Shown in pieces: positions 1-34,898 of a DNA stretch of 34,898 nt. Every line of letters starts with the position of its first letter. Position 1 is the first letter of the stretch. The stretch is from Candidatus Krumholzibacteriia bacterium (GTDB lineage: Bacteria; Krumholzibacteriota; Krumholzibacteriia; LZORAL124-64-63), in contig JANTGJ010000021.1 of assembly GCA_024762975.1 (NCBI GenBank), forward strand, positions 1 to 34,898. The letters run 5' to 3'. The notes under the pieces were generated by a model that saw only the letters and a list, made by a program, of their open reading frames with translations, searched no databases and had not been told where the DNA came from. The position numbers and the translations under genes are program-made.

Positions 1-791
1 ACGCCCAGACCACGCCGAGCGCAGAGATCCAGCCAGGGTGCCGGTCGATCGGAGCCTTCGATCAAACGGGCCGCAACAGCATCGACAGCGACCGGATCGT
101 TCCCCGCCAACAATACGTTTCGAGCGACGGGTTCCACCGAACCACCCCGGCAGATCCCCCAGACCGTCGCATCCATCAGGACCCCGATCTGCGGAAACAG
201 CTCCCGGGCCAAGGCCAGCGACTCGGCTCGAACCTCGCTCAACGGTGCCTGGGGCCGGCGGTGTTGCGGACCCAGCAGAGCCCCCAGCAACTCGATGGAT
301 CCGGCCAGCGGCCAGGAGTCGCACCAGCGCGGTACCGGCATCAGCAGCACGGGTTTGCCCTGCATCGGCGCCGGACAGGTCGGGGCCCCCCGCAAGGCCG
401 CAGCCAACGAGGGCAACGGCCCCGAGGGGTGTACCGGCGCACATCGGTACGCGAGTGGATCAAAGGCCGAGGCGCCCGCTCGATCCAATACCCCCTGCCA
501 GGCAGCTCCCCGACGACCGGCGACCGGCGCTCCGGACACCGGGTCGACGACCAGCACCTGCCGCTGGGGCGCGACTCCGGCGTCGGCCCGCCGCAGCATC
601 GCCAGGGCCCCATCCAGTTGCCAGGGCGTCGTGCCCGTCCCCGGAAACCAGTCTCCGCCCCAACGGCCGGCGACCAGTTGCGGGTCGGATTCGGCGAATC
701 CGGATTCGAGCCCGGCCAACTGCAACACTCGGCGAAAATCATCAAGAATCGTTTCGGGGCGTGCCTCGACCAGTGCCACTCTCGCTTGCAT
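1..791 (-). CDS. DUF362 domain protein, C-terminus cut by the window edge
   Basis: An open frame runs from ATG at 791 to the window edge without a stop, so about 263 residues are visible and the C-terminus is missing. A strong ribosome-binding site (GGAGG at 798-802) precedes the ATG. Near the end of the visible part is the stretch NVLLAGNDPVAVDAVAARLI, which matches the hallmark of DUF362 proteins (a 'DP-VAVDAVAARL' segment). The biochemical role of this family is not settled; some members carry ferredoxin-type iron-sulfur clusters. I see no CxxCxxC motif in the visible part. It follows the UbiA-type gene after 34 nt on the same strand and is probably the next gene of that operon. Family assignment is by motif memory, not by search. 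Confidence 0.75.
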   Translation of the reverse strand, partial: MQARVALVEARPETILDDFRRVLQLAGLESGFAESDPQLVAGRWGGDWFPGTGTTPWQLDGALAMLRRADAGVAPQRQVLVVDPVSGAPVAGRRGAAWQGVLDRAGASAFDPLAYRCAPVHPSGPLPSLAAALRGAPTCPAPMQGKPVLLMPVPRWCDSWPLAGSIELLGALLGPQHRRPQAPLSEVRAESLALARELFPQIGVLMDATVWGICRGGSVEPVARNVLLAGNDPVAVDAVAARLIEGSDRPAPWLDLCARRGLG

Positions 792-825
792 GGAAACCTC
801 CGGATGACTGATCCGTGCCGGAGTC

Positions 826-1716
826 TCAGACGCCGATGACGCGGACTGCCGTACCGATCCAGGTCAGCACGATCAACTGCAACAGTCCGTCATTGAGCAG
901 GATCTCGTGAGGCTTGCCGCCCATTTGCTCCTGGTACACGAGATACTGATAGCGTCCGAGCCCAGCCAACACGATCGGAACCGTGTATACCAGGTTGCGC
1001 GTACCAAACTGGGCCACCGTGTCCGGCCAGACCGTGTACAACGAGTACATCACCATCGTCAGACCGAACGAGACCCCGATCAACGCATCCAGCATCGGTT
1101 CGGTGTACCCGCGCAGCACCGGCCGCGTACGGCCGTGCCCGGTATAGATCTTCTTGAACTCATCCCGCCGCTTGCAGAAGCCCAAGTACAGCGAGAGGAA
1201 AAACGTACAGAGCAAAAGCCAAATCGAAATCCCGACCTGCGGGTATTCCGGCAACAGGACCAGTACGCCCGCAACGGCCCGGATCACGAAACTCATGCCG
1301 ATGCCGGTAACGTCCAGAATCGGTACGCGTTTCAACCAACGCGTGTAGAGCCAGTTCCACAGGAAAAAGAACAACACGATGGCTAAAAAAAGCTGGCCCA
1401 GGGCAAGGGAAGCGATGACCACCGCCACGAACAGCAACAGAGCGCCGCGCACTGCAACCGGGATCGGTAGGCGCCCCGAAGCGATCGGGCGATTCTTTTT
1501 CTGGGGATGGAGCCGATCCAGTTCACGATCCGCCACATCGTTCAACACATAGATGACCCCCGAAGCGCAACAGAAGGTCACGACTCCGGCGATAGCACGC
1601 AACAGGCACTGCGGATGTCCCAATTTTTTGGCAAAGATGAGTCCCGCAAACAGCAGCAGGTTCTTGGTCCATTGCCGCGGTCGCAGATTTTCGAGGAAAG
1701 CGTATCCGTGGTCCAT
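826..1716 (-). CDS. UbiA-family prenyltransferase, resembling decaprenyl-phosphate phosphoribosyltransferase
   Basis: Integral-membrane prenyltransferase of 296 aa. The N-terminus RPRQWTKNLL and the Asp-rich motif NDVADRELD (59-67), followed by the HPQKKNRPIASG segment, match the branch that transfers phosphoribose from PRPP to a polyprenyl phosphate (mycobacterial UbiA/DPPR synthase type) better than the quinone-pathway UbiA branch. Many hydrophobic segments are visible, as expected for an 8-9 helix protein. The ATG at 1716 was chosen because the first Asp-rich region and RPRQW motif follow at the usual distance; an upstream in-frame extension to 1821 lies inside the gmhA gene. The start sits 1 nt after the gmhA stop, which implies translational coupling. 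Inferred role: supply of a lipid-linked pentose for surface glycan. The substrate is not proven. Confidence 0.85.
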   Translation of the reverse strand: MDHGYAFLENLRPRQWTKNLLLFAGLIFAKKLGHPQCLLRAIAGVVTFCCASGVIYVLNDVADRELDRLHPQKKNRPIASGRLPIPVAVRGALLLFVAVVIASLALGQLFLAIVLFFFLWNWLYTRWLKRVPILDVTGIGMSFVIRAVAGVLVLLPEYPQVGISIWLLLCTFFLSLYLGFCKRRDEFKKIYTGHGRTRPVLRGYTEPMLDALIGVSFGLTMVMYSLYTVWPDTVAQFGTRNLVYTVPIVLAGLGRYQYLVYQEQMGGKPHEILLNDGLLQLIVLTWIGTAVRVIGV

Positions 1717-1717
1717 C

Positions 1718-2332
1718 TCAGTTGTTGTCTCCGGTCTGCCAACACTCGAGGATGTCACACAGGACATGGCCCATCGTGATATGTATTTCCTGGATCCGCG
1801 GCGTCGCGTCGCTGGGCACAACCAACGAGGAATCGGTCATAGGCAACAGCAAGCCTCCGTCGCCCCCGAGGAAACCATGTACGCGCAAATCGCTCGCACG
1901 TGCCTGCTCGACGGCCCTCACACAATTGCGGGAATTGCCGGAGGTCGAGATCACGAGCAGGACATCTCCTGAACGCCCGAGCGCCTGCACCTGGCGCGCA
2001 AAGATCTCATCGTAGCCGTAGTCGTTGCCCACGGCAGTCAGGCTCGAGGTATTGGTCGTCAGGGACTGGGCATTGTACCCGGGACGCTCGGCCAGGAATC
2101 GTCCCACGAGCTCGGCCGCAATGTGCTGACTGTCCGCTGCGCTGCCCCCATTGCCACAGATCAGGAGCTGTCCCCCCTGTTTCCAGGCGTTCAGGACGTC
2201 GTCGGCCAACGCAATGACCGCCTGCAGGTGCCCCTCCTCGAGGCGATCGGCTGTGGTACGCAGATCCGCCACGGCGGAGCTGAAACGCTGGCGGGCGAGC
2301 GCGTGACGGGCGGAATCCGAAGCAGTTGACAT
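1718..2332 (-). CDS. gmhA: SIS-domain phosphoheptose isomerase (GmhA-like)
   Basis: A 204-aa SIS-domain protein. GmhA converts sedoheptulose 7-phosphate to D-glycero-D-manno-heptose 7-phosphate in the cytoplasm, the first step to LPS or S-layer heptose. Seen: the phosphosugar loop GNGGSAADSQH (60-70), the AELVGRF helix, the STSGNS loop (129-134) and the C-terminal EIHITMGHVLCD helix, all typical of GmhA/DiaA. DiaA, a DnaA-binding relative, is the main alternative. I chose ATG 2332; a TTG at 2341 is also in frame, but the AAGGA site would then be only 2 nt away. The AAGGA box is 11 nt from the ATG and lies inside a strong hairpin (see 2345-2370). The gene lies between rmlD and the UbiA-type gene, which suggests surface glycan synthesis. 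Confidence 0.85.
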   Translation of the reverse strand: MSTASDSARHALARQRFSSAVADLRTTADRLEEGHLQAVIALADDVLNAWKQGGQLLICGNGGSAADSQHIAAELVGRFLAERPGYNAQSLTTNTSSLTAVGNDYGYDEIFARQVQALGRSGDVLLVISTSGNSRNCVRAVEQARASDLRVHGFLGGDGGLLLPMTDSSLVVPSDATPRIQEIHITMGHVLCDILECWQTGDNN

Positions 2333-2344
2333 CGCGGGCAAATT

Positions 2345-2370
2345 CCTTTCCGGCGCGGGCGCCGGAAAGG
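2345..2370 (-). promoter_or_regulatory. Hairpin that covers the gmhA ribosome-binding site
   Basis: A perfect inverted repeat has 12-base arms at 2345-2356 and 2359-2370 with 2 bases between them. On the minus strand the second arm ends in GGAAAGG, which is the gmhA Shine-Dalgarno sequence. Base pairing would hide the site in the rmlD-gmhA mRNA. No T-run follows, so it does not look like an intrinsic terminator. A translational control role is inferred. Confidence 0.6.
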
Positions 2371-2390
2371 TCCAGCCCCTACTGCAGTTC

Positions 2391-3257
2391 TCAGGGAAAT
2401 CGTACCTTTCCCGACTTCAGGAGGTCCAGGTAGCGGGCCAGCGCATCGCGCCAACCCGGCCGCGGCGCACAACCGATCTCCTCCAGACGATGGCTGCGCA
2501 GGACCGAGCACTCGGGTCGCTTGGCCGGACGCGGGTAGGCATCGCTCCCGCAGGGCCGGATTCGGTCCGGCTCCTGGCCTCCCTGGCGCGCGACTTCACG
2601 GGCCAGGTCAAACCAGGTACAGCTACCGCTGTTGGTGGCATGATAAATCCCACCCCGGCCCGACTCGGCCAGAAACACCAGCACCTCGGCCAAATCGCCG
2701 GCATAGGTGGGGCACCCCTCCTGATCGTCGACAACTCTCAATGATTCACGCTCGGAAAGCAACCGCAGAATCGTTCGCGGGAAGTGCACCGGGCCATCGC
2801 CAAAGAGCCAGCTCGTACGCACGACCTGACCGAGATCACCCAGTGCCTCGACGATTTCCTCTCCTTCGGCCTTGGTGCGACCGTAGGCATTGATCGGGTC
2901 CCGGGCCGAATGCTCATCGTACCCGCCACCTCGCTGCTCGCCCCGAAAAACGTAGTCGGTACTGACATAGGTCAGCCCGGCCCCGTGTCGACGACACCAG
3001 TCCGCCAGCGTCCCGGTTGCCACCGCGTTGACCGCCCGTGCCGCTTCGAAGTGCGACTCGGCGCTGTCGACGTCCGTCCAGGCGGCACAGTGGATGATCC
3101 GCTCGGGTGCGAAACGATCACACAGGGCCACGGTTTCGTCCTCGTGGGTCAGATCGCAGTCTTCGCGGTCCACGCCCGACACCTCGTGTTCCTTTCCCAG
3201 ACGATCCACGACAGCGCCACCCAGCATTCCTTCGCTGCCGGTAACCAGGATTCTCAC
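2391..3257 (-). CDS. rmlD: dTDP-4-dehydrorhamnose reductase (RmlD-like)
   Basis: A 288-aa short-chain dehydrogenase of the RmlD type, which reduces dTDP-4-dehydro-L-rhamnose to dTDP-L-rhamnose with NAD(P)H. Visible motifs: the Rossmann GSEGMLG glycine motif (7-13), the STDYVF strand (99-104) and the catalytic YGRTK (Tyr125, Lys129) following the DPINA segment typical of RmlD. Length is normal for the family. It starts with GTG at 3257, overlapping the recX stop by 4 bp (GTGA), with GAGGAGG just upstream, so it is translated with recX. No rmlA, rmlB or rmlC lies in the window, so these must be elsewhere if the pathway is complete. A related NAD-dependent sugar epimerase is a possible alternative. 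Confidence 0.88.
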   Translation of the reverse strand: MRILVTGSEGMLGGAVVDRLGKEHEVSGVDREDCDLTHEDETVALCDRFAPERIIHCAAWTDVDSAESHFEAARAVNAVATGTLADWCRRHGAGLTYVSTDYVFRGEQRGGGYDEHSARDPINAYGRTKAEGEEIVEALGDLGQVVRTSWLFGDGPVHFPRTILRLLSERESLRVVDDQEGCPTYAGDLAEVLVFLAESGRGGIYHATNSGSCTWFDLAREVARQGGQEPDRIRPCGSDAYPRPAKRPECSVLRSHRLEEIGCAPRPGWRDALARYLDLLKSGKVRFP

Positions 3258-3940
3258 TGTGCCTCCTCGTCCTCTTGCAGATCGGATTCCGGTTTGGTTT
3301 CGCGCATCGCCGTGACCGCCAGTCCGGTGGAAAACCCACGCCCCTGCAGGAATCGAATCACCTTCGCCTCGGCCTTGCGGCGTCCGTCATGATCCGCAGG
3401 ATCGGACGGCAGCCGAGTACGGCGCCAGCGGCGCGCTGCCGCCTCGAAAGCCAACTGCTGTTCACGTACCGAATCCAGAACAGCGTCGGCTGCCGCACGG
3501 GCGATTTCAACATCTACTCGTTGGATGCGCAACTTGTCCACCAGGTAGCGCCGCCCGACGGCCCGTTGCAGCAGACAATCCCGGCACCAGGCTTCGGCAT
3601 AGGCCCGGTCCGAATGGATCCCCTGCTCCTGCATCCGGTCCAGAACCCCGGCCACCGCATCCGGATCGTGCCCCTTTTCCTCGAGTTTCGCGATCAGCTT
3701 TGCGCGCGGCTGCTGGCGCCGGTCCAACAACGAAAAGAGGCGGCGAGCGATGATTTTCCGCTCTGCCGCCTCTCGCAATTGGGTCAACATCCGCGGTGCC
3801 AGGGCAACCCCGAGTTCGGGCAGATCCGCTGGCATGGAGGTCGTAGCCACCTCGAGTTCCTCGCCGGTCGAAAGGACCAGGATGAAGGCTCCCGAATCCT
3901 CGCGAACGGCGATCAACTCGACCGGCTCCTCCACGGACAC
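3254..3940 (-). CDS. recX: Regulatory protein RecX
   Basis: A 228-aa RecX-like protein that modulates RecA filaments. The central part shows the family's three-helix repeats: ARRLFSLLDRRQQPRAKLIAKL, then the segments GIHSDRAYAEAW and GRRYLVDKLRIQRV. The position directly after recA is typical. The first 45 residues form a predicted beta-rich N-terminal segment, as in longer RecX proteins. Start is GTG at 3940, 11 nt after the recA stop, with GGGAG upstream. The stop overlaps the rmlD start. The C-terminus is acidic (DLQEDEEAQ). A recA-recX transcript with occasional read-through into rmlD is likely. Confidence 0.9.
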   Translation of the reverse strand: MSVEEPVELIAVREDSGAFILVLSTGEELEVATTSMPADLPELGVALAPRMLTQLREAAERKIIARRLFSLLDRRQQPRAKLIAKLEEKGHDPDAVAGVLDRMQEQGIHSDRAYAEAWCRDCLLQRAVGRRYLVDKLRIQRVDVEIARAAADAVLDSVREQQLAFEAAARRWRRTRLPSDPADHDGRRKAEAKVIRFLQGRGFSTGLAVTAMRETKPESDLQEDEEAQ

Positions 3941-3951
3941 GACGGATCTCC

Positions 3952-5082
<1,131 letters not shown>

Positions 5083-5129
5083 GCGTTTCATCTCCTGTCG
5101 ATGCTCCTCGTCTGATTTCGTTCCCGGGC

Positions 5130-5159
5130 AATGTAGCACGGGGATTGGCGGGCTGGCAA
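5130..5159 (-). promoter_or_regulatory. Likely recA promoter
   Basis: On the minus strand TTGCCA (5154-5159) and TACATT (5130-5135) are separated by 18 bp, in the 82-nt gap between thpR and recA. The start point would lie about 40 nt upstream of the recA ATG. This would let recA be transcribed independently of the upstream pgpA-cinA-thpR genes. Confidence 0.6.
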
Positions 5160-5164
5160 CCGGT

Positions 5165-5728
5165 TTATTCGCCTTTTTTTCGCAGGGCGAAAACCGCTTG
5201 TTCGCGGTACCTTGGCCCTGCGGGAAACCGGTCGCTGCTCAGGAGTCGAACCCGTTCCACGGAAATCTCCGGTAATCCGGCCAACTCGATTTGCGACAAC
5301 AAATTGACTTGATCACGCTGGAGTGGCTTGCGGATCCGGGCCCAGGTCATATGCGCTCGAAATGGGTGGTGGTCCCGGGGTCCGTCCGGCCACGTCGCAT
5401 CCACTCCGGAACACACCTGAGCCGCCAAACGCTCCAGTTGCCCCGCCTCCTTCATCTGCACGAACAGGACCCGCGGCGAGCGCAGATTCGGAAAAGCACC
5501 CACCGTGCCCGGTTGCAGCACGAATGGGTCGATGGCGATGCTCCTTCGAAGCGCCTCCTGCAGGGCATTGAAGCGGGATTTCGGCCATTGACCCAGGAAA
5601 CAGAGAGTCAGGTGCCAGTTCTCTGGCGGGACCCAGCGCACCGGCAGCCGGTGGCGCCAGGGGGCAAGCCGGGTTGTCAGCGCGTTGCGGAACTGCTCCC
5701 CGGGGGAGACGGCCACAAAGAGCCTCAT
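5165..5728 (-). CDS. thpR: RNA 2',3'-cyclic phosphodiesterase (2'-5' RNA ligase family)
   Basis: A 187-aa member of the 2H phosphoesterase family. The two HxTx catalytic motifs are present: His39-Leu-Thr41 in [10 protein letters not shown], and His126-Met-Thr128 in FRAHMTWAR. The C-terminus has the expected VRLLSSDR strand. Length matches the family. Members open 2',3'-cyclic phosphate ends and can act on tRNA fragments; the physiological role is poorly known. The ATG at 5728 overlaps the cinA stop (ATGA, 4 bp), so the gene is coupled to cinA, a pairing often seen beside recA. Confidence 0.92.
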
Positions 5729-7017
5729 CGGCGCCGGGCCCAGAAGTCATCGTCCCGAAACGGGTCAACATCGTCTGCGGCGTCCAGGACCCGCCGGAGC
5801 GAGTCGATGGCCACGGCCACCGTCAGGGCCCGATTGCGCGTACGATCCGCCAGGAAGCGGTAGCGGGCGGCAAAAGTCGCCGTCGGAGTTGCCACGGCGA
5901 GCCACGTCGTTCCAACGGGTTTATCCTCGGTGCCACCACCGGGGCCCGAAATCCCGCTGACGGCCAGGGCATAGTCGGTCGCCAGACGTGTACGGCACCC
6001 TTCTGCCATCGAGCGAACGACCGGTTCACTGACCGCGCCGTGCTCGACCAGGAGGGATTCCGACACTCCCGCCAGCGACTGCTTGGCCTCATTCGCATAG
6101 ACGATCAGCCCACCTCGGAAGCAACCCGACGAGCCGGCCGCGTCGGTCAATGCCCCCCCCAGCAATCCGGCCGTGCACGACTCGGCTACCGACAGGGTCC
6201 GGCCCCGCTTCAGCAACTCATTCTGCACCACCAACGGCAGCGGAAGCATTTCGCGCGCATAGGTGCGGTGGGACAGCGCGACGTCGATCGCGTCGGCCGC
6301 TGCATCCAACTCGGCATCCGAACCCGGCTCCCCGGCGATGCGCACATCCACGCCCCACCGGGTCAGCCAATACGACCAGCGCAGGCCGGGCCAGCTCTCC
6401 CGCACCGGCCGACACATTTCCACCACTGCCGATTCGGGCACCTGCGCGGTCCGCCACAAGCGTGCCGGACGGACCATCGGTAGCAGCGTGCGCTCTTCCA
6501 ACCAGGCGACCACCAGGGGCAGCAGCCCCTGTAGTTCACCCGGTACTCCCGGCAACAGAGCCACGGTCCGCTCGCGCAGGCTCCCGACCAAACCGGGTGC
6601 CGACCCCACCGGGTTCTCCAGCGGCTCCATGCCTGCGGGCAACTGCGCCTGTTTCATGACCCCCGCAGGAACCGGAAGGCCCCGCTCACGCAGACGCCGC
6701 TGCAGACGCTCGCGCAACGGTGCCCTCTCACGCAGTTCCACACCGGCCCAGGCAGCAACCGCCTCCCGCGTCAGATCATCGGGCGTCGAGCCCAGCCCCC
6801 CACAGACGAAGACCAGGTCGCCCGGGACGGTGCGCTCCAGGGCGGCGGCGATCGATTCCCGCTCGTCGGGAACCACCTGAACATCGTGCGCCCGCGTCAA
6901 ATGCTGGCCCAGCGCGCGCTGGATACGATTGCTGTTCGTATCGGCGGTACGCCCCTCGAGCAGTTCGTCGCCGATGGCCACGATCCGCAAGCGGCATCCC
7001 GAACCGGCCGGTGTCAT
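5725..7017 (-). CDS. cinA: CinA: competence/damage-inducible protein with C-terminal nicotinamide-nucleotide amidase domain
   Basis: About 430 aa in two domains. The N-terminal MoCF-like domain has IGDELLEGRTADTNS and CGGLGSTPDD; the C-terminal CinA domain (from about residue 270) has SVAESCTAGLLGGALT and SGISGPGGGTEDKPVGT. CinA proteins hydrolyse NMN to nicotinate mononucleotide and may also act on ADP-ribose, for pyridine-nucleotide salvage. The ATG at 7017 forms a TGATG overlap with the pgpA stop; a GTG at 7020 is an equally close alternative. The order pgpA-cinA-thpR-recA is a common housekeeping arrangement in bacteria. Confidence 0.95.
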   Translation of the reverse strand: MTPAGSGCRLRIVAIGDELLEGRTADTNSNRIQRALGQHLTRAHDVQVVPDERESIAAALERTVPGDLVFVCGGLGSTPDDLTREAVAAWAGVELRERAPLRERLQRRLRERGLPVPAGVMKQAQLPAGMEPLENPVGSAPGLVGSLRERTVALLPGVPGELQGLLPLVVAWLEERTLLPMVRPARLWRTAQVPESAVVEMCRPVRESWPGLRWSYWLTRWGVDVRIAGEPGSDAELDAAADAIDVALSHRTYAREMLPLPLVVQNELLKRGRTLSVAESCTAGLLGGALTDAAGSSGCFRGGLIVYANEAKQSLAGVSESLLVEHGAVSEPVVRSMAEGCRTRLATDYALAVSGISGPGGGTEDKPVGTTWLAVATPTATFAARYRFLADRTRNRALTVAVAIDSLRRVLDAADDVDPFRDDDFWARRR

Positions 7018-7496
7018 CACAGGGACCAGCCCAAACGGGCAGCGATCAGGATCGTAGCCTGCGTTGCGATCAGGGCCTGAAGACCAGCACCCAGATCATC
7101 AGCCATGATCCCCAGACCACCGCCCAGCTTCTCCAGGCGCCGGACCCCCAGTGGTTTCAGGATGTCGAAGAAACGAAACCAGAAGAACCCCACCAGCCAC
7201 GCCACAGGCCCGCCGGTCACGCCCAGAAAGGTTACCTGCATACCGGCGATCTCATCGATCACGACCAGCGAAGGGTCCTCGCCATGAATCTTCTCGAGTC
7301 GGCCGGCGATCGGGATTCCGATGGCCGTAACGACGATCAACAGCACGACCTGCAGCCACAGCGGGACCGGCCCCAGTCCGGTCCAAGCCGCCCACCACAG
7401 GACGGTGTAGGCGAAGCTGGCCACGGTGGCCGGTGCGATCGGGGCGAAGCCCGTTCCGAAGAAGGTACCGAGAGCATAAAGTAGCGGGCGCGGCAT
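7017..7496 (-). CDS. pgpA: Phosphatidylglycerophosphatase A
   Basis: A 159-aa membrane phosphatase that dephosphorylates phosphatidylglycerol phosphate to phosphatidylglycerol at the inner membrane. The N-terminal GTGFAPIAPATVASF segment (14-28) and the Asp/Glu motif VIDEIAGM (79-86) are diagnostic. Several hydrophobic helices follow. The start at 7496 is chosen because it gives the family's usual N-terminus (MPRPLLYALG) and has AAGGA 5 nt upstream; the longer frame to 7589 runs into the mglA terminator. The stop is shared with the cinA start. Confidence 0.93.
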   Translation of the reverse strand: MPRPLLYALGTFFGTGFAPIAPATVASFAYTVLWWAAWTGLGPVPLWLQVVLLIVVTAIGIPIAGRLEKIHGEDPSLVVIDEIAGMQVTFLGVTGGPVAWLVGFFWFRFFDILKPLGVRRLEKLGGGLGIMADDLGAGLQALIATQATILIAARLGWSL

Positions 7497-7548
7497 GAAG
7501 ATCCTTTCCGGTAGCTTGGAAGCGGGCCCGGCCCGCAGGAACCGGACC

Positions 7549-7576
7549 AATATACTGCGTGTGGCGGACAAAGAAA
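7549..7576 (-). promoter_or_regulatory. Likely pgpA operon promoter
   Basis: A clear -10 box TATATT lies at 7549-7554 on the minus strand, 17 bp from a poor T-rich -35 region (about 7572-7577) that coincides with the T-run of the mglA terminator. The start point would be near 7543, giving a leader of about 46 nt with a small GC-rich hairpin at 7522-7536. Confidence 0.5.
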
Positions 7577-7603
7577 ACACCCCCGACAAACTGCCGGGGG
7601 TGT
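7571..7603 (-). terminator. Intrinsic terminator after mglA
   Basis: Inverted repeat with 9-bp arms at 7577-7585 and 7595-7603 and a 9-nt loop. On the minus strand it is followed by TTTTCTTT. It lies 35 nt after the mglA stop and separates mglBA from the pgpA operon. Confidence 0.92.
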
Positions 7604-7637
7604 CCTGCGACCGGGATGCGGCATTCGCCGCCGTCGA

Positions 7638-8228
7638 TCAGGCGTTGACGGTCTGCAGTTGCCGCAGAACCTGCTTGGCCACGGCCTTCAGCGTATCGAA
7701 AACACCGGTGCCTTCGACCGCGATGGCCTCGAAGGAAGGGTAGCCGTCCGGATTGAGTTCTTCTTCGAGTTCGGCCACAGGCAGGGCGTCCTCCGAGTCA
7801 CGCTTGTTCCACTGCATGACAAACGGAATTTCCTTCAGATCCAGATCGTATTCCTTGAGATTGTCGTGCAGATTGTAGAGAGCCTCGATGTTGGCATCGA
7901 AGCGCGACTCGCTGCTGTCGGCCACGAATACCAGGCCGTCGACGCCGCGCAGGATCAGCTTGCGGCTGGCGTTGTAGTAGACCTGCCCCGGCACCGTGTA
8001 CAGATGGAAGCGCGTCTTGAATCCCTTGACTTCGCCCAGCTCCAGCGGCAGGAAGTCGAAGAACAGGGTGCGGTCCATCTCCGTCGCCAGCGTCACGAGC
8101 TTGCCCTTGGTCTCGGGGGCCAGCTTCTCGTAGACGTACTGGATATTCGAGGTCTTGCCACCCAGTCCCGGGCCATAGTAGACGATCTTGCAGTTGATCT
8201 CTCGCGATGAGTAGTTGATCAGGGACAC
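7638..8228 (-). CDS. mglA: MglA-type small Ras-like GTPase
   Basis: A 196-aa cytoplasmic GTPase of the bacterial MglA family, which marks cell poles and controls polarity and motility in Myxococcus. Seen: P-loop GPGLGGKTS (19-27), the switch region with [25 protein letters not shown] broken around DFLPL and TVPGQ, and the guanine-specificity motif WNKRD. PGQ replaces the DxxG of Ras, as is normal for MglA. It begins with GTG at 8228, with AAGGGG upstream, 48 nt after the mglB stop. Pairing with the roadblock protein upstream supports the call. Whether the cell is motile cannot be told from the window; MglAB also occurs in non-gliding bacteria. Confidence 0.94.
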
Positions 8229-8276
8229 GGTCTTAACCCCTTTTTGCCAAGCTTACCGGTGCTCCGCGCGCCGGTG

Positions 8277-8774
8277 TCAGTCCACGAACAGGTTGTCGAT
8301 CTCGGCCTCGACTTCTTCGGTGAAGTTCTCGTCGAAGGCATCGTATTCCTCGTTGCGGTATTCCAGTTTCGTGTACAGTTCCTCAATGATTCCGTTCAGT
8401 TCCTCGACGGCGCGCTTCACACGAAGCCGCACCAGACCGAGGGTCGTGCTCTTGTCGAACAACACAACCAGCACGACACCCTTGGCGATCTTGCCCAGAT
8501 ACATGCTGTCCTTCGCCCCCTGATGGAACAGGGTGCTGAAATCCTTCTCGCCGATCAGTTTCGCCAGCTGATAGTTCGCTTCGAAGTCCGCCGCGCAAAG
8601 CGAAGCGAAACTCGTCAGATCAAACTCGACATCGGGGCCGCACTGCGTGATGAGCTGCCCCGTCCGATCGATCAGGATGATGTTACCGGCGTGGCTGCTC
8701 TTCAGCAGGTCATCCAGGACGTTGTTGATCGCCCAGAAATCCTCTTCAAAGATGGCCCATTCGGCTCTGACCAT
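8277..8774 (-). CDS. mglB: MglB-like roadblock/LC7 GTPase-activating partner
   Basis: A 165-aa roadblock/LC7-domain protein. In MglA systems this partner stimulates GTP hydrolysis by MglA. The core NIILIDRTGQLITQ strand-turn-strand and the later VVLVVLFDKSTTLGLVRLRV strands are typical of the fold. The last 25 residues are acidic (EEYDAFDENFTEEVEAE region). The ATG at 8774 was chosen for its AAGGGAG box 6 nt upstream; the longer frame to 8828 has no such site. It lies directly upstream of mglA on the same strand. Confidence 0.92.
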   Translation of the reverse strand: MVRAEWAIFEEDFWAINNVLDDLLKSSHAGNIILIDRTGQLITQCGPDVEFDLTSFASLCAADFEANYQLAKLIGEKDFSTLFHQGAKDSMYLGKIAKGVVLVVLFDKSTTLGLVRLRVKRAVEELNGIIEELYTKLEYRNEEYDAFDENFTEEVEAEIDNLFVD

Positions 8775-8823
8775 GAAATACTCCCTTGCCGCCGGGCTTA
8801 CGCCTCCGACACGGTCCGATGGA

Positions 8824-8839
8824 TGCAATTCTTCATCCA
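8824..8839 (-). promoter_or_regulatory. Possible sigma-54 promoter of mglBA
   Basis: On the minus strand TGG (8837-8839) and TTGCA (8824-8828) have the GG-N10-GC spacing of sigma-54 promoters; the -12 half is perfect but the -24 half matches only its first three bases. The start point would be about 38 nt before the mglB ATG. No clear sigma-70 promoter was seen in this 150-nt gap. Confidence 0.3.
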
Positions 8840-8924
8840 GGGTATCGACTGCCGGACAGGGGGCTTTACCCCATTCTTGAGTTTTGGTGGGGGGTGGATT
8901 CGCTCCGGGCCGGAGCCGGCCGCA

Positions 8925-9584
8925 TCAGAAGTCGCGACGGAACTGGAAAGCCCGCTGAAGCGTGACTTCGTCGATGTAGGCCAACGCCCCGCCGACGGGA
9001 ATTCCCGTGGCCAGACGGGTCATGTGCAGGGCGTCCCTGTCCGAATCCCGCGGAAGCTCCTGCAGCAGTCGTTGCATGTACAACGCCGTCGTCTCGCCCT
9101 CCACGCTGGAATCCAGGGCGATGATCACCTCGTCGACCCCATCCAGGCGCACACGCTCGACCAATCTACCGAACGGCAAATCCTCGGCGCGCACCCCGTC
9201 CAGGGGCGAAAGCAACCCTCCGAGCACAAAGTAGCGCCCTCGGTAGAATCCCGCCTTCTCGAAGGGCAGGATGTCCACGGGTGTCGCCACGATGCACAAC
9301 AACTTCGGATCACGGCGTTCCGACGTGCAGATGCGGCAGGGATCCTGTTCGGTGATGGCGCCACACCGGCCGCAGTGGCATACCTGTTCGCACGCCTGAG
9401 CCGTGGACTCGACCAATTCCTCGGCGGCCGCGGACTCGGACACCAGATGGAGCGCCAATCGGGTGGCCGATTTGCGTCCCAGTCCGGGCAAGCGGCTGAG
9501 TGAGCGAACCAGGCGCTCGAGCGCGGGCGACTGGAATTCGCCGCCGTCGTTTGCAACTCCGTTGTTGTTCCTGGAATGCTCCAC
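8925..9584 (-). CDS. recR: Recombination protein RecR
   Basis: A 219-aa RecR, which works with RecF/RecO to load RecA at gaps. Seen: the helix-hairpin-helix region LPGLGRKSATRLALHL (32-47), a four-cysteine zinc site (Cys71, Cys74, Cys83, Cys86), and a Toprim domain with VDEVIIALDSSVEGE. The ending LQRAFQFRRDF is typical. The GTG at 9584 lies 3 nt after the ybaB stop. The first 15 residues (Asn/Gly-rich) are atypical, so the true start could be slightly downstream. The order dnaX-ybaB-recR is a classic conserved operon. Confidence 0.96.
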   Translation of the reverse strand: MEHSRNNNGVANDGGEFQSPALERLVRSLSRLPGLGRKSATRLALHLVSESAAAEELVESTAQACEQVCHCGRCGAITEQDPCRICTSERRDPKLLCIVATPVDILPFEKAGFYRGRYFVLGGLLSPLDGVRAEDLPFGRLVERVRLDGVDEVIIALDSSVEGETTALYMQRLLQELPRDSDRDALHMTRLATGIPVGGALAYIDEVTLQRAFQFRRDF

Positions 9585-9587
9585 GGA

Positions 9588-9902
9588 CTACATGCCCGGC
9601 AGGCCCGGGATATTCATCCCACCGGTGACATCGCCCATTTCCTTCTCGACCAGGGCATCGACCTGGTCGGCAGCATCGTTGATCGCCGCCAGCACCAGAT
9701 CCTGCAGAAACTCGGTGTCCTCGGGATCCACGGACTCGGGCGCGATTTCCAGATTCGTGACGCGATGTTTGCCGTTCATCGTGACCTTGACCTGGCCGCC
9801 GGCGACTTCTGCCGACACCGTCCGGGAAGCCAATTCTTCCTGGGCCTTGGCCATCTTGGCTTGCATCTGCTGGGCCTGCTTCATCAGCATGCGAATATCC
9901 AT
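9588..9902 (-). CDS. ybaB: YbaB/EbfC family nucleoid-associated protein
   Basis: A 104-aa dimeric DNA-binding protein. The N-terminal Met/Gln-rich helix (MKQAQQMQAKMAKAQEEL), the VKVTMNGKHRVTNLEIAPE strands and the glycine-rich C-terminus (GGMNIPGLPGM) are hallmark features. GAGGA lies 5 nt before the ATG. It lies between dnaX (57 nt upstream) and recR (3 nt downstream), as in many bacteria. It can coat DNA and may influence recombination and replication. Confidence 0.97.
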   Translation of the reverse strand: MDIRMLMKQAQQMQAKMAKAQEELASRTVSAEVAGGQVKVTMNGKHRVTNLEIAPESVDPEDTEFLQDLVLAAINDAADQVDALVEKEMGDVTGGMNIPGLPGM

Positions 9903-9959
9903 GATTCCTCCTCTACGGCCCCGCGGGCCGATTTGTCCCGTCCACCGTCCGGACCGGGA

Positions 9960-11693
9960 CTATTTTTTGGGCGGATCCCATCGGTCCCGATCCGTCTCGG
10001 GCAGCGGCTTGCCGCCGATCAGATCGACCAGGTCCCCCAGTTGCTTGTCTTCCCTGCAGGCCTGGTCCAATTCCTCGCGGCGGGTCGGCGCCACCTGTTG
10101 CCGGATCTCCTCGTGCTTCTGTTCGGACTGGCCGGAGTTCCCCGATTTCAGTACGAAACGGCACGATCGCTTCCAGCACTCCCGGGCGATCTCCTGGATG
10201 CGATCGCATTCGCCCTGGATACTGTCCAGCGCGAATTTCGTATCCTCGCCAAAGGTCACGGTCAGTACCGTCTGCTCCTCATTCCATTCCGGCAGCCCTT
10301 TCATCAGGCACGAACCGATACGTGGATTGGTTCCCATCAGGCGATCGATCAGCCCCGTCCAGCCGGGCACCGCCTCATCGGCGGCGGGGCTCGGCGCGGT
10401 CACCGCAGGGGGTTGCTGTGAATACCCGACCGGTTCGTCCGCACGTGCGGCCGGGCGCGCGTTCATCCCGCCACTGGAGCCTCGTGCCGGGGGCACGGGC
10501 CGGGAGCCACCGCGCGCGGGAGCCGAACCGGCTCCACTCCCAGCGGCCGGGAGTGTACCCCCGAGCGCCTCGAGACGATGAGCCAACTCCGAGAGCAGTA
10601 CCCGCGACTCAAAGTGACAGTACTCGACCAGGGACGCCTCGAGGAATATCCGCGGCTGTGTGCTGCGGTGGATACGTTCGAAATGACGACCGGAGCGGTC
10701 GATCAGCGCCAGCAGATCCTGCTCACTGAATTCGCCCGCCTGTTTCAGCAACCTCGCCGCCTGGTCGGGCGGCACATCAACCATCGCTCCAAGGTCGGGA
10801 TCGATCTTCAGCAGCAACAGATTCCGGAAATTGATGACCACGTCACGGGCGAAAACGTCCAGGCTCTGCCCGGTCGTGGCCAAGGTTTCGACCAGACGCA
10901 GGGCACGCGCCGGATCGCGGGCGATGATCGCCTCGTTCAACTCGAGATACAATTCGGACCGGACCAGCCCGAAGGCCTGCACCACGGCCTCCTCGTCGAT
11001 CGGGCCTTCGGTGCCGGCGATGACCTGATCCAGCAGGCTCAATCCGTCACGCACACTGCCTTCGGCCAGCGAGACCAGCAGACGCTGTCCCGTCTCGGCC
11101 AGTTCCACACCCTCGGCGGTCGCGATCTCCTGCATCCGCGCCCCCAACTCGTCGCGGCTCAGCAGCCGGAAATCGAAACGCTGGCAGCGTGACAGGATGG
11201 TGCGCGGAATTTTGTTCGGTTCGGTCGTGGCAAAGAAAAAGAATACGCGCGAAGGCGGTTCCTCGAGAATTTTCAAAAGAGCATTGAAAGCCCCCTTGGA
11301 CAGCATATGGACTTCGTCAATGATGAAGACGCGGCTGTTGCCTTCACTCGGCGAGTACTGCGCCATGTCGCGCAGCTCGCGCACATTGTCCACGCCGGTG
11401 TTGCTCGCGGCATCGATCTCGAGCACATCCAGATAGCTGCCCTTGGCGATCGCAGTGCAGGTCGCACACTCGCCGCACGGATCCCCCTTCGGGCCGGAGG
11501 TGCAATTGATGGCCTTGGCCAGCAGGCGGGCGACCGTCGTCTTGCCGCAACCGCGCGGTCCCGAGAACAGGTAGGCGTGGCTGAGTTTGCCCTTGCGCAG
11601 TGCGGCGCGCAGGGTGCCGGTCACGTGGGTCTGGCCGACGACCTCGGCAAACGTTTCGGGGCGGTATTTTCGAGCGATCGCCTGGTACGACAT
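9960..11693 (-). CDS. dnaX: DNA polymerase III subunit gamma/tau
   Basis: A 577-aa clamp-loader ATPase. Seen: Walker A GPRGCGKTT (45-53), a four-cysteine zinc module (Cys64, Cys73, Cys76, Cys79), Walker B IIDEVHML (123-130) and the sensor segment TILSRCQRFDF. A Pro/Gly/Ala/Ser-rich linker (about 385-440) separates the AAA+ part from the C-terminal tau-like domain. The ATG at 11693 has GGAG 5 nt upstream. I saw no classic A-rich slippery sequence for programmed frameshifting, so a separate gamma form is not supported by the sequence. It heads the dnaX-ybaB-recR operon. Confidence 0.97.
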   Translation of the reverse strand: MSYQAIARKYRPETFAEVVGQTHVTGTLRAALRKGKLSHAYLFSGPRGCGKTTVARLLAKAINCTSGPKGDPCGECATCTAIAKGSYLDVLEIDAASNTGVDNVRELRDMAQYSPSEGNSRVFIIDEVHMLSKGAFNALLKILEEPPSRVFFFFATTEPNKIPRTILSRCQRFDFRLLSRDELGARMQEIATAEGVELAETGQRLLVSLAEGSVRDGLSLLDQVIAGTEGPIDEEAVVQAFGLVRSELYLELNEAIIARDPARALRLVETLATTGQSLDVFARDVVINFRNLLLLKIDPDLGAMVDVPPDQAARLLKQAGEFSEQDLLALIDRSGRHFERIHRSTQPRIFLEASLVEYCHFESRVLLSELAHRLEALGGTLPAAGSGAGSAPARGGSRPVPPARGSSGGMNARPAARADEPVGYSQQPPAVTAPSPAADEAVPGWTGLIDRLMGTNPRIGSCLMKGLPEWNEEQTVLTVTFGEDTKFALDSIQGECDRIQEIARECWKRSCRFVLKSGNSGQSEQKHEEIRQQVAPTRREELDQACREDKQLGDLVDLIGGKPLPETDRDRWDPPKK

Positions 11694-11771
11694 GATGCTC
11701 CGTAGGGGTGAAAGCCGGGATCAGCATCGGGCGGAAATCGGCGCCGAATCCGGATCGATTCCCGAATCGGC

Positions 11772-11798
11772 AATTTAACACGACCGGCGGCGAAGCAA
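11772..11798 (-). promoter_or_regulatory. Possible dnaX promoter
   Basis: On the minus strand TTGCTT (11793-11798) and TAAATT (11772-11777) are 15 bp apart, just after the SRP RNA terminator. The spacing is short. The same TTGCTT -35 hexamer appears in the tRNA promoter at 12457-12485. Confidence 0.45.
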
Positions 11799-11829
11799 CA
11801 GCCGCGATCTGGCCTTTCAGCGCCGGTAA

Positions 11830-11866
11830 GCGAAAAATCGGGCTGGACCTGAGCCCAACCCGATTT
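11830..11866 (-). terminator. Intrinsic terminator of the tRNA-SRP RNA unit
   Basis: Inverted repeat with 12-base arms at 11835-11846 and 11855-11866 (one G-U pair on the minus strand) and an 8-nt loop. On the minus strand it ends in a run of five T. It lies between the SRP RNA and dnaX. Confidence 0.85.
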
Positions 11867-11900
11867 GATCGCATCGATCCGTATTCTCGGCGGAAAAAGC

Positions 11901-11997
11901 GGGCCAGGCTGACGGCGCACACGTCGAAGGGAACGTACCGCTGCTACCTTCCAGTCCTGACGGGGTTAGTGCTCCGGCGTCACACCGGGCCTGGCCC
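11901..11997 (-). ncRNA. ffs: Small signal recognition particle RNA (4.5S type)
   Basis: The minus strand carries the domain IV signature GTCAGGAC, then TGGAAGG, then TAGCAGC, read as one piece between 11937 and 11963. The ends close with a perfect 9-bp stem, GGGCCAGGC at 11989-11997 and GCCTGGCCC at 11901-11909, followed by five T at 11894-11898. The 97-nt size fits the short bacterial form without an Alu domain. It pairs with Ffh to target membrane proteins. The GGAA loop is preceded by T where E. coli has C. It lies after tRNA-Ala and before dnaX, a neighbourhood often seen for ffs. Confidence 0.94.
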
Positions 11998-12040
11998 ATC
12001 CAGCCTCATTGCGCGACTTGTGCGTCCCGCAAGAAATCGA

Positions 12041-12116
12041 TGGTGGAGATGAGCGGGTTCGAACCGCCGACCCCTACGTTGCGAACGTAGTGCTCTCCCA
12101 GCTGAGCTACATCCCC
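12041..12116 (-). tRNA. tRNA-Ala (anticodon CGC)
   Basis: Cloverleaf on the minus strand: acceptor GGGGATG pairs with CATCTCC, anticodon stem CTACG/CGTAG around loop TTCGCAA, T-loop TTCGAAC. CCA is encoded (12041-12043). It lies between tRNA-Ser(CGA) and the SRP RNA in one transcription unit. Confidence 0.97.
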
Positions 12117-12192
12117 ACCTGAATTCCAAACATAGTATCCATTCCGGTCCGCGTCGAATTCTTCCACGGCTTTCCGAGTCAACCGTGTCGAC

Positions 12193-12283
12193 TGGCGGAG
12201 AGGCAGGGATTCGAACCCTGGGAACATCGAAGATGCTCAACGGTTTTCGAGACCGCCCCGTTCAACCACTCCGGCACCTCTCC
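12193..12283 (-). tRNA. tRNA-Ser (anticodon CGA)
   Basis: Class II tRNA of 91 nt on the minus strand with acceptor GGAGAGG/CCTCTCC, anticodon stem GCGGT/ACCGT around loop CTCGAAA, a long variable arm and encoded CCA at 12193-12195. Confidence 0.97.
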
Positions 12284-12318
12284 GCCCGAACCGACTCACG
12301 TGCCCACAGGCAACCGTC

Positions 12319-12406
<88 letters not shown>

Positions 12407-12456
12407 ACACTGTTCCGGGTCTTCGCCGGGACCCGCGTCCGAGCGAAGTGGCGAGC

Positions 12457-12485
12457 AATATAGCACCCGTTTCGGGGAAAAGCAA
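12457..12485 (-). promoter_or_regulatory. Promoter of the tRNA-Ser/tRNA-Ser/tRNA-Ala/SRP RNA unit
   Basis: On the minus strand TTGCTT (12480-12485) and TATATT (12457-12462) are separated by 17 bp. The start point would be about 45 nt before tRNA-Ser(GGA). Confidence 0.82.
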
Positions 12486-12552
12486 CACGGTGCGGCCACC
12501 ATTTCGTGTCGCTCACAGCCCCCTCAACTCGAGTGCAAACAACACGTTCTGG

Positions 12553-12570
12553 CCCACTGAGCGGAGTGGG
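12553..12570 (-). terminator. Weak hairpin directly after tadA
   Basis: CCCACT and AGTGGG arms with a 6-nt loop start at the base after the tadA stop codon. There is no clear T-run, so it may only stabilise the mRNA end. Confidence 0.35.
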
Positions 12571-13047
12571 TCAACTCCGGCGGGCGCGGAAGAATTCGCT
12601 CAGGATGCCGCCACAATCCTCGGCCAATACCCCGCCCACCACTTCGATCCGGTGCCGATACGGATTGCCGTCCAGCTGCCGGGCCGTCGAAACCACCGCT
12701 CCCGCGCGTGGATCCGAGGCCCCGAACACCAAGCGGCCGACACGCGCCAGGAGAATCGCCCCGCAACACATGGAGCACGGCTCGAGGGTCACGTAGAGCG
12801 TGGCATCGTCCAGGCGCCAACTCTCACCCTGACCGCCGGCTGCCCCGATGGCCAGGATTTCGGCGTGGGCCGTCGGGTCGCACAGAACTTCGACGCGGTT
12901 GTGGCCACGCCCGACGATCCGCTGGTCCCGAACCACTACCGCACCGACCGGCACCTCGCCCTGGGCTGCCGCCTGTTCGGCTTCGCGCAGGGCCTCGCGG
13001 AGGAAGCGTTCATCAGCTTCGAAGGCCTCGATGAAACCTCCGGTCAT
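12571..13047 (-). CDS. tadA: tRNA adenosine(34) deaminase TadA
   Basis: A 158-aa zinc deaminase that converts A34 to inosine in tRNA-Arg(ACG). Zinc and catalytic residues are in place: His61 and Glu63 in TAHAEILA, Cys91 and Cys94 in EPCSMCCGAIL. The substrate-side segment ASDPRAGA is also typical of TadA rather than cytosine deaminases. The ATG at 13047 overlaps the stop of the upstream exported protein by 4 bp and has GGGGGAGG upstream. Its tRNA-Arg(ACG) substrate is encoded at 17340-17416, about 4 kb upstream on the same strand. Confidence 0.97.
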   Translation of the reverse strand: MTGGFIEAFEADERFLREALREAEQAAAQGEVPVGAVVVRDQRIVGRGHNRVEVLCDPTAHAEILAIGAAGGQGESWRLDDATLYVTLEPCSMCCGAILLARVGRLVFGASDPRAGAVVSTARQLDGNPYRHRIEVVGGVLAEDCGGILSEFFRARRS

Positions 13048-15281
13048 CGCACCTCCCCCTCGACTGCGGCCACGTTGCCACCGAGGTCGCGCACCTCGAC
13101 ACGTACCGGCCAGGGCTGGTCATCGCGAAGACCGGATCGCGGCCAGATCACCTCGCGATCGAATCGCTCCCGTGTGCTGTCACAGATACCGTCGACCGGA
13201 TCGAGCCTTTCCGTCGTTCCGTCCGGAAGCGTGAGCTGGGCTCCCCCGAGCGGTTCCCCGCGATCGTGGGCCTCAAATCGAATTCTCAGACCGGTCTCGG
13301 TGCGGTCCAGTTTCCACTTCGAGATCTCGGGTTCGGTGTTGTCGATCCGTACCTCGGACAGGATCTTCCGGGCGGTCAATTCGCTGCCACTCGGGTTGTC
13401 CGGAGCATCACTGACCACCAGGCGCACCTCGTAGATGCCATCAGCGACCTCGTTCGTGTCCCAGCTGAGCAACGATTCTCCGGTGGGCTCACCGATGCTC
13501 CGCCAGGTCTGATCGCCACGGGCCCGGTACTCGAGCCTGCATTCCAGGCTGTCCGAATCGGGATCATCAGCCAGCCAGGTAAAGATCTCGACTGCACGAC
13601 TGGCCTGAGCTCCGCGTCGCGTGACCGGAGTGCGAGTCTGACGCTGCCGATCGAATTCGACCCGTAGGCCCGAACGGAATGTCTGCGTCAAATTCTCCGC
13701 ATGGGAAACCAGGCCGCCACTCTCGACGCCGCGCAGCATCTCGCGACGCAGCCACTGCACGCGTGGAACCGAGTTCTGGCGCCACGCACTGACGGAGATG
13801 GAACTGATTCTGGGCGGGTCCTTGGTTTCCTCGTCGGAAAATTCGACCCGCCACTGGGCGTATCGGACCCGGGGCAATTCCAGCTCGTGGTCCTGGTCAT
13901 TCCAGGGGTCGGACCAGGGGGTCCAGGAGTCATCCGGCGTCGAGCGGTTGCCGCCGCGTACGGACCAGCGCACGCCCCCCAGGTTCCCTGTACCGTCCCA
14001 GCGCATTCGGCCCCACCGAACCGGTCGGCCGGCGTCCAGCGGCGCGCTCGACGCCTCGTGCAGACCCTCGGTTGCCGGACCGGTTTCAATGACCGCGTGG
14101 GAATGACCCTGGGCGACGAGTACTCGACCGCTTCGGTTCCCGTTCCTCTGGAGCAGCAGGTCCAGGATATCGCCTCCCCTCCAGACCGCCACGGGCCGGC
14201 TTCCGGCCGGAGGCTCCAGGGCGCGCAACTGGGTGCGCCCCTGACCCTCGGCAGCCGGTCCCCCGGCCAGCCAACCGGTATCCTCACTCCAGACCACTTT
14301 CAGAAAATCCTCATCGCCGCTCCAGAACAGGGAAACCTCAGCGTCTGGTCCCAGGCGCCAAAGAGCGGCCCGGGGGATTTCCGGAGCACTGCCCCCCCCC
14401 CGCAGCGGGCTCAATCCGGTCGGCGGGACAGCCTGGGGCGAACTGTCGTTGGGCACTGGAGCGGATTCGCGATCCTTGGGCTGCAACGACAAGACGTACC
14501 ACTGTCCATCGGGCCCGGTCACCAGGCTGCGCGCCTCATCCTGCGGAGTCTCCAACAGCAGTTCGAGTGCGTCGGTGTGCCCCGGATCCACGCGATAGAC
14601 CAGTCCCGGCCCCTGGGTGGCGACCCGCAGACTGCCATCGCGGGCGAGCGCTACATCCAGCACATTGGTCGCCGGGAAGCTGGCGACCTTCCGCAGCCCC
14701 GGGTCCTCCTCGTAGCGATACAACGATGCCGGCGCTCCTGCCGCAACCCAGACCGTACCGGAATCCGAGCCCGATGCCAGCGCCCAGATATATCCGCCGT
14801 CGACCGTACCGACCAGCTTGACCTGGCCCTTCGTGTCGATATGAAAAAGTTTGCCTTCCGGTGCCGTACCCGCGAAGACCCCGCGGTCCGGGGTGACCAA
14901 CAGGCTGAGCACCTCCGAGGCACCGAGAGTCGCGAAAAGCGTCGTTCCACCGTCGGCGTCGGTGTGATAGATCTCGCCCTCGTGACCGGTCCCGGTAAAG
15001 AATCCACCGGCGCCGTCGTCGGCCAGCGACCAGTACACACTCGATTCGGTCGGGCCTACGGGTCGGGCGGACCATCCGGTCGTCAATGCACCGGTCGGGT
15101 CCACGGCCGCGCCATCGAATCGCAGCTGATCCAACGCACGCCCGCTGGGCCAATCCCAGAAAACCGGGCCCGCCGCCCAGACCGCCGTTGCGGTCAAAAG
15201 CAGAACCGTGGCCCCCACGATGCCCCCCAGCTTCGCCGAAGCTCCCGAGGAGCTCTTTCGATCGGATCGAATCCTTTTCAT
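13044..15281 (-). CDS. Exported protein with propeller-like repeats and C-terminal Ig-like part, function unknown
   Basis: A 745-aa protein with a signal peptide (about residues 1-36, cleavage after AVWA). From about residue 65 to 290 there are repeats of roughly 45 residues with a G-x-I/L-Y/F-H/R-x-D pattern (GEIYHTDADG, GKLFHIDTKG, ASLYRYEED, GLVYRVDPG), which suggests a beta-propeller of the NHL/kelch kind. A Pro/Ser-rich linker lies near 275-300. The C-terminal 300 residues look like fibronectin/Ig-type beta domains (YEVRLVVSDAPDNP, VRVEVRDLGGNVA). I do not recognise a named family. ATG 15281 overlaps the stop of the S55-domain gene by 4 bp and has AGGAAAGG upstream. It is translated with that gene, and the two may form an exported pair. 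Confidence 0.75.
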   Translation of the reverse strand: MKRIRSDRKSSSGASAKLGGIVGATVLLLTATAVWAAGPVFWDWPSGRALDQLRFDGAAVDPTGALTTGWSARPVGPTESSVYWSLADDGAGGFFTGTGHEGEIYHTDADGGTTLFATLGASEVLSLLVTPDRGVFAGTAPEGKLFHIDTKGQVKLVGTVDGGYIWALASGSDSGTVWVAAGAPASLYRYEEDPGLRKVASFPATNVLDVALARDGSLRVATQGPGLVYRVDPGHTDALELLLETPQDEARSLVTGPDGQWYVLSLQPKDRESAPVPNDSSPQAVPPTGLSPLRGGGSAPEIPRAALWRLGPDAEVSLFWSGDEDFLKVVWSEDTGWLAGGPAAEGQGRTQLRALEPPAGSRPVAVWRGGDILDLLLQRNGNRSGRVLVAQGHSHAVIETGPATEGLHEASSAPLDAGRPVRWGRMRWDGTGNLGGVRWSVRGGNRSTPDDSWTPWSDPWNDQDHELELPRVRYAQWRVEFSDEETKDPPRISSISVSAWRQNSVPRVQWLRREMLRGVESGGLVSHAENLTQTFRSGLRVEFDRQRQTRTPVTRRGAQASRAVEIFTWLADDPDSDSLECRLEYRARGDQTWRSIGEPTGESLLSWDTNEVADGIYEVRLVVSDAPDNPSGSELTARKILSEVRIDNTEPEISKWKLDRTETGLRIRFEAHDRGEPLGGAQLTLPDGTTERLDPVDGICDSTRERFDREVIWPRSGLRDDQPWPVRVEVRDLGGNVAAVEGEVR

Positions 15282-17164
15282 GGTCGCCTTTCCTCATTGC
15301 GTGCCGGTGTCTCCGGAAGCAAGTTCAATTCAAGCACGGAGTAGCCCTGCAACAGCCATTCGACGGGCCGAGCGCTACGCACGACGGCGTCCGCCAGACT
15401 GTGGGTTTCGCCGCTGTTGGATTCACTCAGAAAACGGCGCATACTGCCGGGCAGGGCCTTCCATTCCTTCCCCTCGAGGATCAGGCTGCGACCCGGCTCG
15501 AACAACACAACGGCCAATTCGTCCGCCGAGCGGGGCGCACGCAGCAAATCGACCGTGCCGGAAAGATCGTGCACCTGGAAAATGCCCGCCGCCCGCTGCG
15601 CCTCGAGCGCGAACAGATCGGCGGCGCTGGCAGCCACCAACCGCAACGGGCCGGGGTGCAGATCGGCGGGCAGGCGCAGCTCGAAGTTCTCGAACAACGG
15701 AGAACCGTACCGGGGCTGCAACTGCACCCGACAGTGCAGGGAGTCTCCCGGCCGCAATCCGTGCACCGGGCCGGTCAGGCTCCTGATCGTGGCCGACTGC
15801 AATCCCTGCCGCACATTCAGTCGGGCACGCACGGCTTTCAGTTCGATCGGTTTCCAGGGATTGCCCATCAACATCGTCAGGGGAGCCATCCACTGGCCGG
15901 CCAATCCCTGTACACCGGCCGGCCCGGCGGCCACTCCCTCGAGCAACAACGGCGATCTTTCCAATTCGGGATCGCCGGTCCAATCGGTTTCGATGCGGTA
16001 GTCGACAGTCTGCAGACTGGCATCGTTTCCCTCCACCAGCAGGGAATTGTAGAGTGTCCAGAATACCAGCGACGGTGCCAGCATCGGATCGTCAGCTACC
16101 TCGAACCGATAAGTACGCGGATCGGCGCCCGCTCGGCTGATTTCCACTTCGACCGGGACCAACGGAGCCGCCGCACCCAGCCGGCCGGCCAGACCCGCTC
16201 GATTGTCGTGGTGTACGGCGCCCACCACGGCGCCGATCGAACCCATCTTGAAGCTCATATCACGCGCCGGCAAAACCGTCACGATCTCCGCCTGGGCCAA
16301 CGGCAAATTGACCGGGCCCCGTTGCAGGAAGGGGTGCCCCATCATCAGCACACGATCACCCTGGACCCAGGTAACGGTCCCGATGGCTCCCAGCTGGGCA
16401 TCACCCAGGATGAGCGGCACTGCGCAGGAAGATCCCGCGAAGAGCCCGGGTGTGATCCGGTCGACCGCACCGCCGCCCACGGTACCGCTACCGAGCGGAC
16501 GACAGATCCAGCCGGAACCGGGAGATTCATCCGCCGCCAGTTCCGGCAGCAGTTCGGTCACCAGCGCCTCGGGTGCCGGCCAACCGATCGGGCCACGCAT
16601 TCCGACTGGGATCTCCGGCGCTGTCTCGATCGAATCGCCGATGCGCGCGGCCAGTGCCGACAGTTCGGGCGCCGAAGTCGCCAGATCCAAGGGCTCGAAT
16701 CGCAGTGCCGCTGCTCGTGATTCGACCGGTTCGCTGCTGGGTAGCCGCAGCATCTCCGCGGCAGGCGTCACCCCGGCAATCGGCTCCAACGATCCGGCCC
16801 AACCGAACGCGAGCGCTCCGGCGAACCGGCCTTCGATGAAAACCGGGCTGCCGCTCATGCCCTGCACGACCCGCGACTGCTCGAGCTCCTGCCCGGAGAT
16901 CTCGATGAGGATCAGGCCGCCGTCGACGCGGGATCCTCGCTGCACGCCGATCACGCGCACACCGAAAGTGTCGATCCGCGACCCGCTGAACACGGACAGG
17001 CCATAGCCCGTCATGCCACTGCGAACCTCTGCGAGCGGAATCGGAGGAGGCGCGTTGTCCACCGTCGGCGCCCCGGCTGCCTGCACCGCAGCGGGAATCA
17101 TCGGCAACAGGACCACGGCAAGAACGATGGCAATCGATCGGGTGGGTTCGAAGCGGTACGTCAC
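15278..17164 (-). CDS. SpoIVB peptidase S55-domain exported protein
   Basis: A 628-aa protein with an N-terminal signal sequence (hydrophobic 10-30). Residues 47-140 match the N-terminal S55 module: VRSGMTGYGLSVFSG, then VVQGMSGSPVFIEG (Ser104 by analogy with GDSGGP) and PIAGVTPAAEM. A second block at 265-330 has GTVTWVQGD, MMGHPF (His277) and the HHDNRAGLAGRLG segment. SpoIVB-type S55 proteases cleave periplasmic or forespore targets, but here the Ser motif precedes the His motif and no His occurs before Ser104, so activity is uncertain. The remaining 300 residues are beta-rich and unassigned. Start is GTG at 17164. A promoter lies at 17232-17259. The stop overlaps the start of the propeller-like protein. 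Confidence 0.8.
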   Translation of the reverse strand: MTYRFEPTRSIAIVLAVVLLPMIPAAVQAAGAPTVDNAPPPIPLAEVRSGMTGYGLSVFSGSRIDTFGVRVIGVQRGSRVDGGLILIEISGQELEQSRVVQGMSGSPVFIEGRFAGALAFGWAGSLEPIAGVTPAAEMLRLPSSEPVESRAAALRFEPLDLATSAPELSALAARIGDSIETAPEIPVGMRGPIGWPAPEALVTELLPELAADESPGSGWICRPLGSGTVGGGAVDRITPGLFAGSSCAVPLILGDAQLGAIGTVTWVQGDRVLMMGHPFLQRGPVNLPLAQAEIVTVLPARDMSFKMGSIGAVVGAVHHDNRAGLAGRLGAAAPLVPVEVEISRAGADPRTYRFEVADDPMLAPSLVFWTLYNSLLVEGNDASLQTVDYRIETDWTGDPELERSPLLLEGVAAGPAGVQGLAGQWMAPLTMLMGNPWKPIELKAVRARLNVRQGLQSATIRSLTGPVHGLRPGDSLHCRVQLQPRYGSPLFENFELRLPADLHPGPLRLVAASAADLFALEAQRAAGIFQVHDLSGTVDLLRAPRSADELAVVLFEPGRSLILEGKEWKALPGSMRRFLSESNSGETHSLADAVVRSARPVEWLLQGYSVLELNLLPETPARNEERRP

Positions 17165-17231
17165 ACGATGCCTTTCGGTTCAACCTGCGTGCGGGTGAGC
17201 GGGAGATTCCCCGAATACTTCCGGCGAACAG

Positions 17232-17259
17232 ATGATAGTGAAGACCCCGGGATTGTAAA
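17232..17259 (-). promoter_or_regulatory. Promoter of the S55/propeller/tadA operon
   Basis: On the minus strand TTTACA (17254-17259) and TATCAT (17232-17237) are 16 bp apart, directly after the tRNA-Arg terminator. The leader would be about 60 nt. Confidence 0.7.
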
Positions 17260-17287
17260 TGGTTCCCTCGATGCGCGGGCGGAAGGG

Positions 17288-17333
17288 AAATAAAAAACTT
17301 CCGCCCAGGACCGAAGTCGCAGGCGGAAGTTTT
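17288..17333 (-). terminator. Intrinsic terminator after tRNA-Arg
   Basis: Arms of 12 bp at 17294-17305 and 17322-17333 with a 16-nt loop. On the minus strand the hairpin is followed by T6-A-T3. It ends the tRNA-Ser/tRNA-Ser/tRNA-Arg unit. Confidence 0.92.
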
Positions 17334-17339
17334 CAAAAG

Positions 17340-17416
17340 TGGTACGCCCAGGAGGACTCGAACCCCCAACCTTCTGGTCCGTAGCCAAACGCTCTATCCA
17401 ATTGAGCTATGGGCGC
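17340..17416 (-). tRNA. tRNA-Arg (anticodon ACG)
   Basis: Minus strand, acceptor GCGCCCA/TGGGCGT, anticodon stem TTTGG/CCAGA around loop CTACGGA, T-loop TTCGAGT, encoded CCA. A34 is the expected substrate of TadA, which is encoded downstream at 12571-13047. Confidence 0.97.
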
Positions 17417-17434
17417 ACCTGATCTGTTCGTTTC

Positions 17435-17522
<88 letters not shown>

Positions 17523-17527
17523 CAATC

Positions 17528-17614
17528 TGGCGGAGGGCGGGGGACTCGAACCCCCAAGGGCTTTCACCCGGCGGTTTTCAAGACCGCTGCCTTACCAATT
17601 AGGACTAGCCCTCC
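17528..17614 (-). tRNA. tRNA-Ser (anticodon TGA)
   Basis: Class II tRNA of 87 nt on the minus strand, acceptor GGAGGGC/GCCCTCC, anticodon stem GCGGT/ACCGC around loop CTTGAAA, variable arm GGGT-GAAA-GCCC, encoded CCA at 17528-17530. It lies 5 nt before tRNA-Ser(GCT). Confidence 0.95.
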
Positions 17615-17748
17615 AGTACACTCACCAGCTGCGGGCGGTGTCCTGACAGGGTTCCCGGGCCCCATTGATCATGCTGCCCTACCTGCCCGGAACCACCTCG
17701 GTGGGCGGTTTTCCCGAGCCTTCGCTCCGTCAGCGGTAAGGCACAGTA
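17615..17748. other. Intergenic stretch with a GC-rich inverted repeat, no gene recognised
   Basis: Between the AsmA-like gene and tRNA-Ser(TGA). Arms GGTTCCCGGGC (17650-17660) and GCCCGGAACC (17685-17694) can pair with a one-base bulge and a 24-nt loop. A second short hairpin (CCACC/GGTGG, 17692-17703) stands next to it. I see no clear promoter or T-run on the minus strand. It may be a processing or read-through region for the tRNA array, or a small RNA. Confidence 0.4.
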
Positions 17749-19083
17749 CTACTTGCTCTTCAGTTTGTCAAGAAAGCCGCCCAGCCCTTTTTCCACCGCA
17801 TCGGCACCGGCGTCTCTGGCGGCATCCCGGGCGCCGGCCAGCTTCAGTCCCACCGTCGGGCGGGCCGATTCACCACTGAGCCGCAGGGTCAGGTTCACAC
17901 GGCCCTCGTCATCCCGCAAGCCATCGGCCAGGAACGACATCTGTCCCAGGTCGGGCGTGAATCCGGCGGGGAGCTTCACCGTCAGGTCCAAATCGATGGT
18001 TCCGTCCAGCCCCACCCAGCCGTTCCCGGTCCAGTCCGTATCCGGCCCCTCCAGGGCCAATTCCTCCACCTGATATCGCCCATCACTGACTCGGAAAGTA
18101 TGTTCCAGCGACCGGAACCGGACATCCTGCAGGTCCTGACGCTCACCCAGGTAGCGAGCGATGTCCTTCAGCCATTCGCGGGCACCCAGGACCCCTTCAC
18201 CACTGTGCAGACGCCCGGTCAGGTCCAGGGTCGCCTGGGTCGTTGCCTCATCCTTCAAGGCACACCCGCCCGAGACCTCTCCGGACAGGTCGCAATCCAG
18301 TTTCGCGCCCAAGCCCGGCGACCACTGTTGCAGCAGGGAAACCGCGGGAACCGCCTCGACCCGAGCCTCGAAATCCAGCAATCCCCAGGGGTCGCGATCG
18401 TAGTCGATTTCCGCACTGCCGGAGATTCTTCCCGTCGAGCGCTGTGCCTCGATCTCGTCGATACTGATTACACGTCCGTCCAGTTCACCGCGACAGCGGA
18501 TCGCATCGTAGGCAGCGCCCTCCCAGACCAACTGCTCGGCGCGCACCTCGAAGCCCAGCGCAAGGTCCTCCGGAATGGTTTCGCCCGGTGGCAGGCTTTC
18601 CTCCGATTCCGCAGCGGCGGTCAGCCCCCCGATCGCTGCGCCGAAATCAAAGACTTCGACGACCAGGTTCCGGGCCAACAGCTCTCCTTCATTCAGGCGC
18701 AGCAACGCCTCCGCGCATTGCAACCGGATCAGCCCGGTTTCGATACGACCGCGCAACAACGCCGCCGGTTTCAATGCAGCGCTCAGTCCTTCGACCTGAA
18801 GATCGTACGACACCAGATCGTTGGGGGAACCGGTGGCCTGGGCCAGTGCCTCACCGGTGCCTTGCAGCGTACTGGCGTCCAGGCGCAAGGCCAGGCGCGG
18901 CAGCAGACCCACCGAGATTTCCCCTAACTCGACCCGGGCGCCCGTCGCCTTGCGGATTTCCTCGGCCACCGTTTCGCGGATCGTCTCCGAGGGCACCAGC
19001 CAGGCCAGCAGCAGCCGCAGGCCCACCAGCACAGTCACGAGGACCAGTACAATGATCAGCGGTTTTCGTAGTCGATTCGACAT
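17749..19083 (-). CDS. AsmA-like inner-membrane-anchored periplasmic protein
   Basis: A 444-aa protein with one N-terminal transmembrane helix (about 8-30, LIIVLVLVTVLVGLRLLLAW) and a long beta-rich periplasmic part. The segment right after the helix (ATGARVELGEISVGLLPRLALRLD) and the C-terminal repeat of 'GxxxLDGTIDLDLTVKLP' type are typical of the AsmA/YhdP/TamB group of bridge-like lipid-transport proteins. It is short compared with AsmA itself (about 600 aa). The C-terminus is helical (ARDAARDAGADAVEKGLGGFLDKL). The gene starts 22 nt after mnmA. A role in outer-membrane lipid homeostasis is an inference from the family. Confidence 0.8.
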   Translation of the reverse strand: MSNRLRKPLIIVLVLVTVLVGLRLLLAWLVPSETIRETVAEEIRKATGARVELGEISVGLLPRLALRLDASTLQGTGEALAQATGSPNDLVSYDLQVEGLSAALKPAALLRGRIETGLIRLQCAEALLRLNEGELLARNLVVEVFDFGAAIGGLTAAAESEESLPPGETIPEDLALGFEVRAEQLVWEGAAYDAIRCRGELDGRVISIDEIEAQRSTGRISGSAEIDYDRDPWGLLDFEARVEAVPAVSLLQQWSPGLGAKLDCDLSGEVSGGCALKDEATTQATLDLTGRLHSGEGVLGAREWLKDIARYLGERQDLQDVRFRSLEHTFRVSDGRYQVEELALEGPDTDWTGNGWVGLDGTIDLDLTVKLPAGFTPDLGQMSFLADGLRDDEGRVNLTLRLSGESARPTVGLKLAGARDAARDAGADAVEKGLGGFLDKLKSK

Positions 19084-19105
19084 CTTCGCAATCCTCGATC
19101 CGGTT

Positions 19106-20248
19106 TCATTCCCTCGCGCCGCCGGTCCCGATCAACCGGCCGCACCCCAACACTCGATCGCCGGCGTAGAGCGCCAGCCCCTGTCCGGGCGCTGCTCCGC
19201 GAACCGGCTCGGACAAAAGCACGTGCAGACGGTCTCCGGTCAGGTTCCACTCTTTCACCGCAGCGCCCTCGTGCCGGTGGCGAATGCGCACTCGCAAGGG
19301 CTCCGTGGGAGCGAAAGTGTCGGTCAGATCATCCACCAGGCTGAGAAAACCATCCGCCCGCAATTCGTACACCGTCAGCTCCTCGGCCGACCCGACGACG
19401 AGCCGGCACCGGGCCAGGTCCAATTCCAGCACATACAACGGATGCGCAGCCGCGACGCCCAACCCCTTGCGCTGCCCCACCGTGTAGTGCACCAATCCCC
19501 GGTGCTGCCCCAATACCCGGCCTGCCCGGTCCACGATCTCGCCCGGCTGCGTAGCAGCGTCTTCGGGAAACAGGAAGGAACGATCTCCGTCGGGCACGAA
19601 ACAGATTTCCTGGCTGTCCGGCTTTTGCGCCACACTCAGTTGCAGCGCGCGAGCGGCCTCGCGGATCTGATCCTTGTTCCACCAACCGAGCGGGAACAGC
19701 AGGCGGGGAAGCAGCGCGGGATTCAGGCGGGACAGGAAGTAGGACTGGTCCTTTTTCGGATCCAGACCGCAATGCAACTCGTAACCTCGCGCGCCGTCCA
19801 CGATCCGGGCGTAGTGTCCGGTCGCCGCGATCGCACACCCCTGCCGGTCGGCCAACCGCACCAGCTCCGGGAAACGGACATCCCCGTTGCAGTTCAGGCA
19901 GGGATTCGGCGTCCTGCCGTCGCGATACTCCTGTACGAACGGCTCGATCACGTTCAAGGCGAAGGGTTCCGCCAGATCGTGTACCCAGTGCTGAGCTCCA
20001 AATCGATGCGCCAGGGCACGCGCGTCCTGGATCGCATCGAGAGAACAACAGGATTTCTCGGGCAGTTCGAGATCGGATTCGCCATAACAGAAATTCTTGA
20101 AAGTCACACACTGGACACGACAGCCGAGTTCGTGCAGCAGGGCCAGAGTGACGGCGCTATCGACTCCGCCACTGAGGCCCAGCAGCACCTCCGTGCCGGG
20201 CGCCAACCGCCGCCGCAACTCATCCGGGACCGGCAGCGGGAAGGCCAT
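19106..20248 (-). CDS. mnmA: tRNA-specific 2-thiouridylase MnmA
   Basis: A 380-aa enzyme that thiolates U34 of tRNA-Glu, -Gln and -Lys. Seen: PP-loop SGGVDS (26-31), TPNPCLNCN with catalytic Cys117, the persulfide-forming Cys216 in SQEICFVPDGD, and the conserved GQRKGLG and YVLELD segments of the C-terminal domain. The segment SCCSLDAIQDAR (66-77) matches the usual Cys-rich loop. The ATG at 20248 overlaps the TPR lipoprotein stop by one base (TGATG). A tRNA-Glu(TTC) substrate is encoded at 34585-34659. Confidence 0.97.
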   Translation of the reverse strand: MAFPLPVPDELRRRLAPGTEVLLGLSGGVDSAVTLALLHELGCRVQCVTFKNFCYGESDLELPEKSCCSLDAIQDARALAHRFGAQHWVHDLAEPFALNVIEPFVQEYRDGRTPNPCLNCNGDVRFPELVRLADRQGCAIAATGHYARIVDGARGYELHCGLDPKKDQSYFLSRLNPALLPRLLFPLGWWNKDQIREAARALQLSVAQKPDSQEICFVPDGDRSFLFPEDAATQPGEIVDRAGRVLGQHRGLVHYTVGQRKGLGVAAAHPLYVLELDLARCRLVVGSAEELTVYELRADGFLSLVDDLTDTFAPTEPLRVRIRHRHEGAAVKEWNLTGDRLHVLLSEPVRGAAPGQGLALYAGDRVLGCGRLIGTGGARE

Positions 20249-21000
20249 CAGTTCAGCGCCGGATCCGGCGAATTCATCAGATCCTTGATGATCTTGACAT
20301 TGTCCTGCGCGCGCTGCCCGATGTCCCCATCGGAGTCATACTTCGCTGCCGCCTCGAACTCATCAATCGCTTCGCGATAGATTTTCGCTTCGGCGAACAT
20401 GATGGCCAAATTGTAGTGGGCCAAGGAACTCTTCGGATTGTGATCCAGCACCGTCTCGAAGGTCTTGAGAGCATCACTGGTCTTGCGCTGGTTCATATAC
20501 AACGACCCGAGATTGCACAACGCCTTCTCATCGGCGGGATCGATCCGCAGGGCCGATTCGTAGTACTCGCGCGCCGTCTCCAGTCGTCGGTCGCGCAACG
20601 AGCGGGAAGCCTGCATCTGCGCCCTGTCGTCCCATAGGGAGCCGAGATTGACATAGGCCTCGATCATGGTCGTATCGCGCTCGACGCAGGCCAGGAAGTG
20701 GACCTCGGCGCTGTCCATCAGGGCCGCCACCCCGGGCTGGTCCCACCCGGCGACCAGAGCGGAATCGGTCGCCGATTCATAGTAGCGATTACCGATCATG
20801 TAGTGGGCATAGGTCGAATAGGGTTCCGGACCGGTGGAAATCGACCGTAGCGTATCGTCCAACGCCACGTTATCGAGTTCCGAGACGCGATCGATGAACT
20901 GCTCAAGACCGGACTCCGGCAGTTCCCCATCCTTGCATCCCACGATTCCGGTCAACAGCAAAACGAGCATGAATGATGCGATCAAGACTACGCGACGCAT
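20248..21000 (-). CDS. TPR-repeat lipoprotein
   Basis: A 250-aa protein with a lipoprotein signal (hydrophobic 4-19, lipobox ending in Cys22 of TGIVGC). Tetratricopeptide repeats occupy about residues 100-240: AYVNLGSLWDDRA, ARE(Y)YESALRIDPADEKALCNLGSLY, ALKTFETVLDHNPKSSLAHYNLA, AIDEFEAAAKYD. It probably acts as an assembly or docking partner at the membrane; no specific family was recognised. It follows the FadL-like protein by 50 nt and is coupled to mnmA by a 1-nt overlap. Start ATG 21000 has GGGAG upstream. Confidence 0.85.
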   Translation of the reverse strand: MRRVVLIASFMLVLLLTGIVGCKDGELPESGLEQFIDRVSELDNVALDDTLRSISTGPEPYSTYAHYMIGNRYYESATDSALVAGWDQPGVAALMDSAEVHFLACVERDTTMIEAYVNLGSLWDDRAQMQASRSLRDRRLETAREYYESALRIDPADEKALCNLGSLYMNQRKTSDALKTFETVLDHNPKSSLAHYNLAIMFAEAKIYREAIDEFEAAAKYDSDGDIGQRAQDNVKIIKDLMNSPDPALN

Positions 21001-21050
21001 GAATCTTCTCCCTCAGTCCGTACACGCGGGGCCCGCACGGAACCGTTATT

Positions 21051-22271
21051 CTACCACCAACGCTCCAGACCCGTGACCGTGACGGCCATTTTCCAGACCG
21101 AGTCTTCCAGGCCGTTCTTTTCCAGATCCCCTACTTTACTATACGACAGAGCCAGATCCAATACTCCCAGCCGGCCGCTGAACGGGAACCCCGTACCGGC
21201 ACTCCAGATCGATTCATCGATCGGCTCGCCGCCTACACGGTAGGCCCAACGGTGCTGAGCAAACCCAAAGCGCACCGGCCAGTTCGAACTACCGCCACGC
21301 CGCTGATGCCCCAACATTCTTTCGACGCCCAACGAAAGCCGGGTTTCGTCCTCCATGCCCTCGTCCAGCCACTTCTGGGGACCTTCGAACTCGCTGAATG
21401 CCTGCACGGAATAGTCGGCACCGACCCACCACCGACCGATCACGCGGGCCTGAAGGCCGGTCTGGATCTCGTCCGGCATTCTCATCTTCCACGGCTGCGT
21501 CCAGCGGGCCGTCAAACCGTTGATGGTCCGCAGTCGATCAGCATCGATGTCGTACGCCGGCGTATAGGAAACCCCAACGCTGACTCGATCGGACCAGCGA
21601 TAAAGAGCCGACCAGGTCGAGGACGTTCCCTCGAAGGTGTCCTTCTGGATCTGCTGCACCGGCTGATAGAAAGGAGAGCCGGTACTCGTTGCCGGTGAGA
21701 GAAAGATCTCGTACAGCGATTCGGAAACCGAGCCGCGAACAAGATTCACGCTGGCTCCCAGCGACAAGCCGGGCAACGCCTCCCACGCCACTCCGAGAGG
21801 TACGCTGAAAATCGTGCCGCGGCGATGGAACTCCTCAAAGCCCCGCAACGTGTCGCCGCGTACATACGAGGTCAGCACGTGCGACGTGTCGTAGCGGAAC
21901 GAACGGTCCATCCGAAAGCCCGCCGTGACCGCCAACTGCCCCTTCATCACCGGGGCGGCGAGCCTGAAATCGGGGGCCATGACCCGAGTGACGGAACGGG
22001 TACCTGCCGCATCCTCGGAATCGGTGCCGACACCATAGCCACTCAGCGAAACTGCGACCTGGCGAATCGCCGACAGGCCGGCAAGGTTCTTGAATCCGGG
22101 ATTGACCGAATCACGCACGGCCATGCCCCAGCCCCCGCGGCCGGCCATGCGGGCATCCCCCGTTTCGATCTTCTGCCCCAGATTGGACAAGGCGAACGGC
22201 GTCTGCGCGGTCGCACCCGTCGCCGCCAGGATCCCGGTCAGGACCAGTCCGATCAGTACCAGGCGCTTCAT
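21051..22271 (-). CDS. FadL/PorV-like outer-membrane beta-barrel protein
   Basis: A 406-aa protein with a Sec signal (cleavage near residue 23, ATAQ). The N-terminal GDARMAGRGGWGMAVRDSVNPGFKNLAGLS stretch, given here in two parts as ARMAGRGGWGMAV and NPGFKNLAGL, matches the hatch segment of FadL/OmpP1 and PorV-type proteins. Alternating hydrophobic strands run to the C-terminal aromatic residues (LERWW), as in outer-membrane barrels. Likely role: transport of hydrophobic compounds, or an attachment site for exported proteins if a type IX-like system exists. The ATG overlaps the stop of the upstream lipoprotein by 4 bp; GGAGG lies upstream. Confidence 0.82.
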   Translation of the reverse strand: MKRLVLIGLVLTGILAATGATAQTPFALSNLGQKIETGDARMAGRGGWGMAVRDSVNPGFKNLAGLSAIRQVAVSLSGYGVGTDSEDAAGTRSVTRVMAPDFRLAAPVMKGQLAVTAGFRMDRSFRYDTSHVLTSYVRGDTLRGFEEFHRRGTIFSVPLGVAWEALPGLSLGASVNLVRGSVSESLYEIFLSPATSTGSPFYQPVQQIQKDTFEGTSSTWSALYRWSDRVSVGVSYTPAYDIDADRLRTINGLTARWTQPWKMRMPDEIQTGLQARVIGRWWVGADYSVQAFSEFEGPQKWLDEGMEDETRLSLGVERMLGHQRRGGSSNWPVRFGFAQHRWAYRVGGEPIDESIWSAGTGFPFSGRLGVLDLALSYSKVGDLEKNGLEDSVWKMAVTVTGLERWW

Positions 22272-23659
22272 TTCGCACCTCCGATCGGTTCGACCAGGGA
22301 ATAGGTGATCTTCATCCGCGGCCGGCGCAGGATCTCTGATTCGCCGGACCCGTAGAACGTGAACTGGTTGAAGTAGAACTCGGGCCCGAGGCCGGCCAGA
22401 TAATAGCTGGGGGTAAATTCCTCGGGAGGCGAGATCAAGAAGGCCCGGGAGCCGGAATAGGCTCCATTGATCATCCGTTGCACCGCCGTCGTCACGTTGA
22501 ACTCCAGCCGGTTTTCGGTCCGCGGATCCACGTTCGACGCAATCGTGATGGCGTTCACCGCATTGCCCAGGTCATCCAGCGTCAGCGTGTCGCCCTGGGC
22601 TGCCAGGTAGTCGGTGTCGAATTCGGAAACGACGAGCGAAGTCAAGGTGCCCCACGCCCTCGTCGTATCATTGTAGACCGAAATGGTGGCGCGATTGATG
22701 AACGCATCCTCCGGCAGATCGGCAAAATCGAATTGCAGTACCGGATACGAACGGAGACCGGTTCGCAGGATGAAGCCGTCCGAGACCGAGGTCGGCGTCT
22801 CGCTCGTGGCGTGGAACGTCGAAACATCGTTGCGTGCTTCGAGGTTCAGAAATTCATCCAGTTGCTTCAACTCGATTTTGAAAATCGGCCCGACCGTTGC
22901 GGTATCCGCCGTCGGAGCCAACGTCGAACCGCCGAAACGCAAGTTTTTGGATGCGTACCCCGTCAACCCGGGGCCCGAGCCCTCCCCTTCCCTGATCAGG
23001 AAAGTCCGCGTTCCCCCGGCCACGAGCCACTGTTCGAACAGAGCCGGATCGAAATCGATCTCCACGCTCGTACGCCCTTCCTCGATCTCGGAGGGGTAGA
23101 GGTTGACCAGAGCCCCGGTCGCCGGCTCGTCTCCGGGAAACGCCGCGAAATCGACATCGTCATCGACTTCGAAAACCTGGAAGCTGGAATGCCACAGGAA
23201 ACGATCGCTTCGTGAGACGGTCGAATCCGCAGCGGTATCTTCCAGCAGGAAGTTCTGCACGATGTACATGCGGATGCTGACATTGACACTGTCATGTACC
23301 GAGAAGGCCTCCAGCGGAATCTCGCGTTCCTGGGCCATCTCCTGCAACTCGTCCAGGTCGAAACGCACGAGGATCGACGAGGCGTTGCCCCCCTGCTCCC
23401 CCAGGTACAGCACCTGGTGTTCGGCGAGCGACAGGTCGGGATCGCTGATCGGGAAGCCTCGATACTCCAGCACGTCATTCACGTCCAGCGTATCAGCCAG
23501 CGCTTCGAGCTCGACGTCGACCAATGCTCCGCCGACGGGGTTCGTATCGTCACTGCTGCAGGCGCCCAGAACGAGAGCCAGCAGTGCGACCGCGAGCACG
23601 ACAACCGGCAGGACGTGGCGTCCGCCGGGCGTTTTCGCAGATTCGGTTCGATGCGACAA
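22268..23659 (-). CDS. Large lipoprotein of unknown function (possibly DUF4270-like)
   Basis: A 463-aa protein with a lipobox ending in Cys34 (LVLGAC), followed by SSDDTNPVGG. The rest is beta-rich, with repeated two-part strands and acidic loops (EVDDDVDFAAFPGDEP). The layout, a lipoprotein of about 450 residues with a C-S/K-D-D-x-N-x-VG start, recalls DUF4270 of Bacteroidota and the beta-rich DNRLRE kind of domain, but neither is certain. It starts with TTG at 23659 and an AAGGAG box 7 nt upstream; no ATG fits. It is translated together with the FadL-like protein (4-bp overlap), so the two probably act together at the outer membrane. Confidence 0.7.
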   Translation of the reverse strand: MSHRTESAKTPGGRHVLPVVVLAVALLALVLGACSSDDTNPVGGALVDVELEALADTLDVNDVLEYRGFPISDPDLSLAEHQVLYLGEQGGNASSILVRFDLDELQEMAQEREIPLEAFSVHDSVNVSIRMYIVQNFLLEDTAADSTVSRSDRFLWHSSFQVFEVDDDVDFAAFPGDEPATGALVNLYPSEIEEGRTSVEIDFDPALFEQWLVAGGTRTFLIREGEGSGPGLTGYASKNLRFGGSTLAPTADTATVGPIFKIELKQLDEFLNLEARNDVSTFHATSETPTSVSDGFILRTGLRSYPVLQFDFADLPEDAFINRATISVYNDTTRAWGTLTSLVVSEFDTDYLAAQGDTLTLDDLGNAVNAITIASNVDPRTENRLEFNVTTAVQRMINGAYSGSRAFLISPPEEFTPSYYLAGLGPEFYFNQFTFYGSGESEILRRPRMKITYSLVEPIGGAK

Positions 23660-23737
23660 ATGGAATCTCCTTGGTTCCTCAGGGGCACGATCTCGGGAAC
23701 AACAGCGCGGGGCTCTGAGCCGGACGATTTTCCGAGC

Positions 23738-24148
23738 CTACTGAGCCGCGGATTGCCTCGCAGAAAGGCTGACCCGTGTAAATCCGCTCTGTTTGATGGT
23801 ATCGATCATCTCCACGACTCGGCCGTGCGTTGCCTCCTGGTCCGCCCGCAGCACGATTCGATCGTCTCCGGTCGAAACATGCAGTCGCTCCAGGGCCGAT
23901 GCCAACTCTTCGGGCGCGATCGGCGCGTCGTTCAGAAACACGTCTCCAGCCTCGGTCAGAAACACGATCGTCGGCGTATCGACCGTTGCGCTGGCGGTAC
24001 TGGACCTCGGGAGAACCAGATTGATCGCCGGCTGGTTCCGAAAAGTGGACGTGACCATGAAGAAGATCAACAGCAAAAACATCACATCGATCAGACTCGT
24101 GATGTTGAGGATCAGGCTGCGGCCCTTCTTTTCAGGACGAAAATTCAT
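23738..24148 (-). CDS. exbD: ExbD/TolR-family biopolymer transport protein
   Basis: A 136-aa inner-membrane protein with a single helix preceded by the ILNITSLIDVMFLLLIFFMV signature, in which the Asp is the proton-path residue. The periplasmic domain (VFLTEAGDVFLNDAPI, ADQEATHGRVVEMIDTIKQSGF) is typical of ExbD/TolR. The ATG at 24148 overlaps the exbB stop by 4 bp. A much longer in-frame reading to 24544 is only antisense-like extension inside exbB and is rejected. It works with ExbB and TonB to pass proton-motive energy to the outer membrane. Confidence 0.95.
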   Translation of the reverse strand: MNFRPEKKGRSLILNITSLIDVMFLLLIFFMVTSTFRNQPAINLVLPRSSTASATVDTPTIVFLTEAGDVFLNDAPIAPEELASALERLHVSTGDDRIVLRADQEATHGRVVEMIDTIKQSGFTRVSLSARQSAAQ

Positions 24149-24795
24149 GCCAGGGACTCTTCCGACGCCGCTGCCTTGCGGGAATCGTCGATCTGCCGAC
24201 TGCGCAGCGTATCGAGGACCTTCGACGAATAGAATTCCAGATCGAAGATGATCTGATCGGCGCGACCGCTCAGCCAATTGTAGGCTACCAGGGCAGGAAT
24301 TCCGATGATCAGGCCGGCAGCCGTCGTGACCATCGCCTCGCTGATACCGCTGGACATCGTCTCGGGATTGCCCAGTCCCGCGGCCGAAATGGTGGCGAAA
24401 ACCCGGATCATGCCCAACACCGTACCCAGCAGGCCCAATAGCGGCGAAACCGCAGCGACTGTCTCCAGGACACCCAATCGCCGGGTCAGGCGCGTCGCTT
24501 CCTGTCGGCCCGCTTCTTCCAGAACGTCGCGAATGATCGGCCATTCGTTCCCCGCCTGGTCCAGGCCCGCCTTTACCACGTTGGCAAACGGGCCCGGGCG
24601 ACGCTCGCAGATCGCGTAGGCTACCGAGAGGTCACGGCTGGCCGAAAGAGTCTCCACGGCCTCGGCAATCTCGGGCACGATGATCCGGCCTCGCCGTAGC
24701 ACCCAGATGCGTTCGATCAGCACCGTCAGGGCGATCAGCGAAGCCAGTCCGATCGGCACCATCATATATCGCCCGGCCAGAATCATTTCCCACAT
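24145..24795 (-). CDS. exbB: ExbB/TolQ-family proton channel protein
   Basis: A 216-aa MotA/TolQ/ExbB family protein with three transmembrane segments: near 10-26, near 110-130 (TVAAVSPLLGLLGTVLGM) and near 153-172. The SPLLGLLGTVLGM and SGISEAMVTTAAGL stretches are diagnostic. With exbD (overlapping) and tonB (52 nt upstream) it forms a Ton motor operon. ATG 24795 is used; the ribosome-binding site is weak. Confidence 0.95.
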   Translation of the reverse strand: MWEMILAGRYMMVPIGLASLIALTVLIERIWVLRRGRIIVPEIAEAVETLSASRDLSVAYAICERRPGPFANVVKAGLDQAGNEWPIIRDVLEEAGRQEATRLTRRLGVLETVAAVSPLLGLLGTVLGMIRVFATISAAGLGNPETMSSGISEAMVTTAAGLIIGIPALVAYNWLSGRADQIIFDLEFYSSKVLDTLRSRQIDDSRKAAASEESLA

Positions 24796-24847
24796 GGAAT
24801 CCGATACCTCCGCAACCTGTTCGGTTTTCTTTCGTTCCCAGCCCGGA

Positions 24848-25879
24848 TCAACGATTCCAGGCAGGATAGTGTAGCCCCAGAGTGATCACAAGCGTCTCTT
24901 CCGGGAAGTGGGCCGGCAGAGGAGCGTAGGGCGCAAACGCCTTCAACGCCGCCACGGAAGCCTCGTGCAACGACTCATGCCCTTCGGTCTTGAGCACTTC
25001 CATCGATTCGGGGACCCCGTCCTTCCGTACCACCAACTTGATCACCGTCATGCCGCTGATGATTCCCACCCGGTAGGCGTAGGGCGCCATCCAGACCCGA
25101 TGCAACTGATTCTCGAATCGTTTCATCCAGGGCGCGTAGTCCCACTCATACGTATTCAGGCTGAAATCGCCGTCAATCGCTACGCCCGCATCGACCTTGC
25201 CCCGCGAAGCCTGGTTGAAGTCGAATCCCCGGTCCCCACTCTGTCCCGTCTCTCCCTGACGCAGCACCGAGGGGGATTGCCCGCCCCACCAGTCCGCGAG
25301 GTCCGGTTGAGCCGCCTGCTCCGACTTCTCCCCCTGATCGTCCGCACCCTCGGCTTCGGATTCCTGCGGCACGTCCCACTCCCCGAGCGGACCGGCCTGT
25401 TCACCCGTCGCGGCATCCTGTTGCTCACCCCGGGATCCCGAGTCGCTCGGCCGGGCTGCCGACTCCGGGAGCTCCATCGGCCGGGTCGCGTAGTTGACAC
25501 CCTGGGCACCCTCGAGATCTTCCTTGTGGATCTCCACCTTCGAAGCGATCCACTCTTCCTCTGCCGCAGGAGAGGTTCCGGCCTCGCCCGGCACGTTATC
25601 AGCCGCGATGCTGTGATGCAGTGCCAGGTATTCGGGTTTCTCCGGTGGCTTCTCGGTAGCCAGACGCTCCGGAATTGCGGTGTAGGCCTGCGGCATCTCC
25701 GACTCGGCATCCGCATCCACGGGATCCGGCTCCAGGAAAAGCTCGACCGAGTCATCCAGCGGTTGGGCCTGCGTGACATCAACCTCCAGGAACGGGATCT
25801 TCCACGTTGCCGCGGCCAACAGCACGTGCAGCAACAGGGAAATCCCGAAGGCCCCTTGGATGATCCTACGTTCTTGCAA
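24848..25879 (-). CDS. tonB: TonB-family energy transducer
   Basis: A 343-aa TonB-like protein. One transmembrane helix near residues 8-30 (with SLLLHVLLAAATW), then a long Pro/Glu/Gln/Gly-rich spacer crossing the periplasm (35-250), then a TonB_C domain (about 275-340) with GMTVIKLVVRKDGVPESMEVLKTEG in two adjoining parts, then ASVAALKAFAPYAPLP. The start is TTG at 25879: an in-frame stop lies 6 codons upstream and no ATG or GTG lies before the helix. The ribosome-binding site is weak. It heads the tonB-exbB-exbD unit and is divergent from murB. Confidence 0.92.
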   Translation of the reverse strand: MQERRIIQGAFGISLLLHVLLAAATWKIPFLEVDVTQAQPLDDSVELFLEPDPVDADAESEMPQAYTAIPERLATEKPPEKPEYLALHHSIAADNVPGEAGTSPAAEEEWIASKVEIHKEDLEGAQGVNYATRPMELPESAARPSDSGSRGEQQDAATGEQAGPLGEWDVPQESEAEGADDQGEKSEQAAQPDLADWWGGQSPSVLRQGETGQSGDRGFDFNQASRGKVDAGVAIDGDFSLNTYEWDYAPWMKRFENQLHRVWMAPYAYRVGIISGMTVIKLVVRKDGVPESMEVLKTEGHESLHEASVAALKAFAPYAPLPAHFPEETLVITLGLHYPAWNR

Positions 25880-25950
25880 CGCACCAAACTTTCACTGAAT
25901 CGCCGACTGAGGGAACACGACACCGACAATCGATGTACTCTTCCGCGGGA

Positions 25951-25980
25951 AAGTTACCCCGCGGCGCCGGGAATTGCCAA
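25951..25980 (-). promoter_or_regulatory. Possible tonB-exbBD promoter
   Basis: On the minus strand TTGGCA (25975-25980) and TAACTT (25951-25956) are 18 bp apart in the divergent tonB/murB gap. The -10 match is modest. The leader would be about 65 nt. Confidence 0.4.
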
Positions 25981-25986
25981 CCCCGG

Positions 25987-26017
25987 TTGACGAAACGGGA
26001 TCGAGCCACGATGCTAT
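25987..26017 (+). promoter_or_regulatory. Possible murB promoter
   Basis: TTGACG at 25987-25992 and ATGCTA/TGCTAT at 26011-26017, spacer 18-19 bp. The start point would be close to the AAAGGAG box at about 26027-26033. Confidence 0.4.
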
Positions 26018-26038
26018 CGAGACCCCAAAGGAGTCATC

Positions 26039-26983
26039 TTGCAACGTCCCGCGCCCACCGAACGCATCATTGAACGACTGCCAGCGCCTTTGCGCGAACT
26101 GGCCCGCCCCCACGTTCCTCTTGGCACCCTGACCACTCTGGGAATCGGTGGCTCGGCGGCCGTTCTCTGTCCGATCCGTAACGCGGAGCAGGCCCAGCGG
26201 TTCCAGGCTTTTTGCGGCGAGAGCTCCACCCCCCTGACGATCCTCGGTGGCGGCAGCAATATTTTGGCGGATGACGCCGGCTTTCCCGGCCTGGTGCTGC
26301 AAATGTCCGACGAGCGCCTCGAGTTTCGAGGTGACCTGCTCACGGTCGGTTCGGGAGCGAGTTTCGACGAAATGATCCGCCGCAGCCTCGAGGCGGGGCT
26401 GACCGGACTGGAGTTTGCGTCCGGCATCCCCGGCACGGTCGGCGGAGCGATGGTGGGAAACGCGGGCTGCTACGGACACCAGATCGGGGATTTTCTGGTC
26501 GAAGCCCACGTCCTGCGCGAGGACGGCAGGCTGGAAACCGTCGGCCCCGAATATTTCGGATTCGAGTACCGGCGCACGCGGCTGCAGGGCAGCGGCGATA
26601 TCCTCCTGGGGGTCTCGTTGCGGCTTTCACGCGGAGACCTCGCGGCGGCGACCGCCTCGCGGGACGAAAAGATTGCCGACCGAAGACGCAAACACCCGAT
26701 CAACGAGCCGTGTGCCGGCAGCTGGTTCAAGAATCTGCCACCCGCCGAACCGGGAGGTCGGCGCCGCGCGGCCGGAGTATTGCTGGAGGAAGTGGGCGCC
26801 AAGAAGATGACCGTAGGCGGTGCCGCCGTCTTCGCACGGCATGCCAATATCATCGTCAATCGCGGCGACGCCACCAGTGCCGACGTGCTCACCCTGGCCG
26901 ACCGGATGAAGTCCGCCGTATCCGAACGGTTCGGCGTCGTACTGGAACCCGAAGTCAAATATCTGTGCCCACCGGCTACTTGA
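26039..26983 (+). CDS. murB: UDP-N-acetylmuramate dehydrogenase MurB
   Basis: A 314-aa FAD enzyme that reduces UDP-GlcNAc-enolpyruvate to UDP-MurNAc with NADPH in peptidoglycan synthesis. Seen: FAD-binding GGGSNIL (70-76), SGIPGTVGGAMVGNAG (128-143), the Arg of EYRRTRLQ (Arg178), catalytic Ser228 in CAGSWFKN, and the C-terminal Glu in LEPEVKYL (Glu305). The shorter type II architecture fits. It starts with TTG at 26039, with AAAGGAG 5 nt upstream. It stands alone, away from other mur genes. Its 3' end overlaps the convergent FG-GAP gene by 8 bp. Confidence 0.96.
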   Translation: MQRPAPTERIIERLPAPLRELARPHVPLGTLTTLGIGGSAAVLCPIRNAEQAQRFQAFCGESSTPLTILGGGSNILADDAGFPGLVLQMSDERLEFRGDLLTVGSGASFDEMIRRSLEAGLTGLEFASGIPGTVGGAMVGNAGCYGHQIGDFLVEAHVLREDGRLETVGPEYFGFEYRRTRLQGSGDILLGVSLRLSRGDLAAATASRDEKIADRRRKHPINEPCAGSWFKNLPPAEPGGRRRAAGVLLEEVGAKKMTVGGAAVFARHANIIVNRGDATSADVLTLADRMKSAVSERFGVVLEPEVKYLCPPAT

Positions 26984-29726
26984 GCAGCAGTACCTTCCGC
27001 GCCAACTGCCCCTGTTCGGTTCGGACGAGAACGAAATAGGCTCCGGCCGGAGCCCTTCCGTGTTGTACGTCGCCGCGCCATTCGAAGGTGTGCTCCCCTG
27101 CCTCGTGTTGGCCGTCTGCCAGCCGGCGCACCAAACGGCCCGCGACGTCGTACACCTCGGCCGCCAGGAATCCAGCCTTCTGCAGCTGGACGGAAAATCG
27201 GATGATCGGATTGAATGGGTTCGGCCAGGGCGCCCGGTTCCAGGACAGCAGCGGAGCGAGATCCTGGTACGACCGACAATCGGGCGGCAGAGCGAGCTCT
27301 CGCGAATCCCGCTGCGTGCCGGAACCCATCGCCAACCTCAGTCGCGGATTCGCGCCGACCGGCAACGGGTCCAACTGGGCGGCTTCCATCTCGAGCAACC
27401 ATTCTCCGTCCTCGAATCGCTGCACTCCGATTTCGGCACCGGCGGAAGTCGCAATCAACTCCTCGCTCGCGCCCCCGACCCACTGCAAGGTCCACGGACC
27501 CGAACGATCCGCACGAATTCGAATCTCGAGCGCGCCATCGGAGCAGCGGGCCGACAGGGCGACTGGGTCGAGCGCCACGAACGTCATTTCGGAATTCAAC
27601 ATCACGTACCCGATCCTCTGAGTCGCCGAAAGCGCGATCAAGTCGGGCAGCTCATCCTGATCCACGTCCTCGACCAACAGTCGACTGACCTGGCCATGCG
27701 CCGGGTACAGGGTAACCGGGCTGAACAGCCAATCGCCGATCGAGAACACGGCTCCCACGGATTGGTTTTCGTGCAGATTGAGCACAATATCATCCACACC
27801 GTTTCCATCCAGGTCCGAGCAGACGATATTGCTGAAGGCAGTGCCCACGGCAAGATTGCCGACACGCCGCACCAGACCGCCATCCCCCGAATTCTCCAGA
27901 ATACTCAGCGTCGCATCCCCCGTGTTTCCCACCACCAGATCTTCGTCACCATCATTGTCCAGGTCGCCGGTCACCAGGTACGATGCGACGGCTCCGGCGA
28001 ATACGAACGCCGGTCCGTCCAGACTGCGTCCACTGCTATTGAGAGCGTACCAGATGCGCGACAAACCATCGCTATGGGCCAGTTCGAGTTTTTGGTCGCC
28101 ATTGAGGTCGACGAGAATCGCCTCGAATACGTCGTGCCCCAGCGACCAATCCACCGGTGCCTCGAATTCGGCTCCACCCTGCCCGAAGTAGACCTCGATC
28201 CGGCCCGAACTGCGGGAATAGACCAGCAGGTCGTCCCATCCATCATGGTCGATATCGCCGGCCAACACGCCGGTGATCGAAAAACCAACGGCCAATTGAC
28301 CCAGCGCCACGAACTCTTCGTCCACATAGTCCAGCAGATTGACTGTTCCCGAAAAAGCGTCGTAGATGAGCAACTCATACGCCGTATCGGCATCCAGTTG
28401 CACAGGCGCGACCGTTCCCGGGTAATACGGCAACGGCGTCGAATTCGGTACCAGGTCGAACCCCGATTCGCTTCGGCCACTGAAGAAGTCCAGCGACTCG
28501 GAGCTGATGGCGACAGCCGCCAGGTCCCTGAACCCGTCGCCGTCGAGATCCGCGAACGAGGCGCCCACCGGGCTGCCCGAGAGAGCGAGCGCCGGGTACG
28601 CCCAGAAGCCGAAGTCCGACTTGCCATACATGACCGATACCACCTGGGCAGTGCCGCCCAATACGGCCAGATCGATGACACCATCTCCATTGAAATCGCA
28701 GGGCGCCAGCCCGGCTGCCGGGCCGCCTGGGTAGTAGCTCTCCCCGGTAATGACCACCCCGGACTCGATTCGCCGATAGTCCACCAGGTCACGGTCCCGC
28801 GCACAGCTGAACAGACCGAACGCATTTCCGGGCTGCTCCACGGTCAACAAGCGATTCGGGGCGAAGGGCAAGTCCACCCGGCCCACCTCGATCAGCTCGG
28901 TGCCGGCGGCATCCAGCGCCACGATCCGATTCGAATCGCTGTCGGCAACAACCAGGTCTTCCAGCCCATCGCCGTTCCAATCGTGCAGACAGGCCCGGTG
29001 GGGCGTGCCGTTGAAAGGCATCGTGCGGGTCCGTGCGTATCCCTGCCCCGGTTGACGGTCGTAGCGCGCCACCGAGTGCGACAGGGAGCCCTCATTGACC
29101 ACCAACAACTCCCGCTCCGGATCTTCATCCAGATTCACACCCAACACCGTGGCCGGGCGGTCCCCGGCGGGCAATTCCTCCACGGCGGCCCATTGTCCTT
29201 CGACTTTCCGGATCAGCACAATGCGATCGACACCCGGCAACGAGACCGCGATTTCATCGTCCTCGATCCCCGGGGCCCCCAGAAAGGCAATCGATCCGGG
29301 ATCTTCGTCCAGATCCACCGCCCCGGAGTTCGCGAAAAAGGGAAATCCAGGCGTGAAGTCGACGAACACGAGGCGATCCGGATTGGCGGTGAGAACCACC
29401 AGGCCCTCTTGGCCGGACGGCAGTCCTTCCCACGGCACGATGTCCACGATTCGGCCGCCCACCGAGAAAAAACCCTGGGTAATGAAGCGGGAAACATCGG
29501 TCGCAGCGGACAGGACGCGCAGATATCCACTGTCGGTACCGACCACGAGCTGCTCCCGGCCCGGGATACTCGAGGGAACGGCAAGCCCCGCGGTGACTTC
29601 GTCATTCCACGGTACGGGGAGGGAGCCGGGAAACTCCACCGCACCGGACGATCCCGCCCGAACGGCCACTACCAAGGTGATCAGAAAGGCCGGTAGCCAG
29701 TTCCTGGTCGAACGTTTGAAAATCAA
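26976..29726 (-). CDS. Exported FG-GAP/VCBS repeat protein with FlgD/type IX-like C-terminal domain
   Basis: A 916-aa exported protein. A signal peptide (about residues 1-29) is followed by about 11 FG-GAP-type repeats, seen as D-x-D/N-x-D-G-x-x-D-L calcium loops near 249, 344, 393, 491, 540, 588, 638 and 687, with worn copies between; the period is about 49 residues. This suggests one or two beta-propellers. The last 88 residues (WPNPFNP, then AAEVYDVAGRLVRRL, APAGAYFVLVRT, ARKVLLLK) match the C-terminal FlgD-Ig/type IX secretion sorting domain. The start is TTG at 29726; the promoter at 29764-29792 rules out the longer frame to 29822. Likely displayed on the cell surface; ligand unknown. 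Confidence 0.85.
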   Translation of the reverse strand: MIFKRSTRNWLPAFLITLVVAVRAGSSGAVEFPGSLPVPWNDEVTAGLAVPSSIPGREQLVVGTDSGYLRVLSAATDVSRFITQGFFSVGGRIVDIVPWEGLPSGQEGLVVLTANPDRLVFVDFTPGFPFFANSGAVDLDEDPGSIAFLGAPGIEDDEIAVSLPGVDRIVLIRKVEGQWAAVEELPAGDRPATVLGVNLDEDPERELLVVNEGSLSHSVARYDRQPGQGYARTRTMPFNGTPHRACLHDWNGDGLEDLVVADSDSNRIVALDAAGTELIEVGRVDLPFAPNRLLTVEQPGNAFGLFSCARDRDLVDYRRIESGVVITGESYYPGGPAAGLAPCDFNGDGVIDLAVLGGTAQVVSVMYGKSDFGFWAYPALALSGSPVGASFADLDGDGFRDLAAVAISSESLDFFSGRSESGFDLVPNSTPLPYYPGTVAPVQLDADTAYELLIYDAFSGTVNLLDYVDEEFVALGQLAVGFSITGVLAGDIDHDGWDDLLVYSRSSGRIEVYFGQGGAEFEAPVDWSLGHDVFEAILVDLNGDQKLELAHSDGLSRIWYALNSSGRSLDGPAFVFAGAVASYLVTGDLDNDGDEDLVVGNTGDATLSILENSGDGGLVRRVGNLAVGTAFSNIVCSDLDGNGVDDIVLNLHENQSVGAVFSIGDWLFSPVTLYPAHGQVSRLLVEDVDQDELPDLIALSATQRIGYVMLNSEMTFVALDPVALSARCSDGALEIRIRADRSGPWTLQWVGGASEELIATSAGAEIGVQRFEDGEWLLEMEAAQLDPLPVGANPRLRLAMGSGTQRDSRELALPPDCRSYQDLAPLLSWNRAPWPNPFNPIIRFSVQLQKAGFLAAEVYDVAGRLVRRLADGQHEAGEHTFEWRGDVQHGRAPAGAYFVLVRTEQGQLARKVLLLK

Positions 29727-29763
29727 TACGGCGTCGCTTTCCTTCAGTGTGGGTACTGGAATT

Positions 29764-29792
29764 ACTATACGGTCATACCAGATTCGGCACAA
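29764..29792 (-). promoter_or_regulatory. Promoter of the FG-GAP protein gene
   Basis: On the minus strand TTGTGC (29787-29792) and TATAGT (29764-29769) are 17 bp apart. The start point would be about 30 nt before TTG 29726, which supports that start. Confidence 0.72.
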
Positions 29793-29977
29793 AAGGGTTG
29801 CCAAAATTGTTGACACCGACAATGCGGCACCTGAAATTAATGTCGGTCCGCGTTGCAGACGGCCACCTCCTGGTCCAACGCGCCCACGTCGCGATTACGC
29901 CGATCGGGAACCCTTTTCTTCGACGTCGACGGCTTCGTCCGCGTCGAGATTCGCCGGGTATCGCACCCCGCTTGACC

Positions 29978-29993
29978 TGGGGCTCAAGCCCCA
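29978..29993 (+). promoter_or_regulatory. Small leader hairpin before the 30007 gene
   Basis: Perfect inverted repeat with arms TGGGGC and GCCCCA around TCAA, 4 nt before the GGAG site of the next gene. Upstream, TTGACA at 29810-29815 may be a -35 box with a weak -10. The role of the hairpin is unknown; it could protect the mRNA 5' end. Confidence 0.35.
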
Positions 29994-30006
29994 ATTGGAG
30001 TCATAC

Positions 30007-30921
30007 ATGTCCTGGAAATCAGTTGCCGTGTTTCTTCTTCCCGGTCTTCTCATGTCGGCATTGCCGGCCACTACCCAGGCTCAGGACTCGGCCAAGATCT
30101 TCAAGTTGCTCCGGGATTCGGACTCGGCGGCGAGCGAACTGGACCTCGAAGAGGCGGATCAGGTCGCCTGGGAGCGCCAACTCGAGCACCGTAAGATCGA
30201 ACTGAGTTTTTCACTCGGCTTTCTGGATCTGAACTCGACATTGCTCGCGCACGACCAGATCATCTACAAATACACCACCGAATTTACCTACTGGGGTGAT
30301 GTGGAGCTGAAGGGCGCGACCGCTTTTGCCCCCGTCCTGCGGTTGGGCTACAGCCTGACCGACTGGCTGGCCATCGAATCGAGTGCGTCCCTCTCATTCT
30401 CCGAATATGACGCAACCATCGAGAATCGGCGCGCGCGAAAGAACGAGCCGGGAGCCCCCGTGCTCGAGGACGTCACCCTCGGGGAATTTGATGCCGAGCA
30501 CCGCTCCCTGATCACTTTCCTCGGTAGCGGAAACGCGGTGTTCTACCCGATGGGCCTGTTGCGCAGCGGCAAGGGTATGTTTCAGCCCTTCCTGACCGCA
30601 GGTTTCGGACGCATGTGGTACGACATGAATTCCCAGTACTCGGACGGCCCGGTCTCGGCGAACAATGTCAATTTCGGCGGTGGTCTGAGAATTCTCGGCG
30701 ACGAACGTTTGAGTGTGCGCCTCGAGTTGCTGTACCACATGAACACCGTCGAATTCGACGCCCCCAAGTATTTCCAGGTGCTGGACGAGGGCACGACCCT
30801 GATCCTGCTCGAGGAACATCCGATCATCGACAATGTCCGAGTCAACCGCGTCGTGGATCGGTACGATTCACAGGATATCGGCAGCCTGAACTGGTCCATT
30901 GGAGTCCAGGCGAACTTCTAG
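30007..30921 (+). CDS. Outer-membrane beta-barrel protein, unknown function
   Basis: A 304-aa protein with a signal peptide (cleavage near residue 26, TTQAQ). It has alternating strands with aromatic edges (IELSFSLGFLDLNS, APVLRLGYSLTDWLAIESSASLSFSEYD, MFQPFLTAGFGRMWYDMNS, GGGLRILGDERLSVRLELLYHM) and ends in WSIGVQANF, the terminal Phe typical of Bam-assembled barrels. It resembles the OmpW/OmpA-barrel 'outer membrane protein beta-barrel' families without a clear hit. ATG 30007 has GGAG 8 nt upstream; longer in-frame readings run antisense into the FG-GAP gene. It stands alone between two minus-strand genes. Confidence 0.82.
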   Translation: MSWKSVAVFLLPGLLMSALPATTQAQDSAKIFKLLRDSDSAASELDLEEADQVAWERQLEHRKIELSFSLGFLDLNSTLLAHDQIIYKYTTEFTYWGDVELKGATAFAPVLRLGYSLTDWLAIESSASLSFSEYDATIENRRARKNEPGAPVLEDVTLGEFDAEHRSLITFLGSGNAVFYPMGLLRSGKGMFQPFLTAGFGRMWYDMNSQYSDGPVSANNVNFGGGLRILGDERLSVRLELLYHMNTVEFDAPKYFQVLDEGTTLILLEEHPIIDNVRVNRVVDRYDSQDIGSLNWSIGVQANF

Positions 30922-30948
30922 TCGATTCCGACATCTCATCGAATCCCG

Positions 30949-30973
30949 GGAGCCGGCTCATTCAGCCGGCTCC
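30949..30973. terminator. Possible bidirectional terminator hairpin between the barrel gene and comM
   Basis: Perfect 10-bp arms at 30949-30958 and 30964-30973 with a 5-nt loop. The comM stop codon overlaps the loop. There is no T-run on either strand, so termination is uncertain. Confidence 0.45.
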
Positions 30974-32502
30974 TGCAGATGTGGGATCCGTCGAAATTCC
31001 AGGGCCTCGCGAACCACCTCGACTTTCAGACTTCCTGTTCCGTCAAGCGCGGCGAGGGTATCGGCCACGCGCAGAGTCCGCTGTACGCCGCGCAGCGAGA
31101 GTCCCAGAGGCCGTCTGGCCGATTCCAGCAGTACACGCGCCTCGTCAGCCAATCGGCTCTCGGGAGACGTCCGTTCGCTCCGCAGGCGGTTGCGGGCCGC
31201 GTCCATCTGCCCGCTCGTCGGCCGGACCCGCCAGTCGTCGGATCGCGCGCGGGGCGTGCGTTTCCGTACCCGGCTCCGCAAAAATTCTCCCTTCCATTCC
31301 CCCACTTCGACAAACAGATCGAACCGATCGACGAGCGGGCCGGAGAGCCGGGCGCGGTACCGGGCCCGATCCTGGGCTGTACAGGTACAAGCTCGCCCTT
31401 CGCTCCCGAGATATCCGCAGCGGCAGGGATTCATGGCAGCCACGAGCTGAAAATCGGCCGGATAGCGTCGCGATCCGGAGCCTCGAACCAGGGTCAATCG
31501 CCCCTCCTCGAGCGGCTCTCTCAGGCCATCGAGCACTGCTGGCGCAAACTCGGCCAATTCGTCCAGGAATAGCATCCCCCCATGAGCCAGCGTCGCTTCT
31601 CCCGGTCGCATGGCAGCCCCCCCGCCGACCAGTCCCGCCCGCGTCACCGAATGGTGCGGTGCCCGAAAGGGACGCCGGTGTACCAGTCCGGCGCCCTGGA
31701 GCAATCCGGCGGCGCTATGGATTCGCGTCACTTCCATTGCTTCGGGCGGCGTGAGCGACGGTTGCAGATCCGCGATCAGGCGAGCCAGGCGCGTCTTGCC
31801 CGTCCCCGGTGGCCCGACCATCAGCAGATGGTGCCGCCCGGTCGCCGCGACGATAGCGGCCTTGCGGGCCAAGGCCTGCCCCGACATTTCCGCCAGTGTA
31901 CGCAACGCCCGTTGAGTGTATTCGGCAGGCTCGGGTTCGGTGAGGTTGTCCGTTTCCTGACGACCAGGATTGCAGCCCCTCCCGGACCTCCACCAATCCA
32001 CGACTTCGGCCAGGCTCCCGGCGGAGATCACTTCCAGCCCCTCGACCACCCGCGCCTCGTGCGCCTGCGATTGCGGCACCACGACCCGTCGCTCACCGCG
32101 AGCGGCGGCATCCAGAAGGATCGGCAACAGCCCTCGCACGGGGCGCAACTGCCCGAACAGCGAGAGTTCGCCGAGAAACAGGCTTCCTTCCCGGCGGGCG
32201 CAGGCATCACCGCCCTCCGCATCGACGAGAGAGCCCACCACCCCCATCGCGATCGCCAGGTCATAGGATGCGCCTTCCTTACGGATCCCTGCCGGCGCCA
32301 GATTGACCGTGATCTTGGCGGGAGGAATCCGGATGCCGGCGTGGCGAAGTGCGGCGAGAACGCGATCGCGACTCTCGCGTACCTCCGCACCCGGTAGTCC
32401 GACCAGATGAAATCCCGGCAACCCGCGACTCAGATCCACCTCGACGGTGACCGCCAATCCGTCGATTCCCGACAGCGCCCCTGTCCTGATGCGGATTCCC
32501 AT
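30958..32502 (-). CDS. comM: YifB/ComM-family Mg-chelatase-like AAA+ ATPase
   Basis: A 514-aa protein. The N-terminal Lon-like/ChlI domain (GIDGLAVTVEVDLSRGLPGFHLVGLPGAEVRES in pieces), the Walker A motif GPPGTGKT (230-237), the RPFRAPHHSVTRAGLVGGG segment (about 280-297), the Walker B-like MLFLDELAEF and the cysteines of NPCRCGYLG plus CTCT are all diagnostic. ComM is a helicase that promotes branch migration during natural transformation; many bacteria carry it without known competence. ATG 32502 has GGAGGAG directly upstream. It is convergent with the beta-barrel gene. Confidence 0.96.
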   Translation of the reverse strand: MGIRIRTGALSGIDGLAVTVEVDLSRGLPGFHLVGLPGAEVRESRDRVLAALRHAGIRIPPAKITVNLAPAGIRKEGASYDLAIAMGVVGSLVDAEGGDACARREGSLFLGELSLFGQLRPVRGLLPILLDAAARGERRVVVPQSQAHEARVVEGLEVISAGSLAEVVDWWRSGRGCNPGRQETDNLTEPEPAEYTQRALRTLAEMSGQALARKAAIVAATGRHHLLMVGPPGTGKTRLARLIADLQPSLTPPEAMEVTRIHSAAGLLQGAGLVHRRPFRAPHHSVTRAGLVGGGAAMRPGEATLAHGGMLFLDELAEFAPAVLDGLREPLEEGRLTLVRGSGSRRYPADFQLVAAMNPCRCGYLGSEGRACTCTAQDRARYRARLSGPLVDRFDLFVEVGEWKGEFLRSRVRKRTPRARSDDWRVRPTSGQMDAARNRLRSERTSPESRLADEARVLLESARRPLGLSLRGVQRTLRVADTLAALDGTGSLKVEVVREALEFRRIPHLQEPAE

Positions 32503-32590
32503 CTCTCCTCCCCGGTTGGTATCCGACCGGCTCGAGGCAATTCGCAGGCCGGGACGCTCCCTGGCCCGAAGACGGCCGTTTCCGGCAGGT

Positions 32591-32619
32591 GGGATACGAT
32601 TCAGGAACTCTCACGGCAA
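32591..32619 (-). promoter_or_regulatory. Possible comM promoter
   Basis: On the minus strand TTGCCG (32614-32619) and TATCCC (32591-32596) are 17 bp apart. The -10 is poor. The stretch 32503-32684 holds no other gene. Confidence 0.3.
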
Positions 32620-32684
32620 CGACAGGGAGTGGACGACGACAAACGGCGGGACCAGGTCTCGGAAAAAGGAGTATGCCGGGGGAC

Positions 32685-32713
32685 AAAAAAAGCGGGAAGC
32701 CGAAGCTTCCCGC
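32685..32713 (-). terminator. Intrinsic terminator of the histone-fold gene
   Basis: Perfect 9-bp arms at 32692-32700 and 32705-32713 around a TTCG tetraloop, followed on the minus strand by seven T (32685-32691). It lies 25 nt after the stop codon. One of the strongest terminators in the window. Confidence 0.96.
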
Positions 32714-32738
32714 CGATGAGAATCAACCGAACCCGCTA

Positions 32739-32909
32739 CTACAGGTCGTAGGGGCGAACCGTCTTGCGGCCATTGTCGATGGCACGCTTCTCAGCGATCT
32801 TAATCATCTCGCGCACCTTGGCGTCCAGGGCGGAGTAGAACTCACCGGATACGTTGCATTCGGTGACGGATTCCTTGGTCTTGCTCTTGCTGATGATCAT
32901 GTCAGCCAT
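32739..32909 (-). CDS. Small bacterial histone-fold protein (56 aa)
   Basis: A 56-residue frame from ATG 32909 to TAG at 32739, with GGGAGG 6 nt upstream. Residues 20-46 (VSGEFYSALDAKV, then REMIKIAEKRAIDNG) form one long amphipathic helix, like helix 2 of a histone. It is followed by GRKTVRPYDL, which fits the L2 loop and helix-3 start of archaeal histones (GRKTI-x-x-EDI), including the R-K-T and the conserved Asp. Helix 3 is cut short. The N-terminus (MADMIISKSKTKESV) is Lys/Ser-rich. It resembles the short bacterial histones such as Bdellovibrio HBb. Likely a dimeric DNA-binding or nucleoid protein. It has its own terminator and promoter and is divergent from the peptidase gene. Confidence 0.85.
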   Translation of the reverse strand: MADMIISKSKTKESVTECNVSGEFYSALDAKVREMIKIAEKRAIDNGRKTVRPYDL

Positions 32910-33043
32910 TGGGATCCTCCCTTAGAGAATTTGTTTCGTTCCTCCCCAACCCCGCCAGCGACGGTATCGAGACCAGCTGCCGGTGAGAAAGGACTTCAGA
33001 ATTTCTTGCGCCCGTGCTCACATGAACAAAGGCAAGCTGCGAC

Positions 33044-33072
33044 ACAATCGCCTCGACAGGCATCGCTGTCAA
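33044..33072 (-). promoter_or_regulatory. Likely promoter of the histone-fold gene
   Basis: On the minus strand a perfect TTGACA (33067-33072) stands 17 bp from a weak -10 GATTGT (33044-33049). The start point would give a leader of about 128 nt before ATG 32909. The -35 box forms part of an inverted repeat, GACAG (33055-33059) with CTGTC (33066-33070). Confidence 0.5.
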
Positions 33073-33081
33073 GACTAGTTT
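33053..33081 (+). promoter_or_regulatory. Possible promoter of the M20 peptidase gene
   Basis: TCGACA (33053-33058) and TAGTTT (33076-33081) are 17 bp apart on the plus strand. The same -10 hexamer serves tRNA-Glu. It overlaps and faces the minus-strand promoter of the histone-fold gene. Confidence 0.4.
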
Positions 33082-33155
33082 TCCATGCGGGCCCGATCCC
33101 GGAAATCGATCCGAAATGCCCGTCAGGCGTCAAAAACTACACGAAGGAGCATTCC

Positions 33156-34523
33156 ATGGCCAGCCAAAAAGTACTCGAGTACCTCGACGCACACCGTCAA
33201 CAGCACGTGGATCAGCTCTGCGATTTTCTGCGCATCCCGAGCATCAGTTCCCAAAGCGAGCATGAAGAGGACTGTCGGCGCGCCGCAGCCTTCGTCGCCG
33301 GCGAGTTGAAGGAGCTGGGCCTCGTAGTGGAGACCATCGAAGCCGGTGGACTGCCGCTGGTCTACGCGCAAAGCGAAATCAAACCCGAGCGCAAGACGCT
33401 GCTCTTCTACGGACACTACGATGTGCAACCGGTCGATCCGCTCGAACTGTGGGACCATCCCCCGTTCGAACCCATGATCAAAAACGAGATCGTCTACGCA
33501 CGCGGTGCGTGCGATGACAAGGGCCAGGTCTACACCCACATCAAGGCTCTCGAAGCCTACATCAAGCAAGGTATCGAGTTGCCCGTAAACGTGAAGTTCA
33601 TCATCGAGGGCGAAGAGGAAGCCGGTGGCGAGAGCATCTATCGTTACACCGAGCAGAACCCCGAGAAGCTGGCTTGCGATGCGATCATCGTCTCGGATAC
33701 GGCGCTGTACAACGAGAGCACGCCCGGCATCTGCTATAGCTTGAAGGGCCTGGCCTACATGGAGATCCAGCTCAAGGGCCCCGATATGGATCTGCACAGC
33801 GGCAGCTACGGCGGCACGGTGCAGAACCCCGGCAACGCCCTGGCCGAGATCATCGCCAAGCTGAAGGATGAGAACGGACATTGCCTGATCCCGGGATTCT
33901 ACGATGACGTCCTGGAACTGGAGCCGGACGAGCGCGCCGGGTTCGCCGAATTGGGCTACACCGACGAAATTCTGAAGAAGGAAACCGGTGCCCCGGAAGC
34001 GTTCGGCGAAGAAGGCTTCACGACCCTGGAGCGCATGTGGGCTCGCCCGACCTGCGATGTCAACGGGCTGGCCAGCGGATACGGAGGCGAAGGCGCCAAG
34101 ACGATCATTCCTTCGCGCGCGATGGCCAAGGTCAGTATGCGACTGGTCCCGAACCAGGATCCCGCCAAGATCGCCCAACTCTTCGAAAAGTATGTCCTGT
34201 CGATCGCACCGAAGGGTGTCGAGGTCACAGTGATCGATCATCACGGCGCCAACCCGGTGCTGGTCCCGCGCAAGTCCGAGATGATGCAGGCGGGCATGAA
34301 AGCGCTCGAAGAAGGCTTCGGCGCCAAGCCGGTTTTTATTCGCGAAGGCGGCTCGATTCCCATCGTTGGCACCTTCCAGGAATGCCTCAAATCCCCGGTG
34401 TTGCTGCTGGGATACGGGCTGTCGACCGACAACATCCATTCGCCGAACGAGAAGTTCCACCTGAGCAACTTCTGGCGCGGAGCCCGCACCACGGCGATCC
34501 TGATGGAGGAAGCCGCGAAGTAG
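33156..34523 (+). CDS. M20-family dipeptidase/metallohydrolase
   Basis: A 455-aa cytoplasmic zinc peptidase of the M20 dipeptidase (CNDP-like) group. Metal and catalytic residues are in place: His87 and Asp89 in YGHYDVQPVDP, Asp120 in GACDDKGQ, Glu154 (base) and Glu155 in EGEEEAGG, the Asp of IVSDTALYN, and His428 in NIHSPNEKF. The dimerisation part (DLHSGSYGGTVQNPGNALAEI in two parts) is typical. The start at 33156 has AAGGAG 6 nt upstream; the longer frame to 32589 crosses the histone-fold gene. It probably cleaves dipeptides; the exact substrate is unknown. Confidence 0.94.
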   Translation: MASQKVLEYLDAHRQQHVDQLCDFLRIPSISSQSEHEEDCRRAAAFVAGELKELGLVVETIEAGGLPLVYAQSEIKPERKTLLFYGHYDVQPVDPLELWDHPPFEPMIKNEIVYARGACDDKGQVYTHIKALEAYIKQGIELPVNVKFIIEGEEEAGGESIYRYTEQNPEKLACDAIIVSDTALYNESTPGICYSLKGLAYMEIQLKGPDMDLHSGSYGGTVQNPGNALAEIIAKLKDENGHCLIPGFYDDVLELEPDERAGFAELGYTDEILKKETGAPEAFGEEGFTTLERMWARPTCDVNGLASGYGGEGAKTIIPSRAMAKVSMRLVPNQDPAKIAQLFEKYVLSIAPKGVEVTVIDHHGANPVLVPRKSEMMQAGMKALEEGFGAKPVFIREGGSIPIVGTFQECLKSPVLLLGYGLSTDNIHSPNEKFHLSNFWRGARTTAILMEEAAK

Positions 34524-34538
34524 GAGCTACGAGTCCAT

Positions 34539-34567
34539 TTGACAACCCGGGGCGGGCAGTTTAGTTT
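34539..34567 (+). promoter_or_regulatory. Promoter of tRNA-Glu
   Basis: A perfect TTGACA (34539-34544) and TAGTTT (34562-34567) are 17 bp apart, 17 nt before the tRNA. Part of the leader lies just after the M20 stop codon. Confidence 0.82.
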
Positions 34568-34584
34568 ACCGCTCCAGTTCAGGC

Positions 34585-34659
34585 GTCCCCGTCGTCTAGT
34601 GGTTAGGACACCGCCCTTTCACGGCGGCAACACGGGTTCGATTCCCGTCGGGGATGCCA
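34585..34659 (+). tRNA. tRNA-Glu (anticodon TTC)
   Basis: Acceptor GTCCCCG/CGGGGAT, anticodon stem CCGCC/GGCGG around loop CTTTCAC, T-loop TTCGATT, encoded CCA (34657-34659). Its U34 is a substrate of MnmA, encoded at 19106-20248. Confidence 0.97.
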
Positions 34660-34667
34660 AATTGTAG

Positions 34668-34698
34668 AAGCGGCCGCCAGGCATCCTGGCGGCCGCTT
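34668..34698. terminator. Strong hairpin between tRNA-Glu and the convergent propeller gene
   Basis: Perfect 14-bp arms (34668-34681 and 34685-34698) with a 3-nt loop. There is no real T-run on the plus side and only a short TT-containing tail on the minus side. It probably stops transcription from both directions. Confidence 0.65.
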
Positions 34699-34721
34699 GA
34701 GTAGATGTGGTACCAATGGAA

Positions 34722-34898
34722 CTAGTCGAGTTCCACGACCCACAGCCCCGCACCCTCGTCGTCCACGATCGAAACCACCATCCCGCTTCCGTCAGCCAGA
34801 AAGCTGGGCCAATATGCGTTCTGGGGTACCACGACCTGCGATTCCCCTCCGTTGGCCGATACGATATGGACCTGGGAAACGCCCTTGATCGATGTCTC
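34722..34898 (-). CDS. C-terminal end of a WD40/TolB-like propeller protein, 5' end outside the window
   Basis: The final 59 codons of a minus-strand gene run from the window edge to TAG at 34722. The residues read QVHIVSANGGESQVV, AYWPSFLADGSGMVVSIV and GLWVVELD; the W-P-S-F-x-x-D-G-S turn and the ending LWVVEL are typical of PD40/TolB-type beta-propeller blades. No more can be said because the rest is missing. The track of longer frames does not show it, since the start is outside the window. Confidence 0.7.
   Translation of the reverse strand, partial: ETSIKGVSQVHIVSANGGESQVVVPQNAYWPSFLADGSGMVVSIVDDEGAGLWVVELD

Follow-up and report, generated by a model that had tools for sequence, protein, structure and literature searches.

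The window, a stretch of 34,898 nucleotides from a Candidatus Krumholzibacteriia bacterium, carries a conserved gene, at a locus of shared gene order, for a 56-residue protein with a histone fold and a histone loop motif. By analogy with its characterised relatives, it is very likely that the product is a nucleoid-associated, α3-truncated histone of the face-to-face (FtF) kind, which would dimerise, assemble into a homotetramer and wrap DNA beside the HU/IHF proteins of the cell. The features on which the argument draws are as follows:

32739..32909, minus strand: FtF-type α3-truncated histone gene (open reading frame, homologues, phmmer, AlphaFold2, Foldseek, purifying selection)
32914..32923, minus strand: Shine-Dalgarno region AAGGGAGGAT, a few bases 5′ of the ATG, read from the sequence
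32691..32714, minus strand: intrinsic terminator stem-loop, followed by a T tract at about 32685-32690
32924..33155, minus strand: intergenic region that must contain the histone promoter, the histone and M20 peptidase genes being divergent; no sigma-70-like match
33156..34523, plus strand: M20-family peptidase (dipeptidase-like), 455 aa, divergent upstream neighbour; family named by reading the sequence
30958..32502, minus strand: YifB/ComM-like Mg-chelatase-family AAA ATPase, 514 aa, downstream beyond the terminator; family named by reading the sequence

The short frame noticed in the preliminary description, which gave no strand, lies on the minus strand and runs from the ATG at 32909 to the stop codon at 32739 (56 amino acids plus stop); its product is MADMIISKSKTKESVTECNVSGEFYSALDAKVREMIKIAEKRAIDNGRKTVRPYDL. 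Judged by comparison with its relatives, the frame is a genuine gene. Profile matches place homologues in 33 of the 38 genomes of its own family and in 48 of the 80 of the phylum, and its own genome has a single copy; the five family genomes that gave no match may be incomplete or fragmented assemblies, or may have lost the gene. Among relatives of at least 77% identity, pN/pS lies between 0.11 and 0.44, mostly below 0.35, which points to purifying selection. A chance or pseudogene frame would be suggested by the open stretch on the opposite strand, which runs on from GTG 32589 and shares the reading frame of the M20 gene; however, the low pN/pS values, the homologues in the family and the conserved ribosome-binding site and terminator leave that reading a negligible probability, and it is ruled out by the conservation data. 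Read on the plus strand, these bases only extend the peptidase frame upstream.

The ribosome-binding site, already described as good, reads CTCTAAGGGAGGATCCCA-ATG, and its AGGGAGGA-type motif is kept in nearly all close family members. The terminator, rightly called very strong, lies directly 3′ of the stop codon and consists of a 10-pair stem, GGCGGGAAGC/TTCG/GCTTCCCGCT, then TTTTTT, with a folding energy of -21.1 kcal/mol (z -2.3). Stem-loop/T-tract terminators are found at the equivalent position in nearly all relatives, with differing sequences, in an alignment judged by eye. The proposal that the gene has its own transcription unit draws on this terminator, on the divergent gene upstream and on the isolated position of the frame; a consensus scan of the upstream region gave no sigma-70-like promoter, and an alignment of the upstream regions of family members contains no conserved promoter block apart from the Shine-Dalgarno sequence. 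Since the ribosome-binding site and the terminator recur, the latter with different stem sequences, selection appears to act on the single-gene unit. With one ribosomal contig serving as reference, the gene has a codon index of 0.80, on a small sample (53 codons). Non-ribosomal segments of equal length from the window have a median of 0.65, which puts the gene in the top 4%, and for ribosomal segments the figure is 0.74; such codon usage fits good expression. In seven relatives, all of one genus, the open frame would allow an extension of 19-20 residues (MRSLRRATPSPE...), which is probably untranslated, since a Shine-Dalgarno sequence (CAGGAG) precedes the internal start.

The M20 peptidase gene adjoins the histone gene upstream in the loci of 33 relatives, and the order M20 peptidase (divergent), histone, yifB is common to the family, with some members having about 2 kb extra before yifB. 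The window also holds seven tRNA genes, four of them for tRNA-Ser: two minus-strand triplets at 12041-12406 and 17340-17614 (Ala/Ser/Ser and Arg/Ser/Ser) and, beyond the M20 gene on the plus strand, tRNA-Glu(TTC) at 34585-34659.

As modelled, the protein is of histone fold, in agreement with the earlier reading of it as a short bacterial histone-fold protein. The AlphaFold2 monomer model, built with homologues, has a pLDDT of 93.9 and predicts helix 1 at residues 8-14, helix 2 at 22-45 and a helix 3 of three residues. Thus, the long central helix that had been described is there, at 24 residues instead of about 27. The model shows what characterises α3 histones, namely a histone fold in which helix 2 is shortened and helix 3 is reduced to 3-4 residues. 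The near absence of helix 3 had been presented as unusual, but it is the norm of the α3 family, which is defined by an α3 of only 3-4 residues (PMC11390915). In Foldseek, the top four matches belong to HTkC, the archaeal FtF histone of Thermococcus kodakarensis (PDB 9f2c; PMC11390915), and to HLp, the bacterial FtF histone of Leptospira perolatii (PDB 9qt0-9qt2, here 9qt0; PMC12701072), with TM 0.87-0.90 and rmsd 0.9-1.1. The third-ranked protein is HBb (Bd0055) of Bdellovibrio bacteriovorus (PDB 8fvx, 8cmp, 9ezz; PMC10627809, PMC11317129), at TM 0.83-0.87, and the best PDB matches are all histones. The Foldseek E-values, from 0.004 upwards, are modest owing to the very small size of the chain.

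Searches with sequence give the same order of kinship. A single-sequence phmmer search of the PDB returns HTkC 9f2c at E 1.1e-6, HLp at only 0.09, an archaeal HmvA protein at 0.44 and a viral histone H4 at 1.4; HBb is absent even at E 10. With a profile of 70 homologues, HLp (7.1e-19), HTkC (2.7e-15) and HBb (3.6e-12) are all recovered, and the next true histone is far weaker. The archaeal nucleosomal histones HMfA and HMfB, which share the histone fold and the RxTxxxxD motif but have a longer helix 2 and a full helix 3, match this profile only weakly (E 0.01). The preliminary description had held that the lack of a histone-fold match by profile search would speak against its reading. Scans of Pfam and NCBIfam indeed give nothing above curated cut-offs: DUF1931 reaches 15.3 bits, below its gathering cut-off of 21.8, and CBFD_NFYB_HMF does not match the window protein, while 39 of the 70 homologues match it at E<=1. 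This is attributable to poor coverage in the libraries, since the homologues, the structure model and the profile of the family each point to histones.

Which kind of α3 histone is it? FtF histones are formally defined by a predicted or measured face-to-face homotetramer, and they are told apart from bacterial dimers by R48 and N52 of the FtF model, which the latter lack; the strongest positions of the FtF HMM are R48, N52, R54, T56 and D61 (PMC11390915). Residues R42, N46, R48, T50 and D55 of the window protein correspond to HMM positions 48, 52, 54, 56 and 61 with equal spacing, so that both residues missing from bacterial dimers are present, and these five are exactly the invariant columns among the 70 homologues. 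The invariance of N46, R48 and T50 is partly biased, as the homologues were collected with, among other patterns, the peptide NGRKTVRP, which does not include R42 and D55; unbiased genome searches retrieved the same family, the residue count itself being that of the 70 homologues. The GRKTV of the loop motif reported earlier as GRKTV-x-x-D is present, but the full motif is GRKTVRPYD, that is, R48-x-T50-x4-D55 (RxTxxxxD). The helix 1 lysine of FtF histones (HMM K16) is represented by K12, which is at least 90% conserved in the homologue alignment and aligns with HLp K17. In HLp, the five residues are R49, N53, R55, T57 and D62, of which R49, N53 and R55 form the dimer-dimer interface (PMC12701072).

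By sequence and by modelled fold, then, the window protein is closest to HTkC and HLp, both of them tetramers. HTkC, which ranks first both in the single-sequence PDB search and in the fold comparison, is of similar size (59 aa against 56) and likewise tail-less, with a truncated helix 3, a helix 2 that starts VS-x-EFY-x-AL, and the equivalents of R42, R48 and T50; it differs in being archaeal, in its longer loop 1/helix 1 and in sequence (about 42% identity). HTkC has E at the position of N46 and forms a tetramer, so N46 is not strictly diagnostic. HLp shares the fold (TM 0.90), the R/N/R tetramer residues, the RD clamp, the TVRP-x-D end and several DNA contacts, but it has an N-terminal tail and a helix 1/loop 1 two residues longer, and Leptospira has no HU, whereas the genome of the window has three HU/IHF-family genes.

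We propose, from these residues, a single-chain prediction and the closest structures, that the protein most likely assembles into a toroidal homotetramer, round which about 50-60 bp of DNA would wrap, and that it serves as an accessory protein of the nucleoid. As in its relatives, two chains would pair through the long helix 2 in a histone handshake, and two such dimers would join face to face at both ends to give a rigid torus. The dimer-dimer contacts would involve the C-terminus of helix 2, loop 2 and the helix 3 stub (R42, N46, R48 and the C-terminal carboxylate). Given that HLp wraps about 60 bp (PMC12701072), DNA of about 50-60 bp would, by analogy, follow the torus rim. Its putative contacts are S9, K10, K12, K49 and T50, together with G22 at the N-terminus of helix 2. 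The HLp DNA contacts S14, K15, K17, G29 and T57 map to S9, K10, K12, G22 and T50; HLp K21 is matched by T16 in the window protein and by K in many relatives.

The preliminary description had named HBb among the known bacterial histones, and the model of a dimer that does not assemble further and bends DNA has the shared fold, the RKTV loop and the similarly truncated helix 3 behind it, as well as the family-profile match and the next-best structural match noted above. HBb, however, is a strict dimer whose residues at the R42 and N46 positions are S and D, so it is the wrong model for a protein that has both residues, and the single-sequence search does not find it. Moreover, a true HBb-like protein elsewhere in the phylum (L149, IENARKDGRKTIMDRDF) looks different. 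On residues and search scores we therefore reject the HBb-type assignment, and a dimeric, DNA-bending histone is an unlikely account of the window protein.

Even less probable is a histone-fold protein that has given up DNA packaging for another task, such as specific regulation or interaction with other proteins. Histone-fold proteins without DNA binding are known, and the net charge here is only +2, with no basic tail, so that DNA affinity may be low; the HU family, besides, is present in 79 of 80 genomes of the phylum. Against this stand the retention of most HLp DNA-contact positions, the single copy at a fixed locus with strong family-wide conservation, the ribosomal-gene-like codon usage, and archaeal FtF relatives of similarly low net charge. 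The presence of HU also bears on the role of the wrapping tetramer that we favour: with three HU/IHF-family genes in the genome, the histone would be an additional architectural protein and probably not the sole one. Replacement of HU, as in Leptospira, is rejected on the same counts.

In trees of 58 columns, the IISKSKTK-type sequences of Krumholzibacteriota, Planctomycetota and Elusimicrobiota form one group, with support of 95/86 in one tree and 99/98 in another, the two having slightly different row sets. Relative to HLp, the members of this short-helix-1 group lack two residues in helix 1/loop 1, and they stand apart from the HLp/Bacteriovoracia-like group. Two independent archaeal origins of the bacterial FtF groups are not shown, because a single bacterial FtF clade is not rejected (AU p 0.55). 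Most Krumholzibacteriota members are tail-less, with net charges of +1 to +5, and many Planctomycetota members have lysine-rich tails, with +18 to +27 in several; five of these have long lysine/alanine-rich tails and charges in that range. A bolder and rather unlikely proposal is that the short-helix-1 clade is a distinct functional class, in which DNA would take a different path round the FtF torus owing to the modified helix 1/loop 1 and, for most Krumholzibacteriota, to the missing basic tail, the histone working with HU and not replacing it.

To our knowledge, the only bacterial histones characterised in depth are HBb, a dimer, and HLp, a tetramer from a genus without HU. The present histone is a well-conserved addition to the known FtF kind and leaves the kinds of known histone unchanged. 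Its novelty is modest and lies in a well-supported bacterial FtF clade with a helix 1/loop 1 two residues shorter, mostly tail-less in its own family. The lineage had been called little studied, and no paper joining Krumholzibacteriota and histones was found in the library searched, although the sequences may already be included, unnamed, in a survey. The main text of PMC10627809 does not name the phylum, and the histone adds a phylum that goes unmentioned in the main texts of the histone surveys consulted. An FtF histone inherited vertically at a single locus, in a genome with three HU/IHF genes, offers a case for how a wrapping histone and HU share a chromosome, and the short-helix-1 clade can inform the origin of bacterial FtF histones.

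Other histones occur in other families of the phylum. A second FtF-type histone (L142, 1096-1497, genome G046), with a lysine-rich N-terminal tail (KKVARKKKTAAKKKKTAARRK), is close to Acidobacteriota/Myxococcota forms, and its genome encodes the short-helix-1 type as well. The HBb-like protein mentioned above (L149, 970-1164, genome G039), of the bacterial dimer type without the R/N tetramer residues, is likewise a second histone, the same genome carrying an FtF-type one. Another α3 histone (L146) also occurs among these families.
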